From NCBI GenBank assembly GCA_013376995.1, contig JACAAZ010000010.1, positions 62,001 to 126,000 of the forward strand: a stretch of DNA of 64,000 nt, given 5' to 3'. Under the pieces are notes generated by a model that saw nothing but the letters and a program-made list of their open reading frames with translations, searched no databases and had not been told where the DNA came from. The position numbers and the translations under genes were made by a program. Source of the DNA: Bacteroidota bacterium. Lineage in GTDB: Bacteria; Bacteroidota; Bacteroidia; Bacteroidales; UBA4417. Numbering within the stretch: position 1 is the stretch's first letter; every line of letters begins with the position of its first letter. Shown piece after piece: positions 1 through 64,000 of this stretch.

Positions 1-305
1 TCACGAACATTAAGCTCATCAATCAGGTTAAAACTCTGGAATACAAAGCCGATATTACCTTTCCTCAGCTTTGTCCGCTGGCTTTCCCGCAGGTGCCCGA
101 CTTCCTGCCCGTCAAAATAGTATTTTCCACCGCTTGGATTATCCAACAGGCCGATAATATTGAGGAGGGTAGATTTGCCACAACCGGATGGGCCCATAAT
201 GGCAACAAAATCCCCTTTATTTATCACCAGGTCCACGTTCAGCAAAGCGCTGGTTTCAATTTCCTCGGTACGGAATACTCTTGATAATTGCTCAGTTTTG
301 ATCAT
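1..305 (-). CDS. ABC transporter ATP-binding protein, MacB/LolD type (partial)
   Basis: Cytoplasmic ATPase of a tripartite efflux or lipoprotein-export ABC transporter; only the first 101 residues lie in the window and the rest runs off the left edge. The translated start is MIKTEQLSRVFRTEEIETSA. A Walker A motif GPSGCGKST falls at residues 38-46 and a Q-loop stretch (GFVFQSFNLID) near residue 90, both typical of the MacB/LolD/FtsE family. It is the third gene, after the TolC-like and HlyD-like genes, separated from the adaptor by 99 bp. The permease is presumably just outside the window. The family call is sure; the exported substrate is unknown. Confidence 0.9.
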   Translation of the reverse strand, partial: MIKTEQLSRVFRTEEIETSALLNVDLVINKGDFVAIMGPSGCGKSTLLNIIGLLDNPSGGKYYFDGQEVGHLRESQRTKLRKGNIGFVFQSFNLIDELNVR

Positions 306-404
306 AGTTTGAAAAATTTATGCGTATTCTGAATATTGATTTTGATTCTTTGATTTTACACTGTGGGAAATAACTGACCGAACTAATTTCCGGCCTCCAC
401 AGGA

Positions 405-1655
405 TTACTTAAGTACCAGTCTCTCATTGTCCCCGAAAAGCTCATATCCTGAGGTTATAACCTGGTCACCTGGTTTTAACCCTTCCAGTACTTCGAAATA
501 CAACGGGTTCTTGCTCCCAATCCGGATGTTCCGTTTTACAGCAGTCTGCCCGGATTTATCAAGTACGTATATCCATTGGCCACCGGTGCTCTGGTAGAAA
601 GCTCCCTGCGGAAGCAACACAGCCTCTGTAGGTTCACCCAATTGTAATTTGATATGATAGGATTGCCCGGTCCGGATATTTTCAGGTAAGTTTCCAGTAA
701 AAACCAGGTCAATTTTAAACTGTCCCTGCCTTACCTCCGGATAAACCTTATGAACCCGCAGGCTGAATTCCTTATCCTGCCTGTCAAGCGTGCCGGTAAG
801 GCCCGGGTTTACCCTGTCGATGTAATGCTCATCCATTAAAGCCTGCACTTTGTATCCCGAAAGCACATTGATTTGTCCTAAACGAGTTCCCTGGCCAAGC
901 TGCTGGCCAATTTCCGCATTCAGCATACCAAGTTGTCCATCCACGGGAGCCTTTACCAACAGGTTATCCAGGCGCTCCTGGACATACATCAGGGCTTTGC
1001 GCATCTTAACCATATCCGATTCCAGTTGGGCAATATCCTTCACTTTAATGAGGGAATCACTTTCAGCTTTCTGCTTGTTGATCTCAAGCAATTCCTTCTG
1101 GTACATATAATCTTCCTCTGCCTGCTGGTATTCTTCTTTTGATATCAGCTTATTTTCATAGAGTTTCTTGTCCTGCTCGAATTTCCTTCCCGATTTGGAG
1201 AGCTGAAGTTTATTGTCCAGTAAGTTTCGCTTGCTCTGGATCCGGTCCACCTCAAAATTAATGCGTGCTGTTCGCAGGTAATTCTCTTTTTCGGCAAGGC
1301 TGGTCTCGGAGATGAGGATGGTCTGGTATAATTCGCGGTTCTCGAGTTTCAGGATCACATCTCCTTTTTTAACCATTTCACCCTCTTCTATATACCGTTC
1401 AACAACCCTTCCACCTTCAAGCGCATCCAGGTAAATAGTAGAGATGGGCTCAACCTGCCCTATAACGGTGATATAGTCGTCGAATTGACCCCTGGTGATT
1501 GTTTCGATGGTTACCTTATCTTTTTCTACATTCAGAGTAGAACTCCGGTTCTGTAAAAACATAAATAAAATCAGGGCCAGGATTACTACCCCTCCGGCGA
1601 TATAGGGAAAATGCTTTTTTTTAATTCCTTTCTTTTTTTCAATGATTCGGTCCAT
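405..1655 (-). CDS. Periplasmic adaptor (HlyD/MacA family) of an ABC efflux system
   Basis: Membrane-fusion protein that bridges the inner-membrane ABC transporter and the outer-membrane TolC channel. The 416 residues begin with a basic segment and one transmembrane helix (about 17-36), so it is anchored in the inner membrane. A first lipoyl half-motif follows (ALEGGRVVERYIEEGEMVKKGDVILKLEN), then a long charged coiled-coil hairpin (about 110-225) and the second lipoyl half near VKAPVDGQLGML. The C-terminal beta-barrel and membrane-proximal part contains GDQVITSGYELFGDNERLVLK. It lies between the TolC-like gene (60 bp upstream) and the ATPase gene. Family assignment is secure; the substrate cannot be told. 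Confidence 0.9.
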   Translation of the reverse strand: MDRIIEKKKGIKKKHFPYIAGGVVILALILFMFLQNRSSTLNVEKDKVTIETITRGQFDDYITVIGQVEPISTIYLDALEGGRVVERYIEEGEMVKKGDVILKLENRELYQTILISETSLAEKENYLRTARINFEVDRIQSKRNLLDNKLQLSKSGRKFEQDKKLYENKLISKEEYQQAEEDYMYQKELLEINKQKAESDSLIKVKDIAQLESDMVKMRKALMYVQERLDNLLVKAPVDGQLGMLNAEIGQQLGQGTRLGQINVLSGYKVQALMDEHYIDRVNPGLTGTLDRQDKEFSLRVHKVYPEVRQGQFKIDLVFTGNLPENIRTGQSYHIKLQLGEPTEAVLLPQGAFYQSTGGQWIYVLDKSGQTAVKRNIRIGSKNPLYFEVLEGLKPGDQVITSGYELFGDNERLVLK

Positions 1656-1715
1656 GCGGCAGTATGTTTGATTCCAGTTTGAAAGTAATCTTGTATTGAG
1701 GAGATTTGTATTCTA

Positions 1716-3047
1716 TCACCAGGCAGTCTTTCCTTCATAGATATCCAGGGTCTTCTTCTTAAGCTTAAATTGTAGCTGTGTCCTAAGGATTTCAGCTTCT
1801 GCAGATGCCGACCTGTTGCGTGCATCTGTCAGCTCCAGCAGGTTGCCTGTTCCCTGTTCCCATTTCTTCTCAGCAAGTTCCAGGTTAAGGGCTGTTGATT
1901 TCTCCTGCTCAACTGAGGCTCTGTATTCATCAACTGCTGAACGTAGGGAAAGACAGACATTCTCAATTTCTGCACGAAATACCTGTTTTTTCATATCATT
2001 GAGGGCTTCAGCCTTATCAATGCCAAAACGTGCAACACGTATATTCCTGTTAAGTTGTGCGCCGTTGAAAAGCGGTATATTGAGGTTCAGGCCAATATAC
2101 TGGTAACTGTTATTACCCAGCTGGTGCTGAAAATCCACCGGGTTCCCATAGGTATCCCTGTAGGAATCATAATACCCTGTTCCATAGCCGGCCTGTGCCC
2201 GAAGCGATGGCAAAATGGCTCCTTTAGCCAGTTTGAGATCCAGTTTTGAAATTCCATGATCAATTTCCATTTCACGGAATTGGGGGAGATGAGCGGCTGC
2301 ATGCTTATACACCGAATCGGGTAAAGGCATTAGCAGGAGATCCGCAGGTTCTGACAAAGCTGGCTCTTCTGCGATATCGAAAGGAGTGTCATAACTAATA
2401 TTCAGGAGCTGACGAAGCACAGTCCTTGCTTTCTCAACATTGTTCCTTGCCTGTGTAAGATGAAATTCATCCTGTGCCAGCCTTGCCCTGATTTCGGTTG
2501 TTTCTGTCTCAGCCTTGGTGCCTACTTCAACCATTATCCTGGCCTTTTCAAGATTAATGGTATCCAGGTCCCGCAGATCCCTGGCAATCAGCATCTGGCC
2601 CCTGGCAAAGCAGAGATCGTAATAAGCATTCATCACTTTAAAAGCAATGTCATTCTTTAAAGATTGCTCTGCCATAAGCCCTTTCATGGCCATCATACGG
2701 CTGTACTGCACCTTGTTCAGGTTGACAAATCCATTGAACAGGACTAAAGATGCTCCCAGGGAAACATTGGCCTGGAAAAGGCGGGTGGAGACAATTTCAT
2801 TGTTGCTGGGATCTATTGCCCGGCCAAAGCTTTTGTCAGAATTCAGGGAACCGCTCACCTCAGGTAACAAGCTCAGGCGAGATTGCCTCAGGTCTTCCGT
2901 TTTGACCCTGTTATCAACCTGGATTTGCCGGAGTTCAAGGTTCGACTTGATGGCTTCACGAATACAGTCATCAAGTGTCCGGTTCAACTGGCCAACCGCC
3001 ATAAGGGAGCCTGATAACATAGTGCAGAAAAGGAAAATTCTAATCAT
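1716..3047 (-). CDS. TolC family outer-membrane efflux protein
   Basis: Outer-membrane channel partner of the adaptor and ABC ATPase encoded downstream on the same strand. The 443-residue protein starts with a signal peptide (MIRIFLFCTMLSGSLMAVGQ) and then shows the two homologous helical halves of the outer-membrane efflux family, with long amphipathic coiled coils and an NIPLFNGAQLNRN beta-strand motif near residue 320. It is the first gene of the efflux operon. Its start codon lies about 25 bp downstream of a sigma-54-type promoter, so expression is probably controlled by the divergent sigma-54 activator. Confidence 0.9.
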   Translation of the reverse strand: MIRIFLFCTMLSGSLMAVGQLNRTLDDCIREAIKSNLELRQIQVDNRVKTEDLRQSRLSLLPEVSGSLNSDKSFGRAIDPSNNEIVSTRLFQANVSLGASLVLFNGFVNLNKVQYSRMMAMKGLMAEQSLKNDIAFKVMNAYYDLCFARGQMLIARDLRDLDTINLEKARIMVEVGTKAETETTEIRARLAQDEFHLTQARNNVEKARTVLRQLLNISYDTPFDIAEEPALSEPADLLLMPLPDSVYKHAAAHLPQFREMEIDHGISKLDLKLAKGAILPSLRAQAGYGTGYYDSYRDTYGNPVDFQHQLGNNSYQYIGLNLNIPLFNGAQLNRNIRVARFGIDKAEALNDMKKQVFRAEIENVCLSLRSAVDEYRASVEQEKSTALNLELAEKKWEQGTGNLLELTDARNRSASAEAEILRTQLQFKLKKKTLDIYEGKTAW

Positions 3048-3071
3048 ACTTTAAAATCTGCCACTACAATA

Positions 3072-3086
3072 GCTATCCACGTGCCA
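3072..3086 (-). promoter_or_regulatory. Sigma-54 (-24/-12) promoter of the efflux operon
   Basis: Read on the minus strand this is TGGCACG-TGGA-TAGC. Against the sigma-54 consensus TGGCACG-N4-TTGC it has the invariant GG and GC at exact spacing and one mismatch (A for T in the -12 box). The predicted transcription start near 3060 leaves a leader of about 13 nt before the TolC-like start codon. The divergent gene encodes a sigma-54 activator. Confidence 0.75.
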
Positions 3087-3173
3087 CAAATGTATATTTC
3101 TATATTTCAGATTCTTACCAATATTATTCACCCGGTAACTGTAAATTATTTATACAAAATGTGTCTAAAAATC

Positions 3174-3195
3174 ATACAATCCAAAAGGATTGGAT
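3174..3195. promoter_or_regulatory. Inverted repeat, candidate upstream activator site
   Basis: The core is CAATCC-AAAA-GGATTG, a perfect 6-bp inverted repeat. It extends to 9-bp arms with one mismatch (3174-3182 and 3187-3195). It is centred about 105 bp upstream of the sigma-54 promoter, the usual distance for an NtrC-type enhancer-binding protein, and just upstream of the activator's own gene. The role is inferred from position and symmetry only. Confidence 0.45.
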
Positions 3196-3238
3196 TCATG
3201 TTGTTATATATTTGTGGCGGGTTCATAAAGAATCATTT

Positions 3239-4600
3239 ATGCAAAAAGGCAAAGTCCTTATCATCGATGACAACAAGGGTATCCAGGATGCTCTTGAATT
3301 GCTTCTTTTGCCGGTTTGCACCTCAGTTGTCAGTATTCCCGGGCCGAAAAGGCTTATTCCTATGCTCGAGACTGGTGAATTTGACCTGGTCCTTCTCGAT
3401 ATGAATTTTTCTGCCGGAGTTAACACCGGGAATGAAGGCATATACTGGCTTAAAAGAATACGGGAGATCAATCCCGATATCCCCGTCATCCTGATAACAG
3501 CCTATGGCGATGTGGAACTGGCAGTAAAAGCCCTCAAGGAAGGGGCAACGGATTTTATCCTGAAGCCCTGGGACAACCAGAAACTGATTGCTACCGTACA
3601 GGCAGGATTCCAGTTACGCTGGTCAAGGCTTGAGGTACGGTTGCTAAAACAAAAGGAAGGCTACCTGAAAAAAGAACTCAACAAGGAGAACATTCCAATC
3701 CTTGGAAATTCTGTTGCGATTCAGCAAATGCAGTCCCTGATCGGGAAAGTTGCAAAAACGGATGCCAATGTGCTGATTACCGGCGAAAATGGCACTGGTA
3801 AAGAGCTGGTAGCAAGAGAAATTCACAGGCTATCCGGACGATCACAGGAGATACTGGTAACGGTGGATATGGGGGCCATAAGCGATACCCTTTTTGAGAG
3901 TGAATTGTTCGGTCATGTGAAAGGTGCTTTTACGGATGCCCGTGAGGATCGCGCCGGAAAAATGGAAGCAGCCAATGGAGGCACCTTGTTTCTCGACGAA
4001 ATAGGTAACCTGGGGCTTCCCCTGCAGGCCAAGCTACTCGCTGCATTGCAAAACAGGGAGATCACGAGGCTGGGGTCTAATAAGGCCATTGGCATCGACT
4101 TCCGCCTTATCAGCGCAACGAACCGCGATCTTACTGCCATGATAACTGAAGGGCAGTTCCGCGAAGACCTCCTTTACAGGCTGAATACCATCCATATTGA
4201 AGTGCCGCCTTTGAGGGAAAGAGGCACGGATGTCCTGCTACTGGCAGAACATTTCATCCGGAAATTTGCTTCCCGCTATGATAAACCTAATCTGCACATC
4301 AATCAGCAGGCAAATGAAAAGCTCCAGCATTATAGCTGGCCGGGGAATATCAGGGAATTGCAGCATACCATTGAAAAGGCCGTAATATTAAGCGAGGGGC
4401 CCGTATTGAAACCCGACCTCTTTTTCTTCAAGCCTCTTGGTGCTGCTAAAGTTCTGAAAGACATGACCCTGGAAGAAATGGAGAAAAACCTGATTGCCGG
4501 GGTCCTCCAGAAAGCCGGGGGCAATTTATCCCTGGCAGCCCAACACCTGGGTGTGACCAGGCAAACATTGTACAACAAAATAAAAAAATACGGACTCTAA
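3239..4600 (+). CDS. Sigma-54-dependent response regulator (NtrC family)
   Basis: Enhancer-binding transcription activator. From the chosen ATG it has 453 residues: a receiver domain (1-120; acidic pair D10-D11, phospho-acceptor D54, K in LKPWD), a sigma-54 AAA+ domain (Walker A GENGTGKE, Walker B GGTLFLDEIGN, arginine fingers near LPPLRERGTDV as EVPPLRERG) and a C-terminal Fis-type HTH (NLSLAAQHLGVTRQTLYNKI). The sigma-54 contact loop reads GAFTDA rather than GAFTGA. An in-frame extension upstream to 3161 is possible but would put 26 atypical residues before the receiver. The gene is divergent from the efflux operon and followed by its kinase. Most likely it switches on the efflux operon. 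Confidence 0.92.
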   Translation: MQKGKVLIIDDNKGIQDALELLLLPVCTSVVSIPGPKRLIPMLETGEFDLVLLDMNFSAGVNTGNEGIYWLKRIREINPDIPVILITAYGDVELAVKALKEGATDFILKPWDNQKLIATVQAGFQLRWSRLEVRLLKQKEGYLKKELNKENIPILGNSVAIQQMQSLIGKVAKTDANVLITGENGTGKELVAREIHRLSGRSQEILVTVDMGAISDTLFESELFGHVKGAFTDAREDRAGKMEAANGGTLFLDEIGNLGLPLQAKLLAALQNREITRLGSNKAIGIDFRLISATNRDLTAMITEGQFREDLLYRLNTIHIEVPPLRERGTDVLLLAEHFIRKFASRYDKPNLHINQQANEKLQHYSWPGNIRELQHTIEKAVILSEGPVLKPDLFFFKPLGAAKVLKDMTLEEMEKNLIAGVLQKAGGNLSLAAQHLGVTRQTLYNKIKKYGL

Positions 4601-4684
4601 CCCATATTTCCGGGCATCCGGGCAAGCTATTGCAGCATTGCTTATATTTATCTATACAATCAGCTGAATTCCAAATTTCAAATC

Positions 4685-6031
4685 GTGAATAAGCACATCA
4701 ACTTCAGCATTATAGCAAGGATACTGGGGATAGTCCTGACAGTAATGATAACGAGTTTGCTCAGTTTCCGCTTCAATTTTTGGATCATCCTTCCTTTGGG
4801 TCTCATTCTCCTTGCGTGGCAAACGGTCAGCATAATCTACATGATGAACAGGACGAACAGGCAGATCGCTTTTTTCTTTGATGCGATCCGCAATGAAGAC
4901 TCAACCTTGCATTTCCCTGTACATACCGGTAACAAGACTGTTGACGGGCTAAATGTGAGCATGAACCGGCTGAATAAGGTGATTGGGGAGGCAAAGATGC
5001 AAAACCGTCTCCAGGAGCAGTATTTTGAAACCCTTATTGAACAGGCTGCAACAGGCCTCATCACTTTTGATGAAAACGGGCATATCCTGCAGGCCAATAC
5101 CTCCGCCCGGAAGTTACTGGGACTTGAGCCATTGACACATATCAGCCAGCTGGAAAAGGTAGAGAAGGGCCTTTCGAAAGTATTCATGGAAATTATCCCT
5201 GATCGTCCCAGGCTGGTTACCCTGACAAATGAGCGGGGAAGCATGCAGCTTTCGTTAAGGGCTACAGGGATGTCAATTCGCAATAGTAATGTCCGCCTGG
5301 TATCGGTTCAGGATATAAGGAATGAGCTGGATGAAAAAGAAACAGAATCCTGGGTAAGGCTTATCAGGGTTCTTACCCATGAGATCATGAACAGTATTGC
5401 GCCCATCACTTCATTATCGGAAACGCTGACCGGGTATTTCCTGGATGGTGAATCAATACGAAAGCCGGGGGAACTTGATGAACATGCCATTACAAATACG
5501 GTAAAAGGGCTAAAGGTGATCAGTGAAAGAGGTGACGGGCTGGTAAAATTCGTGGATTCTTATCGTACGCTAACACACCTAAGGGAACCCAATTGTAAAA
5601 CAGTAAACCTGATGCTACTGATAGATAAGGTTAAACTGCTACTTTGCTCTGAACTGGATTTTAGCCATGCCAGCCTTTCAATTGATATTCAACAACAGGA
5701 TTTGACGGCTTTTGTAGATGAAGATCTCTTTTCGCAGGTAATTATAAACCTGGTCCGGAATTCATGGGAAGCCCTGAAACATCAGGAGCATGGGGATATC
5801 CGGATCAGGGCGTATTCAACCGGAAGCGGCCACACAGCCCTGGAAGTAACCGATAATGGCCCGGGGATACCGGCTGGCTTGCTCGATAAGATATTTGTAC
5901 CCTTCTTTACCACCCGTGAAAAAGGAAGCGGGATCGGCCTCAGCCTTTCGCGACAGATCATACGGCTTCATGGCGGCACGCTCTCTGTCAAATCACAGGC
6001 AGGAAGTACATGTTTTGAAATACTGTTATAA
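4685..6031 (+). CDS. Sensor histidine kinase (NtrB-like, PAS-containing)
   Basis: Inner-membrane sensor kinase paired with the preceding sigma-54 regulator, 84 bp downstream. The 448 residues contain two N-terminal transmembrane helices (about 9-28 and 32-53) with almost no periplasmic loop, a PAS-like segment (about 105-215), an H-box with the phospho-accepting His232 (RVLTHEIMNSIAPI) and a HATPase domain with N box (NLVRNSWEAL), G1 (DNGPGIP) and G2 (GSGIGLSLS). The lack of a periplasmic domain suggests that it senses a membrane or cytoplasmic signal, as expected for envelope stress or drug load. The signal itself is unknown. Confidence 0.9.
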   Translation: MNKHINFSIIARILGIVLTVMITSLLSFRFNFWIILPLGLILLAWQTVSIIYMMNRTNRQIAFFFDAIRNEDSTLHFPVHTGNKTVDGLNVSMNRLNKVIGEAKMQNRLQEQYFETLIEQAATGLITFDENGHILQANTSARKLLGLEPLTHISQLEKVEKGLSKVFMEIIPDRPRLVTLTNERGSMQLSLRATGMSIRNSNVRLVSVQDIRNELDEKETESWVRLIRVLTHEIMNSIAPITSLSETLTGYFLDGESIRKPGELDEHAITNTVKGLKVISERGDGLVKFVDSYRTLTHLREPNCKTVNLMLLIDKVKLLLCSELDFSHASLSIDIQQQDLTAFVDEDLFSQVIINLVRNSWEALKHQEHGDIRIRAYSTGSGHTALEVTDNGPGIPAGLLDKIFVPFFTTREKGSGIGLSLSRQIIRLHGGTLSVKSQAGSTCFEILL

Positions 6032-6119
6032 GGTGATTCAGTATGAAGGGATTAAAGGGTTAGAGGCTGATATCCCTTTGTTTACTATTCTCCTGTCTTT
6101 CTCATTCCTGCCACCTGCA

Positions 6120-6360
6120 GGCTACGTCCTACTTCCAACCAACGGCTTCTGACTTCCTACTTCCGGCTTCTGACTTCTGACTTCTGACTTCTGACTTCCT
6201 ATTTCCTACTCCCGGCTTCCCACTTCCGGCTTCTGACTTCCTATTTCCTACTCCCGGCTTCCTACTTCCCACTTCCTACTTCCTACTTCCTACTTCCTAC
6301 TTCCGGCTTCCGGCTTCCGGCTTCCCATTTCCGGTTTCTCGCCTAACACTTCCCACCTCC
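6120..6360. repeat. Degenerate 7-bp tandem repeat tract (CTTCYNN)
   Basis: An almost pure pyrimidine-rich tract built from 7-bp words such as GACTTCT, TACTTCC, CACTTCC and CGGCTTC in mixed order, with local runs of identical words (four GACTTCT near 6168-6190, four TACTTCC near 6270-6300). It begins about 90 bp after the kinase stop and fades into looser CTTCC-rich sequence up to about 6450. No open frame or conserved RNA structure is visible. It is a short-period satellite-like repeat of unknown role. Confidence 0.85.
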
Positions 6361-6469
6361 TCCTTCATACCTCAGGCTTCTGCTTAAAGCCAACTGCATC
6401 CTGCTTCCTGCCTGCCGCCAGCAACTTTCAACCTTCATCCTCCCACTTCTGTCTTTTCCTTTTATCTTT

Positions 6470-6515
6470 TCCGCCTGAGGTGGATTAGTCTTTTAACTTT
6501 TCCGCCTGGGGCGGA
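6470..6515. repeat. Two TCCGCC...GGCGGA palindromes in a CTTTT word repeat
   Basis: TCCGCCTGAGGTGGA (6470-6484) and TCCGCCTGGGGCGGA (6501-6515) are near-perfect 15-bp palindromes, each set between words such as TTATCTTTT, TTTAACTTT and TTGTCTTTT. Members of the same palindrome class occur elsewhere in the window (18250, 35408, 54543, 59992). Confidence 0.7.
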
Positions 6516-6579
6516 TTTGTCTTTTGTCTTTTATCTTTAAAATTATTCTTCCCCCTTGCACATATTCTAAATACTTCAA

Positions 6580-6587
6580 TACATTTG
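6580..6587 (+). promoter_or_regulatory. Bacteroidota -7 box (TACATTTG)
   Basis: TACATTTG matches the Bacteroidota sigma-ABfr -7 consensus TAnnTTTG. A TTG lies 21 bp upstream, a loose fit to the -33 element. The predicted start near 6594 gives a leader of about 55 nt for the outer-membrane protein gene at 6649. Confidence 0.45.
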
Positions 6588-6648
6588 ATTACAATTTCAA
6601 GAATCCAATTTATTCTATCCTCATACTTTAACTTAAACTTTCAGCTCT

Positions 6649-7395
6649 ATGAAAAACATCCTTTCAATTATTCTTTTTGCACTCTTTCTCACATTCTTTT
6701 TACAGGCTAAGGCCCAAACGAGTCCAGCTCATTATGCAAAAGGCTGGGGGACAGAATTAAACTTCAACCCCTTTAATGGAAGCCTGAGCCTGAACAATGC
6801 CTCCGGGCAAATCAAGGTCCGAAAATTTCTCAGTGATAAGTTAGCACTGAGGGCTGCAATTGCAATTGGTTACAAATCAGGTAACGATAAGGAAAAACAA
6901 TCATATGGTACATCTCCTTATGAAACTACTATTAAGAAAAACTCACTTCTAACAGCTTTGAACCTGGGTATGGAAAAGCACTTTAACGTTGGGAACAGGC
7001 TATCCCCTTACCTGGGTTTCGAACTTGGATTTGGCCTGAAGAAATCAAAAGAAGAGTTTGGATACAACGACACCAAAAAGACAATTAAAGGAGGATGGCA
7101 AACAACAAGTTTAATCTATAACGGCCAGTACTATACCTCCCAGGTCAATTATGAAGAGCGCGGTTTTATCAGCCAATCAGGCAGTATCTTAACAGGTTTT
7201 GACTACTATATGGATGACCATTTTTATGTTGGATATGAATTCGGTTTCGGATATGAATTTATAAAATACTCTAAATTACAAGCTACTGTTGATGAGAACT
7301 TCCCAAACAATTCTGCATTGCCTGACCTGGATTCAAAAACATGGGAGATCGGGCCGCAACTCCTCAATGGTATTCGAATAGGTTATAATTTCTAA
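6649..7395 (+). CDS. Outer-membrane beta-barrel protein, hypothetical
   Basis: 248-residue secreted protein with a clear signal peptide (MKNILSIILFALFLTFFLQAKAQ). The rest is alternating aromatic/polar strands (ELNFNPFNGSLSLNN, YLGFELGFGLKKSK, YVGYEFGFGYEFIKYS) and it ends in IGYNF. A terminal aromatic residue is typical of outer-membrane barrels of the OmpW/OprF-like size class (8-10 strands). It is followed after 29 bp by an IPT/TIG lipoprotein gene, so the two are probably co-transcribed from the promoter near 6580. No specific function can be assigned. Confidence 0.75.
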   Translation: MKNILSIILFALFLTFFLQAKAQTSPAHYAKGWGTELNFNPFNGSLSLNNASGQIKVRKFLSDKLALRAAIAIGYKSGNDKEKQSYGTSPYETTIKKNSLLTALNLGMEKHFNVGNRLSPYLGFELGFGLKKSKEEFGYNDTKKTIKGGWQTTSLIYNGQYYTSQVNYEERGFISQSGSILTGFDYYMDDHFYVGYEFGFGYEFIKYSKLQATVDENFPNNSALPDLDSKTWEIGPQLLNGIRIGYNF

Positions 7396-7424
7396 GTTTT
7401 CAGCTAATCTATAATTTCTGTAAA

Positions 7425-8606
7425 ATGAAATCAATCAATTCAGTGTTTATTAAATTACTGGCCATTTTAATGTGCTGCAGCATTATACTGCTGATAATCA
7501 CCTCATGCGAAAAAGAGAAAAAAGACCCAGTCCTTGAAACTACCTCCATCCAGCCACTTTCGCCTTCACATTATTTCGTTTCTGCGAAACTTACTGAAAG
7601 AGGGGATTATACAATCACAGATTACGGAATTGCCTATTATGTAGGATCATCAACTTCCCCCCCTTCCTATTATAATTTTCAGAAGGTTTCGATCGGAACT
7701 ACTCCAACAGCAGATACTTTCTCCCTGAACATCAATATAGGACAGATTGGCTCCTATTACAGCAACTATCGCTGTTATGTCAAAGCTTATGTCACCAATG
7801 AAAGAGGCACCCTATACGGGAGCCTGGTTTCCACAGATATTGCTGTTTTATCGCTTCAGAACCTGGTACCGGGAAAAGGCCGGTCAGGTGATACCATCAC
7901 CATTCACGGGAATTACTTCGCTTCTGATCCGTTTCAGAACCAGGTGTACTTCGACAATGTGCTTGCCAACATTATTTCAGGTGACAAGCAGACCTTAAGA
8001 GTGATAGTTCCTGATAATATCACCTCGTATTATACCAATACAGTTTCTGTGTTAGTAAAGTCTGATGGCTTCCAGGCAGAGCTCAGCAACGCTTTTACTT
8101 TACTGGTAAGCCCAACAGGCTTTACGCCCAAGAACGGAACATGGGAAGATTATGTTCACATCAACGGTGCCGGATTGTACAATACTGCCTTATATTTTGA
8201 TGATGAGTATATCCTGACAAACACTGATTATACTACCTCTATTGGCTTTTATATTCCTAACGAATTCCTGAAAAAGAAATTCAAATTGTATCTTGAGCAG
8301 GATGGAGTGAAAACGGAAGTGCCGGGTGGCTATTTTGAAATGGCCGACCTTCATGTCACAAGTCCGGGCAATACGGAATACAACTGGGGCTCCACCTTAT
8401 GCCTCAGCGGAACCGGGTTTAATCCAAATGAAAGCATAACAAAGCTATTACTAGGTAATTATGTCCTTCATCCATATAGCAGCAGTGGAAGCTATGCCTA
8501 CTTTGATATTCCTTACAGCATTCCGGTTGGCCCTTATTATGCCAGCCTAACGAATGGAATTGATACAGTTATGCTTGGAAGCCAGATAACAATTACCGGG
8601 AAATAA
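7425..8606 (+). CDS. IPT/TIG-domain lipoprotein
   Basis: 393-residue lipoprotein: the signal peptide ends in a lipobox with Cys28 (LIITSC followed by EKEKK). A fibronectin-like region comes first (about 40-140), then three Ig-like IPT/TIG modules. The best is at about 143-225 (LVPGKGRSGDTITIHGNYF, then VYFDNVLANIISGDKQTLRVIVP). Such proteins sit on the outer surface and often bind glycans or other surface proteins (family knowledge). Downstream partner of the barrel gene and followed by a strong terminator. Substrate unknown. Confidence 0.8.
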   Translation: MKSINSVFIKLLAILMCCSIILLIITSCEKEKKDPVLETTSIQPLSPSHYFVSAKLTERGDYTITDYGIAYYVGSSTSPPSYYNFQKVSIGTTPTADTFSLNINIGQIGSYYSNYRCYVKAYVTNERGTLYGSLVSTDIAVLSLQNLVPGKGRSGDTITIHGNYFASDPFQNQVYFDNVLANIISGDKQTLRVIVPDNITSYYTNTVSVLVKSDGFQAELSNAFTLLVSPTGFTPKNGTWEDYVHINGAGLYNTALYFDDEYILTNTDYTTSIGFYIPNEFLKKKFKLYLEQDGVKTEVPGGYFEMADLHVTSPGNTEYNWGSTLCLSGTGFNPNESITKLLLGNYVLHPYSSSGSYAYFDIPYSIPVGPYYASLTNGIDTVMLGSQITITGK

Positions 8607-8652
8607 GATTTTACGAACTTAATGCTACTAGCTTAATATTTAACGAAAAATA

Positions 8653-8680
8653 GACAGGGCCTGGCTCTGTCTTTTTTTTT
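8653..8680 (+). terminator. Rho-independent terminator
   Basis: GACAGGGCCTGGCTCTGTC forms a hairpin (one G-T pair) followed at once by nine T residues. It lies 46 bp after the IPT/TIG lipoprotein stop codon and closes the two-gene operon. Confidence 0.85.
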
Positions 8681-9042
8681 ACAAAGCAAACAAGCTGTAA
8701 ATAATCAAAGTGACAAGGAATGGCCTTTGTTCTCATGACCTTGTTTATGCTATTGAAATGCATTCATGCTTGCCAGAAACGCATAATTCTATTATACATT
8801 ACCTTAGAGATAAAAATATCAATTTTAGCAAAACACTTGCTTTTTGATATTTGAATTCTTACATTTAATGAAGGTAATGGCAAATGTCACTATACTTAAT
8901 TTATGAATAAAGATCATGCTGACATTGAACCACTTAACTGAAGCGGAAACACTAAAATATAAAGATCGTTTCCACTCTATTTCGTCATCTTAAGGTATAT
9001 TACACGGTAAATCATTGAACTTTTATTAAAAGCTGTAGAAGC
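8681..9042. other. Intergenic region without visible gene
   Basis: AT-rich spacer between the terminator and the hybrid kinase gene. I see no open frame of coding character, no repeat and no clear TAnnTTTG box. It presumably holds the kinase promoter. Confidence 0.5.
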
Positions 9043-10740
9043 ATGTGGAAGAACATTGTTCAATACCTTTTCAGGAAACCTGACGAGATTGGTTTCGACA
9101 ATTACATGGTTGTTTTTCTTTGTTTCCTGATTGCCTTAATGGGTTTACTGGGAACGTTAATCAACCTTGTTGTCGGGCTTGGGTGGTTTACCATTGTTTC
9201 AACACTCTTCATAACATTCGTATTCAGCGGTATATATCTATACAGCAGGCTAAAACAGAAATATATAGTTTCGAAATACATTTTGTCAATCCTCTCGCTG
9301 ATCATCATCAATTTTGAATGGTTCATCAATTATGGTTCAATGGGGCCTATAATTTACCTGTTTGTGATTCTTGAATCCTTCATCCTTATCTTTTTTGTAA
9401 AATTGGAAAAGGTGATCTTCACCTCCTTATTATTCTTAGATGTTACTTTTCTTTTCCTTATAGAGAATTATTATCCTGCCTCTGTCGGCAAATATCCATC
9501 TGATTCAGCCCGCTTGATGGATCTGTATTCAAGCATGATCATTTACCTCCTCCTTGGGATTGCATTGTTAAATATTGCACTAAAGTTCTACATCAGGCAA
9601 CAGGAAAAGGCTCAACTTGCAGATAAGCTAAAATCAGCTTTCCTTGCAAACATGAGCCATGAAATCAGGACACCGATGAATGGTATACTTGGCTTTGCCG
9701 AACTCCTTAAAAAACGAGACCTGAGTGGGGAAGAGCAGCAGAGTTATATTGATATCATTGAAAAAAGCGGGGCACGAATGCTTAATATCATAAATAACCT
9801 GATAGATATTTCAAGGATTGAATCGGGTATTATGGATGTGGATTGGGGTGAATCCAATCTAAATGAACAACTGGAATTTATTCATACCTTTTTCCATCCC
9901 GAGATCGAACAAAAAGGGCTTGAGTTTGCCTATCATGCAAGCCTGCCCTCAAACCTGGCCAAGGTAATAACCGACAGGGAAAAGGTTTATGCCATCCTGA
10001 CGAACCTGGTAAAAAATGCCATTAAGTTTACAAATCAAGGATCCATCCAATTTGGCTATGTGGTAAAAGGGAAATTCCTGGAGTTTTTTGTACGCGATAC
10101 AGGAATTGGAATTCCCAGGGACAGGCAGAGTGCGATTTTCGAACGATTTGTCCAGGCAGACCTCAATGACCAAATGGCTCACCAGGGTGCAGGGCTTGGC
10201 TTATCGATTACCCGATCGTATGTGCAGATGCTGGGTGGGGATTTATGGGTGGAAAGCACGGAAGGAAAAGGATCAACCTTCTATTTCACAATTCCTTACA
10301 ATGTTGAGCAAAATGAGCAGGATGATAGTATAACAGATAATTATCAAAGCTCTAAAAATCATCAGGCAGGAAAGCTCACCATTCTCATTGCAGAAGATGA
10401 CCCAGCATCAGAGGTGCTTATTTCCATTGCATTGGAGCCTTTGGCCAGGGAGATTATAAAGGTGCGTTCAGGAATAGAGGCCGTTGATGTTTGCCGCTCG
10501 AGAAAAGATATTGACCTCGTATTGATGGATATCAAGATGCCTGTGATGGGTGGCTATGAAGCAACACGTAAAATCCGTGAATTCAACGATAAGGTGATCA
10601 TCGTTGCCCAGACCGCTTATGGGTTAAGTGGTGACCGTGAAAAAGCCCTGGAGGCAGGCTGCAATGACTACATTGCCAAACCTATTCACCTGGAAACCCT
10701 TGAGAAAATTATCAGGAAACATTTAGGTGCGAAAACCTGA
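9043..10740 (+). CDS. Hybrid sensor histidine kinase / response regulator
   Basis: 565-residue membrane kinase. The N-terminal 185 residues hold about six hydrophobic helices with short loops, then a short helix leads to a HisKA domain with His206 (MSHEIRTPMNGILGF). The HATPase domain has NLVKNAIKFT, RDTGIGIP and GAGLGLSI motifs, and a C-terminal receiver (about 445-560) carries phospho-acceptor D496 (LVLMDIKMP). There is no DNA-binding output, so the phosphate probably moves on to another protein or the receiver regulates the kinase itself. It is an orphan: no partner gene is next to it, and the gene downstream is convergent. Confidence 0.92.
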   Translation: MWKNIVQYLFRKPDEIGFDNYMVVFLCFLIALMGLLGTLINLVVGLGWFTIVSTLFITFVFSGIYLYSRLKQKYIVSKYILSILSLIIINFEWFINYGSMGPIIYLFVILESFILIFFVKLEKVIFTSLLFLDVTFLFLIENYYPASVGKYPSDSARLMDLYSSMIIYLLLGIALLNIALKFYIRQQEKAQLADKLKSAFLANMSHEIRTPMNGILGFAELLKKRDLSGEEQQSYIDIIEKSGARMLNIINNLIDISRIESGIMDVDWGESNLNEQLEFIHTFFHPEIEQKGLEFAYHASLPSNLAKVITDREKVYAILTNLVKNAIKFTNQGSIQFGYVVKGKFLEFFVRDTGIGIPRDRQSAIFERFVQADLNDQMAHQGAGLGLSITRSYVQMLGGDLWVESTEGKGSTFYFTIPYNVEQNEQDDSITDNYQSSKNHQAGKLTILIAEDDPASEVLISIALEPLAREIIKVRSGIEAVDVCRSRKDIDLVLMDIKMPVMGGYEATRKIREFNDKVIIVAQTAYGLSGDREKALEAGCNDYIAKPIHLETLEKIIRKHLGAKT

Positions 10741-10779
10741 AAACATATCTCCTCTTACAACATCCTTAAGATTGCCTGT

Positions 10780-11133
10780 TCATCCTGGTACAGCCGGAAC
10801 TTCAATCTTCAAATCACCGGTTCCTTTCAAAAAGGTGATATTCAGGAAAATTTTGCGCTCTTTTTCTGAATCAGATGTGAAAGTTTCACAGGTATCCATT
10901 GATATGTGATAGTTTAAATCAGCAAAGAGATCAGGTATCTTTTTCTCCTGTATTTCAATATTGAAGCAGATCTCAATATCCGAGAACATATGAAAATCCA
11001 TGATAAAGCCGTGACGGTTAATTATTGTTTCGATTTCAGAAATTGCTGCATGCCGCTCGCGATTACTGATGGCTTTCCAGTAAATGTTGATATTGTTTTT
11101 CATAAAAGCCCAGTAAGGATCATTGAAATTCAT
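10780..11133 (-). CDS. Hypothetical protein (117 aa)
   Basis: Small soluble protein of unknown function, starting MNFNDPYWAFMKNNINIYW. The composition looks like an alpha/beta fold (helix NRERHAAISEIETIINRHG, then strands FHMFSDIEICFNIEIQ and ERKIFLNITFLKGTGDLKIEV). The open frame continues to 11235, but that extension runs through the intergenic repeat unit at 11156-11218, so the ATG at 11131-11133 is the better start. It is convergent with the hybrid kinase gene. I do not recognise the family. Confidence 0.6.
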   Translation of the reverse strand: MNFNDPYWAFMKNNINIYWKAISNRERHAAISEIETIINRHGFIMDFHMFSDIEICFNIEIQEKKIPDLFADLNYHISMDTCETFTSDSEKERKIFLNITFLKGTGDLKIEVPAVPG

Positions 11134-11155
11134 GATAATAAGCAGTGAATTGTTG

Positions 11156-11218
11156 GTCAGGCGGGATTTGTTGGTCAGGCGGGATTTGCAATCCTTGGTC
11201 AGGTGGATTGCAAATCCC
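11156..11218. repeat. Tandem TTGGTCAGGNGG repeat with a 14-bp inverted repeat
   Basis: Three imperfect copies of a unit beginning TTGGTCAGGCGGGATTTG lie in tandem. The last two enclose a perfect inverted repeat, GGGATTTGCAATCC (11181-11194) and GGATTGCAAATCCC (11205-11218), with a 10-bp loop. It lies between two minus-strand genes and could form a strong hairpin; it lacks a T tract, so a classical terminator is unlikely. Confidence 0.75.
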
Positions 11219-11246
11219 ACAAGATAAAAAGACAAAGGAGTAATCT

Positions 11247-11702
11247 TTAAACAGCAGAGATACCAAACTGATTAGCCAGAGTTTCAAGGTCTGTTTTGGC
11301 AGCATCCAGCGTCCTCTCTTTTTGGATATCCATCATCTTGGTATGACCCGCATCATATAGCACTATCCTGTAATCATTAATTGGCACGTCCAACTGGCGA
11401 TTGCCCCTGCTAAATGCAGACCATGTGATGGCAGATTCCTTTATTCCGACATGCATTGTATCATCCACAGATATCCACTTCCCTATAGGAATAACTCCAA
11501 ACAGCATGTTTGAGAATTTTATCCGTCTTGAACCCGGATCAATTGTAGCACAGGTCGAGGACAATCCAACAAAAGCCCCTAATACCAAAGGGATTACTCC
11601 ATACACAGAAGAAAACAGAATAAATATACCGGCTAAAAAAAGTAAAATCCCGGCTGAAGATCCGGTTGGACCATATGATTTGTCAAGCCTGAAAGTCTTC
11701 AT
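11247..11702 (-). CDS. Hypothetical membrane protein (151 aa)
   Basis: The protein has a polar N-terminus, two closely spaced hydrophobic helices (about 17-32 and 34-50; SAGILLFLAGIFILFSSVYG and VIPLVLGAFVGLSS) and a C-terminal domain with beta-strand character (KFSNMLFGVIPIGKWISVDD, QLDVPINDYRIVLYD) ending in a helix. The layout, two helices then a small beta domain, resembles bacterial PH-like membrane proteins, but the similarity is only of shape. Function unknown. It may be co-transcribed with the downstream small gene across the repeat. Confidence 0.65.
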   Translation of the reverse strand: MKTFRLDKSYGPTGSSAGILLFLAGIFILFSSVYGVIPLVLGAFVGLSSTCATIDPGSRRIKFSNMLFGVIPIGKWISVDDTMHVGIKESAITWSAFSRGNRQLDVPINDYRIVLYDAGHTKMMDIQKERTLDAAKTDLETLANQFGISAV

Positions 11703-11850
11703 ACCTTATTTGTATAACATTAATGTGATTTTAACAGTCGGGGCTTGTCATTGGGGCTTTGTGTGGTGAGCCTGTGCGTTTTGGAAAGCCCTGGAGCTAA
11801 GTCCATGTTGACGGATTGTAGGTGTCATTCTTCAGCGTCATTTTAATCTT

Positions 11851-12240
11851 TCATGTCGACTGAATCAAGTCCCATTTATTTCCATATAAATCCATAAAAA
11901 CTGCAACTTTCCCATAAATTTCTTTTGTTGGTTCACGAACGATTGTGACATTCTTTTCAACTAAGCTATTATAATCTCTTTCGAAATCTTCTGTATTTAG
12001 AAATAGAAATACACGTCCCCCAGATTGGTTGCCAATGAATCTTTCCTGTTCGTCCGTAACTGCTTTAGCTAAAAGCAGACAACATTCTCCTTTCCCTTTA
12101 GGTTTAACCATAACCCAACGTTTCGTTTCACTTAATCTGGTGTCTTCAATCAAATCAAAATTCAACTTATTTGTATAAAACTCAATTGCTTCATCATAGT
12201 CTTTAACCAGAATTGAAATATGAATTATTCTTTGTCCCAT
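11851..12240 (-). CDS. VOC family protein (glyoxalase/bleomycin-resistance fold)
   Basis: 129-residue single-module vicinal oxygen chelate protein. It shows the family pattern: an N-terminal strand and helix (IIHISILVKDYDEAIEFYTNKLNF), central strands (RWVMVKPKGKGECCLLLAKA, GRVFLFLNTEDFERDYNSL) and the C-terminal VAVFMDLYGNKWDLIQ, whose D/N/W-rich end usually carries a metal ligand. Members act as dioxygenases, lyases or antibiotic-binding proteins; which applies here cannot be decided. Monocistronic by position. Confidence 0.85.
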   Translation of the reverse strand: MGQRIIHISILVKDYDEAIEFYTNKLNFDLIEDTRLSETKRWVMVKPKGKGECCLLLAKAVTDEQERFIGNQSGGRVFLFLNTEDFERDYNSLVEKNVTIVREPTKEIYGKVAVFMDLYGNKWDLIQST

Positions 12241-12330
12241 ATTTTCAGTCTCATTACATATCTATTACTCTTACCGCTAACTATAGTATAAAAACATGAC
12301 ATCATCACAGTCAATCTTCCAACAAACCTT

Positions 12331-12852
12331 TTAATGCCACTTAAATTCAGTTGAACGTAATGGATCTATATTTTTAAACGCATCAAAATTCTTCAGTTTA
12401 TTGCTTTCCCACCAGTCAAAATAGGCTTTAGCAGCGATTTTTTGTGATTCAACAGTCTGTATAACCCTAAACTCATCCGAAACCCTATAAGTAAGGATGG
12501 GGTTCTGTGAAGGAAACCGGCCTATCAGCTGCTCGCTATTATTCGCCACAGCCCTTATTGATTCAATGGTCCATAAAACTATCATCCCTAAGCTGCATTC
12601 TGGTTGGTAAAATGAAGATATTGGATTAACGGGGATCTTTGAGATTCTTGTTGTGTCGTTCCGGTATTGAAGCAGCATTGGGATATCCCGGTAGGTAAAT
12701 TCAGGAAGCCCGGTTGTATTGTACTGATTCGCCTTAAGCTGTTCAATGTATTTTTCAACAGTAAAATCCTGATTAAAGGAAGCAGCTTCTTTATGGCAAC
12801 TCACCAAAACAATCATTGTAAAAATAGCAGCCTGGAAATTCATTGTTTTCAT
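12331..12852 (-). CDS. Hypothetical lipoprotein, possibly DUF4943
   Basis: 173-residue lipoprotein; the signal peptide ends in the lipobox MIVLVSC with Cys19 followed by HKE. The mature protein contains TYRDIPMLLQYRNDTT, NPISSFYQPECSLGMIVLWTIESIRA and YFDWWE, which recall the Bacteroidota DUF4943 family as I remember it; no search was possible. Probably attached to the periplasmic face of a membrane. No functional neighbour is evident. A small number of substitutions could make this a related but distinct family. Confidence 0.65.
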   Translation of the reverse strand: MKTMNFQAAIFTMIVLVSCHKEAASFNQDFTVEKYIEQLKANQYNTTGLPEFTYRDIPMLLQYRNDTTRISKIPVNPISSFYQPECSLGMIVLWTIESIRAVANNSEQLIGRFPSQNPILTYRVSDEFRVIQTVESQKIAAKAYFDWWESNKLKNFDAFKNIDPLRSTEFKWH

Positions 12853-12984
12853 ATCTCAGTTATTAATTCACCATTTTCAAGTAACGCGAGTTCAGTAATT
12901 TATTACTCTAATTCCGTATCCCCCTCAAATATAGTGATGATTTACATAAATAGAGAGATACCAGTTACCGGATTTTATACTTTG

Positions 12985-14391
12985 CTATTCTAAACAGATC
13001 TTTTTAAAAATCATTTCATCATTGATCTTGGCTTTAAGCAAATAGATCCCTTTCGGCACATCTGAAAGGTCAAAACTGGTTTCAATGTTGAATTCCTTTT
13101 GTTTGAGCAGTTTCCCTTCCAAACTGAGTATCTCTGCCAGGGTTGTTCTGCCCATATCATTGTCAATCAAAATATTGAGCTTGCCTGAAGTGGGGTTGGG
13201 AAAAACCCGGATTCCCCCTGCTTTCCTTGATGGTATTGAAGTTGATTCCAGTACAACAATTTTAAATATTGTATAAATAAATGCTCCCGCATCATCCGTT
13301 GCTTTGATCCGGATATTGAGGGATTGAATTGTATTAGGCTTACCGGAGAATGCAGCTGTAATCGAATCAAATGACAGCCAACCTGGCAAAGGACTTCCAT
13401 TTGTAAGTTTTGCCGAATAAGTCAGTGTGTTATTCCCGTCATCATCTATAAATGTACTGTCAGGAATCGTAAAGGTGAACTGTTGGCCAACGTACCCATA
13501 TTGCTGGGGAATAAAGTTTTTCAGATAGGGTACATAATTGGTGTACCTGAGGCTATCCATTAAACTATCGATTCGTACCCAATAAACATAGGTATCTGAA
13601 TAGTCAGGTAAGATGCCGGTTGTATAAAAAAGGTATTTATTATCAGCGGAAACATAAGGCCCCCAATTGCCCGATCCAAAGTTTATCAGGTCACCCAGGC
13701 TTTTGGGATTTGTCCAGTTGCCATCATCTTTATGATAGCTGATTTTCATGCCACCTTTTGACAATATCATGAAGGATTCATCTTTCGGGACAAAGAAATC
13801 GAGGTTATCGCCAGTGGTATTCAATGGGAGCCCTAAGCTGACAGCTGCTGAATCAGGCATATTCAGATCAAGCCTGCACCAATCTTTGGCACCAATACCG
13901 GTATCGGGGATGCTTGAAGTATAATAGTTCCCGTTATTGGTAACCTGCACATAATGAGCGGTATTCAGGTTGGATAGGAACCGCTGAGGGTTTGTCCATC
14001 CGGCTGAACTTTTAATTGAATAAAAAGATTCAACCTCCGGGTTTTGAATAAACATTGTATCTCCTGAAACAGTTAAAGCCGGAGCACAGTAATCATTAAA
14101 TAAATTAAAAGGTCCGGTCCAATGATCAGCTGTATACCTGTAATACCTGACTGTGTCACCTGTGATAGGGTAATAGTTATGAATCCCTGAATAGAAAAGC
14201 TCCTTATTGTCATTGGATATCGCAATTCTTTCCGCTGCAAAAGACCCCGGAGCTACAGCCAGGTGAAATATCTGGGGAACATTACCAGGGAGCGTTTGTC
14301 CAAGATAGAGACTGTCAGTGGGAATGGTTTGGGCATTCATAAGATTCCCACATAATAAAATTAGAAGTAGTGTGATAAAATTTGTTTTCAT
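12985..14391 (-). CDS. T9SS-secreted WD40/PD40-like propeller protein, paralogue 1
   Basis: 468-residue secreted protein. After the signal peptide (MKTNFITLLLILLCGNLMNAQ) comes the family motif PTDSLYLGQTLPGN, then PD40/TolB-like propeller blades (about 45-300; SADNKYLFYTTG, PKDESFMILSKGG), a dystroglycan-type cadherin-like module (about 315-400; DDDGNNTLTYSAKLTNGSPLPGWLSFD) and a C-terminal type A T9SS sorting domain (VFPNPTSGKLNI ... PKGIYLLKAKIN). It is thus exported by T9SS and probably attached to the cell surface. It is the second gene of a tandem pair; an equivalent pair lies at 27049-29698. The ligand is unknown. Confidence 0.88.
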   Translation of the reverse strand: MKTNFITLLLILLCGNLMNAQTIPTDSLYLGQTLPGNVPQIFHLAVAPGSFAAERIAISNDNKELFYSGIHNYYPITGDTVRYYRYTADHWTGPFNLFNDYCAPALTVSGDTMFIQNPEVESFYSIKSSAGWTNPQRFLSNLNTAHYVQVTNNGNYYTSSIPDTGIGAKDWCRLDLNMPDSAAVSLGLPLNTTGDNLDFFVPKDESFMILSKGGMKISYHKDDGNWTNPKSLGDLINFGSGNWGPYVSADNKYLFYTTGILPDYSDTYVYWVRIDSLMDSLRYTNYVPYLKNFIPQQYGYVGQQFTFTIPDSTFIDDDGNNTLTYSAKLTNGSPLPGWLSFDSITAAFSGKPNTIQSLNIRIKATDDAGAFIYTIFKIVVLESTSIPSRKAGGIRVFPNPTSGKLNILIDNDMGRTTLAEILSLEGKLLKQKEFNIETSFDLSDVPKGIYLLKAKINDEMIFKKICLE

Positions 14392-14446
14392 TTTGAAGAA
14401 GTTTATAGTTGTTTTTCCATTCCTGTTTCATTTCATAAAACCAGGC

Positions 14447-15874
14447 TTATTGTATACAGATCTTACGGACAGTGCTTTGATTGTTCCGGATCAGCTTGAT
14501 CAGGTAAATCCCTTTCGGTTGGTCTGACAGGTCAATACGTAAGAATTCTTTGAAATTATTTTTCAGAATCACCTTGCCCAGCGGGTCATAAACTTCGATC
14601 CGTGACTGATTGTCTGTTTGTATGTCCTGTGAAATCTTGATCACTCCATTGCTGGGATTTGGGAAAATCCTTATTTCCGAATCTCTAAGGGAAGGAAGTG
14701 ATGTTGGTTCCAACACCTTGATCTTGAAAGCTCCCGAGGCAGCTGCACCGGCAGTGTCCGTTGCTTTAACCCTGACAAGGATTGATTGAATGCTTGGAGG
14801 TAATCCGGAAAATGTGGCTGTGATCGTGTCAAAAGTCAGCCAGGAAGGCAATGGGCTGCCATTGCTGAGTGTTGCACTATATGAGAGCGTGTTGTTGCCA
14901 TCATCATCATAAAAAGTGCTGTCAGGAATCGTGTAAGTAAATGAATACCCGACATAAGCATTCTGGTCAGGAATTTTATTCTTCAGATAAGGAGTATAAT
15001 TGGTATATTTCAAACTATCGATAAAACTTGTCCCTACCCAATAAATATCATTGTTCGAAACATAAGTCATAAATAGATTATCGTCTGTGATTTCACTCCC
15101 GCATTCATACGTTGGAGTATTAATAATATTCCCGAGATTCTTTGGATTGGTCCAGGTTCCATCCACCTTTTTGTAGGCTATATACAGGTCTGAACTACCG
15201 AAACCACCGGGCCTTGAAGAATTGAAGATAAAGTAACTCTCATCGGGTGCAACATAGGGGTTTCCCCATGCCATATTCGGATCATTGAAGATAGCAGGTA
15301 AAACTACCCTGGGCTGGTAGGCTCCATTCTGATATTTCGAATAACATAGTTTGCCGGAAACGTTCTCAAAGTATATGGAAGTATCCGCAACAACACAGGG
15401 ATGGTATTCATCCTGGCTAGTGTTCAGCTGGCTTCCGAGATTAATGGGTTCGCTCCAAACCGAATCAGGCTTAATGCTGTAACAGAGGTCAGCTCCTCCA
15501 ACCGGGTTGGGCGGGTTATATGCATAGTAATAAATCCTCTGTCCATCAGGAGAGTAAATTGCTTCATCGGCTGACCTGCTCATTGAAAAGGATATCGTAT
15601 CAGGACCTAGCCAATGGTTATTTTTATAATCTAGAACCATGGTTCGCTTATCAGGCCAGTCCCCGATTGCAAATATCATTTCATCCCCGGCTGGTGCGAT
15701 GGAAATGCCATATTCTACCCTGCCACTAACAGATACAATTCCCGGGGCGAATACCTGTGGAATATTACCGGGAGGTGTTTGTCCGAGGTACAAGCTGTCA
15801 GGTGGGATAGTTTGGGCAAGGGAAATTCTTCCAAAAAGGAAGATCAACATAAGGGATATTAAGGGTCTCTTCAT
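14447..15874 (-). CDS. T9SS-secreted WD40/PD40-like propeller protein, paralogue 2
   Basis: 475 residues from the ATG at 15872-15874, chosen because it gives a clean signal peptide (MKRPLISLMLIFLFGRISLAQ). The frame is open further upstream, but the extra 30 residues are not signal-like. It shares the motif PPDSLYLGQTPPGN with its three paralogues, followed by PD40 blades (APAGDEMIFAIGD, APDESYFIFNSSRPGG, SPDGQRIYYYAY), a cadherin-like module (DDDGNNTLSYSATLSNGSPLPSWLTFD) and a type A sorting domain (IFPNPSNGVIKI ... PKGIYLIKLIRN). First gene of the pair, 55 bp before paralogue 1. An inverted repeat ends on the A of its start codon. Confidence 0.88.
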   Translation of the reverse strand: MKRPLISLMLIFLFGRISLAQTIPPDSLYLGQTPPGNIPQVFAPGIVSVSGRVEYGISIAPAGDEMIFAIGDWPDKRTMVLDYKNNHWLGPDTISFSMSRSADEAIYSPDGQRIYYYAYNPPNPVGGADLCYSIKPDSVWSEPINLGSQLNTSQDEYHPCVVADTSIYFENVSGKLCYSKYQNGAYQPRVVLPAIFNDPNMAWGNPYVAPDESYFIFNSSRPGGFGSSDLYIAYKKVDGTWTNPKNLGNIINTPTYECGSEITDDNLFMTYVSNNDIYWVGTSFIDSLKYTNYTPYLKNKIPDQNAYVGYSFTYTIPDSTFYDDDGNNTLSYSATLSNGSPLPSWLTFDTITATFSGLPPSIQSILVRVKATDTAGAAASGAFKIKVLEPTSLPSLRDSEIRIFPNPSNGVIKISQDIQTDNQSRIEVYDPLGKVILKNNFKEFLRIDLSDQPKGIYLIKLIRNNQSTVRKICIQ

Positions 15875-15912
15875 TGTGCAAAAGATTAGCTTATAATTAT
15901 TTTTTTGCACAA
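15874..15912 (-). promoter_or_regulatory. 10-bp inverted repeat abutting the start codon
   Basis: TTGTGCAAAA (15874-15883) and TTTTGCACAA (15903-15912) are a perfect inverted repeat with 19 bp between the arms. On the minus strand the 3' arm ends on the A of the ATG. A one-mismatch -7 box (TTATTTTG, 15910-15917) overlaps the outer arm. The arrangement recurs at 29698. It may be an operator or a leader hairpin controlling translation. Confidence 0.5.
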
Positions 15913-16103
15913 AATAAAGGCGTAGAAATTCCTTATTCGACCATCTGCAAGTAGATGGACTCATTTAAGATTAAGAAATATCGAATAGGAAGTTTTGAGC
16001 TAATAACAGGGATGAAATCTCCCAAAATTGAAAAGTCTTATCAAACCGGGAGGAGCAGGACAGACAAGCAAATCCTCCCTGGTCTTCCTTTGGAAAGGGA
16101 GGA

Positions 16104-16796
16104 TTATATTTTATCTGTATTGATATTTAATTGCTTCAGAAAACGCTCCCGATAACTCAGGCCGATGGGAATAAGTTCTCCTCCGATTTTTATCCGGTTA
16201 CGCTCTATGCTTTCAATTTTATTCAAGGCTACTATGAAGGATTTATGGATGCGCATGAAATTATTGGCAGACAACTGGCTTTCCATATGCTGGAAATTTT
16301 GGAGTGTCATTACTTTTGACTTTGGCGTAATAATTCTCAAATAAGCGCCTTTGCCTTCGATATATAAAATGTCAGAGAAATTAACTCGCTCCATCCGGTA
16401 TTCTGTTTTGACAAACATATATTCCTTCGGGGTTTCCGATTCCCGCGCGGCCTGAACTTTGTCAATCGCTTTCAGGAAACGTTCAAATGAATAGGGCTTT
16501 AAAAGGTAGTCAACAACTGCATGGTTAAATCCTTCCACAGCATACTGACTGTAAGCCGAAACAATAATAATAGCGTGCGGATTCTGTATTGAATCCAGGA
16601 ATTGAAGCCCGGAAAATTGTTCCATCTGGATATCCAGGAAAACCAGGTCAACCGGGTTCGTTTTCATGAATGAAATCGCTTCGATCCCATTGAAGAATGA
16701 CTTTAACAGATTCAGATATGGGACCTGTGAAATGAACCCCTCTAGCTTTTCAACAGCAAGAGGGGTATCGTCGATAACTATGCAATTAATGCTCAC
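16104..16796 (-). CDS. LytTR family response regulator
   Basis: DNA-binding response regulator of 230 residues starting at a GTG (VSINCIVIDD) that overlaps the kinase stop by 11 bp. The in-frame ATG at 16880 would overlap the kinase by 95 bp and precede the receiver by a non-homologous stretch, so it is less likely. Receiver at 1-115 with D9-D10 and phospho-acceptor D55 (LVFLDIQM). LytTR domain at about 130-230 (FVKTEYRMERVNFSDILYIEG, FMRIHKSFIVALNKIESI). The natural partner is the overlapping LytS-type kinase. A promoter element shared by the kinase and the next upstream gene is the obvious candidate target. Confidence 0.9.
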   Translation of the reverse strand: MSINCIVIDDTPLAVEKLEGFISQVPYLNLLKSFFNGIEAISFMKTNPVDLVFLDIQMEQFSGLQFLDSIQNPHAIIIVSAYSQYAVEGFNHAVVDYLLKPYSFERFLKAIDKVQAARESETPKEYMFVKTEYRMERVNFSDILYIEGKGAYLRIITPKSKVMTLQNFQHMESQLSANNFMRIHKSFIVALNKIESIERNRIKIGGELIPIGLSYRERFLKQLNINTDKI

Positions 16797-17892
16797 GGGT
16801 AATGACGGATAAGGTGACAATGAAGGTACTGCTTTCTTCTTTAATGCTAAGAGTATGAAGTCCCGGGTAAATGATCTCAAGCCGGCGTTTTACATTGTTC
16901 AGGCCAACACCGGAAGCATAGTCCTTGTTAATGATTTTTGATTTTTCAAACTGGTTAACAGCAACAAACAGCACCTGCCCGCCCTGGATAGTAAATGTAA
17001 ACCGAATTGCACCAGGATTGCATTTATCTGTACAATGCTTGAATGCATTTTCCACAAAAGGGATAAACAACATGGGGGCAATACTGATCTTTCCGGGATC
17101 ACCCTCTACCGAAAATGATACCAGCTCCCTGTTGGCAAACTGTAATTTCTGAAGTTCAATATAGCTCTCTATATGCATGATTTCAGATGACAATTGAACC
17201 TTCTCTGCATTCGTATCATAGATCATATAGCGTAAGATATCCGAAAGTTTGAGCAGGGTTTCAGATGCTTTACCGGCATTCTTTTTTATCAAACTATCGA
17301 TATTGTTGAGTGTATTGAACAGGAAATGAGGATTTACCTGGTTTTTCAGCAGAGCCAGTTCGCTTTGAAGATTCTGCCTGGCAAGTTTCTCCGTGCGGAA
17401 CCAATATTCCAGCAGGAAAAAGAAGAATCCTGAAACAGAAAAAAACAGGGTAAAAACATAGGCCAGGCTTAGTGTAGAATAAAATCCAAGATCAACAGAA
17501 AAAATGAAAGTGCTTAGTAAAGCAACTAATCCGAAAGGCACCACCAAAATAAACAGGCCGGGAAGGATATATTTACTGTAGGTTTTTTGCTTTACTAAGC
17601 GCGGTGAAAAGTATCCATAGAAAAGGTAGAAAACGACCAGGGGATAGATAAGGTCAAAAAATACATTAAATACAATTCCCAGGATGTTGAAGTGACTCAG
17701 AAGATCACTTCCCACATCCGGCCTTACGAAAACTGACTGGAAATTCCTTAACAGTATCTCTAAAAAACTTTTTGAATGGCTTGCCATCCCAAAGAAGTTG
17801 TCTGCTTGTCCGGCCCAGTCATAGAAAGCGATTGACAAAGGGATCAATAACCAAAAACAGGCGTGAATGGTTATTCTTACTGATTTTTTCAT
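16786..17892 (-). CDS. LytS-type sensor histidine kinase
   Basis: 368-residue membrane kinase of the His_kinase (PF06580) family. About four transmembrane helices fill the first 160 residues (YLFYGYFSPRL between helices). The family signature with the phospho-accepting His follows (LKNQVNPHFLFNTLNNIDSL), then a HATPase domain (PFVENAFKH, GVGLNNVKRRL). Its stop overlaps the GTG start of the LytTR regulator, so the two are translationally coupled. Its upstream region carries an 81-bp element also found before the gene at 18462-19727, which suggests autoregulation. Confidence 0.92.
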   Translation of the reverse strand: MKKSVRITIHACFWLLIPLSIAFYDWAGQADNFFGMASHSKSFLEILLRNFQSVFVRPDVGSDLLSHFNILGIVFNVFFDLIYPLVVFYLFYGYFSPRLVKQKTYSKYILPGLFILVVPFGLVALLSTFIFSVDLGFYSTLSLAYVFTLFFSVSGFFFFLLEYWFRTEKLARQNLQSELALLKNQVNPHFLFNTLNNIDSLIKKNAGKASETLLKLSDILRYMIYDTNAEKVQLSSEIMHIESYIELQKLQFANRELVSFSVEGDPGKISIAPMLFIPFVENAFKHCTDKCNPGAIRFTFTIQGGQVLFVAVNQFEKSKIINKDYASGVGLNNVKRRLEIIYPGLHTLSIKEESSTFIVTLSVITREH

Positions 17893-17909
17893 GATTCTAA
17901 TTTTTGAGA

Positions 17910-17990
17910 TTGTTAAACATGAGACAAAATTCAGCCAGTATGTGGCTAAATAAAAATCTGTTTAACAAACCCTGCTTTTACATTCACCAA
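17910..17990 (-). promoter_or_regulatory. Shared promoter element, copy 1 (kinase gene)
   Basis: An 81-bp block aligning without gaps to 19743-19823, with 63 of 81 bases the same by hand count. It begins 18 bp upstream of the kinase start codon. Both copies keep the inverted repeat TTGTTAAAC/GTTTAACAA (17910-17918 and 17960-17968) at the same 50-bp offset, and ACAAACC next to it. Probably contains the promoter and a regulator site. Confidence 0.65.
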
Positions 17991-18249
17991 TGGTATGAAT
18001 TTAATAATAAGTCTGATACGGAAGCTGTATACTTCCGGAAACAGGTACAAAGGTTATTTAATTTTAATCAATAAGAATCAAGCTTAGCCTTTATGATGAT
18101 GGTGAAGCTTGCCAACATTACACAGAACAAGTCGGAGGTAAACCGAAATAGCATATGAATGGCAACAATAATGTTGGATACGTTAGTTTAATACATCTCA
18201 GTTCTAAGCCCGGGGTATCAAACCAATGATCGTAAATTTAGAACGCAGA

Positions 18250-18338
18250 TCCGCCTCAGGCGGACTGAAAGGACCGATTTACACAGATCTAATCCGTGAT
18301 CATCTTTACTTTCAGTGTCATCCCTGCCAGCCGGCAGG
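18250..18338. repeat. Palindromes in a non-coding spacer
   Basis: TCCGCCTCAGGCGGA (18250-18264) is a perfect 15-bp palindrome set between GAACGCAGA and CTGAAAGG. About 60 bp further, CCTGCC-AGCC-GGCAGG (18323-18338) is a second hairpin. The first belongs to the TCCG...CGGA class found at six other places in the window. The remaining spacer (17991-18461) shows no gene. Confidence 0.65.
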
Positions 18339-18461
18339 CAGGCGTGTGCCATTAAAGCTAACGTATATAAATTGAATAATTAAGGAGTTCCATAATTATA
18401 ATTGCCTGGTAATTAAAAAACTAATCAGGTACTAAATTTTGCTATTCTGTTTTATGAAGGA

Positions 18462-19727
18462 TTAAAAATTCAATCCCCAGCTCAGGCCTTTGAATGCCGG
18501 GTTAACATAATTACTGAATTTACTGCCAAAGGTGTAACTGACTCCAGCCCCGAAAAAGTAGCTGTACTGGCTGTTCAGCTGTCGTTGCTGAAGAAGCACT
18601 TCATCCCGGGTAGCGCCTTCCTTCGAAAGCTGGATCAGATTTCGGGTTATATCGTAACTACCACCAACTGCGAATTTGAATCCTTTGAAAATATTCCAGT
18701 TTATCGAGCCAGAAAACGAAAGGGAATACTTGTGAAGATCGTGAAGAAAGCTGCTGTAGAATGCGCCTACATTTACATTCCCCCAGGGCTTGTTGAAAGA
18801 GCCAATGATAGCTGCATCCTGCGTCAGAAGCGTCTCTTCCGTTTTATAAAAGATGGTTGTATCCCTGTAGTTATTATACTGTACGCCCAGCCCGTAGCTC
18901 ACTACCAGTCGTTGATTGTTGAAATCCTTGTATTTAAATACATCATATTCAACCTTTGGCATAAAACTTAGCTTCATGTCGTAGTTTGAAAATTCACTCT
19001 TGGCATAATAGTTAAATACACCATATCCCCAATGCTGGTTGATTTTTTTGATGAAATTCACATAGGCATTAAGCTGAGTATTTTCTTTTATCACAGTTTC
19101 TTCATCTGAAACCACAAACTTGTTTTTCCGGAAATTATAGGATGCGCCGATATTGGTTTTCGTTTTATCGGTTTCCCTGTCAGCATTCAGGTAGCCATAG
19201 ATACTCTGGGATTTATAGTTGGCATCCCCGTCGAATATCCCATTTGCTCCCAGGCTCATGATCCAGTAGTCCCATGGATCTTTTTGCTTATTCAGGCCGG
19301 CAGTATCCGTTTCAGCAGGTTTATTATAGGTGATGACAATATTTTCGGCTGCTATTGTATGCGAAACATAGGGTATCAATCCAAGCATGAGGCACTTTAC
19401 CATACGCTTCCTTTTATCATCATCACTAAGAGTGGATTCATTAAAGAAAGAAAGCGTGTCATCATGGTTAATAAATGCATTCTGCCCTTTGAACACAACG
19501 GTATTCTGTTCATTCCCTGAACTGCTAAACTGAGTGTTAACCTGAATATGGACATCAGCGATAAACCTGTCGCGGACAAAATCAACCATGCTTAATTCTG
19601 TATGCAAATAATCAAAATCACATAGCCAGGAACGTGTACATTCTATGAAGACTTTAGTCTTTGTATCGGGTTGGGCGAAAGAAAGTTGTGCTATGAGAAG
19701 CAGGGACAGGAGGTTCATTAACTTCAT
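18462..19727 (-). CDS. Putative outer-membrane beta-barrel protein
   Basis: 421-residue secreted protein with a signal peptide (MKLMNLLSLLLIAQLSFAQ). Residues 20-140 form a soluble domain containing CTRSWLCDFDYLHTEL, a Cys-Trp-Leu-Cys pair that may form a disulfide. Residues 150-421 are a beta-barrel of alternating strands (IGASYNFRKNKFVV, LVVSYGLGVQYNNYRD, FFGAGVSYTFGS) ending in WGLNF, as in DUF481-like barrels. It shares an upstream element with the LytS kinase gene, so it is probably regulated by that system, perhaps as its principal target. Substrate or partner unknown. Confidence 0.75.
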   Translation of the reverse strand: MKLMNLLSLLLIAQLSFAQPDTKTKVFIECTRSWLCDFDYLHTELSMVDFVRDRFIADVHIQVNTQFSSSGNEQNTVVFKGQNAFINHDDTLSFFNESTLSDDDKRKRMVKCLMLGLIPYVSHTIAAENIVITYNKPAETDTAGLNKQKDPWDYWIMSLGANGIFDGDANYKSQSIYGYLNADRETDKTKTNIGASYNFRKNKFVVSDEETVIKENTQLNAYVNFIKKINQHWGYGVFNYYAKSEFSNYDMKLSFMPKVEYDVFKYKDFNNQRLVVSYGLGVQYNNYRDTTIFYKTEETLLTQDAAIIGSFNKPWGNVNVGAFYSSFLHDLHKYSLSFSGSINWNIFKGFKFAVGGSYDITRNLIQLSKEGATRDEVLLQQRQLNSQYSYFFGAGVSYTFGSKFSNYVNPAFKGLSWGLNF

Positions 19728-19742
19728 TGTATTGAGAATTTG

Positions 19743-19823
19743 TTGTTAAACATGAGGCAAAAATCCTGCAGCTTGTGTCCTGATCAAAATCCGTTTAACA
19801 AACCTTGCTTCTTTATGCACCAA
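19743..19823 (-). promoter_or_regulatory. Shared promoter element, copy 2 (barrel gene)
   Basis: Counterpart of 17910-17990, starting 16 bp upstream of the barrel gene start codon. It keeps TTGTTAAAC (19743-19751), GTTTAACAA (19793-19801), ACAAACC and CACCAA in the same register. A one-mismatch -7 box (GATTTTTG on the minus strand; GAATTTTG in copy 1) sits at the equivalent place in both. Confidence 0.65.
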
Positions 19824-19887
19824 CGTTACTAGTTCAATCATTTAACTAAATTTTGCCTTAATTGTTATAAATCCCCTGGCCTGATCT

Positions 19888-22335
19888 CTAAAAATAAATC
19901 CGGTACATCAGGTTTGGGAAAAAGGAAAACTGAGTGATATAGCCGACCTTACCCGGTTTACTGGCATCAAAGTATTCTGCCATTTTACCCCTGGAGTTGG
20001 TAAGATTCATGAGGTCGAGGAATATTTCATGAGTTGCTTTAGGCCTGTTGAACTTATAACTGGCTGACAAATTCATATAGAAAAGGTTGTCCAACTGGTT
20101 GTTATAAGCATTACTATAATCGAAGTAGTTGCCATGCTCGGTGTCGACAGCTACATTTCCCTGGGCATCCCTCAATAGCGGGATGTATCTTTCCCCGCCT
20201 TCAAAGAATATTTTTGTGTTCACAGCCAGGGTCTGGTTATGCTTCCTGCCAATATTCTTGAATTCCTTTCCACCTAAAATATTGACTATGTAATTGTTAT
20301 TGTAACGTGTGTTACGCCATACGCCTTCCAGTGATTTATATTTCGAATCGAAAAGGGATCCGTTAACCAGGAAGTAGTAACCTTTATCAAAGTAGCGTTC
20401 AACGGAAATTTCCACCCCATAGTTTTTGCCTACGCCTTTATTTACCAATTCAACATAATTGTAGTCAATACCCTCATTAATTGTGCAATAGTAGCTGGCC
20501 GGATTGTTTTCGACAGGTAAATCATAGAGATAATGATAGTATCCTTCAATTTTTGCCACTAAATTTTTTGAAAACCGTTTTTCATACCCAAGTACAAAAT
20601 GATGCGCTTTCAGCAATCCCAGGTTCCGGTTGAGCTCCGTATAGCTGCCATCATCCTGCAGAATCCTTGTATAATAGTTATGGATCTTCTCCATGGTGCT
20701 GTGCATACCGTATCCTGCGTGAAGTGAATTACTTTCATCCAGGTTCCAGCTAATACTGAATCTTGGTTCCAGTGTGCTTTTATGATTACTTAAAACATTC
20801 ATATTATGCAGGCCTGTCACCATATTAAGCTGGTCATTGAAACTATGCTTCCAGCTGATAAAATTATTTAAGGCACCCAGGTCAGTTTTAAAGTCATTGA
20901 GATTGATAATAACCCCGGCATCCCTACTGTACATGTCCTGGTAGTTGTTGAAGCTACTCAGCGTGTATTTGGCGCCAATCTGAATTTTGTTTTTTGAATT
21001 GATCTTATTGCTGTATGTAATTGATCCCCTGATTGCCGAATTTACGATCCTGCTCTTTACCATATGCATTCGTTCCGAGATCGAATCACTTATATATTCG
21101 ACTTCATTGGTGTAAGTTAGCAAGGAGTCTCTTTCATAAATATCATCATCAGCACCCGTTGCGGAATAATTTACCGAGGTTTTCAAATAACTTTTAGAAT
21201 TCAGCATAAATACATGGTTCATTCCAAGATTAGCCAGGTAATTAGACTTGTAATAATCCTTACTGATCAGCGCACTCGATGTTGCCAGCCCTGGTGTTGA
21301 CAGGCCTGATGGCCCCATATTCTCCATTGTGACCCCGCTTAAACCTCCAAGCCCGTAAAACGAGAAAACACCTGCTTTTCTAGTCGGCAGGATAACTTTG
21401 AATGTTGCATCCTGGTAATTCACACCGCCAGGCACATCCACAATCCCCAGCTTTTTAATGAGCGTAATGGTTGAATACCTGTAATTGAAAAGGTATGAAC
21501 CGGAATAGCCTTTTTTAAACGGGCCTTCAACTGTCAGTTCGGTACCCATCATACCTAAGCCTGTTGTTGCTTCGAACTTTTCATTGTTCCCATTCCTGAG
21601 CTTTACATCATAAACGCCGGATATTACATCACCGTATTCAGAAGAATAAGCTCCTGTATAAAAATCTGATGTAGCCAATAGATTATTATTCAAAGCAGTA
21701 AGCGCTCCAAAGGAAGAATTTTGATCATCCATATGGTAAGGGCTTGAAATTTCGGCACCATCCAAACGCCATTGAAGATATTTGGGTGAGTTACCCCTGA
21801 CGATGATATCACTGCTTCCATCCGGAGTGCTGGCAACACCGGCGAAACTGGCAACCACCCTGGCAGGGTCGTCCATGCCTCCTGTGAAACGCTTTGTTTC
21901 TTCAAGGGTAATGGAATGAGAACTTAGCTGTGCCATATCGTTCTGGGCCTCCCCTTTTCTCAGGTCAGAGGTGACGACAACTTCATTTAGTTTAACTGCC
22001 GATTCCTGCATGCTGACATCCAAAACAACCTCCTTCCCGGAATTCACTTCGATATTGGGAATTGTAAAGGCTTCGTAACCCATATAGGAGAATTGAACGG
22101 ATGTCCTTCCAATCGGTACATTCTCCAACCTGAAAACACCATCCAGGTCGGTGGTGGCACCGGTAAAAAAGTCTTTATCCTTAATTACAACGGTGGCACC
22201 TATTAATGGCTGTTTACTGTCGTTATCCTTAACGGTACCACGGATTGTTTGTGTTAGTTTCTGACTAAATGCTAATGTTGAAATCAGTACAAAAATTAGC
22301 GTGGCTAATGTGATTTTTTTCATTGTTTGATTCAT
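19888..22335 (-). CDS. TonB-dependent receptor with carboxypeptidase-like regulatory domain
   Basis: 815-residue outer-membrane importer. A signal peptide precedes a carboxypeptidase-D regulatory-like domain (about 27-115; IRGTVKDNDSKQPLIGATVVIKD, YMGYEAFTIPNIEV). The TonB-dependent plug follows (about 125-235; SSDIIVRGNSPKYLQWRLDGAEI), then a long barrel ending in LMYRIYF. No SusD-like partner is next to it, so it is not a standard SusC/D polysaccharide locus. A TAAGTTTG box lies 51 bp upstream of the start. Ligand unknown. Confidence 0.92.
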   Translation of the reverse strand: MNQTMKKITLATLIFVLISTLAFSQKLTQTIRGTVKDNDSKQPLIGATVVIKDKDFFTGATTDLDGVFRLENVPIGRTSVQFSYMGYEAFTIPNIEVNSGKEVVLDVSMQESAVKLNEVVVTSDLRKGEAQNDMAQLSSHSITLEETKRFTGGMDDPARVVASFAGVASTPDGSSDIIVRGNSPKYLQWRLDGAEISSPYHMDDQNSSFGALTALNNNLLATSDFYTGAYSSEYGDVISGVYDVKLRNGNNEKFEATTGLGMMGTELTVEGPFKKGYSGSYLFNYRYSTITLIKKLGIVDVPGGVNYQDATFKVILPTRKAGVFSFYGLGGLSGVTMENMGPSGLSTPGLATSSALISKDYYKSNYLANLGMNHVFMLNSKSYLKTSVNYSATGADDDIYERDSLLTYTNEVEYISDSISERMHMVKSRIVNSAIRGSITYSNKINSKNKIQIGAKYTLSSFNNYQDMYSRDAGVIINLNDFKTDLGALNNFISWKHSFNDQLNMVTGLHNMNVLSNHKSTLEPRFSISWNLDESNSLHAGYGMHSTMEKIHNYYTRILQDDGSYTELNRNLGLLKAHHFVLGYEKRFSKNLVAKIEGYYHYLYDLPVENNPASYYCTINEGIDYNYVELVNKGVGKNYGVEISVERYFDKGYYFLVNGSLFDSKYKSLEGVWRNTRYNNNYIVNILGGKEFKNIGRKHNQTLAVNTKIFFEGGERYIPLLRDAQGNVAVDTEHGNYFDYSNAYNNQLDNLFYMNLSASYKFNRPKATHEIFLDLMNLTNSRGKMAEYFDASKPGKVGYITQFSFFPNLMYRIYF

Positions 22336-22385
22336 TAATTATTTGATTCTATAATTTAATTTATGCTAAAGTGAGAGCGGTTACC

Positions 22386-22393
22386 CAAACTTA
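22386..22393 (-). promoter_or_regulatory. Candidate -7 box (TAAGTTTG) for the TonB receptor gene
   Basis: Minus-strand TAAGTTTG matches TAnnTTTG. The predicted start near 22379 gives a leader of about 44 nt. The -33 region is not convincing. Confidence 0.35.
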
Positions 22394-22586
22394 AATCCGA
22401 CACAAAAAAATTAATAAACAATAACTTAGGAGTCCTTTAACACGTTAATGGACTCATTATTTTTTTAGAAACAGCAGGTAGGTTAGCCACTAATTTTTGG
22501 CGGAATTTCAAACTGGGTTAACAGCTGATTTTTACCCGGTTAATGATGTTTTATCGATAAAAATGAAAATAATTGCATTAAACAAG

Positions 22587-22629
22587 CGAAGGCAGTCAGA
22601 GTAAAAATTGCTACTCTTAACCGCCTTCG
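22587..22629. other. Nested inverted repeat between operons
   Basis: Outer arms CGAAGGC/GCCTTCG (22587-22593 and 22623-22629) enclose inner arms AGAGTA/TACTCT (22598-22603 and 22612-22617). It lies 23 bp after the DUF4395 gene stop, so a transcript terminator or mRNA-end stem is the likely role; the T run on the reading strand is poor. Confidence 0.5.
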
Positions 22630-22651
22630 ACAAAAAAATAATTCTTACTAT

Positions 22652-23314
22652 CTATTTGGGGCTCTCAGTAGTATTCTTGCCAAACAAAGCATAGGGTTTC
22701 TCAGTAAACCTGTCATTCAAAGTAAAAGCCAGGACAAAAACAAAAGCAACGAAAGCCAGCAAAATAAGGATCTGGCTGAATGAGGTTTTTTGAATATCAT
22801 GTTTTTGTTTCACCTCACATATATCGCCGGGGCATAGTTGAACCTTGTCTTTATAGAAGAGCGGGTAAAACAGGCAGCCTAAGCAAATCCCAAAAACGGA
22901 TTCAAAGAACAGGAAGATGAGGCAAATAAGACAGGTCAAACCTGTAATTACACTATAGGCATTGACGATAATGAAGGAAAAGAACATGAGACCTGACAGC
23001 ACAACGCCTATAACCCAGGCAAACTTCTTTGGGGCAGCCCCCACATACTCCGGTGTTTGCTTACTTACAATCAGGCGCGCCAGAATAAGGGTCGGTGAAA
23101 ATTTAGGGTTGATAAAAACCCGGATCAGAAAATCCGTCAGGAATAATACAATCACATATTTTATGGGTACAAAGTTCCCTTTAAACAGGATGAACATTAA
23201 TGAAAGAAAGGTGGCCAGGAAGAGGATTCCTGCAGCGGCCCTGATTTCGCGCTCATTAAGGACAGGGATTGAATAACCTTCGACTTCTTCACCGAAATTG
23301 ATAACTTTTTTCAT
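22652..23314 (-). CDS. DUF4395 family membrane protein
   Basis: 220-residue integral membrane protein with about five hydrophobic helices. The N-terminus has the DUF4395 pattern (VPVLNEREIRAAAG as IPVLNEREIRAAAG; FLTDFLIRVFINPKFSPTLILARLIV) and a cysteine-rich helix follows (GLTCLICLIFLFFESVFGICLGCLFYPLF). A charged tail carries two more cysteines (QLCPGDICEVKQKH). The family often accompanies thioredoxin-like or sulfur genes (general knowledge), but no such gene is here. It is the last gene of an operon, 2 bp after the serine hydrolase. Function unknown. Confidence 0.82.
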   Translation of the reverse strand: MKKVINFGEEVEGYSIPVLNEREIRAAAGILFLATFLSLMFILFKGNFVPIKYVIVLFLTDFLIRVFINPKFSPTLILARLIVSKQTPEYVGAAPKKFAWVIGVVLSGLMFFSFIIVNAYSVITGLTCLICLIFLFFESVFGICLGCLFYPLFYKDKVQLCPGDICEVKQKHDIQKTSFSQILILLAFVAFVFVLAFTLNDRFTEKPYALFGKNTTESPK

Positions 23315-23316
23315 CT

Positions 23317-24285
23317 TTATTGTTTTGAAAGGATTGGAATTATATTATTTAAAAAGTTCTGAAATTTAGCATTATCTAAATCATTTGCCGAATGCACATA
23401 AATAATTTTTGAATCAATTATGGTTAACCAGGATAAGTTTGCCCCGGAATTGCCCGGATAGATAATTGCATTTCCTTCACCTTCAATCCCAAGTCCATAT
23501 TTCCACCCATTTACCACTTTAACCCAATCGGTCATAATCCTGAATTCAGGTTGCCGGCTTATAAAGGCCATCATTCTCAAGTAATCTCCGATGGTCCCGA
23601 TCAGTCCGCCTGAGTATCCTGAAAGGCTGTAATGGTATGGCCATGGATTCATGTAACCTTTCGGGTAATTCCCGTTTCCATCATCCAATCGGATAGATGG
23701 TGCAGTTTTATTGAACTGTTCTTTCAATAATTCATTGATGGATTTTTTAGTTTCCTTTTCCAAAATCATCCCTGACATATTAAATCCTGTATTTGAATAT
23801 AAAACAGACTCACCGGGGTTAAATGCCAATTCTTTATTCCGATAAGCCGTGTCAACAGTAAATTGAACATTTTCTGCTTCTTTGCAATTAAACAGGAGCC
23901 CAACATAATCATTGATCCCGCTGGTGTTCGATAACAACATTTTAATAGTGATCTTGTCAGCCTTCTTATACCCTTGATCTATCGGGAACCACTTATCAAT
24001 CGTGGATTCTATATTCAATCCATTCTTTAAAATTAAATAGCTGATAGCAGGTTTTGAAGCCGGGCACATTAACCTCAAATCATTTTCCTTGTCAATTGAA
24101 CCTTTCGAGAATGTTTTTAATATACCTGTATGGGTATCCATGACCCCAACGAGTATTCCGGCATCCTTGCTGCCTGATAACAGAATGTATTGATCCAGTA
24201 GCTTATTTATGGCAGAATCAGTTTGAGCCTTTGCGCTTAAGAAAACAGAAATCAGCAATGAAGTTAGAATTATGTATTTTTTCAT
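23317..24285 (-). CDS. Serine beta-lactamase-like protein, apparently without the catalytic serine
   Basis: 322-residue secreted protein with a signal peptide (MKKYIILTSLLISVFLSAKAQ) and the class C beta-lactamase/DD-peptidase fold: ITIKMLLSNTSGINDYVG, the YxN motif as YSN (VLYSNTGFNMSG) and the late GYSGGLIGTIGDYLRMM segment. The usual SxxK motif reads PASK (LMCPASKPAIS), with proline in place of the nucleophilic serine, and the final KTG/HxG box is GNSG. It may therefore be a non-catalytic homologue or use another chemistry. Middle gene of an MDR oxidoreductase / hydrolase-like / DUF4395 operon. Confidence 0.8.
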   Translation of the reverse strand: MKKYIILTSLLISVFLSAKAQTDSAINKLLDQYILLSGSKDAGILVGVMDTHTGILKTFSKGSIDKENDLRLMCPASKPAISYLILKNGLNIESTIDKWFPIDQGYKKADKITIKMLLSNTSGINDYVGLLFNCKEAENVQFTVDTAYRNKELAFNPGESVLYSNTGFNMSGMILEKETKKSINELLKEQFNKTAPSIRLDDGNGNYPKGYMNPWPYHYSLSGYSGGLIGTIGDYLRMMAFISRQPEFRIMTDWVKVVNGWKYGLGIEGEGNAIIYPGNSGANLSWLTIIDSKIIYVHSANDLDNAKFQNFLNNIIPILSKQ

Positions 24286-24329
24286 TTCAATATTTATTAA
24301 TGGCTTTGATCTGTTTGAATTATGAGTAC

Positions 24330-25298
24330 TTAACTCCCAAGATCTATTACAACATTTCCCTTTTTATGACCTTTCTCAACATAAGCATGGGCTTCAGGCA
24401 ATTTATCAAATGGAAATTGCTTATCAATAATCGTTATCAGTTTACCTTCTACGGTAAGTTTGCGGATGAATTCCAATGCTTCAGTTTTATTAATTGACAT
24501 TGAGAAAACTACTCTTTTTTTATTCCCGATTTTTGTAAGAAATGAAAGTATAAGATGCTTAAATGTCAATACGGTCACTACATATTTACCCTTTTTGGTA
24601 AGGACGTTCCTGCATTTCCGGAATGAGCTTTTACCAACCGTATCAAAAATGATATCGTAGGTGTCTGCTCCCCGGGTGAAATCTTTCTTAGTGTAATCTA
24701 CAACATAGTCCGCGCCCAATAACCTGGCCAATTCTATATTTTCATTACTGCAAACAGCAGTAACCTCTGCGCCGAAATATTTTGCCAGTTGCACAGCAAA
24801 TGTTCCAATGCTTCCGGATGCCCCGTTTATCAGGACTTTCTGTCCTTTTTGAATGTGGGCCTTATCTTTGAGGAAAAACAAGGCCGTAGTTGCTCCATCC
24901 ACTAAGGATGCAGCTTCTTCAAATGACATGTTCACCGGTTTTTTTGCAAGCGAGCCATTCTCCGGCATGCATTTGTATTCAGCATAACATCCGGTCCCAA
25001 AACCTCTGAAACCATAAACCTCATCAGCTATTTTAAACGTTTTTACATGGGAGCCAACAGCTTCAATCACACCTGAAAACTCGGTTCCCAGAATTTGATA
25101 TTTCTGCATTGGCTTTCTGAGTCCCAACAATATCCTGCTTAGGACAGTATCCCCCCTTCGCATCATACAATCCGCTGAAGTCACGGTAGTTGCGCATACC
25201 CTGATCAAGATTTCTTTTGGTCCGGGGATTGGTTTCTCAACCTCTACTGGCTCAAGAACAATTGGAGATCCATACTTTCTATATACGATTGCTTTCAT
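24330..25298 (-). CDS. NAD(P)-dependent MDR oxidoreductase (quinone-reductase-like)
   Basis: 322-residue zinc-independent medium-chain dehydrogenase/reductase. It has an N-terminal GroES-like domain (KPIPGPKEILIRVCATTVTSADCMMRRGD), the Rossmann nucleotide motif (LINGASGSIGTFAVQLAKYFGAEVTAV) and the family ending GKLITIIDKQFPFDKLPEAHAYVEKGHKKGNVVI. There are no structural-zinc cysteines. Members reduce quinones or enones in the cytosol with NADPH; the substrate is not predictable. First gene of a three-gene operon, 44 bp before the hydrolase-like gene. Confidence 0.88.
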   Translation of the reverse strand: MKAIVYRKYGSPIVLEPVEVEKPIPGPKEILIRVCATTVTSADCMMRRGDTVLSRILLGLRKPMQKYQILGTEFSGVIEAVGSHVKTFKIADEVYGFRGFGTGCYAEYKCMPENGSLAKKPVNMSFEEAASLVDGATTALFFLKDKAHIQKGQKVLINGASGSIGTFAVQLAKYFGAEVTAVCSNENIELARLLGADYVVDYTKKDFTRGADTYDIIFDTVGKSSFRKCRNVLTKKGKYVVTVLTFKHLILSFLTKIGNKKRVVFSMSINKTEALEFIRKLTVEGKLITIIDKQFPFDKLPEAHAYVEKGHKKGNVVIDLGS

Positions 25299-25526
25299 TT
25301 GTTTTATTACTTATTCAGCTTGTAACACTTTCCGGCATAGTGACCAGCTTTATTATTTTCTTAGCATTCCTTTTTAGAACCCGGGGCAAAGGAATCATTA
25401 AAAAGCGGTACAATCGTCCATATGCAGGTAAATGGACTATTTATTTTTTAGTTGCAGGACCGGTTTAACCCGAATAGCTGTACCAGGCCATACAACCAAT
25501 GAAAAACCAGGTAAAAGATAGCCTGT

Positions 25527-26240
25527 TTAACAGGCGATTTTACATTTAAAGTCCTTATCCTTTTTTGATTCAAAAATCGGGCAGGTGATTGAAGTGCAGC
25601 GCATTCTTCCCTGGAGAATCCGCACTCCCCATGGGATATAACCTGCACACATCAGCGAGGCACCGATAGAGCTAATAAATTCAATATCGGGATTATTTAA
25701 AAGAAGGAGCCCTGTTATTATACAGGCAGTTTGCCATTTGCTGATAAACCGTTCTTTTCGTAGTCCCAATGCCTGGATAGATGCGCCAATCGTCAGCAAA
25801 GGCAATAACCAGACCACCCAAAGCAAACCGGCTTTGTTTACAATTACACTTAGAAAAGGGACAAACTTCTGAAATTGATCCTCAGGTAAAGTGTCAAATG
25901 CAGATAGCACCAGGCAAAGGGATCCTTTATCTACAGCAAGGATGAATGCTCCGAACAGGCCAATGATCCCGCCCCAGAAACCCAGTTGCTTGCCTTGGCC
26001 TTTCAATACATTCATAACACTGATAATGAATATCATGATAACCGGGACATCAAACATAACTATTAAGTGCCCGATATGATACAGTGGCTGATTGTGAAAA
26101 CGTGCAACCAGCTGTTCTACAGTTTGAAGCGCTTCCAGTTTTAAGAGATGAGGATGCATTAAGAACCCCAGGAGAAGCATAACAGGAAACAGAATTAGCG
26201 AAATGCCAAATCCGTACTTTTTAATATTTTCAATTTTCAT
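25527..26240 (-). CDS. Hypothetical multi-pass membrane protein
   Basis: 237 residues with about six transmembrane helices (first: GFGISLILFPVMLLLGFLMHPH). A conserved-looking His segment between helices 1 and 2 (RFHNQPLYHIGHLIVMFDVPV) could bind metal or heme. The C-terminal tail is rich in cysteine and lysine (RCTSITCPIFESKKDKDFKCKIAC), which is unusual. No recognised family. It stands between the MDR operon and a secreted-protein gene, on the same strand as both. Confidence 0.65.
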   Translation of the reverse strand: MKIENIKKYGFGISLILFPVMLLLGFLMHPHLLKLEALQTVEQLVARFHNQPLYHIGHLIVMFDVPVIMIFIISVMNVLKGQGKQLGFWGGIIGLFGAFILAVDKGSLCLVLSAFDTLPEDQFQKFVPFLSVIVNKAGLLWVVWLLPLLTIGASIQALGLRKERFISKWQTACIITGLLLLNNPDIEFISSIGASLMCAGYIPWGVRILQGRMRCTSITCPIFESKKDKDFKCKIAC

Positions 26241-26310
26241 TTTTATTGTTTTTCAAGAATTATCAATTACAGTTTATTTCAATATTTCAATCTGTATTCA
26301 TGTCAACCAA

Positions 26311-26943
26311 TCAAAACCTGATACCAAAATTCAGGCTTGGCTCAAACTTGTAATTATTATTCCCATGCTCAATTTCGGAAAAGGAAGCAGGGAAGTTGGT
26401 ATTTACCGGCCAATACTTGAGGGCATAAGCTGGTTCCACGAACAGGCGTTTTTTACAAAACTCAAAGCGATAGCCAAGAATCAGTTCAAGATATAACTGA
26501 TAGCCTTTCTGGATTTTAGTATGATCCAGATCGTAAAATTGCTGGAGAAAAGAGGAAGCTAATGCTGATGTATAGAGGTTCTTCCAATAGAAGCGCTGGT
26601 AGCCGGCACTTATGCCATAGGCCCTGACAAATCCGGGGTAAGATTCAGCTTTAGAATTACCCAGTGGAGCATGATATTTCCATGTTATGGCTTCAAGAAT
26701 GATAGCATCCTTAGGTGTAAGAAAATATCCGTATTCAAGTTGATAAAAATCACCCGGGTCAGGGGCCAGGTTTAGCAAACTGAAAAGCGAACTTCCCAGG
26801 AAATGGCGCCGGAAACTACTTTGCTTTTCTGGCTGAAGTGACACTGAATCCTTTTTGACAAGATCCTGGCTGAAAGCCAATGTGACCGACAATGCAAATA
26901 CGAATGTTAAAACGTTGCGTTTCAATTTCAATCTGTTTTTCAT
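26311..26943 (-). CDS. Hypothetical secreted protein, probable outer-membrane barrel
   Basis: 210 residues with a signal peptide (about 1-26, ending in LAFSQ). The remainder alternates hydrophobic and polar residues in strand-like segments (FYQLEYGYFLTPKDAIILEAI, YGISAGYQRFYWKNLYTSALA, YLELILGYRFEF, FEPSLNFGIRF) and ends in phenylalanine, as outer-membrane barrels do. Function unknown. Same orientation as the membrane protein gene that follows 70 bp downstream. Confidence 0.65.
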   Translation of the reverse strand: MKNRLKLKRNVLTFVFALSVTLAFSQDLVKKDSVSLQPEKQSSFRRHFLGSSLFSLLNLAPDPGDFYQLEYGYFLTPKDAIILEAITWKYHAPLGNSKAESYPGFVRAYGISAGYQRFYWKNLYTSALASSFLQQFYDLDHTKIQKGYQLYLELILGYRFEFCKKRLFVEPAYALKYWPVNTNFPASFSEIEHGNNNYKFEPSLNFGIRF

Positions 26944-27048
26944 AATTTATTTTTTACTATTGTTTAGAATTAGATTAATTGACTTCCACCATTTTTGGGG
27001 GAATAGTAAGATGAGGTTGGCCCTAATTTCCAACCTCAGAGTTTTTCC

Positions 27049-28503
27049 TTACCTGATGCAGATAAGGCTTGTGACTACTCTATCATCAGTTTTCAATATT
27101 ATGGTATAGACTCCCTTCGGCTTGGAAGACAGGTCTTTTTGTGTATCGCTTATAAATGAATCCTCCAGGATAAGATTACCGGTTATATCCCTGATTTCTA
27201 ATTGTACCGACTTGCCGGTTAGTTCATCTGAAACTATTTTCAGCATACCGGATGATGGGTTTGGAAAAATCCTGAAACTATTGATTTGCCCGTTTTTTTG
27301 ATCAATTGAAGATGGGGTTGTTATGGTAAGATTAAAAGTTGTGAAGGTTGTTGCCCCGGCAAAATCAGCTGCAGTTACCCGGATATTTAAAATACCGATG
27401 GCAGGAGGAAAACCTGAAAAGCTAGCTGTAAGAGAATCGAAGGTTAGCCAGCCTGGCAATGGATCCCCATCACTGAGACTAGCATCGTAGGTTAGCGTGT
27501 TAATGCCATCATCATCAAAAAATGTAGAGTCAGGAATTGTATAAGTGAACAGTTGTCCAACAAATGCATTCTGCCAGGGAACCAGGTTTCTCACATACGG
27601 AATAAAATTCGTATTGCTGAGGCTATCAATCAGGTCATCTATTTTGATCCAATAAATATCAGCAGCAGCATTAGGGCCCCAGCCAGCAGGCCTGCTGAAG
27701 AAATAATATTTCCCGTCAGGACTTACATACGATCCATACTCAATAGCATCAGTATTTATCGAAGGTCCAAGGTTCTTGGGATTTGTCCATCTCCCGTTTT
27801 TGTAATAACTGACGTACTGATCATCTTGCCCGTATCCACCTGTCTTGACCGATGAAAAAATGAGGTAACTCTCATCCGGGGCAATAAATGGATCATAAGC
27901 ACCATTCTGATCGGAATCATGGCGGTTAATTGCAATATCAAGTTTTTCGAGGGTAGGATATGCGCCATTTTCAAGTACTGAACGATACAGGAATCCGTTT
28001 GGATTTTCACGCATGGAACAGAAATACAAGGTTCCATTGAGAGAAGTTGCGGGATGGTACTCTTCATACGCTGAATTGACAGGAGATGCAAGCATAACAG
28101 GCGTTTGCCATATTTGATTTGTATCTGTCGACCTATAAATATCAGCATAACTGGTAAAAAATACATGGAGACTGTCAGGTGTATAAAAAGGTTCGATTGG
28201 ACGGCCGTTGTTAATAAAATACGCTGGAACCGCAGTCTTCCAACATCCACTGTAGAAGTCAGTGTACAGGATTTTGAATGTATTGTTCATCCCGACACCC
28301 ATCAAACATTCCTGTTCATTTGGTGAAAAAACGATTTTCGTTTCTCTCCTGTCAGGAAGGCAAATTGTTCCCGCTCCAAACACAATGGCTGAATCTCCCG
28401 GTGGAGTCTGACCTAAATACAAACTATCGTTTGGTATGTTTTGAGAAAAAACAAACTGTCCAATCACCAATAACATTACACTGGTTAAAACTAAATTCTT
28501 CAT
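27049..28503 (-). CDS. T9SS-secreted WD40/PD40-like propeller protein, paralogue 3
   Basis: 484-residue secreted protein with signal peptide (MKNLVLTSVMLLVIGQFVFSQ) and the family motif PNDSLYLGQTPPGD. PD40 blades (SPNEQECLMGVG, APDESYLIFSSVKTGGYG, SPDGKYYFFSRPAG) are followed by the cadherin-like module (DDDGINTLTYDASLSDGDPLPGWLTFD) and a type A sorting domain (IFPNPSSGMLKI ... PKGVYTIILKTDD). Second gene of the second tandem pair, 19 bp after paralogue 4. Closest in architecture to the proteins encoded at 12985-15874. Surface or extracellular location is inferred from the sorting domain. Confidence 0.88.
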   Translation of the reverse strand: MKNLVLTSVMLLVIGQFVFSQNIPNDSLYLGQTPPGDSAIVFGAGTICLPDRRETKIVFSPNEQECLMGVGMNNTFKILYTDFYSGCWKTAVPAYFINNGRPIEPFYTPDSLHVFFTSYADIYRSTDTNQIWQTPVMLASPVNSAYEEYHPATSLNGTLYFCSMRENPNGFLYRSVLENGAYPTLEKLDIAINRHDSDQNGAYDPFIAPDESYLIFSSVKTGGYGQDDQYVSYYKNGRWTNPKNLGPSINTDAIEYGSYVSPDGKYYFFSRPAGWGPNAAADIYWIKIDDLIDSLSNTNFIPYVRNLVPWQNAFVGQLFTYTIPDSTFFDDDGINTLTYDASLSDGDPLPGWLTFDSLTASFSGFPPAIGILNIRVTAADFAGATTFTTFNLTITTPSSIDQKNGQINSFRIFPNPSSGMLKIVSDELTGKSVQLEIRDITGNLILEDSFISDTQKDLSSKPKGVYTIILKTDDRVVTSLICIR

Positions 28504-28522
28504 TTATCAGAATTTTGGATTG

Positions 28523-29698
28523 TTAGTAGACTATTTTCTTTGTAAGAATTTCACCATCAACTTCCAGGACAAGAAGGTAAATCCCTTTTGGATACCAGCT
28601 AAGATCAATACCCACCTCAACCGGATCAAGAAAGGAATTTGAAAGGATAGTTTTTCCGGCCAGGTTCACCATCCTGATGTTGGCCTTTTTGTATAACCCT
28701 GTGCCAAAATGTATTTTCAAATAATCCAATACTGGGTTGGGGTCGATTTGAATATTATGCTCAATCGGCGAGGGAGGTGTGCTTAATAATAACCCTTTGA
28801 GGCTATCGATTATACCCGATGAAACCCAGTAAATATCCATTGTGCTGCCTGGTTTTTCCCTCGTAAAAAACAGGTACTTTCCATCAATAGTAACCCTTGG
28901 GCCGTATTCATCATCCGTTGTATTAATATCCGCACCCATATTTGCTGGATCAGACCAGGAGCTATCCTGTTTCCTGAAAGAAATCCATAAATCCCAGCCT
29001 CCCATGCCAGGAGTCCTGGTTTCGGAAATAAATATCAAATAGCTTTCATCGGGTGCCATAAAGGGCTCTGATTCTCCCGGGCCTGTCGGGATGATATCTC
29101 CCAGGTTTTCTACTTCTGAATATGCGCCATTGATGAGTGGAGACCTGTAAAGGATCGACCCCCCGGCACCTCCTCCGCGCAATGATTTGAAATAAATGGA
29201 TCCATTGTTTGTTATACATGCCGAACCATCTATAGAACCTGAATTTACAGGTGTATTCATCTGAACCGGGTTAGACCAGCTTGAATCAGATACCCGTTCA
29301 ACCACCCATATATCTGTACTAGCTGAGGGCGGGCGATTGGAAGTGAAAAACTGCCTGTTCCCATCGGGTGAAATAAATGACTCCCAATTGATATAATTGT
29401 TGTTGGAAAAAGCTGCAGTATCAACAGCTGTCCAAACACCATCAATATCGCGGGTGTGTAATATTTTCCCCCTGGTCCAGCTTGCATTTACCACGGAAAA
29501 ATAAAGTTCATTACCATCAGGAGAGAAAGTGGGGTAGGTTTCAAACCTGTTATCAAGTGAGATAATTCCCGGAGCAAATATTTCAGGAATACGGCCCGGG
29601 GGTGGTTGACCCAGGTATGTGCTATCAGGACTACATGCTTTTATGCTCAGGGGAATGGTCACTAACAGCAGAGCGAAAGAAAATAGGATTGAATTCAT
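28523..29698 (-). CDS. T9SS-secreted PD40 propeller protein, paralogue 4 (no cadherin module)
   Basis: 391 residues from the ATG at 29696-29698, which gives a proper signal peptide (MNSILFSFALLLVTIPLSIKA). The motif reads PDSTYLGQPPPGR. PD40 blades (SPDGNELYFSVVN, SPDGNRQFFTSNRP, APDESYLIFISETRTPG, TIDGKYLFFTREKPG) lead directly to a short type A sorting domain (IDPNPVLDYLKI ... PKGIYLLVLEVDG). The cadherin-like module of the other three paralogues is missing. Leads the second pair and carries the start-codon inverted repeat. Confidence 0.87.
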   Translation of the reverse strand: MNSILFSFALLLVTIPLSIKACSPDSTYLGQPPPGRIPEIFAPGIISLDNRFETYPTFSPDGNELYFSVVNASWTRGKILHTRDIDGVWTAVDTAAFSNNNYINWESFISPDGNRQFFTSNRPPSASTDIWVVERVSDSSWSNPVQMNTPVNSGSIDGSACITNNGSIYFKSLRGGGAGGSILYRSPLINGAYSEVENLGDIIPTGPGESEPFMAPDESYLIFISETRTPGMGGWDLWISFRKQDSSWSDPANMGADINTTDDEYGPRVTIDGKYLFFTREKPGSTMDIYWVSSGIIDSLKGLLLSTPPSPIEHNIQIDPNPVLDYLKIHFGTGLYKKANIRMVNLAGKTILSNSFLDPVEVGIDLSWYPKGIYLLVLEVDGEILTKKIVY

Positions 29699-29731
29699 GT
29701 TGCATAATTTTTGGTTGAAAATCATGCAACA
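29698..29731 (-). promoter_or_regulatory. 8-bp inverted repeat abutting the start codon
   Basis: TGTTGCAT (29698-29705) and ATGCAACA (29724-29731) are a perfect inverted repeat with an 18-bp spacer. As at 15874, the inner arm ends on the A of the ATG. A -7-like TATATTTC (29739-29746) places the predicted RNA 5' end close to the outer arm. Confidence 0.5.
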
Positions 29732-29981
29732 TTAGCGCGAAATATAGGCTTGACGGTCCTTTATTATAAATCAGAACCCTTTTTTCGGAAAAATTTCAAG
29801 TTCGGTTTATTAAGATCCCTGACAACCAAAGTCGCATTATACTTGAGTTCTTTGTATGGGGGAAAACTCAGATCGAATGACTATAGGAGGTAGAATTCTT
29901 GCCACTAATAACCTGAATAAGGCAAGAATAAAATTGATTTGAACGAGATAAATTCTAATATGACAAACTCAAATAAATATT

Positions 29982-31067
29982 CTAATTACTGAGTACGCGT
30001 TCTTTTAATTCCGTAGGCGTGCACCCACAATATTTCCTGAAAGCATTGTTAAACGCTGATTTTGAATTGAAGCCCACATCGTACATTATTTGCTGGATAG
30101 TGAATTTATGGTGCGTTTCCGAAAGCAATGTTTCTGCTTCTTTTATTCTGTAGGAATTTATAAAATCAGAAAAACTTACCTTAAACTCTTCATTAATTAT
30201 CTGGGATAAATAGGGAACTGATATTCCTGCTCTATTTGCAAGCACAGTCAAGGTTACGGAAGAATCAGAATACACTTTTTCAATTTCCAATAATCTTTTT
30301 AGTTCATCAATAATTTGTTGCCTTTTCCCCTGGGCTATATTCGTATTACGGTATTTCTTTTTCCAGTTAAACAATTCAGGCTTAATAAGCGCAAAGTAAA
30401 CCAGTATGTTAAAAAACAGGAAACCGGCGATAAAGTATAAGCTCATCGTGAAAGGACATAATTTATACCTCCTCCAAATATCCATAAAGAGAAATGTGTT
30501 GAACTTCAAAACCCAAAGTGAAATAAATCCGACCAATAATAAGCCATACAGAATTTTGAGATCCCTGGTTTGAGAAATATATTCCCGGTAAATGCTTGCC
30601 TTCCTTGCTATACCAACAAGGGTTATTAATATGTAGATCAATCCATGAACCAGGATCAGTCCACTACTATATAACCTGAATGGAGAAAACCAGAACAAAT
30701 AGCCCGGATCCAGAATTTCCCGAACGGTCATATAAAGTATCATCATAACAAATGGAGCGAAATGCAGTAAATCCCATCTTTTGAGTTGGATATTAATTAT
30801 TGCCTTGGAGTAGAAAAATAACAAGGGGCCAAACAGCAGTGCAAATTGGTTACAAACAGCAGGAAATAAATTATAATGCTCCAGGAAATCCTGAGGAAAT
30901 ACCGACATAAAAACAATTGAGCATATCTGCATGGAATAAACCAGCAATATCAGGGATAGTATTTTATTACTTGAGTTCCTGTTCTTCCGGGAATTAAAGA
31001 ACAGCATCAAAAGAACCATTTGAAATATCGCCAGGACTCCGGCTAACTTAAGCATTAAGAATAGCAT
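29982..31067 (-). CDS. Membrane-anchored AraC-type regulator, copy 1
   Basis: 361-residue regulator with an N-terminal membrane domain of about seven helices (first LKLAGVLAIFQMVLLMLFF) and a C-terminal AraC-type double HTH (about 255-358; LANRAGISVPYLSQIINEEF, MYDVGFNSKSAFNNAFRKYCGCTPTELKERV). Such proteins sense membrane or extracellular cues and bind DNA from the membrane (inference from layout). The next gene upstream encodes a paralogue of the same design. The pair lies next to the secreted propeller genes, which may be their targets. Confidence 0.87.
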   Translation of the reverse strand: MLFLMLKLAGVLAIFQMVLLMLFFNSRKNRNSSNKILSLILLVYSMQICSIVFMSVFPQDFLEHYNLFPAVCNQFALLFGPLLFFYSKAIINIQLKRWDLLHFAPFVMMILYMTVREILDPGYLFWFSPFRLYSSGLILVHGLIYILITLVGIARKASIYREYISQTRDLKILYGLLLVGFISLWVLKFNTFLFMDIWRRYKLCPFTMSLYFIAGFLFFNILVYFALIKPELFNWKKKYRNTNIAQGKRQQIIDELKRLLEIEKVYSDSSVTLTVLANRAGISVPYLSQIINEEFKVSFSDFINSYRIKEAETLLSETHHKFTIQQIMYDVGFNSKSAFNNAFRKYCGCTPTELKERVLSN

Positions 31068-31215
31068 AATACATTAAATAATTTCATGAGAAGTTTCGTA
31101 TTTCAGATAAATTTAAATTTCAAAATCAATTTTTAAAGGGATCAATACATTTCTGATTCAAATGCATTATCTATGGATTGCCGTCATCATAATCCCCTGG
31201 ATAATTAACGCAGAC

Positions 31216-32367
31216 CTAAGCAACACTAAGGCTAACACTCGCCATGTAAAAGTCCGGACTATTCTGTAATTCAAGGCATTTTGCCCGGTATTCGAGGGGT
31301 GTTAAATTGGTGAACAGCTTAAACTGGTTATTGAAGGCGGACTTGGAATTGAACCCCACCTGGTAGAGAATTTCCAGTACAGTAAGCTTGGAACACCTTG
31401 AATCTGCCAGGATTTTCATGCTTTCTTTAAGCCGGTATTCGAGGATATAGCTTTTGAAATTCTTCTTATATGTTTCGTTAATGATCTGTGATAGTATCCT
31501 TGGGTTGACTGAAAGCTCAGTCGCCAGGTTTTCCAGTGTAATATCCGGATTAAGATAAGGCTTTTCGGTTTCCATATAGGAAGATAACCTTTCAATGTAA
31601 CCCATTTTATCAGGTTCCTGGAGTTTCGTGTTTTTATATTTTGCTATTACATAATAAGCATCTGGCTTCCAAAGCAATACAAACATAATGGTATTGATGA
31701 ACAGGAAAGCAGTTAGCGCATAGATACTTGCTGTATAAGCACACCAAACTGGTCTTTGGATTATCATATAAAGCGCAAACGAATTCAGGTTGACAATCCA
31801 CACCAGGATGAACCCGATCAGCAGCATCTGGATCCAGGTGTTGCTTGATGAAATAAAAATGCTTTTATAAAAACCCTTCAGTGTTGGGGTGACAGATTTG
31901 AGGCTCAATAAAGAAAATACGATATATATAAAGTTGTGTGCAAGGATAAGAATGGTATCATACAAGTCGATATATGATTTCCAGATGACAAAACGGTCAG
32001 TATTCAGGTAGTATATCATTAAAAATAACAGAGAACCTGCAAAAGGCAGAAAATGGGCCAGGTAATTAAAATTATGAATATCCAACTTTTTGCGGAATGT
32101 GTTAATATACAAGTAAATAAGTGGGCCAATGAGGAATGAAGTCTGCCTGATTATGAATAATGGCCTGTGCCAATCCATGAAATACTGAAAAGCATAATTG
32201 CTTGTCGCGAAGGAATAGAAGATCTGAAGATTAAAGATCATCAGAAGGATTGCAAATAACCTGTTTTCAAGGATAAATCCTTTTTTATTTACGAAGAAAA
32301 ACAACGACAGGACAGCCGTGATAAAAACACTGATGATGGTCAGGATAGTAAAAAAGTTCAATTGCAT
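31216..32367 (-). CDS. Membrane-anchored AraC-type regulator, copy 2
   Basis: 383 residues from the ATG at 32365-32367 (MQLNFFTILTIISVFITAVL), preferred over an upstream in-frame ATG because the first helix then starts at once. About seven membrane helices precede an AraC HTH region (LATELSVNPRILSQIINETYKKNFKSYI, LYQVGFNSKSAFNNQFKLFTNLTPLEYR). It has the same architecture as the next gene, 148 bp downstream, and was probably formed by tandem duplication. Signal and targets are unknown. Confidence 0.87.
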   Translation of the reverse strand: MQLNFFTILTIISVFITAVLSLFFFVNKKGFILENRLFAILLMIFNLQIFYSFATSNYAFQYFMDWHRPLFIIRQTSFLIGPLIYLYINTFRKKLDIHNFNYLAHFLPFAGSLLFLMIYYLNTDRFVIWKSYIDLYDTILILAHNFIYIVFSLLSLKSVTPTLKGFYKSIFISSSNTWIQMLLIGFILVWIVNLNSFALYMIIQRPVWCAYTASIYALTAFLFINTIMFVLLWKPDAYYVIAKYKNTKLQEPDKMGYIERLSSYMETEKPYLNPDITLENLATELSVNPRILSQIINETYKKNFKSYILEYRLKESMKILADSRCSKLTVLEILYQVGFNSKSAFNNQFKLFTNLTPLEYRAKCLELQNSPDFYMASVSLSVA

Positions 32368-32857
32368 ATTGCGAAATATTTGGTCGACAAATCTAAATCG
32401 CAAGAATATGAAAGAGAAATAAATTCGATGAGCGATTGAACTTGTCCGCCAAATAAACTGAAATCTCCGTTTTTTTAGGGGACATGCCTAAAATAGTCTT
32501 TGAAAAGGTTAATTTGATCTGTGAATAAGAAGCCGGCTGATACCAAATAACACTGAACCCTTTCACGATCCATATATCCGAATTCCACATTGAGATAAGT
32601 CAGATATACATTAATTTTTTTATCCGACCTCCAATCCTTTAATGCCATTTAAAGCTTTTCCTTTAAGATGTGGGTGAAGAAGCCTGATCACCTCCCTTTT
32701 TGAGAAGTACCACCAATAGTAACTTCAAACTACTCGCGAATACTTGATTCCAGGAGTATTGCAGGCTATTCGGCCTGATTCATCCTTAGTTTACCTGGGT
32801 TTCACATTCCCAGTAAGTGTTATATTGTTTACGAATCTATCAACTTCAATCAATATC
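32368..32857. other. Intergenic region without convincing gene
   Basis: A 65-codon minus-strand frame starts at 32590 and reaches the regulator gene, but it has no recognisable features. A 6-bp inverted repeat AATACT/AGTATT lies near 32741-32762. Otherwise nothing is seen. Confidence 0.4.
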
Positions 32858-34054
32858 TCATTTCACCATATTCTGTTCATCCTGACCAAGACGAATTGCA
32901 TCAAAAAATGGTGTCTTTTTTTCCTCAACACATTTTGCTGCGTACAGGTATAGTGCTGCGCTCCAGGTCTGCCAATCCTGCCCCATAGGCTTGCCATCCT
33001 GGGCTTTTATCCATTCATTGAAACCAAAACTTACGGTTCCTGTTGCTGATTCTTTGATAAGCTGAGTAAGTACAATAAGTTTCTCCCGGGCAAGAGTATA
33101 TCTCTTTGCGGCTACAAGAGCAGCTACATAAAACCCGCAGATAAATGGCCATATGCCGCCATTATGGTAATCGCCGGGATTGTTATAAATTTTATATCGC
33201 GGGAGCCAGTCAGCATCTTCAGGTTTAATATAGGGAAAGAAATTAGGTGGCAGATCAACTGAAAGTTCACCCCTTTCTCTCATCTCTGCACATTCTTCTT
33301 CAATCCATGAAACCATTTCATCAGCCCTGGAAGGTGACGCCAGTCCAGAGAGTATTGCCAGGCTGTTGCCCAACAAATCGAAGCGTTCACTGCTGTATAT
33401 TTTATATGCCCAGAATGCAAAGTAGGGTTTATGTTTAACCACCAGGCCAGCTGGCACATGGTGGTGAGTGGTCCCTTGAGTAATTGTAAACCGTTTCATC
33501 TCATGGTAGACACTTTCTGCTCTACTATCAAGGCCAAGGAGCCTGAGATAGCTGTAAACCAAAGTATTTACAAACAATCCATATCCTGTAACCCATTGTT
33601 CATCTCGCCAGTCGCTGGTAGGTTGCTGGGCTGCCAGGAACCGGTCGGAAGGACTTTGAAATTCCATCCACAGCAGCGATTTTTCAACGGCTTCTTTCAG
33701 GAATTCCGTTTCACCTGTTACTTTTCTGAATATACCGACACCCATTAAAAATAATGGAGTCGTATCACTGGCTCCCCGGTCATCTTTGTCGTGGACGAGG
33801 GAAGGGATATGGCCATGTTCTGTCTGGTTTTTTGCCAGAGTTTCCAACACTTTCCGAATGCTGTCCAATAATTTCTGATTACCTGAAACAGCTATCCCCA
33901 GGATGGAAAACATCAAATCCCTTGTGTATGGCTCAGGATATCCCCACCCTGCAGTCCGGGGCAGGCCATGGAAGGGCCCATGCGAATTATGAAGCAAGAC
34001 TTCTAAAGCGGCTTGCTTTGCTTCTTCAATTTCTTTTGAATGGTCAGGATGCAT
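32858..34054 (-). CDS. Six-hairpin glycosidase (amylo-alpha-1,6-glucosidase / GH100-like)
   Basis: 398-residue cytoplasmic enzyme, no signal peptide. The pattern fits an (alpha/alpha)6 toroid: GWGYPEPYTRDLMFSILGIAVSGN near the start, GHIPSLVHDKDDRGASDTTPLFLMG, TSDWRDEQWVTGYGLFVNTLVYSYLR, NNPGDYHNGGIWPFICGFYVAAL and GQDWQTWSAALYLYAAKCV. These recall the debranching-enzyme C-terminal domain and GH100 neutral invertases; the acidic residues of DWRDEQW are the likely catalytic region. It could act on glucan branches or a disaccharide. Last gene of a co-oriented carbohydrate group. Confidence 0.8.
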   Translation of the reverse strand: MHPDHSKEIEEAKQAALEVLLHNSHGPFHGLPRTAGWGYPEPYTRDLMFSILGIAVSGNQKLLDSIRKVLETLAKNQTEHGHIPSLVHDKDDRGASDTTPLFLMGVGIFRKVTGETEFLKEAVEKSLLWMEFQSPSDRFLAAQQPTSDWRDEQWVTGYGLFVNTLVYSYLRLLGLDSRAESVYHEMKRFTITQGTTHHHVPAGLVVKHKPYFAFWAYKIYSSERFDLLGNSLAILSGLASPSRADEMVSWIEEECAEMRERGELSVDLPPNFFPYIKPEDADWLPRYKIYNNPGDYHNGGIWPFICGFYVAALVAAKRYTLAREKLIVLTQLIKESATGTVSFGFNEWIKAQDGKPMGQDWQTWSAALYLYAAKCVEEKKTPFFDAIRLGQDEQNMVK

Positions 34055-34226
34055 GGGGTTTGTTGTTTAAGCAGGGCTATTTCCCTAAATATTAATTTGA
34101 AAATTCAGTCCGTTAACTGAGGGATGAAAATTTGAAAATGACAGAAATTTTTGGCAATACTTAATTCTTTATTTAACATCTCGATTAGATTGCATAGAAT
34201 CATTTCCAAATTGTCGAATTGTCGAA

Positions 34227-35369
34227 TTAACTAATCCCCAACCTATCATTCATAATCTGAACAAAGCGTTTTGCGACAACCCGGTAATCAAATTTTTCAA
34301 CCACATGGGTCCTCGCTGATTTCCCCATTTTTTCGCGCAGGGCTGCATCCGTCATAAGCCTTAACAGATATTTGGCAATATCCTGAACATTAGCTCGATA
34401 ATCAACGGTTCTTGGTGAATTGAATACAACTCGGTGTTTATCTTCAAAACCCGATTCACCACCTACCATCACTTCATTCACAACAATTTTTCTTGCAACC
34501 TCAGCCAGGAAGGCTGTTTCGCCATGTACCAGGGTATCAAGCATCCCCATAGCTTTCAGGCTAATGACAGGCTTCCCGCAAGCCCCCGCTTCCACTTGTG
34601 GCATTCCAAACCCTTCGAGCCGCGAAGGGGCTGCATAGATATCGCAGGCGCCAACCAGGTAAGGCATAAAATTGCGTGATATGGTATTGGTAGTATAGGT
34701 GACATTTTTTTCGATCCCGAGCTTTGTTGCCAATTCCAGGTCGGCAAGGTTTTGAAGCTTGGTGCGGGGTTGAGGCCAGACTTTGCAGACATATTTCCAT
34801 GCAGGTGCTTTCTTATCAATGATTGACAATGCTTCCATTACTTCCTGCGCCCCTTTGGAAGCGGCATCACCTCCGACAGTAAGAATCATAAGTTGTTCCG
34901 GCGTTACGCCCAAAGCTTCGCGAACAGCCTGGATTTTCGGGTCATCCTTGCTGTATGGTTGAAAAGTATCCGTGTTGCAGCCAACAGGTAATACTTCAAT
35001 AATTTCATCTTTAATACCGTCGCGCACATACATTTCCTTAACCCAATTAGAAGTTACCAATATAAGTGGCAACTCATTCAGTATCTCCTGGTAATTTGCA
35101 ATATAGCCGTCAGCCACTAGCCACGGAACCGGCTGAACTCCATATCGTTGCGGATGTAGAATCAATTGTGGTGTATATCCCCAGTAACCAACACCAACAA
35201 CAATGTCCGGTTTAAACCATCGATAATACCATTCTTTTTCCTGCGGCGATTCGTAATGAACAGCATGTGCATCAATCCCCAGTTCAAGAAGTCCTTTGTA
35301 AAGAAGATCCCCCTGTGTTGCAAGTCCACCTGGCGTAGGTGGATAATCATATAATACGAGTACTTTCAT
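34227..35369 (-). CDS. Glycosyltransferase, GT4 family
   Basis: 380-residue GT-B glycosyltransferase, no signal peptide. N-terminal domain starts MKVLVLYDYPPTPGGLATQG with the usual glycine-rich loop; the C-terminal domain has ILTVGGDAASKGAQEVMEAL, the ACDIYAAPSRLEGFGMPQVEAGACGKPVIS motif with the E-x7-E type donor-binding pattern, and the closing helix. Members transfer a nucleotide-activated sugar to a glycolipid, polysaccharide or small acceptor. Placed between the glycosidase and the PIG-L deacetylase genes. Donor and acceptor unknown; it does not look like BshA or glycogen synthase. Confidence 0.88.
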   Translation of the reverse strand: MKVLVLYDYPPTPGGLATQGDLLYKGLLELGIDAHAVHYESPQEKEWYYRWFKPDIVVGVGYWGYTPQLILHPQRYGVQPVPWLVADGYIANYQEILNELPLILVTSNWVKEMYVRDGIKDEIIEVLPVGCNTDTFQPYSKDDPKIQAVREALGVTPEQLMILTVGGDAASKGAQEVMEALSIIDKKAPAWKYVCKVWPQPRTKLQNLADLELATKLGIEKNVTYTTNTISRNFMPYLVGACDIYAAPSRLEGFGMPQVEAGACGKPVISLKAMGMLDTLVHGETAFLAEVARKIVVNEVMVGGESGFEDKHRVVFNSPRTVDYRANVQDIAKYLLRLMTDAALREKMGKSARTHVVEKFDYRVVAKRFVQIMNDRLGIS

Positions 35370-35407
35370 TGTTATTAATTTATAAGTGTGCTAATGTGTT
35401 AATTTGG

Positions 35408-35423
35408 TCCGTCAGCTGACGGA
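35408..35423. repeat. Perfect 16-bp palindrome (TCCGTCAGCTGACGGA)
   Basis: Lies in the spacer upstream of the glycosyltransferase gene, between GTGCTAATGTGTTAAT-like words and TGACAATGCAGTAATGTGC. It shares the central CAGCTG with the palindromes at 54543 and 59992. The same spacer ends in a TCAAATTG word repeat (about 35480-35535). Confidence 0.7.
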
Positions 35424-35522
35424 TGACAATGCAGTAATGTGCTTGTTTGATGATGGTTGAGTAAAGCAATGAGAGGATTTCCTTCCAAAAAATAATTTTC
35501 AAATTATCTCATTTTCAAATTG

Positions 35523-36188
35523 TCAAATTGTCAAATGATCAAGCCAGCGTTTTGCATCATTCGGATCAATAAACTTCCAGAAAGCTTCTGCTTTTGGCGT
35601 TGTTTCGGCCTCCCAGCTATTTTTGTCAAATCCGTAGACATCATGAATCAAACTGTATTTCCTTAACCAGGTCTTTTTTGCAAGGGCATTGTAGATGGTG
35701 GCTTTCCCAACAGCCCTTGGATAATACGTTTTATTGCCATCCTGATAAGCAAAACTCCAAAGTTCATTAGCAGATATTCTGCCTGTTTGCCATAGTTTTA
35801 TTACTGCTTTGCCTACTTCTTCATGCCTTAAATGCCTGGTATATTCCCCTGAAGGATTGTGTGAAATAATCAAATCGTAATGCCTTTTCGGTAATAACTC
35901 GAGAATTACACGTTGAACTTCCTTTTCTTCTACAGGCGTTTGACCAGGTCCATCATCAAGATCACCCATAAATCCTTTCGATTTAAAAATTTCAACTGCT
36001 TTATTGAACTTAGATGCCCGTTCTGTATCGCTTTGCCGGCAAGTGCAAATAATATAACACTTCCACAATGGATGACTGAGTAGAGTTCCTCCCGCCCAGA
36101 GCGTTTCATCATCAGGATGAGCAACAATTACAGCAACATTTCTAATAGTTGACCGAGACATGGATAAACAAATTTTGATATCATCCAA
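35523..36188 (-). CDS. PIG-L family deacetylase (LmbE-like)
   Basis: Zinc-dependent N-acetyl-hexosamine deacetylase family, 221 residues. The first zinc motif AHPDDE spans residues 23-28 and the second, HNPSGEYTRHLRHEEV, holds the distal histidines. No signal peptide, so cytoplasmic. The start lies 2 bp after the stop of the 81-residue gene, which suggests translational coupling; a later ATG (residue 10) is also possible. Family members deacetylate GlcNAc-containing glycolipids or small glycosides. With a GT4 enzyme downstream, a sugar transfer plus deacetylation route is plausible. Confidence 0.87.
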   Translation of the reverse strand: MDDIKICLSMSRSTIRNVAVIVAHPDDETLWAGGTLLSHPLWKCYIICTCRQSDTERASKFNKAVEIFKSKGFMGDLDDGPGQTPVEEKEVQRVILELLPKRHYDLIISHNPSGEYTRHLRHEEVGKAVIKLWQTGRISANELWSFAYQDGNKTYYPRAVGKATIYNALAKKTWLRKYSLIHDVYGFDKNSWEAETTPKAEAFWKFIDPNDAKRWLDHLTI

Positions 36189-36190
36189 CT

Positions 36191-36436
36191 TTATTGCACT
36201 ATTCGAATCTTCCTGCTATAATTCCAATTGTTTTTGAGCGTTGAAATGCGATAAAACTTTACCACTTTCCCCCGGAGTTCTTTTTTTGCTTTCCGGATAC
36301 AGCAGGCTACCATGGATAGCATATCCTGCTCTGCGGCTTCATGATATAGCATGTCTTCATCTCTTAGTTCTGGATGCTGTTTCCTGATTCTGCCCTGGAG
36401 TTCAACCCATTGATCAGGAGTGAGGATTTCATTCAT
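36191..36436 (-). CDS. CsbD-like small protein
   Basis: 81 residues. The stretch TPDQWVELQGRIRKQHPELRDEDMLYHEAAEQDMLSMVACCIRK is split as W..L..R..HPEL.DEDMLY.E, which follows the pattern of small CsbD-like stress proteins common in Bacteroidota (W..LKGKLK..P.L.DEDLLY.EG). The C-terminal part is basic (KAKKELRGKVVKFYR, then NYSRKIRIVQ) and diverges. It directly precedes the PIG-L gene with a 2-bp gap. If the family link holds it is a stress-induced protein of unknown mechanism. Confidence 0.6.
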   Translation of the reverse strand: MNEILTPDQWVELQGRIRKQHPELRDEDMLYHEAAEQDMLSMVACCIRKAKKELRGKVVKFYRISTLKNNWNYSRKIRIVQ

Positions 36437-36718
36437 TTATTCTTCATTATTTATTAATCCGGTTAAGTAGGGATTAAAAGTAATTTGGTAAAAGATGAAA
36501 CACATTACATAATTCCTGCAGTGTTTTATATAGTTCACACATTAGCTGATTACCTGTTAGTCACCAACCTTGCATTATATCAATGCTAGTTGAAAAACCA
36601 GTAGGATTTCCTGATTCATTTTCCATGATTACTTCAACCTAATCCTTGAATTAACCTATTAAGAAAACGGTTCTGATTTGCTTTTCCCAAAGAATGAATG
36701 AGCAAAAATTATTCTGAA

Positions 36719-36862
36719 AATCACGGTTATGAACCCCGGGGCTCTCGTCACGAGAAAGATTGATGCTACGTTGATAAATTTCTCTTTCGTGACGAGACTG
36801 AACCCATTTTCCGCCCCAATGGGCGGGGTATTAAACCCTCCGTCACGACTTTGACGCGACGG
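36719..36862. repeat. 144-bp direct repeat, copy 1 (downstream of the phosphorylase gene)
   Basis: Matches 39612-39755 without gaps, with five substitutions by hand alignment. Contains an imperfect inverted repeat (CTCGTCACGA ... TCGTGACGAG), a CCGCCCC/GGGGCGG type palindrome (here with AT in the centre) and the left arm of a third hairpin whose right arm is lost in this copy. Confidence 0.9.
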
Positions 36863-36922
36863 GATTGTTCAACATCTGTTTTCAATGCATTTCGTTTTTG
36901 AAAACAGTGTTTCACGAATAAA

Positions 36923-39469
36923 TTAATGCTGCCACAATATTTTCGAAATCTCAAGGGGTACTGTTATATCCTTCAGGCAAGGCACAACTCTGGCGGTATA
37001 ATCTGATGCCGGGCGTGACGTTGTTATCGCCGCCTGATAATTGAAATTTGCAGCTGAACCTCCTGGTTTTGAGTCAGGTTTCATTATTTGTACACTTGGG
37101 CCATCTCCATTTAAACCGTCTGCATACAATTCGACCTGCACTATACCAGGGTCAATCCCCTCAAGAAACAACGGGACTTCAAAATTAATCTGCGTACCAA
37201 CTGTTTCTGCTTTTATTTGGCCAAACCGGATAGAATCCCAACTATTCTCAAGATTTTTCAATTGTTCGCATATGGCTTTTGCATATTCACCTTTATTTTT
37301 TGCACGCTTAAGATATGCTTCTGCAGCAGGCAGATAGTGTTGTTCCGTATATTCACGAACTGTCCGGTCAGCAGAAAATCGCGGGGTCAATTTTGCCATA
37401 CTTTCGCGCATCCTGCCTATCCAGGCTTTAGGGATTCCCTTTTCGCTGCAGTTATAGAACTCAGGTATAACCTCTTGCTCAAGGATTGAATAAAGTTGTT
37501 CAGCATCCCTGGAATCCCAATCCGGATCATCTCCATGTTCATTACCATCTCCCAAGGACCAGCCTAGCTCCGGTGAGTAAGCTTCTGCCCACCATCCATC
37601 TAATTCAGAGATGTTAATACCTCCGTTTACCAATACCTTCATGCCGCTGGTTCCACTAGCTTCCCATGGGCGCCGGGGTGTATTGATCCATACATCCACT
37701 CCCTGCACTAGGTTTTCGGCAATTTGCATATCATAATCAGCCAGGAATATTACAGGTGGGTGAATAGCATATTGCCTGATAAATTGTACCCAATCATTAA
37801 TTAAACTCTTTCCTTCATGGTCCGATGGATGAGCCTTTCCAGTCAGGATAAGCTGCACAGGAAACTTTTGGTTTGTCAACAATCGAAATAATCGTTGCGG
37901 ATCGTGCAACAGTAAATTTGGCCTTTTATATGTGGCAAAACGCCTTGCAAAGCCGAGAGTTAATACTTCGGGATCAAATAAATGCCTGGCCTGTTCAATT
38001 AAATCTGGAGAAGCTCCTGAACCTGCTAATTGCCTTGTGAAATTTTCCCTCGCAAACCTGATCAGTGATTGATTGGCATTAGTCCGCATTTTCCATAGCT
38101 TTTCATCGGAAACAAGCCGGATATTCGCTTCAAGGGATTTATTCATTCCCTGCCAGCGGTCTTTACCACATGCTTTCGTCCATACTTCATCGGCCTCTTT
38201 GGAGTCCCATGTTGGCATATGCACTCCATTGGTCACATATCCGACAGGAACTTCGTTTGTTGGCCATGAAGGAAAAAGTGGTTCGAAAATGTGACGGCTG
38301 ACTTCACCATGCAATCGACTAACACCGTTAATTGCGCCACTTCCCCTTATTGCCAGGTAGGCCATATTGAACATTTCAGATTCATCCAAGGGATTTTGAC
38401 GACCTAAACCCAGCAATTGCTGCATGCTTATCCCCAGCTTGTTTTCAGCATATGTTCCGAGGTATTGTTTGACAAGTTCTGATGGAAACTGGTCGAACCC
38501 TGCCCTTACTGCAGTGTGTGTGGTAAAAAGATTCCCTGCTCTTGTAGCAGCCAGGGCCACACCAAATGGCTGGTCATTGTCTTTCATAAAGCAATATGCG
38601 CGTTCCAGGATCGCAAAAGCTGCATGGCCTTCGTTGAGATGACATACCTGGGGTTCAATACCAAGTTCTTTTAACAGTCGCCAGCCACCAATTCCAAGCA
38701 CCATTTCCTGTTTGAGCCTAAGTTCGGCCCCCCCGCCATATAATTCACTGGTAATGCCACGGTGAACGGGCAGGTTGGCTGTGTCATTGCTATCAAGCAA
38801 ATAAAGATTTACCCTGCCAACCTGTGCCTTCCATGCCCGTAACCAGACAGAAAATCCGGGAAATGCAATCTCCAGGCGCAGCCACTCCCCATTTGCATTT
38901 CGTAATGGTGAGATGGGTAATTGTCCCGGGTCATTATATGGATAGAGCTCTAGCTGATTGCCGTTATTGTCAATTTGCTGCCGGAAGTATCCTTGCTGAT
39001 AAAGAAGCCCGACAGCCGCAACAGGAACGCCCAGATCACTGGCGGTTTTAAGCTGATCCCCGGCTACGTTACCTAATCCGCCTGAATATATTGGCAGTGC
39101 TTCACTTAACATGAATTCCATGCTGAAATAAGCTACAGCTGTTAACAAAGCATCCGGATGGGTTATCTTAAACCAGGCATCTGATTTGTTAGCCTCGATC
39201 CTGATTTTAACAAGTTCATCTATCTTCTTATGAATCCTGGGTTCATTCATCACTGTTTGAAACCGATCGCGCGAAACTGTCTGTAATACAACCCACGGGT
39301 TATGAGTAAGATCCCAAAGTTCAGAATCAAAGATTCTCCATATTTCATCAGCTGAATGATCCCATGACCAGCGCAGGTCAAGTGCAAGTTCAGATAGTGA
39401 ATCAAATCCGTCGATTTTGCCAGGTAGGCTGGTATCGACTGGTTCCTTGATTAAGAGTTCATGATTCAT
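36923..39469 (-). CDS. glgP: Alpha-glucan (glycogen/maltodextrin) phosphorylase
   Basis: Cytoplasmic GT35 enzyme releasing glucose-1-phosphate from alpha-1,4-glucans. Its 848 residues match the short bacterial/archaeal subfamily (TIGR02094 type): an N-terminal DUF3417-like domain (SELALDLRWSWDHSADEIWRIFD), the phosphorylase core (AYFSMEFMLSEALPIYSGGLG, VCHLNEGHAAF, FTTHTAVRAGFD) and the PLP site EASGTSGMKVLVNGG with the cofactor lysine at K611. The gene sits between two copies of a 144-bp repeat. The co-oriented downstream genes are sugar-active, so this is probably a carbohydrate storage or stress locus. Confidence 0.93.
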   Translation of the reverse strand: MNHELLIKEPVDTSLPGKIDGFDSLSELALDLRWSWDHSADEIWRIFDSELWDLTHNPWVVLQTVSRDRFQTVMNEPRIHKKIDELVKIRIEANKSDAWFKITHPDALLTAVAYFSMEFMLSEALPIYSGGLGNVAGDQLKTASDLGVPVAAVGLLYQQGYFRQQIDNNGNQLELYPYNDPGQLPISPLRNANGEWLRLEIAFPGFSVWLRAWKAQVGRVNLYLLDSNDTANLPVHRGITSELYGGGAELRLKQEMVLGIGGWRLLKELGIEPQVCHLNEGHAAFAILERAYCFMKDNDQPFGVALAATRAGNLFTTHTAVRAGFDQFPSELVKQYLGTYAENKLGISMQQLLGLGRQNPLDESEMFNMAYLAIRGSGAINGVSRLHGEVSRHIFEPLFPSWPTNEVPVGYVTNGVHMPTWDSKEADEVWTKACGKDRWQGMNKSLEANIRLVSDEKLWKMRTNANQSLIRFARENFTRQLAGSGASPDLIEQARHLFDPEVLTLGFARRFATYKRPNLLLHDPQRLFRLLTNQKFPVQLILTGKAHPSDHEGKSLINDWVQFIRQYAIHPPVIFLADYDMQIAENLVQGVDVWINTPRRPWEASGTSGMKVLVNGGINISELDGWWAEAYSPELGWSLGDGNEHGDDPDWDSRDAEQLYSILEQEVIPEFYNCSEKGIPKAWIGRMRESMAKLTPRFSADRTVREYTEQHYLPAAEAYLKRAKNKGEYAKAICEQLKNLENSWDSIRFGQIKAETVGTQINFEVPLFLEGIDPGIVQVELYADGLNGDGPSVQIMKPDSKPGGSAANFNYQAAITTSRPASDYTARVVPCLKDITVPLEISKILWQH

Positions 39470-39611
39470 GGCATGGCATTAATGGTTTAGAGAGCAAGCT
39501 AAATTCAGGAAGGATGAATGCCCTGGTACTAGTATAACAAGTATCAGGCCCAATAGATTACAGGACAACTCATAACTAACTGTTTTATAAGTCAATCAGG
39601 AAAAAAAAGAT

Positions 39612-39767
39612 AATCACGGGTATGAACCCCAGGGCTCTCGTCACGAGAAAGATTGATGCTACGTTGATAAATTTCTCTTTCGTGACGAGACTGGACCCAT
39701 TTTCCGCCCCAAGGGGCGGGGTATTAAACCCTCCGTCACGTCTTTGACGCGACGGAGGGTTTAATAC
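39612..39767. repeat. 144-bp direct repeat, copy 2, with an intact long hairpin
   Basis: Second copy of the repeat, upstream of the phosphorylase gene and in the same orientation. Here the third hairpin is complete: 17-bp perfect arms (39721-39737 and 39751-39767, outer bases GTATTAAACCC/GGGTTTAATAC) plus an inner CGTC-TTT-GACG, separated by a single mismatch. The CCGCCCC-AA-GGGGCGG palindrome is at 39704-39719. It looks like a mobile or folded intergenic unit; no coding capacity. Confidence 0.9.
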
Positions 39768-39886
39768 CCTTTGAGAATGGGCAATTAAGCAACATTGTTC
39801 AGGTGTGGCTTGCGCGAAATGGAACTCTTCGAGGTGTTGATCAGGCTATAACAACAAATTCAGCAGATTAATGGATACCCGGCTAC

Positions 39887-41857
39887 CTAAAGCTTCACCA
39901 GTTTTCGCATGAAACTTTGATTGCCTTTTGTATCAATTTTCAGCAAGTAGATCCCGGATGGAACGGATGAGATGTCAAATGTGAGCTCGCCAGGATTCCC
40001 CCATTCTGAAATAATTTTACAGTTCACTGACATCAGGCTAACTTTTCTGATCTCGCAAGACTTGTCTGTTTGGAGTGTGAATACCTCGTTTACAGGGTTA
40101 TTGCCAATACTAAATACTGCTAAATTATCATCAGCAATTCCATGAGGTGATGCCTGGTTGCGGGCAATATTGGAAAAAGAGGAAGCCTGAGATTTTGAGC
40201 CGCTGCAATCAGCATCCAGGATAGCTTCTATAAGGTAATAAACATCCCCTGGAGGAGCATTCAGATCGGAATATTGGTTGACACTGCCGGATACGGAGGC
40301 TATCAGCTGAAGACTGCCTGCATTTATTCCCCTGTAGATATTATAAGTATAAACCAAAGTTCCCGAATACTCCTGCCATATCAGGTTCCAGGTTGTGCCT
40401 ACACCCTGGTTGATAGATAAATGCATAGTGCTGTGGCTGTCTCCCTGATATTCTTGTGAACATTTATCAAGTACTGAAATGGCATATGATTCCGATTTAA
40501 TTATAGGATCCGACTGATCATCAATATATTCGCCTGGCAAAGAAGCCGGGAAGGAACCAAGCCGGGTGAACTGCCCGGAAACATTACCTTCTTTTAACAG
40601 GTAAACAGAGTCAGCAGTGTTTAACAAGGGTTTATTCCAGATGATCCTGTTGTGCGATGTTGCCGAATCAACAGTAACGATACATAGTTCAGGCCAATAG
40701 AAATTCGGGGTGATCATGACCGTAACGGAATCGCTGCATGTACTGCCATTCGCAAGTTGCGCAGTAACTTCATAGGTTGTGGTTTTATCGGGAGAAGCAA
40801 CAGGATTAGCAATATTGTCAGCATTTAGCCCGGTAGAAGGTTCCCAGTGGTAGGATTCGAAAACAGGACGGTAAGCATAGATTTTCCCCTCATCGCTTAT
40901 ATAAAGAACGGTTTTGTTATCAGGACAAGCTACATCAGTATATTTATCCATCCAATTATCCCCGATAAATTCCAGGTCATCTCCATAATGCGTAAATTTT
41001 GCAAGTCCTGAATAATCACATAAAAAACCAGTAGAATCATTCCAAAGAGCAAAGCCATTACTTCCGAAGATTGAGGTTTGATTCCATGTTGCACCGCCGT
41101 CTAGTGTTTTAAACAAGTAACTATCAGTTTGAAGATAACCGGTATTTTCATTTGCAAAGGCTAGTCTGAGATTAAATGGATAAGAGGATTGTGCAGCTGG
41201 CGAATTCGTCCAAGTATCTCCCCCATCCAGCGTTATTAAGAGAATGCCCATATTCTGCATAATATCATGATCCCCTGCAATAAATCCCTTTACACCATTA
41301 ACGAATACAATATCATTTAATGATGAAAAGGTTCCACTTTCAACAGGGTTCCAGTTAATTCCTCCATCTGTGGTTTTCAGGATGCGTCCGTATCTGCCAA
41401 TAACAAAACCCGTGAAAGGATTGATAAACTTTACACGGTTGAAGTGCTCTGCCGGGTTATCATAGATAATACTCCAGTTAACCCCACCATCAATTGTTTT
41501 GGCTATTTTACCACTGCCCGATACAATATAACCTATGCCGGGAGAACTAAAGTTTACGGATTCCCAGTTTTCATCGTTAAGAAAAGTTGTCAGGGCCCAG
41601 TTTTGCCCATTGTCAGTCGACCTCAGGATGGTGCCGCTATCACCGACAATAAATCCATGATCCGGGTCATAGAAATTTATCTGGTTCAGGCTATTTGTAG
41701 TATGGCTAGCGACTGAACCCGGGTTCGTACTAGCTTGCAGCTGTTTTGACTCTCCACAATGGATATAGAGGGTATCAGGAACTGAGATAAGACATTGAGC
41801 ATTCAACATCGATAACAAAGAGAGAATCAAGGCTAAACAGAGGAAAGATTTTTTCAT
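39887..41857 (-). CDS. T9SS-secreted Ycf48/BNR-type propeller protein
   Basis: 656-residue secreted protein. Signal peptide (MKKSFLCLALILSLLSMLNAQ), then a propeller of Ycf48/BNR-like repeats (about 45-330) with the pattern GxxGxxGxILxTxDGGxxW (DHGFIVGDSGTILRSTDNGQNW, GYIVSGSGKIAKTIDGGVNW, GFVIGRYGRILKTTDGGINW). Ig/fibronectin-like modules follow (VMITPNFYWPELCIVTVDSA; YNIYRGINAGSLQLIASVSG) and a type A sorting domain ends it (IGNNPVNEVFTL ... PSGIYLLKIDTKG). Located on the surface or released by T9SS. Function unknown. Confidence 0.87.
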   Translation of the reverse strand: MKKSFLCLALILSLLSMLNAQCLISVPDTLYIHCGESKQLQASTNPGSVASHTTNSLNQINFYDPDHGFIVGDSGTILRSTDNGQNWALTTFLNDENWESVNFSSPGIGYIVSGSGKIAKTIDGGVNWSIIYDNPAEHFNRVKFINPFTGFVIGRYGRILKTTDGGINWNPVESGTFSSLNDIVFVNGVKGFIAGDHDIMQNMGILLITLDGGDTWTNSPAAQSSYPFNLRLAFANENTGYLQTDSYLFKTLDGGATWNQTSIFGSNGFALWNDSTGFLCDYSGLAKFTHYGDDLEFIGDNWMDKYTDVACPDNKTVLYISDEGKIYAYRPVFESYHWEPSTGLNADNIANPVASPDKTTTYEVTAQLANGSTCSDSVTVMITPNFYWPELCIVTVDSATSHNRIIWNKPLLNTADSVYLLKEGNVSGQFTRLGSFPASLPGEYIDDQSDPIIKSESYAISVLDKCSQEYQGDSHSTMHLSINQGVGTTWNLIWQEYSGTLVYTYNIYRGINAGSLQLIASVSGSVNQYSDLNAPPGDVYYLIEAILDADCSGSKSQASSFSNIARNQASPHGIADDNLAVFSIGNNPVNEVFTLQTDKSCEIRKVSLMSVNCKIISEWGNPGELTFDISSVPSGIYLLKIDTKGNQSFMRKLVKL

Positions 41858-41949
41858 GGGAGAGGGTATATAGAAAAAACATAGTGAATGCTTGAATGAT
41901 CAACTTTCAAGAGCCAACACACAGTTGAACATTGCTCTTATGAATAGTA

Positions 41950-41957
41950 CAAATATA
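41950..41957 (-). promoter_or_regulatory. Candidate -7 box (TATATTTG)
   Basis: Exact TAnnTTTG match on the minus strand, 93 bp upstream of the propeller protein start. The -33 region (AATG) is weak. Confidence 0.4.
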
Positions 41958-42061
41958 GAAAAACGAGATATAATGCATTCACCACTTTCCAATATTTTCA
42001 TTGAACGAAATTTTACCAGGTTTTCCGGATCGTTTTTGAAGTAAACCTGCCTACATTAAAG

Positions 42062-42099
42062 AAAACCACCGGTAATTCTTACGATTTACCAGTGGTTTT
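42062..42099 (-). terminator. Bidirectional hairpin terminator
   Basis: Arms AAAACCAC-c-GGTAA (42062-42075) and TTACC-a-GTGGTTTT (42086-42099) pair around a 10-nt loop; the minus-strand side ends in GGTGGTTTTCTTT. Lies after the lipoprotein pseudogene in its reading direction. Confidence 0.65.
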
Positions 42100-42214
42100 G
42101 GAGAATCTCACTAATGCTGCCAGCTAAAAATCACCAGAGTTTTCAGATGATAGCCTTTAGTTTGACTATATATAGTTTGGATTGAGATTCAATAATTCGA
42201 GTTAATCCGGCTAA

Positions 42215-42674
42215 TTATTTGTCGAACCTGAGTATTTCATTTGATGCAGCATTATCATCACGAAGCCGGATCTCAGTAGTGGTAATCTTGTCTGTAAGCC
42301 ATTTGTGGCTCAGCTTATTCATCAGTTTATCCCCGTTCACCGAGATCTTGAATTTATTCAACATGTCGTATGCGGAAACGCTTCCGCTTTCATCAATCTT
42401 TGTAGTTCCTTTCGCCAGTTTCCGGCTGCCAATGAATGAGGTGTCGGCAGAAGTGGCAACAAATGTACAATCGCTGTTAAATTGAAACCTGTAAGCTGAA
42501 TAAACAGCAGATTGATCGGTTCCGGGTTCGGAATACTGCGTCACCAACTACTCTCCACTTGAAACTATTTTCGACTTGGCAGCAAGATCAGCAACCAGGT
42601 CAGATGTTGAATCATTTTTTGGAACAGGAGGCATTAAGGATAGCCAGGACGGGTAAAAGAAGCAGTGCTTTCAT
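42215..42674 (-). pseudogene. Broken lipocalin-like lipoprotein gene (frameshift plus stop)
   Basis: Translating from the ATG at 42672-42674 gives a lipoprotein signal (MKALLLLPVLAILNASCSKK) that stops at once after a run of six A. Dropping one A restores CSKNDSTSDLVADLAAKSKIVSSGE, which then meets TAG where a Trp (TGG) is expected, followed by LVTQYSEPGTDQ and an intact 110-codon remainder (FQFNSDCTFVATSADTS, WLTDKITTTEIRLRDDNAASNEILRFDK). The remainder matches the small secreted lipocalin-like proteins of Bacteroidota with an EW.VT start and a DDNAASN.L.F ending. The two lesions make expression of the full protein unlikely; sequencing error could explain one of them. Confidence 0.75.
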
Positions 42675-42949
42675 ATGTATGTACTTTGGGTTTTTGGTTA
42701 ATTGATGATACAAAGTAAAAGCGTTATTTAGAAAAATTCTAAATAATGAGGATGAAATGGAATTTTTGTATCCTGAACCGGGATTTATCACGCCTATTTA
42801 TGGAATCGGCTCTGAGGAAGACATTAATACTTGATTAAAGCAATGCCTGAAAAGGATAGTAACTAATGTACGATCCAGCCACTAGGAGCGAATAATTACG
42901 GGAATTATTACTTTTTGTCCGGAGTGTGAGAAACGAATTACAGAAAAGA

Positions 42950-44968
42950 TCAAATCAAAGAAATAGAATTATTAAGGTTATGCTCGTGCGGGACGGAGAG
43001 CTTCTTCCTTACCCGTGTGCGGGCTACTTCAATGCTTTTTATCGAATGACCTGTAAGGGAAGAGATCTCACGTGTATTCATATCCAGGCGAATAAAAGAA
43101 CATAAGCGACGTTCGGCAGGAGTCAGCTCTGGATATTGTTCTATTAGCCTGGTCTGGAATCCCGGATGTACTTCATTAAATTGGACTTCAAATTCTTTCC
43201 AGGCATTTGGCGCTAATTCCTGTTTCAGCTGAACCTGCAAATGCTGGATTGCTGCACCAGAAATTTCGTTTTTTTTCAGTTCTTCCAACTCATTGATCAG
43301 TCTTTCAAGCAGTTGGTTTTTCTGGTTAATAAATACTGTTTTTGAAGTGAGCTCCCTTTCCTTGGTTGTAAGATCTTCGTTCAGTTTCTCAATTTTCTGC
43401 TCATGCTGCTGCTTAATGATCCCGGACTTGCGCTTTGCTTCCTTCTGCCTTTTGTATACCAGCCATACCAATGCAATACTCAGTATAAGGCAAAGCAAAA
43501 GCAGGAAGAGTATACTGTTCCTGGTGCGGATCGCTTGTTTTTGCAGCAGGCTGTTCTGGGTTAGTGCAGTATTCTCTTTTTTCAGTTCATGCTGCACAAA
43601 TCCTGCTTCAATTTCTTCAATAGTCCGGTACTTGTCAGATGAATAAATACTATCCTTATAGGTAATGACCTCTTTAAGGAAAGACAAGGCTTGTTTCGCA
43701 TCCCCATTCTTTTCATAACAATTTGAAAGGCAATCATTTGCTTCAAGCTGGGCTTTCAATGTTCCGGTTTGTTTTGCCAGGCTAAGAGCATCTTTTGCAT
43801 ACCTGATTGCGCTGTTTATTTCGCCACCGGAGAGTTCAAGATTTGCTATTTCGACAAGAGCATCCGCTTGTTCAGCTTTAGCGCCAATTTGCTCAAATAG
43901 CTTGTATGACTTATTATAATATGCTATTGCAATGTCCCGATCATTCTTAATAGAATATAATTTCCCTGTTTGCATATAGCATGAAGCAAGGAATGACTTA
44001 TCACCAGATTTCTCAGCCAATTTAAGAGCATCTTTCAGGAATTGCTCGGCATTTTCGTAATCCTTTAGGTCTGCATAGGCATCTGCCAGGTTTTTATACC
44101 TGATAATCAGCCTGTATTCATCATTTTTTGCCTTAACGATCTTTAAGGATTGGTTATAGTAATCAAGGGCACGAAAAGGATCGCCGTTATCAAGATAAAG
44201 ATTTCCAATATTATTCATACAATCAGAGGCTGCCACATCATCTTTCAGATCCCTGAATTGAGTAATAGCTTTTTGATACGATTCCATCGCTTTGGAGAAA
44301 TCGCCTCTTTTCCGGTAGACATTTCCAAGGTTGTTATAACAAATTGCCGTTTCATCCTTCTGACCTGATTTAATGGCAACATCCAATGCCTTATTGTAAC
44401 AGATAATTGCATCTTTCAGGTTTCCAATCTGTTTCTGCACAATTCCCATCCCGGTATAGCACCAGAAACTTCCTGATTTATCATTTGCTTTTACGTAATA
44501 CTCCATGGATTCCTGGTATTTCTCCATGGCTTCTTTATAATGACTCTGTTCGAGGAAAACTTCTGCAAAATTGAAAATACACTCTGCTATCTCGTAAGGA
44601 TCATCCAGTGATTTGGCCAGGAGAAGCGCTGCATCATAGTTTTGCAGTGCCTTGTCATAGGCAAGGCCCTGGTAGTAGTTCAGCCCCAGGCCAAGGTAAG
44701 CCTTTATCAAGGTTTTGGTGATACCTTTTTTACCATTTCTGCTTCCACTGCCCAGGCAATCTTTGGCTTTTTGAATAGCCTTCTTATAAAGGCTTTCTGC
44801 AGTATCAGAAGAAGTCCTTTTTGCCTGTCCTATAATTCTGGTAATACTGGCAGAATCACAGCCGGCTTTGCCTGATTGAGATAAAACCTTCTCCTGGCAA
44901 AACAAGAAGGGAAGCAAAAGCAAAATAAATCTTATAGATTTTATTAAATCTGATAGAAAAGTCCTCAT
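42950..44968 (-). CDS. TPR sensor/regulator with LuxR-like HTH
   Basis: 672 residues from the ATG at 44966-44968 (MRTFLSDLIKSIRFILLLLPFLF), chosen for the signal peptide; an in-frame ATG lies 39 bp upstream. Seven or more tetratricopeptide repeats occupy about residues 60-400 (ICYNNLGNVYRKRGDFSKAMESYQKAI and neighbours). A transmembrane helix follows (SILFLLLLCLILSIALVWLVY), then a coiled coil and a C-terminal HTH (ELTPAERRLCSFIRLDMNTREISSLTGHSIKSIEVARTRVRKKL shortened here to its key parts ELTPAERRL and SIEVARTRVRKKL). Such proteins carry a periplasmic TPR sensor joined to a cytoplasmic DNA-binding domain. Targets unknown. Confidence 0.87.
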   Translation of the reverse strand: MRTFLSDLIKSIRFILLLLPFLFCQEKVLSQSGKAGCDSASITRIIGQAKRTSSDTAESLYKKAIQKAKDCLGSGSRNGKKGITKTLIKAYLGLGLNYYQGLAYDKALQNYDAALLLAKSLDDPYEIAECIFNFAEVFLEQSHYKEAMEKYQESMEYYVKANDKSGSFWCYTGMGIVQKQIGNLKDAIICYNKALDVAIKSGQKDETAICYNNLGNVYRKRGDFSKAMESYQKAITQFRDLKDDVAASDCMNNIGNLYLDNGDPFRALDYYNQSLKIVKAKNDEYRLIIRYKNLADAYADLKDYENAEQFLKDALKLAEKSGDKSFLASCYMQTGKLYSIKNDRDIAIAYYNKSYKLFEQIGAKAEQADALVEIANLELSGGEINSAIRYAKDALSLAKQTGTLKAQLEANDCLSNCYEKNGDAKQALSFLKEVITYKDSIYSSDKYRTIEEIEAGFVQHELKKENTALTQNSLLQKQAIRTRNSILFLLLLCLILSIALVWLVYKRQKEAKRKSGIIKQQHEQKIEKLNEDLTTKERELTSKTVFINQKNQLLERLINELEELKKNEISGAAIQHLQVQLKQELAPNAWKEFEVQFNEVHPGFQTRLIEQYPELTPAERRLCSFIRLDMNTREISSLTGHSIKSIEVARTRVRKKLSVPHEHNLNNSISLI

Positions 44969-45256
44969 AAGAAGAAATATGGAATAAAGATAAATGAATA
45001 AAGACAATATTCAAATTCACCTCATGCGGAAAAGGCAAATAGCATCCTGTTCAGTCGGGGCATAAGAAAAAGCCGGCTATAGCAGAAAAGATAAAGCTGC
45101 TTCTGGTGCGGCAATATACTATCCACAGCAGATAAATTAATAGAAATAAGTTTTCAGCCCTTTACATATACTACTATTAACAATCTATCGATCAATCAGC
45201 TAACTGCATGTTAAGACATAATACTCCTCCTTGCTAATCCAGCAAGTCAATGATAA

Positions 45257-45967
45257 TTAATTCTTCACGCAAATGACAGAGAAGCCATATTCTTTATTAC
45301 AGGCATCCCTGGAAACACCGTTGCTTTTGTAATACATCCAGCGGCCCCAGGCGGTACCGGAACTGAAAACAGTTGAACTCCACCAGTAACCATTATATCC
45401 GGAGTACAGGAATGTACCATCGTCATTTCTGCGGCCACCGGGAAGGGCTGTATAGCCGGTTTCGTTGGTAGCCCCAGTGTTCGGATCATTCCAATGTGTG
45501 GTTCCGGTTTCTTTTAATTTGCCACCTGCTACGCTTTCTCCTCCCAAATGGACGATTAATTGGCTCCATTCTGCATCGTCAGGCAAATGCCAGCCTGCTG
45601 GGCATGCACTCATCGCCGCAGCCCAGTTGTACAAAACGCCGTATGTAGTAAAATTGGCTATAGCTTTAGCTTCATCTATGCTGGTGCCATCATATCCAAA
45701 TACATAATAGCAGGGCTCTGTTTGTGAACCGGTAGCAGGGCCAACAACAGCCGGTAAATATTTCAGGTTTTCTGCTATCCATGTTTGATTACCTAGTGTT
45801 AGAGTTTTGTAAACCCTGCCATCGCGGGGATCGGTAAAGGTACCGGCAGTAATTTTGTTATTGTTGTCATCATCACTTTTAGTACAACTGCTAACTGCAG
45901 CCATCATAATGGCAATGCTTGTTGCTGCCAGTAAAATCATCCATGGGTTGGTTTTTGTTTTCATCAT
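45257..45967 (-). CDS. FISUMP-domain lipoprotein
   Basis: 236-residue lipoprotein; lipobox AAVSSC with Cys28 followed by TKSDDDNNN, an acidic stretch that often directs lipoproteins to the surface in Bacteroidota. The Fibrobacter-succinogenes major paralogous domain fills the rest: DGRVYKTLTLGNQTWIAENL, YGVLYNWAAAMSACPAGWHLP, EWSQLIVHLGG, ETGYTALPGGRRNDDG, GYWWSSTVFSSGTAWGRWM and GFSVICVKN. The fold is C-type-lectin-like and binding is the usual suggestion. Located 91 bp after the propeller gene upstream; possibly the tail of that operon. Confidence 0.88.
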   Translation of the reverse strand: MMKTKTNPWMILLAATSIAIMMAAVSSCTKSDDDNNNKITAGTFTDPRDGRVYKTLTLGNQTWIAENLKYLPAVVGPATGSQTEPCYYVFGYDGTSIDEAKAIANFTTYGVLYNWAAAMSACPAGWHLPDDAEWSQLIVHLGGESVAGGKLKETGTTHWNDPNTGATNETGYTALPGGRRNDDGTFLYSGYNGYWWSSTVFSSGTAWGRWMYYKSNGVSRDACNKEYGFSVICVKN

Positions 45968-46058
45968 CAGGTGTTTTACTTAATTTATATTTCAGTTTTT
46001 TAGCCAGAAATGAATATTATCCTGTATTACTATTTTCTGTTATGAGATGGGATAGGCA

Positions 46059-47312
46059 TTAATTGATTAAGACGATTTTTTTCGTAATCAATTTATTGTT
46101 TACCTGGCACTTAAGAAAATAAAAACCAGGTTTCTGACCCGAGAGGTCGAGAGTAATACTAACCCTGCCATGGTTTACAGCAGGAATAGTTTCCAGGGGC
46201 AGTATCTGTCCAAGCGGGTTGATTAAACTGAAATGAGCTTCTCCTCTTAGAGGATCCTCCCAGCTTACTTTTGCAAAAGTTGTGACCGGATTTGGCGCAA
46301 TTGTAATATTTAGCTGCTCATTACAGGCCATTACCGGATCAGCTAAACCAAGCACCCCACCCTGCCTGAATTCTGCCAGACCCTGGTCAGTGGCGATCCA
46401 TTTATTCCCGGAAGCATCTATCTCAATATCTTTGGTATATTGTCCAGGTAGTCCGGAATTGGAAGGGTTATAGACAGTCCAGGTTGTCCCTTCCAGCAAT
46501 GCCATGCCGGCACCGGTTGCAAACCATAGCTTATTCCCCTCCTTTTTTGAATTGAATACAAAGTCGGAGGGAATGCCTGAATTCGAAGTGGTAAAAATGG
46601 TCCAGCTTGTCCCATCGAACCTCGCCAGCCCGTTACCGCTGGTTCCAATCCAGAAGAAATTCCCATCATAAAAGAGCGAGATACAATAATTATCCGGAAG
46701 AGGTGAATTTGACTTATTGTAGACAGTCCATCCCGAGCCATCGAATTTTGCTATTCCTCCACCCCAGGTTGCAATCCATTTGTTTCCTGATCCATCAAAG
46801 GCTATTGCCCTCACTTCCTCAGCAGGAATTCCGGAGTTAGCAGTATTCCAGGTGGTCCAGGTGCTACCATCGAAACTGGCCAATCCATGCATGGTCGCAA
46901 CCCAGGTTAATGGGCCTTCAAATTGTATATCATATACTTTATTGTCAGGTATAGCTGAATGGGTTTCATCCCAGAAATACCATTGCGAGCCATCATATTT
47001 CGACATCCCGCCGCTTCGTGTACCGATCCATTTGTGGTTCAGGCTATCTGTGGAAATACAAAGGACGTAATCATCATAAACATAAGAATTTGAAGAATTG
47101 TAGTGATCCCAGGTATTGTCATCATAGGAATACACTGCGTCGTTAACAGTTCCCACCCATTTTTCATCGTTATTATCGATGGAAATTGAACGGAGATCAT
47201 TATCACCCAGTCCTGAGTTGGCTGTATTATAAACCTTCCATTCCGGATTCTGGCTATAAAGTCCATTAACCAGCGGGATGAGAGCTAAAAGGAAAATCAC
47301 GCGAAGTTTCAT
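46059..47312 (-). CDS. T9SS-secreted two-component-regulator-type propeller protein
   Basis: 417-residue secreted protein with signal peptide (MKLRVIFLLALIPLVNGLYSQ). The body is a seven-bladed Reg_prop propeller with the repeated unit NSGLPDN.V..I..D..GNKWIGT..GG.AKFDGS.WT.YN (for instance GNKWIATWGGGIAKFDGSGW, FFWIGTSGNGLARFDGTSW). A type A sorting domain follows (IAPNPVTTFAKVSW ... KPGFYFLKCQVN). Unlike hybrid two-component sensors it has no kinase; it is an exported stand-alone propeller. In a run of co-oriented secreted-protein genes, 32 bp after the gene at 47345. Confidence 0.88.
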   Translation of the reverse strand: MKLRVIFLLALIPLVNGLYSQNPEWKVYNTANSGLGDNDLRSISIDNNDEKWVGTVNDAVYSYDDNTWDHYNSSNSYVYDDYVLCISTDSLNHKWIGTRSGGMSKYDGSQWYFWDETHSAIPDNKVYDIQFEGPLTWVATMHGLASFDGSTWTTWNTANSGIPAEEVRAIAFDGSGNKWIATWGGGIAKFDGSGWTVYNKSNSPLPDNYCISLFYDGNFFWIGTSGNGLARFDGTSWTIFTTSNSGIPSDFVFNSKKEGNKLWFATGAGMALLEGTTWTVYNPSNSGLPGQYTKDIEIDASGNKWIATDQGLAEFRQGGVLGLADPVMACNEQLNITIAPNPVTTFAKVSWEDPLRGEAHFSLINPLGQILPLETIPAVNHGRVSITLDLSGQKPGFYFLKCQVNNKLITKKIVLIN

Positions 47313-47344
47313 ACTATTTGTGCTTTAGTTATGAATCTTATATT

Positions 47345-48454
47345 TTACCTGGCAATAGCATAGCAACGGAGCTGAGCTTTGCCTATATCGGTTGAACCTA
47401 CCAGCTCATACCATTGCGCACCATCCCAATAGACAGGATTTGATTTGCCTGATATTCCGGTCACAACGCAGAATAGTGTGGATTTATAGTAACCAATTGC
47501 CTGCACAAGCTGTCCATCGGGCAAAAACGTTACATCCGTTCCTTCCTGCCAATAACAGGCTGTTAACTCCTTATTATTGTTATTTGGCCCGTCCGGGTCA
47601 AGGTTGCCACCATAATAGACTGTACCGTTTGCAGCACAGACCGATTGGCAACTTCCATCGTAATCAATTGATAATGCAGTGAATGCTACATCATCCTCTT
47701 TCCATTTACCAGGCTGTGGCTGGGTGCCACCTGCCCATGCAGAGTAGACACCTTCGCCGCTTCCTCCAAAAAAGACCTCCTCACCAACAATATCAAGACC
47801 TTTAACCTCTCCGGAATGATAATCGTAAGCATGTGAAAAGGGATTAAGAATATCATTTACAGATAAATGGTGATATTCATCATTTTTATAATAATAAGGT
47901 GACCCTGTATATGTTGAAGAGTTTGACCCGGCGCAAAATACATTTCCGGATGATGTGACTCCGATACATATCACTTTTGAGTTATACCCCTGGTCAGAGA
48001 GTTTATGAATGGCACTTCCCTTCCAGTAGCAGCTCTGCACCTTGTTGGTTTCGTCGAGATATTCACCTCCTGTATATGTGATACCACCTGCATGTGTTAT
48101 GCAGGATGGAACAGCATATCCGGCGGCATCCAGGACGTGCAACAGGCTTCCTTCCCAATAACAGGGTATTCCACTCTTCTTTGCAGAAGAATAGGTTCCG
48201 GCACAATATACTATCCCATTAACAACATAAATTGCGTTAACTACCCCTGTTATTAATCCTTCCCCCTTGAGTTCAACACGACTGGTTCCGGACCAATAAC
48301 ATGGAACCTGGTACCCGTTTTCATTTGTATAAGAACCGGCACAAAATGCAACGCCGGGATCTGATTCTGTTACCATATCTGTTTTCTTTTCACAACTGCT
48401 CAGCAATTGAATGGAAATGAAACTGATGGCTAAAATCTTTAAATAGTAATTCAT
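47345..48454 (-). CDS. Lipoprotein with repeated PCYW-type propeller units
   Basis: 369-residue lipoprotein; lipobox IQLLSSC with Cys21. The mature part is made of six or more repeats of about 45 residues with the pattern FCAGSYTNENGYQVPCYWSG...L...G (YCAGTYSSAKKSGIPCYWEGS, YTGGEYLDETNKVQSCYWKGS, YYGGNLDPDG...ACYWQEG). This is a beta-propeller-like family often annotated as hypothetical in Bacteroidota, with ACYWKNG-type repeats. The paired Cys-Tyr-Trp in each blade is striking. Third gene in a tight run of secreted proteins; function unknown. Confidence 0.8.
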   Translation of the reverse strand: MNYYLKILAISFISIQLLSSCEKKTDMVTESDPGVAFCAGSYTNENGYQVPCYWSGTSRVELKGEGLITGVVNAIYVVNGIVYCAGTYSSAKKSGIPCYWEGSLLHVLDAAGYAVPSCITHAGGITYTGGEYLDETNKVQSCYWKGSAIHKLSDQGYNSKVICIGVTSSGNVFCAGSNSSTYTGSPYYYKNDEYHHLSVNDILNPFSHAYDYHSGEVKGLDIVGEEVFFGGSGEGVYSAWAGGTQPQPGKWKEDDVAFTALSIDYDGSCQSVCAANGTVYYGGNLDPDGPNNNNKELTACYWQEGTDVTFLPDGQLVQAIGYYKSTLFCVVTGISGKSNPVYWDGAQWYELVGSTDIGKAQLRCYAIAR

Positions 48455-48497
48455 GGTTTCCTGATTGGATTTAGATAATAAATAATATTACAATGAA

Positions 48498-49604
48498 CTA
48501 TTTCTTCCGGCTTTCGGACCGTTTAAACCCTTTGATATGAATGTTTACATCTTCATTGGGTTGATAATTTTGATTGTCTGAGAATACAATGTCTCCCTGT
48601 TCATTCTCCCAACGATAATTCCACTCATTTGTACCTCTCTCGATCTCTCCGGTGAATGGGTTGGTAAAATCCTCCTGTCCAGTGATGTTTAGGTACATTG
48701 CATTGTTGATCTCTGAGTTGGTCCTGGCCCGGTTTTCAGTGATTTCACGTTCAATTTGTTCAACGGCCTGCTGAGTCTGTAAGGCGATATTGCTGTTCAT
48801 TTGCTGACTGAGAAACTCTTTGCTTATCCAATCCGGATTCAGCCGGACCGATTGCCCAATGGTGGCAAAAATTGGAGCAAGCAGATTGAATTCCTTCTTC
48901 TCAGCCCTAACATACCATGTTTCCTTATTACCCCATAGCCCGGCACCAGTTTTACCATAATCTTCAATCATGACAATCATTTTCTCCAGGTATTGAATAC
49001 CGTTTTCTGAGTATTCCAGTGTAGTGATTGAAGCCTGGTAGGAAGAAATGGATCCTTTTAGCAATTTGGCTGACAGGGAAGAATACTCTGCAGCAAGTCC
49101 AGCGAGTGGATTCACTGAAACAATTAATAAATCAATAGCATGAGGATGTGCAAAAGGAACAGCAACTCTGATGGCGAAATCTTCCGGTGAAGGGAATTTC
49201 ATCACAAGCATCCCATTGTAATTGCTTCCATCAGGAAACATGGATGCAGCGGAATTGGTTCCAGGATACCTCCGCATATCAAAAAACCGTGTATCAGGCA
49301 ACCAGCCCATTTCAGCTTTGTTATCGGCTGAACTGATCTTCATATACAACTTGGCTTCAATTGCATTCCCGCTCCCACCTGCAGTATTAGGGTCGACGCG
49401 GGTAATGCCTCCACTTATGGACCAGTTTTCAGGCAACAGGAAAGTGAAAGCTTGCTCATTTGGCTCAGTTGTTTTGTGAAAAATCAAGGCAGGGGTTTTG
49501 GCATTGTCATTCTTTACCAACTCTGCCTCATCCCGGTTCACCGCTGAACAACTGCTAATCAGAGATACCAGGAGAAGCATGGATATTTGAAAAGAGGTTT
49601 TCAT
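48498..49604 (-). CDS. Hypothetical lipoprotein (368 aa)
   Basis: Lipoprotein signal MKTSFQISMLLLVSLISSC with Cys19. The mature protein starts with strand-rich sequence (FTFLLPENWSISGGITRVDPN, VMKFPSPEDFAIRVAVPFAHPHAIDL) and continues through a helical part (TQQAVEQIEREITENRARTNSEINNAMY) to a C-terminal beta segment (EWNYRWENEQGDIVFSDNQNY, EDVNIHIKGFKRSESRKK). The layout resembles proteins with a fold reading the passage of a ligand or peptide, but I do not recognise the family. It lies 3 bp after the gene at 49608, so the two are co-transcribed. Confidence 0.78.
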   Translation of the reverse strand: MKTSFQISMLLLVSLISSCSAVNRDEAELVKNDNAKTPALIFHKTTEPNEQAFTFLLPENWSISGGITRVDPNTAGGSGNAIEAKLYMKISSADNKAEMGWLPDTRFFDMRRYPGTNSAASMFPDGSNYNGMLVMKFPSPEDFAIRVAVPFAHPHAIDLLIVSVNPLAGLAAEYSSLSAKLLKGSISSYQASITTLEYSENGIQYLEKMIVMIEDYGKTGAGLWGNKETWYVRAEKKEFNLLAPIFATIGQSVRLNPDWISKEFLSQQMNSNIALQTQQAVEQIEREITENRARTNSEINNAMYLNITGQEDFTNPFTGEIERGTNEWNYRWENEQGDIVFSDNQNYQPNEDVNIHIKGFKRSESRKK

Positions 49605-49607
49605 TAG

Positions 49608-51035
49608 CTATTGTTTGATTTTTGCAACAAATACGCCCCTTCCATCCTGAAGTTGCTTATCATCCATTGAGAATGCACGGTTGCGATAGCCTGCGATAAA
49701 ACAGTTGTTATTACCATCAACCGCAATTGATTCTGATGCAGATGCCGCATCTGAGAGATTGTTGCTCCTTACCCATAACACATTCCCATCTGAAGAAAGC
49801 TTGGCAACATAAATCATTTCCTCTAATGTGGACGAAGTGTTGAAGCTGTTAATCCCTATCCTGGTGGTGCCATTGCTGTTGCCGGTGAAATAGATATTGC
49901 CGTCAAGATCACAATCCATATCATTGCAACTACTGCCCATTTCAGGTATGGCACGGTCAGTCTCGACTATTTCCTTTGCCCATAGCCAGTTCTGCGAAGC
50001 GGATAGTTTGCTGAAAAGAAGTTTATTATTAGAAGTAAATAGTGCCGAAGCTCCCGTTAACTGTACATTCTCGGCGGAGGCACCTCCGCAAACCAGGTTG
50101 TCATCCTTATCAACTATGAGTGACTTGAAAGTTGGAAAAACTATGTGCTGAGGAGTTATCCAGTCACAATTCCCATTTATATTAATCCTTCCGATAAAGC
50201 CACTCATATTATCTGTTTCGATGTTGTAACCGAGGAAGTTCATTTGACTGGTGTAACGGCCTGAAACATAACAATTGCCTTTTGAGTCGCAAGCCATGGC
50301 ATATACTGCAGCTTCATTGTAATCAGCTTTATGCTCGTAATTATACTCGTTGGATTCACGGATCCAGCCGCATTTCCCCCCACCATCGAATTTTGCAATG
50401 AATGTACCTTTTACTGCAAATTTCTCGGTTAGTGTTTTATCCTGAAATGTGGTGTATTGAAAGAATGAACCGGCAAGAAACACATTGTCATTGGGATCGA
50501 TAGCCATGCAAAAAGGGTAATCACCATTGTTAGTAGACCCACCTCCCACCGACCACATATGAAGTCCGTCAGAACTGAATTTAGCAAGCCCTATATTATT
50601 ATCTGTCGAAGGCAGAATATCCTGGAGATTGTTATTGACCGGGAGATCACTGTAATGAAAACATATTACCGGGTTACCGCGCGAGTCGAGCTCGAGAAGT
50701 ATTTTAGGAGTATAGCTCCTGGCAATATCCTTAACCCAAACAAACTGTCCCTGAGGATTCATCTTCGCCAGGAATGAAGATCCATAAGTGAAGTCATTCA
50801 TGGTGATTGTCCCAAAAATTACTGGTTTATCAGCATAGCCTACGATAAAAATGTTGCCTGAGGCATCGGTTTCAATGTCCTGGGCCACAGCCATGCTGAA
50901 TGAGGGTGAATCGGCATGGCTGATCCATTCTATTCCGGATGAAGCTGATGGAGGATTATTGTCGTTTTCCTTTTTGCACGAAAAAAAAAGTAAAAGGATT
51001 GAAATGGATAATAAGAGTTTTAGAGTCGGTTTCAT
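49608..51035 (-). CDS. SBBP-like beta-propeller lipoprotein
   Basis: 475-residue lipoprotein; lipobox LLLFFSC with Cys20, followed by KKENDNN. The mature protein is a propeller of SBBP/NHL-like repeats with the recurring pattern D..GN.F..G....F...........FLAKM...G.....W (ETDASGNIFIVGYADK, DPNDNVFLAGSFFQYTTF, DSKGNCYVSGRYTSQMNF, DLDGNIYFTGNSNGTTR, DGNNNCFIAGYRNRAF). First gene of a run of four secreted-protein genes (49608, 48498, 47345, 46059) with gaps of 3-43 bp. Probably surface-exposed; ligand unknown. Confidence 0.83.
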   Translation of the reverse strand: MKPTLKLLLSISILLLFFSCKKENDNNPPSASSGIEWISHADSPSFSMAVAQDIETDASGNIFIVGYADKPVIFGTITMNDFTYGSSFLAKMNPQGQFVWVKDIARSYTPKILLELDSRGNPVICFHYSDLPVNNNLQDILPSTDNNIGLAKFSSDGLHMWSVGGGSTNNGDYPFCMAIDPNDNVFLAGSFFQYTTFQDKTLTEKFAVKGTFIAKFDGGGKCGWIRESNEYNYEHKADYNEAAVYAMACDSKGNCYVSGRYTSQMNFLGYNIETDNMSGFIGRININGNCDWITPQHIVFPTFKSLIVDKDDNLVCGGASAENVQLTGASALFTSNNKLLFSKLSASQNWLWAKEIVETDRAIPEMGSSCNDMDCDLDGNIYFTGNSNGTTRIGINSFNTSSTLEEMIYVAKLSSDGNVLWVRSNNLSDAASASESIAVDGNNNCFIAGYRNRAFSMDDKQLQDGRGVFVAKIKQ

Positions 51036-51280
51036 AATTGGATTTTCAGCTGCTAAGGTGGATCAAGCTGAAAAGCCCGGTAAAATTATTGCAGGTTTTA
51101 CAAGTACCTTATATTTAACACCTTACAAAAACCAACATACCACCCTACAAAAACACTCAATTATATATAATACTAAATATCTATGTATTATAATCTATGA
51201 AAACTTAAGCCTTTTGATGGAACAACTGTAAAAAAGGAAATGGAAGAATCTGATGATCCTGAAAGTTATCGTAATAGCCT

Positions 51281-51520
51281 ATTGCTGAAAAAGGATCCTT
51301 AGCCTCTGTTTCCCGCTCCTATACCATTGCATCGAACCAGGTCTGCGGAACTAGCGAGTCACCGAATCCACCTGGCTCAACCACCTACAATGCAGAACTT
51401 GTTAAGGTTTTAATCCCTGCCATGCAGGCCAGGATCAGTCAATGCGGGGTCAGCATTAAAATGAGTAATTCAACCCCTGATGTGAATGTGGCCTGGCTTT
51501 CCTGGTTGGTCCGAAAATAG
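51281..51520 (+). pseudogene. Possible C-terminal gene fragment
   Basis: An 80-codon open frame without a start codon, bounded by a stop upstream (TAG just before PIAEKGSLASV). It reads SRSYTIASNQVCGTSESPNP, then YNAELVKVLIPAMQARISQCG and SNSTPDVNVAWLSWLVRK before TAG. The amino-acid usage looks like real protein and differs from random AT-rich frames, so it may be what remains of a degraded gene. I do not recognise it. The rest of the 51036-51800 spacer shows nothing. Confidence 0.35.
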
Positions 51521-51800
51521 TTTGACTCCCTCAAATCAAAATAGGTTCAATTCACTTCTCTTCTATTTAGCTTCACTCTTCACACCTATTGACATTCGAT
51601 ACATGAAATTTTCATCTATCTCCGGCATAAACAGGCCAAAATAATTGTTTTACCGAATTTTTTGGTTTTAGGGGTTGCCCTTCAATAATTTTATCATATT
51701 TGTTCTGGTATTCCGTATACAAAAAAGTTCAGATGTATGTAACATATTCATTATAAGAAGTATCATTAATTCATGAATCACTAATTATAACTCAGATATT

Positions 51801-52373
51801 TTGAAATTCTTTACTTATCACTATTTCATTGCTTTCTTAATGCTTTTAAGCACAAAAGTTTTTTCGCAGGACATATCAAGGTACCTTGACGACGGCAATG
51901 TATCAGGATGTAAAAACATTATAAGTATTGGTTATGACCCGCTCAATGGCGAATTACCTTTCAAATTTGAACATTCAGTATTACGTAAGTTTTCGTACGA
52001 GGTTGGAGGAGGGCCGGTCTGGCTTTCAAGACAGAATTGGCTGGTTTTCGACGACCCCCTTCCGATAAAAGAAAGAGGTTTAGGATTCTCAGCTTTTATT
52101 AAAGCAAAATTATATTTCGGGAACTTTCCTGAAAGGGCATATATTACGATCTATCCGAAGCTCAACTGGTTGGATCATAAAATCTATATTGATGCTGCAG
52201 TTCTTAATATTGGTTACCAGAGGATTATAGTGAATAAGCTGATTATTGGAGCTGAAACCGGGTTTGGCTTCAGAATTTACAGGGACCCCTCGCAGGAATT
52301 CCTTGAAGATCAATCCTATATAATATGGAAACCTCATATTCCACTTACTTTCAACATCAGCTTTCTTATCTGA
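51801..52373 (+). CDS. Hypothetical outer-membrane protein (TTG start)
   Basis: 190-residue secreted protein. The only start giving the full signal peptide (MKFFTYHYFIAFLMLLSTKVFSQ) is a TTG; the nearest in-frame upstream codons end in a stop at 51774-51776, and no ATG lies between. The mature part is strand-rich (FSYEVGGGPVWLSRQNWLVF, AFIKAKLYFGNFPERAYITIY, IVNKLIIGAETGFGFRIY) and ends IPLTFNISFLI, consistent with a small outer-membrane barrel. It is followed after 45 bp by the next secreted-protein gene. Function unknown. Confidence 0.68.
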   Translation: MKFFTYHYFIAFLMLLSTKVFSQDISRYLDDGNVSGCKNIISIGYDPLNGELPFKFEHSVLRKFSYEVGGGPVWLSRQNWLVFDDPLPIKERGLGFSAFIKAKLYFGNFPERAYITIYPKLNWLDHKIYIDAAVLNIGYQRIIVNKLIIGAETGFGFRIYRDPSQEFLEDQSYIIWKPHIPLTFNISFLI

Positions 52374-52418
52374 AAACATAATCTTTAAAACATTATCCAC
52401 TTTAATTTGCCGACAGCT

Positions 52419-54068
52419 ATGAAAAAAGCATTTATTCTCATTTGTCTTTCCCTGTATATTTTGATTGCACAATCGCAGAATGTAGGATTTTCAGTAAAAT
52501 CAGGAGAGATCACTAATTTCAGAATGTCTGATTATGGATCGGATATCCGGCAACTCGGGACTATTGGCAACTACGCCTACTTTTTATTCCTTCCCTTTGA
52601 AACCGGCAATGCTTTGGAGATCAACCTGGCCGGGAAAAATCCATTTATTTATAAATGTGACCTCAACAATGCTATTGTCAAAAAGACAGAAGTAGAATTA
52701 AAAAATGGCAAGAAAGAACTGCAACTCGAGGGCATTCTGATATTGAAGGATAAGATTTTTGTGTTTTCATCTTTTCAAAACTCAAAGGACAAAAAGCATT
52801 ACCTGTTTGTTCAGAACTTTAATCCAACTACTCTTGAACTGGTTGATAATAGTAAACTTGCAGATGAACTTGATTACTCGGGGTTTAGCAAATTCAATGG
52901 TACGCTCTTTCATATTCAAGCTTCGCCTGACAGCAGCAAAGTGTTAATCTTCTATTCCCTTATGAATAAGAAATCCGAGGAACTTCGTTCGGGTATCAAT
53001 GTATACGACAGCGACATTAATTTGTTATGGAAGAATGATAATGTGACTTCTGAATTTACAAAAGGCATATTTGGATTTTCCAGGTTTAAAGTTGACAATA
53101 AAGGTGTAGTTTATCTGCTTGGCCAGCATTATGAGGATAAATCAAACTATTATGATTTTGCCAAATTCAAATCCCGTGGTTTCTTCTCGAATGACACCTA
53201 CTTTACCGACATGCCAAACTATACTTTCGAAATGTACAGGTATGCGCAAAACCAGGCTGGCAGCGATCATTATTCACTTACATTGTCTAAAAAGTTTATC
53301 AGGAGTATGAATTTCCTTCTTCAGGACAATGGTTCAGTTTTTTGCGCAGGATTGTATTCGGAACCAGGTAAAATCAGTGTTACCGGAAGTTTTAGTTTTA
53401 ACCTGGATATCAATTCAAAATCCATTGTCAACCTGAGTACAATTGATTTAGGCAATGATCTAATCACTCGCGACCTGGGTCCTGATGAGATGAGGCGATT
53501 CAGACGAAGCATTGACAACAAGCAGGAATGGGACCCTTATGATTATGCCCTGAGTGAAATAAAAACCCGGCGAAACGGGGAAAAATATTTTATTGCTGAA
53601 CAGCATATCGAAGGATTAAGAACAACTACTTCAAGTACCGGTTCTGGTGTAGTGACCACGGTTACACCTATATATGTGACAAATGACCTTTTTGTGGTAA
53701 ACATGAATATGGACAATACCATAAAAAGAAATGACAAGATTACCAAAAGGCAATTCTGGCTGGATGAAAACAAATTCAACTCGTATGCTGTCCTCGAAAA
53801 AAATAATACTCTCTATTTTCTTTACAACACTTTTGAGCAGAAAGATGCTTTCTTTAAGAAAATCGAAATTGGGGACTCATTCATTACCAGGCTGGATGTA
53901 AACGGGAAACAAGCCAAAGGTATTATTAAGAAAAAAGGAGAGGATAAGATGCCAATCCCTGTGCTGAATAATGCATTAGCCGTGCCTGGCAATTCAATTA
54001 TGTATGGATTGTTAACACCCAAGGGGCGCGCTAAGTACCAGTTCCAGCAGGTAATTATTACTGAATAA
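52419..54068 (+). CDS. Hypothetical secreted protein (549 aa)
   Basis: Secreted protein with signal peptide MKKAFILICLSLYILIAQSQ. The start is the ATG at 52419; a TTG four codons earlier is less likely. The body alternates strand-rich segments that could be propeller blades (FVFSSFQNSKDKKHYLFVQNF, VLIFYSLMNKKSEELRSGINVYDSDINLLW, GVVYLLGQHYEDKSNYYDF, YFIAEQHIEG). No sorting domain or lipobox is seen, so it is probably periplasmic. No recognised family. It shares an orientation and a short gap with the TTG-start gene. Confidence 0.7.
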   Translation: MKKAFILICLSLYILIAQSQNVGFSVKSGEITNFRMSDYGSDIRQLGTIGNYAYFLFLPFETGNALEINLAGKNPFIYKCDLNNAIVKKTEVELKNGKKELQLEGILILKDKIFVFSSFQNSKDKKHYLFVQNFNPTTLELVDNSKLADELDYSGFSKFNGTLFHIQASPDSSKVLIFYSLMNKKSEELRSGINVYDSDINLLWKNDNVTSEFTKGIFGFSRFKVDNKGVVYLLGQHYEDKSNYYDFAKFKSRGFFSNDTYFTDMPNYTFEMYRYAQNQAGSDHYSLTLSKKFIRSMNFLLQDNGSVFCAGLYSEPGKISVTGSFSFNLDINSKSIVNLSTIDLGNDLITRDLGPDEMRRFRRSIDNKQEWDPYDYALSEIKTRRNGEKYFIAEQHIEGLRTTTSSTGSGVVTTVTPIYVTNDLFVVNMNMDNTIKRNDKITKRQFWLDENKFNSYAVLEKNNTLYFLYNTFEQKDAFFKKIEIGDSFITRLDVNGKQAKGIIKKKGEDKMPIPVLNNALAVPGNSIMYGLLTPKGRAKYQFQQVIITE

Positions 54069-54111
54069 ACTTGATTTATATTGTCGGAGTGACTATAGCG
54101 GCCGGGTGAAT

Positions 54112-54142
54112 AAAAAAAGGCTGCCCATGATGAACAGCCTTT
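54112..54142 (-). terminator. Terminator after the broken tRNA copy A
   Basis: Minus-strand hairpin AAAGGCTG ... CAGCCTTT followed by a run of T. It corresponds to the tRNA-Lys terminator at 54203-54234; where that one has an A-T pair (AGACTG/CAGTCT) this one has G-C (AGGCTG/CAGCCT), a compensatory change. Confidence 0.75.
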
Positions 54143-54147
54143 TGCAG

Positions 54148-54192
54148 TCTCCCCGATCCCGCACATGCGGGATGACTCATTGATTAAGAGTC
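54148..54192 (-). pseudogene. tRNA-Lys fragment A (3' half, T arm replaced by a palindrome)
   Basis: From the anticodon loop GACTCTTAATC through the variable region and the acceptor 3' strand CGGGGAGA it follows the intact tRNA-Lys at 54243-54315. The T arm is replaced by the palindrome ATCCCGCACATGCGGGAT (plus strand, 54156-54173). The 5' half (acceptor 5' strand, D arm) is missing. Its own terminator follows, so this was once a full tRNA plus terminator unit. Confidence 0.75.
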
Positions 54193-54202
54193 GGGGGATA
54201 AA

Positions 54203-54234
54203 GAAAAAAAAGACTGTCCCAATGGAACAGTCTT
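54203..54234 (-). terminator. Terminator of tRNA-Lys
   Basis: Minus-strand hairpin AAGACTGT ... ACAGTCTT (54210-54234) followed by an eight-T run, starting about 8 bp after the tRNA 3' end. Confidence 0.85.
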
Positions 54235-54242
54235 GATTTCAG

Positions 54243-54315
54243 TCTCCCCGATAGGACTCGAACCTATGACCCATTGATTAAGAGTCAATTGCTCTACCAA
54301 CTGAGCTACGGAGAG
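54243..54315 (-). tRNA. tRNA-Lys (anticodon CTT)
   Basis: 73-nt cloverleaf on the minus strand: acceptor stem CTCTCCG/CGGGGAG (one T-G pair), D arm AGCTCAGTTGGTAGAGCA, anticodon arm ATTGA-CTCTTAA-TCAAT with anticodon CTT, variable loop GGGTC and T arm ATAGG-TTCGAGT-CCTAT. Discriminator base A; the 3' CCA is not encoded. It reads AAG lysine codons. It lies between two defective copies, downstream of a Bacteroidota-type promoter that precedes copy B. Confidence 0.96.
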
Positions 54316-54342
54316 GTTATTTTATTCTCTGTGCCTGTGCTG

Positions 54343-54394
54343 TGACCCTCCCGTCATTTATGACGGGATGCTCTACAAACTGAGCTACGGAGAG
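54343..54394 (-). pseudogene. tRNA-Lys fragment B (5' half, anticodon arm replaced by a palindrome)
   Basis: The acceptor 5' strand and D arm (CTCTCCGTAGCTCAGTTTGT, then AGAGCA) match the intact tRNA with one change. The anticodon arm is replaced by the palindrome TCCCGTCATTTATGACGGGA (plus strand, 54349-54368). GGGTCA of the variable region follows and then the homology ends. It stands between the promoter and the intact tRNA, so it should be part of the precursor transcript. Confidence 0.78.
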
Positions 54395-54405
54395 ATTTGG
54401 GAGTG

Positions 54406-54434
54406 CAAAAATAGTAAAAGATTCGAATCTACAA
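54406..54434 (-). promoter_or_regulatory. Promoter of the tRNA-Lys locus
   Basis: Minus strand: TTG (54432-54434), an 18-bp spacer and TATTTTTG (54406-54413), an exact TAnnTTTG -7 box. The predicted start lies just before fragment B. Confidence 0.65.
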
Positions 54435-54542
54435 TACGGTTGAGACGATTTTCAATGTGTAATTGCCTTCTTATATGTGTTAATCCGTTGAATCTGTGTT
54501 ATCTGTGTTCTAAATCCGGAAAATGGAACGCTGATGACGCGG

Positions 54543-54564
54543 ATCAGTCAGCTGGCTGACGGAT
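54543..54564. repeat. Palindrome GTCAGCTGGCTGAC in a CGCGGAT word repeat
   Basis: The core GTCAGC-TG-GCTGAC (54547-54560) extends outward to ATC/GAT with one mismatch. It interrupts a tract of GGAACGCTGATGACGCGG and CGGATTAACACGG words. Same class as those at 35408 and 59992. Confidence 0.65.
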
Positions 54565-54602
54565 TAACACGGAAAAATTACCCGGGATTAAAGAGCTGCT
54601 GA

Positions 54603-55616
54603 TTAATCATCCAGGACAAACAGAATGGATTCTACTGACTTGATCGCACGGTCAGAGAAGAAATCGGCAGAAGGGAAAATCTTGAAAGCTCCGCCATCTT
54701 CATTCTTTTCCGTCGGAACCACCAGGAATTCAGCCTGGTCATTTCGATTCATCACTTCGCTGAACGAATAGGCAGCATGGTATCCATCCTTCGCTGCAAT
54801 CACTATCAACCCCTTCTCCAGGTATTCAGCATCCACCTTTACTAAGTCCTTGAGTACATCCTTCAAAAGAACTCCCGTAAAAGGCGTAGTCCCATGGATC
54901 CCGGTTCCCCTACCATAGAATACATCCGGATAGGTATAGCTGGTCAGTTGGGAGGACAGGCTATTAAATTCCTTCAACTTGCCTGATTTATCAGAAACAG
55001 TGAAACTTTCAGCATACATAGGTTTCATCCCTTTGTTGATCACAAAATCCCCGGCATACGAGCGGATGTTAATTATAGTCGGGTTGCTGATATTACGATG
55101 GGTGAGCAGGTCAGAAGCCACAATCAGTCTTGATTCGGTTGGCAGAGGCCATAGATCCTTCGTTTTGGAAGGGACAATCCGTGCCACCTGCGTAGCTACC
55201 AGTATTTCATGCCTGTGTATGGCATAATAAATCTCCCCCCAGCTGAAAACCACCTTTTCATTCCTGTCGTTGCTTACTTCCACATACAAATCAATAATCG
55301 GAGGAAACTTATCCTGGTTCTTTTTCTTTAAAACCACAAGGTTAAGAATGTCGTACAATGAATATCCATCGTAACGGTAAGCACCGACAAAATGATCCTT
55401 CCCTTCTTGTAACAGGGTTTCCTTTACCACCACTGAACGAAGCGGCAGGGAATTGAGTTCAACGGCTCCGGGATTGGCAATCTCACCACCAATAGTAATT
55501 GAAGGCACTGAAAGCTTCACATTTTCAGCATCATCATAAAAATCATTCGTCTGGCAATAAGCGGCCGTGTATCCAAACCCTGCCAATAGCAAGGTAATTG
55601 CGATCATTTTTTTCAT
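54603..55616 (-). CDS. Secreted protein with molybdopterin-oxidoreductase-like fold
   Basis: 337 residues with signal peptide (MKKMIAITLLLAGFGYTAAYCQ). Two copies of a sulfite-oxidase-type Mo-cofactor-binding-like domain are visible: about 35-180 (ITIGGEIANPGAVELNSLP, GAYRYDGYSLYDILN, EILVATQVARIVPSKT) and about 190-335 (TTPFTGVLLKDVLKDL, LIVIAAKDGYHAAYSFSEV, EFLVVPTEKNEDGG). The cofactor-ligating cysteine expected for true enzymes is not seen, so it may bind something else or nothing. Last gene of an operon with a TonB receptor and two lipoproteins, 10 bp after the receptor gene. Confidence 0.72.
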   Translation of the reverse strand: MKKMIAITLLLAGFGYTAAYCQTNDFYDDAENVKLSVPSITIGGEIANPGAVELNSLPLRSVVVKETLLQEGKDHFVGAYRYDGYSLYDILNLVVLKKKNQDKFPPIIDLYVEVSNDRNEKVVFSWGEIYYAIHRHEILVATQVARIVPSKTKDLWPLPTESRLIVASDLLTHRNISNPTIINIRSYAGDFVINKGMKPMYAESFTVSDKSGKLKEFNSLSSQLTSYTYPDVFYGRGTGIHGTTPFTGVLLKDVLKDLVKVDAEYLEKGLIVIAAKDGYHAAYSFSEVMNRNDQAEFLVVPTEKNEDGGAFKIFPSADFFSDRAIKSVESILFVLDD

Positions 55617-55626
55617 ACTGAATGGA

Positions 55627-57984
55627 TTAAAAATTTACTTCAAAACTTCCGGTAATAAACCTACCCGGACAAACGGCATCCTTGCTGTCGTAATACTTCT
55701 TATCGAGAAGGTTCATCACATTCAGCGAGAGCCGGTAATGATCTTTGAAAACTCTCCATAATTTCAGGTCAACCGTCGTATAGCCTTCATACTGAACCGA
55801 CTGTAAAATATCATCCTTAATATTCTGATCATTGATATACATTGGGCCGTTATAATGCACTGCCAGTCCGGCATTTACAAGCTTGTTATTCCAGTTGCCA
55901 CCCGCTGTGAAGATATGGGCCGGAACATCCGTGAGGTACTTCCCTGACAGGTTGATGGTATCATTACTCGCTATCTTTTTGTAATCACGGATCAATGAAT
56001 GGGTATAGGAGTAATTGGCGTAAAACGACAAGTCAGAAGAGGCTTCATACCTGAATTCGGTTTCTATCCCATAGATCTCGACCTTGCTGATGTTGGCCCG
56101 AATGAAAATGGGCCTGTCGCCGAAACCCATATCAATGGTTTGCCCATTGCTGACATAGTATTGGAAATCCTTACCTGGCGAATAGAACAGCGAAGTGCTG
56201 AAGTTGAGTTTCTCAATGGCTTGCAGATCAATGCCGGCTTCATAATTGTCAATATACTCAGGTTTAAGGGCTGGATTAGCGATCTTGAACCCTCCCTTAA
56301 TCCTGCCTGAACGGCAAAGGTCATCCAGTACAGATGGGCGGAAGCCTTTTGAATACAACAGATATATCCTGTCAGTTTCATTCCATTTATACTGCAAAGA
56401 AATCCTCGGGCTCAGAGCCTGCCAATGCTGAACCGGCATGTCCGGAACCTGGTAATCCTTCATAAAGGCAGTCTCCATGGTTGGATTTGTGATATAGAAA
56501 GCACCATCGTAGAAATCAGCCATATCATAACGCAAACCTGCAATCAGCCTGAACTTTTCACTTAACCCGATCTCATCCTGGAGGAACAGGGCATAGGTAT
56601 TCATCTTCCCTTTGTTATAAACAATATCCGTTGATGTATAGTATTTATCATAGGCATCCACGGAACCATTCCTGAAGTCAAATCCACCTGTAAATTCCTG
56701 CCTGCCGTAAGTACGTGTCATTGCAGTATTCCAGCCAATGTCCCTTCTTACCGAAAGCACATTGTACCAGGTATAATCATCCTTTATGTATTCATTAACC
56801 TTTTTATAATTTTCGGTGAAATTATACAGGGAAGAATTGACCTTTGTTTTGCCGCTGTTCCCCTTGTAATTCAGGGTCATACCGTAGGAATCATGATCTG
56901 TAACATTCCCATCCGGCTGAAATTCTTTTTCTCCTGTGCCCCGGTGGTCATTGTAATAATTAACCATCGCCGAGAGTGTATTCCCTGATTTAAAATTTAG
57001 TCCAGCCTTAACATTTACGCCTTCCTCCTTCATGCTTGATTTGATGATATAGGGATTCGCAGCCCTGTCAGCCGGAGATTGAGTAATATAACCCTTACTA
57101 CTCTTATTGAACAAATTGGCTACCCAGAAAAAGGAATTCCCGCTGTTTCCCAGCTTTTTGGTTCCCCCGGCATTTATCTTTTCACCAAAGGTCCAGAATG
57201 AACCTGCTTCAACGGAAGCCCTGATCTTAATGGCTTCAGAAGGAGCCCGGGTGATGATATTGATAATGCCTCCCATGGCATTCTGTCCATAAATAGCCGA
57301 TCCTGGCCCTTTTGTTATCTCAATTTTCTGTACACTACCAATGTCAACCATATTCCAGTCGACGGTACCACCATCGGATTTGTTGATGGGTACTCCATCC
57401 AGAAGCACAAGCACCCTTCCCTGTTCCTTACCGCTTAAACCGCGCATGGTTACAATCGCTTTAGAGCTGAATATCCCAAAAGGCCTGCTGTAATTGATAC
57501 CAGGCGCAAGCTTCAGGACATCATCAACGTTCTGTAATGCTGTAGATTCAATAAGTTTGGGCGTAATGAGATTAACCCTTACCGGTGTATTCAATACCCG
57601 GTTATCTGTCCTGGTTGCTGTAACAACAAGATCATTTATCAGGACTGATTTCGGCTCAAGAGAAAAGGAATAATCAGAGGCCTTCTGTCTTAGGTTGACA
57701 TGCTCCTCTTTTGATTGGTATCCAACGAAACTAATCAGCATGGTTAAGGTATCCGAATGAAGGGAGCAAACTTTAAAGTTCCCGTTGGCATCAGTACTGA
57801 CAAGGCCATAATTTATTACATTGACGCTTGCACCGGGAAGGATCTGCCCGTTCGATGCATCAAGAACCCGGCCCCGGATACAGTCCTGGGCGCTGGTTGA
57901 TAAAACAAACAAAGCGAGTATACCGCTTGCAACGACAGCTTTTAAATGCCCTGGTATGATCAAAAAATACAATACTCGTTTCAT
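55627..57984 (-). CDS. TonB-dependent receptor
   Basis: 785 residues from the ATG at 57982-57984 (MKRVLYFLIIPGHLKAVVAS), which follows the lipoprotein stop after 1 bp; an in-frame ATG 51 bp earlier would overlap it. A carboxypeptidase-like domain (IRGRVLDASNGQILPGASVNV) is followed by the plug (about 118-225; VVTATRTDNRVLNTPVRVNL, VLVLLDGVPINKSDGG, ITKGPGSAIYGQNAMGGI) and a barrel ending FITGSFEVNF. It lacks a SusD partner and resembles siderophore/metal or small-molecule receptors rather than polysaccharide ones. It is the third gene of the operon. Confidence 0.92.
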   Translation of the reverse strand: MKRVLYFLIIPGHLKAVVASGILALFVLSTSAQDCIRGRVLDASNGQILPGASVNVINYGLVSTDANGNFKVCSLHSDTLTMLISFVGYQSKEEHVNLRQKASDYSFSLEPKSVLINDLVVTATRTDNRVLNTPVRVNLITPKLIESTALQNVDDVLKLAPGINYSRPFGIFSSKAIVTMRGLSGKEQGRVLVLLDGVPINKSDGGTVDWNMVDIGSVQKIEITKGPGSAIYGQNAMGGIINIITRAPSEAIKIRASVEAGSFWTFGEKINAGGTKKLGNSGNSFFWVANLFNKSSKGYITQSPADRAANPYIIKSSMKEEGVNVKAGLNFKSGNTLSAMVNYYNDHRGTGEKEFQPDGNVTDHDSYGMTLNYKGNSGKTKVNSSLYNFTENYKKVNEYIKDDYTWYNVLSVRRDIGWNTAMTRTYGRQEFTGGFDFRNGSVDAYDKYYTSTDIVYNKGKMNTYALFLQDEIGLSEKFRLIAGLRYDMADFYDGAFYITNPTMETAFMKDYQVPDMPVQHWQALSPRISLQYKWNETDRIYLLYSKGFRPSVLDDLCRSGRIKGGFKIANPALKPEYIDNYEAGIDLQAIEKLNFSTSLFYSPGKDFQYYVSNGQTIDMGFGDRPIFIRANISKVEIYGIETEFRYEASSDLSFYANYSYTHSLIRDYKKIASNDTINLSGKYLTDVPAHIFTAGGNWNNKLVNAGLAVHYNGPMYINDQNIKDDILQSVQYEGYTTVDLKLWRVFKDHYRLSLNVMNLLDKKYYDSKDAVCPGRFITGSFEVNF

Positions 57985-57985
57985 A

Positions 57986-58927
57986 CTATTTCTGGACCTT
58001 AACTGAAACCTCCAAACTTCCTGTTTCTGTTTCATCGGCTCTCAGTACCTTAATCAAACCATATTTCCCGGCCTGGGTCTTGAAAGGAACTACCTTACCC
58101 GTATAGCAATACTTGCAATTCCCGCTCACCTTATCCGGTTTATAAGCAGTTACCAGAAGGCTGTCGTTCTGAGCGGCATCAAACTGGTCAATGGAAATAA
58201 GGTTATTATCTGTCGACCTGTAATCGTATAATGTTGTGCATTTGGTTTGCCAGCTATTGAGCATCGGATAATAAGCAACTGCAGCGGTATAACCGGGGCA
58301 GGTAAATGTTGGTGAAGAAAGGCCTGAAGTAATATAATAATAACAGATCATATCGATATCAGCTTCATGGCCGTTGAGGTTTCCAACAGTATAGGCAATA
58401 CCTTTATCCACGTCCAGGAATTGTTCTGTAGCTGAATTTGACTGCATCCCCAGCGAGATGGAGGGGAAGTAGTTTATATCACCATAAGCGGTGCCGGTGC
58501 CCCGCTTTATGACCAGGGATTTACTTGCAAGCACCCTGTCAGCATTCATGACAGTTATTACCCAGGTTTCAACTTCCGATGTATCCTTTGAAAACACAAA
58601 ATCAGCTTCATATCCATCGCTTCCGGCATAAATACCCCTGTCAAGCTGAACCAGTGTATCATACGCTGTTATCCTGTCGATCCGTATATAGGTTAGAGCA
58701 GATCCCGAACCGGAAGCCTGGACTCCTATCCTTATTGTACCTCCAACCGGGATACTGGCGCCATCAGCAGTAAAACCGGTACCTGTTTTCAGGAACAATG
58801 TAGTTTTATGTTCGGAAGTTTCTTTTGAACAGGATACAAAAATCAGAAAGCCCAAAAAAACAGAAAGCCACGAAGCTTTCAGGAAGCTTTGTGGCTTTTG
58901 TGTTTTCCTGAATAATAAACAGAACAT
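57986..58927 (-). CDS. Surface lipoprotein, paralogue 2 of the receptor operon
   Basis: 313 residues; the N-terminus is long and basic before the helix, with lipobox LIFVSC and Cys33. It contains GTGFTADGASIPVGGTIRIGV, NLNGHEADIDMICYYYI, QFDAAQNDSLLVTAYKPD, a Cys pair (GNCKYCYTG) and the end GKYGLIKVLRADETETGSL..SVKVQK. The last part aligns with the next lipoprotein upstream (HQADIDMFLFY, QFDAVANDAVILYSFDP, GKYGLLKVIS). Stop and TonB receptor start are 1 bp apart. Possibly delivers or gates the ligand of that receptor; no known family. Confidence 0.78.
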   Translation of the reverse strand: MFCLLFRKTQKPQSFLKASWLSVFLGFLIFVSCSKETSEHKTTLFLKTGTGFTADGASIPVGGTIRIGVQASGSGSALTYIRIDRITAYDTLVQLDRGIYAGSDGYEADFVFSKDTSEVETWVITVMNADRVLASKSLVIKRGTGTAYGDINYFPSISLGMQSNSATEQFLDVDKGIAYTVGNLNGHEADIDMICYYYITSGLSSPTFTCPGYTAAVAYYPMLNSWQTKCTTLYDYRSTDNNLISIDQFDAAQNDSLLVTAYKPDKVSGNCKYCYTGKVVPFKTQAGKYGLIKVLRADETETGSLEVSVKVQK

Positions 58928-58932
58928 TGTTG

Positions 58933-59814
58933 TTATTTCTGGATCTTAACTGAGAACTGGGCGGAGCCATCTTCAACCCCGGTAGTAGAAATCACTTTCA
59001 GCAATCCATACTTGCCTGATTGCAGCATGAATGCATAGACATCGCCGGCAGTAAGCACTTTGGCCTTCTTGAATTTGTTATTCGGATCAAAGGAATACAG
59101 GATAACTGCATCGTTGGCAACTGCATCGAATTGAGCTGCAGTCAGGGTGGTTTTAACAAAATAGGTTACGTTCTTGGTGATATAATTAACAGGAGATGAA
59201 TCACCTGTAAAGATACCGGTAATATTGGAACCAGGCGCTGCCAGCGTATGCATATTTTGGTGAGATGCAGTATTTTCATAAAACAGGAACATGTCAATAT
59301 CTGCCTGGTGATGGAATGCTTCATCCATAGTATAAGTAGTGGATGTAGAATTGCTGAAGGAAATAAAACCCTTATCCGTTGTATTATTCTGCGCACCCAG
59401 TGTAATCGGGCCATAGGAGTTGATCTCACCGAAACTTCCTGTGATTACAATCGAATCAGTAGCCTTGTTACCTGCAATATCAGTGGTAACGAATTTCCAT
59501 ACTTCCTTGTCAAGGATCGATTTCAAGGAATAATAGACTCCTTCGAATTCCTGGGTTCCAATGGTGGAATCAATTACAAGTGTTTCATTAGCATAAACCT
59601 GGAACTTAACAAGTTTATCAGTGCCGTTCGATTTAGCTGCAACATCAAACCATAAGGTATCGCCGTACTTGGCTGAAGTATTTGCAGTGATGTATCCAGT
59701 TCCTGATTTAAAAGTCAAAGTAGGCGGAGTTGGGCCGTCGTCTTTTTTACATCCTGAATAGATCATCATTCCCGCCAGTAGCATGATGCTGAATAAAATA
59801 GAAAGATTTTTCAT
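58933..59814 (-). CDS. Surface lipoprotein, paralogue 1 of the receptor operon
   Basis: 293 residues; lipobox MMIYSGC with Cys22, followed by KKDDGP. First domain about 30-130 is Ig-like (GTGYITANTSAKYGDTLWFDV, VKFQVYANETLVIDST, GNKATDSIVITGSF). The second half carries the shared block with its paralogue: HHQADIDMFLFYENTA, QFDAVANDAVILYSFDPNN, VYAFMLQSGKYGLLKVIS and FSVKIQK. First gene of the four-gene operon, with a promoter 49-78 bp upstream and a 5-bp gap to the next gene. Function unknown; partner of the receptor by position. Confidence 0.8.
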   Translation of the reverse strand: MKNLSILFSIMLLAGMMIYSGCKKDDGPTPPTLTFKSGTGYITANTSAKYGDTLWFDVAAKSNGTDKLVKFQVYANETLVIDSTIGTQEFEGVYYSLKSILDKEVWKFVTTDIAGNKATDSIVITGSFGEINSYGPITLGAQNNTTDKGFISFSNSTSTTYTMDEAFHHQADIDMFLFYENTASHQNMHTLAAPGSNITGIFTGDSSPVNYITKNVTYFVKTTLTAAQFDAVANDAVILYSFDPNNKFKKAKVLTAGDVYAFMLQSGKYGLLKVISTTGVEDGSAQFSVKIQK

Positions 59815-59862
59815 TTGGAAAAAGTTTATGGTTTCGTTTAGAATGGATTTTCATATCGGCAG

Positions 59863-59892
59863 CAAATGTACATGAATTAAGAATACTTCAAA
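59863..59892 (-). promoter_or_regulatory. Promoter of the lipoprotein-TonB receptor operon
   Basis: Minus strand: TTTG (59889-59892), an 18-bp spacer and TACATTTG (59863-59870). Both elements fit the Bacteroidota consensus exactly. The predicted start near 59856 gives a leader of about 42 nt. Confidence 0.7.
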
Positions 59893-59991
59893 ATGCAAAT
59901 TGTAAATTGCACCAAAGGAGAGCTGTGAATCACCACTCAGAATGTGGATTGACAAACAACTTTTAGAATGAAGAGGAGAATGGAACGCGGA

Positions 59992-60007
59992 TCCGCCAGC
60001 TGGCGGA
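59992..60007. repeat. Perfect 16-bp palindrome (TCCGCCAGCTGGCGGA)
   Basis: Inserted between GAACGCGGA and CGCGGATGATCC in a tract of CGCGGAT-like words, 178 bp upstream of the receptor-operon start codon. Same class as the palindromes at 18250, 35408 and 54543. Confidence 0.7.
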
Positions 60008-60079
60008 CGCGGATGATCCCGCTGATAAGCGCGGAGTACAGAAAAAATAAAAGTCAAAAGAAAAAAACAAAAGTGAAAT

Positions 60080-60305
60080 TAATGCCGAACGCCGAACCCT
60101 TCAAACCCTTTAACCCTTCTAACCTTTCAACCCTTTAACCCTTCAAACGCCGAACGCCGAACGCCGAACCCTTCAAACCCTTCAAACCCTTTAACCCTTT
60201 CAACCCTTTAACCCTTCAAACGCCGAACGCCGAACCCTTCAAACCCTTGAAACGCCGAACGTCAAACCCTTCAAACATTTCTGCCCTTCAAACACCGAAC
60301 GCCTA
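60080..60305. repeat. Degenerate short-word repeat tract (GCCGAAC / CCCTTCAAA)
   Basis: Mixed tandem words of 7-9 bp: GCCGAAC, CCCTTCAAA, CCCTTTAA and CCTTTCAA in runs (three consecutive GCCGAAC near 60150-60170). It fills the spacer downstream of the GGGP-synthase-like gene and ends beside its stop codon. No unique spacers are present, so it is not a CRISPR array. Confidence 0.8.
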
Positions 60306-60308
60306 ACC

Positions 60309-61043
60309 TCACGAATGAATCACAGAGGCAATCTCTTTTATGAGCGCCGGATTGTTCTCAAAAGCAGTTCCGATAACTAAAATGTCAGCTCCGGCTTTAC
60401 AGATTTCAGAGGCTTGTCCGGCAGAACGGATTCCACCTCCAACGATAAGCGGGATTGACAGGCTTCCTTTTACATGCTCAACCATACTGACCGGGACAGG
60501 TTCTTTGGCACCGCTGCCTGCTTCCAGATAAATGAGTTTAAGGCCAAGCATTTCACCGGCTAAAGCCGTGCAGATGGCAATGTCGTTTTTGTCGGAAGGA
60601 ATAGGTGATGTATTGCTCATGTATTGAACTGCAGTTTGCTTACCGCTTTCAATCAACATATAACCACAGGAAATAACTTCAAGCGGGCTCATTTTGATAT
60701 AGGGTGCTGAAATAACATGGCGCCCGATGAGCATTTCAGCGTTTCGTCCTGAAATCAGTGAAAGGAAAAGGATACCATCGGCTTTCCAGCTCATCTGCAT
60801 GGTGTTGCCGGGAAAAAGGATCACAGGGATATCAGTAGTCTCTTTCAGGATTTTAATGCATGCATCCAGTTGGTTATTGATCAAAAGGCTTCCGCCGACA
60901 AAAAAATAATCAACACCAGAATCTGCTGAAAGCTTTGCCAGTTCAGAGATTTCCCTGGTTCCCAGTTTATCGGGATCTACAAGGACGACCAATTGCTTCT
61001 GCCCGGACGCTACCTTATCTAGAATATTAGAATAAATGGACAT
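60309..61043 (-). CDS. Geranylgeranylglyceryl phosphate synthase family protein
   Basis: 244-residue TIM-barrel prenyltransferase (PcrB/GGGPS family). Motifs: LVVLVDPDKLG with the Mg-binding Asp near the start, DYFFVGGSLLIN, PGNTMQMSWKADGILFLSL, KLIYLEAGSGAKEPVPVSMV and the phosphate-binding IVGGGIRSAGQASEICKAGADILVIGTA. In archaea the family makes the first ether-lipid bond; Bacteroidota homologues (group II) also join glycerol-1-phosphate to a polyprenyl diphosphate, with unclear physiological product (family knowledge). It lies 38 bp after metF, so may be co-transcribed with metH and metF by position only. Confidence 0.9.
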   Translation of the reverse strand: MSIYSNILDKVASGQKQLVVLVDPDKLGTREISELAKLSADSGVDYFFVGGSLLINNQLDACIKILKETTDIPVILFPGNTMQMSWKADGILFLSLISGRNAEMLIGRHVISAPYIKMSPLEVISCGYMLIESGKQTAVQYMSNTSPIPSDKNDIAICTALAGEMLGLKLIYLEAGSGAKEPVPVSMVEHVKGSLSIPLIVGGGIRSAGQASEICKAGADILVIGTAFENNPALIKEIASVIHS

Positions 61044-61081
61044 AACTCTTGATCAATTGCAATTACAAATCATTATGATAA

Positions 61082-62038
61082 TCAAAATACTTCTTTAATA
61101 ATCTTACGGATGTTGTCGCTCTTGCCCATCGTATAGAAATGCAACACAGGAACTCCAAAATTAATAAGTTCCTTGCTTTGATGAATGGCCCATTCTACTC
61201 CAACCTGTCTTATCTGTTCCTTATCTGTGCATTTCTCAATTTCAATAACCAGTTCCTCTGGAAGATCGATTGTGAATGTTTTGGGTAAAGCTGTCAACTG
61301 CGACTTAACGGAGATTGGTTTTAATCCCGGAATTATAGGAACTGTAATCCCTGCGTCCCTGCATGCCTTTTCAAAGCTGAAAAACTTCTTATTATCGAAA
61401 AACATCTGTGTCACAATATAATTGGCACCGGCATCTACTTTTTCCTTCAGATGTGCAAGGTCGGTGATCATATTCGGAGCCTCAACATGCTTTTCAGGGT
61501 ATCCGGCTACGCCAATACAGAAATTGGTAGGTATGGCATTGATCATCTCTTCCTCGAGGTATTTGCCATGGTTGAGATCCATTACCTGTTTGACCAGGTC
61601 AATGGCAAAAGCATTTCCATCCTTTTCAGGTTTGAAGGTCTTTTCACCTGCGGGATTATCACCCCTTAGCAGAAGCAGGTTATCAATACCTAAAAAATAC
61701 AGATCGATAAGGGCATTTTCGGTTTCCTCCCTCGAAAAACCTCCGCAGATGATATGAGGGACTACATCAATATTGTATTTATACTTAATTGCAGCCGATA
61801 TCCCTACGGTTCCGGGCCTTTTCCTGATGGTCTTGCGCTCAAGAAGGCCATCCTCCCGCTGTTTGTAAATGATTTCTTCCCGATGATAAGTTACATCGAT
61901 AAACGACGGGCAAAATTCAACCAGGGGATCTATAGTCTGGTTGATTGCTTCAATGTTTTCTCCTTTAAGGGGAGGAAGCAACTCGAGGGTGAACAACGTT
62001 CGTCCTTTTCGATTTGCAATATGATCTGTTACTTTCAT
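61082..62038 (-). CDS. metF: Methylenetetrahydrofolate reductase
   Basis: Flavin-dependent enzyme reducing 5,10-methylene-THF to 5-methyl-THF, the methyl donor for methionine synthase. 318 residues, TIM barrel: the catalytic-glutamate strand FTLELLPP, IDVTYHREE, the flavin/folate loop LLLLRGDNP, GVAGYPEKH, GANYIVTQMFFD and the closing PVLHFYTMGKSDNI. Located 49 bp downstream of metH in the same direction, which links the two consecutive steps of the methyl cycle. No riboswitch is visible in the short gap. Confidence 0.95.
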   Translation of the reverse strand: MKVTDHIANRKGRTLFTLELLPPLKGENIEAINQTIDPLVEFCPSFIDVTYHREEIIYKQREDGLLERKTIRKRPGTVGISAAIKYKYNIDVVPHIICGGFSREETENALIDLYFLGIDNLLLLRGDNPAGEKTFKPEKDGNAFAIDLVKQVMDLNHGKYLEEEMINAIPTNFCIGVAGYPEKHVEAPNMITDLAHLKEKVDAGANYIVTQMFFDNKKFFSFEKACRDAGITVPIIPGLKPISVKSQLTALPKTFTIDLPEELVIEIEKCTDKEQIRQVGVEWAIHQSKELINFGVPVLHFYTMGKSDNIRKIIKEVF

Positions 62039-62087
62039 TTAATAGCTTGTATAAGAGTCCTTTGATCTCGCCTTTAAGTTAGAGCGA

Positions 62088-64000
62088 TCAATAATTAAGA
62101 TTTTGAGCTAAAAGTCTTTCAGCCTGTGCAAGTGTTATTCCTTTCCGCTTGGCATAATCTGCAGCCTGCTCTTGCCCTACCCTTCCAACATTAAAGTATT
62201 GTGAGAGCGGATGCGCAAAGAAATATCCACTAACCGAAGCTGCAGGATACATGGCAAAGTTCTCCGTAAGGCTGATACCTGCCTCAGAAGCATTAAGCAA
62301 ATTGAAAATGGATTCTTTCTCACTATGCTCGGGGCAGGCAGGATACCCGGGAGCAGGCCGTATCCCATTGTATTCTTCCGCAAGCATTTGTTCAATCTCT
62401 AAGGATTCAGAAGAATTATACCCCCAGAACTCGCGCCTGACTCGCTTATGTAGCAATTCCGTAAATGCCTCGGCAAGCCGGTCGGCCAGTACTTTTACCA
62501 TTATGGCATTGTAATCGTCATTCTCAGCAACATAGCGATCAGCCAGTTTTTCTACGCCAAGTCCGGCTGTTACAACAAAGAATCCGAGGTAATCTTTGAC
62601 ACCAGAACCGACAGGTGCAACGAAGTCAGAAAGACAGAGGTTGGGAATCCCTTCCTCCTTGGCTTCCTGGTTCCTCAGGAAATGGAAGGATTTAAAAGTC
62701 TTTCCCGAAGTCTCATCATACAATTCCACACTATCACCTTCTGACCTTGCCGGATAAAATCCATAAACAGCATTGGCCGTAACATGGCGTTCAGAGATCA
62801 TCTTCTTAAGCATCTCCTGGGCATCATTGAATAACTTCCATGCCTCGGCACCCTTGGCCTTATCTTCAAAAATCTGAGGGTACCGCCCACTGATCTTCCA
62901 TGCCTGGAAAAAGAATGTCCAGTCGATGTACTGGCTTATTTCTTCCAATGAATAGGATTTGAGTATTTCACGTCCAAGTTTTTGAGGGCAGACGGGCATA
63001 ACAGTGGTCCAATCGATAACAGGCTTGTTTGCCCTTGCCTGTTCAAGCGTAACATACGTAACCCCGGCACGTGTGTTTTCATGGCGGTGGCGCAGTGCAG
63101 AGTACTTTTCAAGCACTGAAGCCTGGAATGCGGGCCGCTGATCTGCTGAAAGCAGGCTGGCAACAACTCCGGTAGCCCGAGATGCATCTTTTACATGCAC
63201 AACTGTCTGCGAATATGCAGGCGCAATCTTCACAGCAGTATGCATTTCGCTGGTTGTAGCACCGCCGATAAGAAGGGGTATTTTAAGGCCTTCACGCTCC
63301 ATTTCTGATGCTACATGGACCATCTCTTCCAGTGAGGGTGTAATAAGGCCACTCAGCCCAAGTATATCGACTTTTTCTCTTTTAACAGCTTCAATAATGG
63401 ATGCGGTCGGAACCATAACGCCCAGGTCAACTACCTCGTAATTGTTACAGGCAAGCACAACACCCACAATATTCTTTCCTATATCATGCACGTCTCCTTT
63501 TACTGTTGCCAGCAGTACTTTCCCCGCCGACCGGCTTTCGCCTTCTACTTTTTCAGCCTCAAGGTACGGAAGCAAAACTGCAACAGCTTTTTTCATCACC
63601 CTGGCACTCTTAACCACCTGGGGAAGGAACATTTTTCCTTCACCAAACAGGTCTCCAACTACATTCATGCCGGCCATCAGGGGGCCTTCAATTACCTCAA
63701 GCGACCTGGAAAACAGCACCCTGGCTTCTTCCACATCTTCTGCAATATGAGCATCTATTCCGTGAACTAGTGAATAACTCAGCCGTTCCTTAACAGGTAA
63801 TTCGCGCCATGCTTCTGTTTTTTCTTCTTTCTTTCCACTGGCAGTCATCCGGGAAGCATATTCAATCAGCCGCTCCGTTGCATCCTCCCTCTTATTGAAA
63901 AGTACATCTTCAATCCTTTCAAGTAATTCCTGGGGAATATCATTATAAACAGGGAGATTACCGGCATTTACAATGCCCATATCAAGCCCTGCTTTTATGG
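62088..64000 (-). CDS. metH: Methionine synthase, cobalamin-dependent (partial, C-terminal part)
   Basis: Transfers a methyl group from methyl-THF through cobalamin to homocysteine. The last 637 residues are in the window; the N-terminal homocysteine and folate domains lie beyond the right edge. Visible parts: end of the pterin domain ([19 protein letters not shown]), the cobalamin-binding cap and Rossmann domain with the DVHDIGKN histidine ligand ([56 protein letters not shown]) and the SAM-binding reactivation domain ([32 protein letters not shown]). Intact through its stop codon. Confidence 0.95.

Follow-up and report, generated by a model that had tools for sequence, protein, structure and literature searches.

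The window, a stretch of 64,000 nucleotides, comes from a genome of 5.05 Mb in 43 contigs (G000) and carries a tRNA-Lys(CTT) gene accompanied by two partial copies of itself, fragments B and A, each with one arm exchanged for a palindrome. On the minus strand, a promoter-like site, fragment B, the intact tRNA-Lys(CTT), a terminator-like hairpin, fragment A and a second terminator-like hairpin follow each other in this order:

54406..54434, minus strand: promoter-like sequence TTG..TACTATTTTTG, upstream of fragment B, recognised by reading the sequence
54322-54394, minus strand: fragment B as a whole, a copy of the tRNA-Lys 5' half, upstream of the intact gene
54369..54394, minus strand: retained 5' part of tRNA-Lys in fragment B (nt 1-26, with one D-loop change)
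54349..54368, minus strand: palindrome TCCCGTCATAAATGACGGGA of fragment B, replacing the 17-nt anticodon arm (nt 27-43)
54316..54348, minus strand: remainder of fragment B (GGGTCACAG of the variable/T region, then non-tRNA-like sequence) and spacer to the intact tRNA
54242..54315, minus strand: intact tRNA-Lys(CTT) (ARAGORN; Rfam, 71.6 bits)
54204..54234, minus strand: terminator-like hairpin and T run, after the intact tRNA-Lys
54145-54198, minus strand: fragment A as a whole, a copy of the tRNA-Lys 3' half, downstream of the intact gene
54174..54198, minus strand: left part of fragment A, with a new 5' strand TCCCCCG, then the 3' part of the tRNA-Lys anticodon arm and the variable loop
54156..54173, minus strand: palindrome ATCCCGCATGTGCGGGAT of fragment A, replacing the T arm
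54145..54155, minus strand: 3' acceptor strand CGGGGAGACTG of fragment A, the same as in the intact gene
54112..54142, minus strand: second terminator-like hairpin, differing from the first by a compensatory base-pair change

The sequence TTG..TACTATTTTTG resembles a promoter of the Bacteroidota type. The arrangement with two arm-swapped partial copies had been proposed in an earlier note on this DNA, and the coordinates, the breakpoints, ARAGORN and Rfam all bear it out. In fragment B, nucleotides 1-26 of the tRNA are kept and the match restarts at nucleotide 44, a loss of exactly the 17-nt anticodon arm, and in fragment A the tRNA match runs to nucleotide 50 and, after the palindrome, again from nucleotide 64; the breakpoint alignment of both fragments thus confirms that tRNA sequence lies on the two sides of the lost arm, as had been claimed. 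Direct reading likewise showed the compensatory change of the second terminator, from AGACTG..CAGTCT to AGGCTG..CAGCCT. Folding, one of the checks that the note had suggested, gave structures better than those of shuffled sequences for both fragments (z -4.9 for B and -3.9 for A). Two further genomes of the genus hold orthologous copies of fragment B (L009, L010), so that the tRNA-Lys locus is not an assembly error; no orthologue of fragment A was seen in those two genomes. The comparison with relatives was thus positive, and the positions of the palindromes within the fragments are not random.

The same swap was also found in other tRNA genes, as the earlier note had proposed to look for. In G000, a partial copy on the same strand lay within 500 bp of 15 of the 38 tRNA genes (score of at least 13), against 0-1 of 38 with shuffled tRNAs. 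This count is firm in G000 and softer in G003 and G005, two genomes of the window genus whose copies were additionally read by eye: at the same score it gave 15 of 44 tRNAs in G003 (shuffled 0-5), where the 44 calls include two palindrome-bearing Leu copies that ARAGORN called tRNAs, and 5 of the 23 tRNAs fetched in G005 (shuffled 0-3). At a score of at least 16, the tRNAs with a partial copy numbered 15 in G000, 11 in G003 and 3 in G005, and some copies, such as that of Asn in G000, escape the score cut-off. Copies located upstream retain the 5' part of the tRNA and copies located downstream the 3' part, often with a terminator-like hairpin. Several copies form tandem arrays; in G003, tRNA-Asn is followed by seven units and tRNA-Val(CAC) by six. 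Some G000 copies lie at scaffold gaps or contig ends; N runs or contig ends coincide with arrays or palindromes in L062, L065, L073, L076 and L078 and at the ends of the G000 contigs C9, C18, C22 and C33, so that draft assemblies may under-count the arrays and lose the tRNA gene itself.

A common motif of the kind GGACGAGAAGTTTATCCCG-hairpin-CGGGAAGTCC was observed at the former T-loop in the 3' units of several tRNAs (L073, L078, L079 and L092 in G000, L010 in G005 and L170 in G003), and Rfam gave no match to it in the loci searched. The copies were also considered as members of a known RNA family, and an Rfam search of 12 loci with a permissive E-value returned tRNA and matches below the family cut-offs; the conserved GAGAAGTTTATCC motif, taken as a candidate known structured RNA, had no Rfam support in the loci searched.

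The exchange sites were then tabulated in three genomes. Among 704 inverted repeats near tRNA genes, 57 had tRNA matches to their left and right, and shuffled tRNAs gave 1. By eye, 10 of the 57 turned out to be natural arms that belong to neighbouring tRNAs and 7 to be counted twice, and 40 remained. Palindromes of the TCCCGATAG type account for 23 rows, 16 of them distinct, although some are units of one array and are not independent; every one replaces exactly 3 nt of the D- or T-loop, in the D-loop after gene nt 13 or 14, or nt 21 in the case of Ser, and in the T-loop after nt 58, and the tRNAs concerned are Lys, Val, Leu, Ser, Thr, Met and Asn. In Lys, Arg, Ala and Val, the 17-nt anticodon arm has given way to hairpins of the TCCCG..CGGGA and CCCCG..CGGGG types; values of 13 or 19 nt in the program output were read as differing from 17 by shared outer bases. 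The same anticodon-arm junction occurs in Lys, Val, Ala, Thr and Arg. In the TCTCGTCA.. family 12 nt are lost in Asp, in the TCCGTCTNAGACGGA family 10 nt are lost in Met and Leu, and the TCCGTCAGCTGACGGA family shows a loss of 5 or 6 nt, while the insertion of CCTGCCTGCCGGCAGGCAGG has removed no nucleotide from Arg(CCG), Arg(CCT) and, by eye, Arg(ACG). The exchange is therefore not always arm for arm, as the earlier note had described it: the D- and T-loop cases swap only 3 loop nt and the Arg cases insert without any loss. The note was right that an arm gives way to a palindrome at one and the same place and that a general process involving tRNA hairpins is at work; hairpin for hairpin is not the general rule, given these same D-/T-loop cases and Arg insertions.

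The palindromes are also dispersed away from tRNA genes. In G000, TCCGYCAGCTGRCGGA occurs at 65 sites per strand, against 0 for the control. Exact TCCCGATAGCTATCGGGA sites number 24 in G003, 12 in G005, 10 in G027 and 0 in G013; within about 650 bp of a tRNA gene lie 13 of the 24, 5 of the 12 and 4 of the 10, respectively, and the remaining 24 of the 46 sites of G003, G005 and G027 lie farther away. By eye, the palindromes away from tRNAs are often located in short repeats, and several lie between direct repeats of 4-5 bp. In the window, palindromes of the TCCGYCAGCTGRCGGA kind away from tRNAs are found at 59992-60007, 35408-35423 and 54545-54562; the last is imperfect, and the one at 59992 lies between direct repeats CGCGGA. 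Mobilisation by a RAYT/IS200 transposase was considered and set aside: G000 has four Y1_Tnp loci, and no TCC[CG]..[CG]GGA palindrome was present in their fetched flanks, one of which is cut by a contig end.

Comparison of G003 and G005 over alignable flanks common to both revealed empty and filled sites. The Ala(TGC) locus of the rRNA operon is empty in G003 and holds in G005 a 100-bp insert, which consists of a short spacer plus a complete copy of tRNA-Ala whose anticodon arm is exchanged; Pro(TGG) is also empty in G003 and followed by a 3' copy in G005. Conversely, Arg(ACG) and Asn are empty in G005, and in G003 they are followed by two and seven 3' units that displace the native downstream sequence to +214 and +787, respectively. 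The Leu(TAA) gene directly follows the native upstream sequence in G005; in G003, this sequence ends at -255, and a dead copy with three palindromes of two families comes first, then the intact gene and then a gene for a GIY-YIG nuclease. At Val(TAC), the upstream region including the copy aligns at 82% between G003 and G005.

At least 119 stretches of public genomes contained the anticodon-arm junction AGAGC-ATCCCG..CGGGA-RGGTC. In a sample of 395 genomes of the phylum it was present in 12, and the reversed control in 0. The junction tallies, the analysis of hairpin interiors and the count of ORF proximity given below cover the 80 listed of these at least 119 loci; another step took in all 119 junction loci together with L187-L216. 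Among the 80 listed stretches, 67 are titled Bacteroidota, including Algoriphagus, Aequorivita, Echinicola, Pedobacter, Salegentibacter and many uncultured members, and 13 bear other titles, which include Ignavibacteria, Marinimicrobia and Kiritimatiellae. They hold 104 junctions, among which five (L224, L225, L233, L258 and L259) are by eye probably genuine tRNAs with a 7-nt loop and were kept in the counts. A similar intact tRNA lies within 700 bp of 62 of the 104, upstream of the junction in 34 and downstream in 28; the other 42 have no tRNA on that strand (27) or a dissimilar one (15). The hairpin interiors of the 104 junctions comprise 79 distinct sequences and are self-complementary beyond the fixed bases, with a mean stem extension of 2.17 versus 0.52 after shuffling. 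This diversity within one type of junction, together with the several unrelated families of palindromes, gives no support to a single palindromic element of the rickettsial type that the earlier note had mentioned. Seven viral contigs of IMG/VR (L371-L377) bear the anticodon-arm junction as well, and may be phages or mis-assigned pieces of host DNA.

A small GIY-YIG gene is often located between the intact tRNA and the copy. Using a profile made from examples, we detected 40 GIY-YIG ORFs in the 545 kb of the 80 listed loci, distributed over 32 loci. All 40 are on the strand of the junction and 39 lie within 400 bp of one, though that zone represents 62 of the 545 kb; at the other 48 of the 80 listed junction loci, no GIY-YIG gene was found in the available DNA. 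The spread over the genome and the phylum, the many tandem arrays and the frequent inclusion of a GIY-YIG gene in the units had not been noticed in the earlier note. In at least 6 of 11 translated tRNA-associated genes (L192, L196, L210, L211, L256 and L261) the stop codon falls inside the tRNA copy or the palindrome, so that nuclease gene and tRNA copy form one unit. A GIY-YIG gene near a junction was also seen in L251, L266 and L317. Their records bear the titles Marinimicrobia, Kiritimatiellae and Dojkabacteria, all outside Bacteroidota, and this raises a suspicion of transfer or of a binning error.

The nucleases of the 11 translated tRNA-associated examples are 81-103 aa long. The curated cut-off of PF01541 was exceeded by 10 of 10 nuclease proteins, and none of the catalytic residues Y5, Y16, G18, R27, H31, E63 and K67 varies among the 12 proteins compared. 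In 10 proteins of 81-117 aa only the GIY-YIG domain was found, with no separate DNA-binding domain; weak matches to TIGR01453 or T5orf172 in some of them cover the GIY-YIG stretch itself.

A reverse search, independent of the palindrome, was carried out with a profile of 12 nuclease proteins, 11 of them from tRNA loci, a composition that makes the resulting set of loci lean towards tRNA loci. Of 119 genomes from the order, 57 gave a match to the profile; 29 new loci were examined, 28 of them independent of the query since L378 is the locus of profile row L211. A tRNA gene or tRNA piece was present at 28 of the 29, and an interrupted copy at 24 (23 with a clear palindrome, and L396 with a less regular hairpin insert). 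Four tRNA loci had no palindrome (L388, L389, L393 and L402), and in the single exception among the 29, L406, the nuclease gene lies inside an ORF. The palindrome status was assigned partly by eye (L379, L385, L386, L387, L391, L392, L394, L395, L396, L400 and L405), and the program flagged natural arms in L388, L393, L397 and L401, where other palindromes are present in L397 and L401 and none in L388 and L393. Small GIY-YIG genes seemingly inside ORFs, unlike the tRNA type, were also observed by eye in L193 and L203 (G027), besides L406; those of L193 and L203 have inverted ends of type ACCCYGTGARATA at their borders.

In a tree of 75 domains, built on short sequences and with many forks unresolved, the nucleases group by tRNA, with 20 label changes versus 41.4 after shuffling and 0 of 200 shuffles as low. 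The Lys(TTT) nucleases stand together in 8 of 9 cases with a support of 94, and come from Saprospiraceae, Chitinophagaceae, Cyclobacteriaceae and unplaced genomes, and five nucleases from non-tRNA loci form their own starred clade. Labels were set from the copy sequence in L196, L200, L201, L205, L235, L238, L260 (one of two), L279, L291, L298, L300 and L331; L302, L308, L317 and L321 are unlabelled and eight rows are labelled none. Part of the grouping by tRNA could stem from vertical descent at orthologous loci. The small GIY-YIG genes of L187, L188, L189, L190 and L191 form a clade apart and have other flanking repeats, such as GGTGGCTGAGCGAGG..CGAAGCCACC or GATAAACTCAGGCTGACA; no tRNA was found beside them.

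The anatomy of the copies, the stereotyped exchange sites, the association with a nuclease gene, the empty and filled sites, the conservation of the catalytic residues and the spread through Bacteroidota are all matters of observation. We consider that the copies are probably mobile units anchored on tRNA genes and driven by the nuclease, and that fragments A and B of the window are the remains of such units. A complete unit would consist of a small GIY-YIG gene and a partial copy of the adjacent tRNA gene, with a palindrome in the place of one loop or arm; the 3' type would carry the terminator side and the 5' type the promoter side, and the unit would lie beside the intact tRNA, often in tandem. 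The nuclease may cut the tRNA gene in its arms, and repair between tRNA copies would then duplicate and amplify the unit, in the manner of phage SegB with tRNA-Tyr. By replacing the cut site in the surplus copies, the palindrome would render them uncuttable and unable to give a decoding tRNA, which would leave one intact gene, and units that have lost the nuclease gene would persist as short, often tandem, copies. The window locus, where no GIY-YIG gene was seen, is best read as a relic devoid of the nuclease, in which tRNA-Lys stands between two units. A narrower form of this proposal, in which the minimal nuclease, dedicated to a single tRNA gene, cuts the surplus tRNA copies in their D, anticodon or T arm and a palindromic hairpin seals the break exactly, making them permanently uncuttable and non-decoding, is put forward tentatively, as a possibility we would not bet on.

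Several observations go against tRNA-anchored, nuclease-driven units: the missing nuclease gene at the window locus and at the 48 junction loci mentioned above, the 24 of 46 exact TCCCGATAGCTATCGGGA sites away from tRNA genes, the four profile-found tRNA loci with no palindrome, the irregular hairpin insert of L396 and the gene of L406 inside an ORF. The leaning of the profile towards tRNA loci and the possible share of vertical descent in the tree count against them as well. The lack of a separate DNA-binding domain is, in addition, unusual for a sequence-specific homing enzyme, and the intact tRNAs beside the nuclease gene exhibited no visible recoding or alteration by which they would escape cutting.

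Among the other explanations, a process directed at hairpins, as imagined in the earlier note, would consist of template switching, or of a structure-specific nuclease removing one hairpin with another pasted in. By eye, the left strands of the Gln and Leu 3' units resemble complements of the tRNA 3' end and not the original 5' strand, as expected from fold-back copying. Single-domain GIY-YIG enzymes may be structure-specific, as are SLX1-like proteins. We regard this process as somewhat unlikely, given that the D- and T-loop cases swap loop bases and keep the stem, and that the Arg cases insert without loss. It is unlikely, too, that the copies reflect neutral decay, that is, spare tandem tRNA copies offering a harmless landing place to dispersed REP-like palindromes, with the nuclease as a separate hitch-hiker. 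The dispersal of TCCGYCAGCTGRCGGA in G000 (65 sites per strand, control 0), the short direct repeats around some palindromes outside tRNAs, the three palindromes of two families in the one dead Leu(TAA) copy of G003 and the 48 of 80 listed junction loci with no visible nuclease gene would fit such decay; the positions are nevertheless non-random, with the same anticodon-arm junction in five tRNAs and a constant loss of 3 or 17 nt, the nuclease is associated in 39 of 40 and 28 of 29 cases, and the inner sequences vary from locus to locus yet remain self-complementary (2.17 versus 0.52).

We doubt still more that the copies are functional RNAs, namely structured leader or trailer pieces serving in folding insulation or processing, or free small RNAs. 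Fragment B separates the promoter-like site from the tRNA, both fragments have better folds than their shuffles (z -4.9 for B, -3.9 for A), several other copies re-form the outer stem, such as GCGGATGAA..TTCATCCGC in Leu(TAG), and the 82% alignment upstream of Val(TAC) between G003 and G005 includes the copy; against a function, close relatives have empty tRNA loci, and 4 of 13 folded copies are near their shuffles (Asp -1.1, Asn -1.2, Arg -1.3 and Ala -1.5). Remains of integrase-driven elements that used tRNA genes as attachment sites, to which the direct repeats of the tRNA 3' end downstream could be ascribed, are highly improbable: both the 5' and the 3' halves are duplicated, the units are about 100-400 bp long, and the only gene seen in those read by eye, if any, is that of a GIY-YIG nuclease.

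The probable units, mobile and anchored on tRNA genes, can be compared with several known systems. The rtT repeats of E. coli tyrT are also tandem and located downstream of a tRNA, and start with the tRNA 3' end; they are not known to have arm-replacing palindromes or a nuclease gene. Rickettsial palindromic elements are palindromes inside genes, whereas here several families, fixed tRNA sites and an association with a nuclease are found. The closest precedent is SegB, a free-standing GIY-YIG homing endonuclease of phages T4 and T6, which, according to the accessible part of its description, cuts tRNA-containing DNA and yields tandem repeats of tRNA-Tyr and segB, where the 5' end of the tRNA shares a microhomology with the 3' end of segB (PMC13096335). 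The likeness lies in the GIY-YIG gene beside tRNA genes and in the fusion of the nuclease end with the tRNA copy, which has a geometry similar to that of the SegB microhomology; the differences are the bacterial chromosomes, the single-domain protein, the partial, palindrome-interrupted surplus copies and the many tRNA species. Among SegB-like traits, a gene beside its presumed target is present at 28 of 29 loci, the tRNA being the presumed target, and no separate DNA-binding domain was found in 10 proteins; as to an element allele lacking the cleavable site, the surplus copies are interrupted at 24 of 29 loci and the intact tRNA is not visibly altered.

Short dispersed palindromes are common to our loci and to REP/RAYT systems with GTAG- or CGTC-tagged palindromes, and CGTC repeats are also reported from Bacteroidetes, with no dedicated transposase, in the accessible part of PMC3733652, which mentions rickettsial palindromic elements as well. 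The present palindromes differ by their exchange at a fixed place in tRNA copies, and the fetched flanks of the four Y1 transposase loci of G000 show none of them. Mitochondrial genomes contain repetitive hairpin-forming or mobile short DNA, and in the accessible parts of the two reports no arm-for-arm exchange in duplicated bacterial tRNA genes was seen (PMC4478555, PMC2800124); tRNA gene fragments in prokaryotes are the topic of PMC9897764, judging from its accessible part. In searches of open-licence papers we found no printed description of palindrome-exchanged tRNA copies or of such chromosomal GIY-YIG genes at bacterial tRNA genes, and none of four exact palindrome strings. The dead, arm-swapped tRNA copies tied to a nuclease suggest a selfish element that is anchored on tRNA genes and of a kind not described so far.

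Genes for tRNAs are among the most conserved targets available to a selfish element, and hitting them should be lethal. If the units cut tRNA genes and disarm the surplus copies, this would explain the tRNA remnants and the assembly gaps beside tRNA genes of Bacteroidota, and they would be a cellular counterpart to the recently described amplification of phage SegB and a natural system placing short palindromes with single-base regularity. Should the sealing of cut copies by a hairpin also prove true, a selfish element would duplicate an essential gene and disarm the duplicate with a hairpin exchange chemistry of its own.
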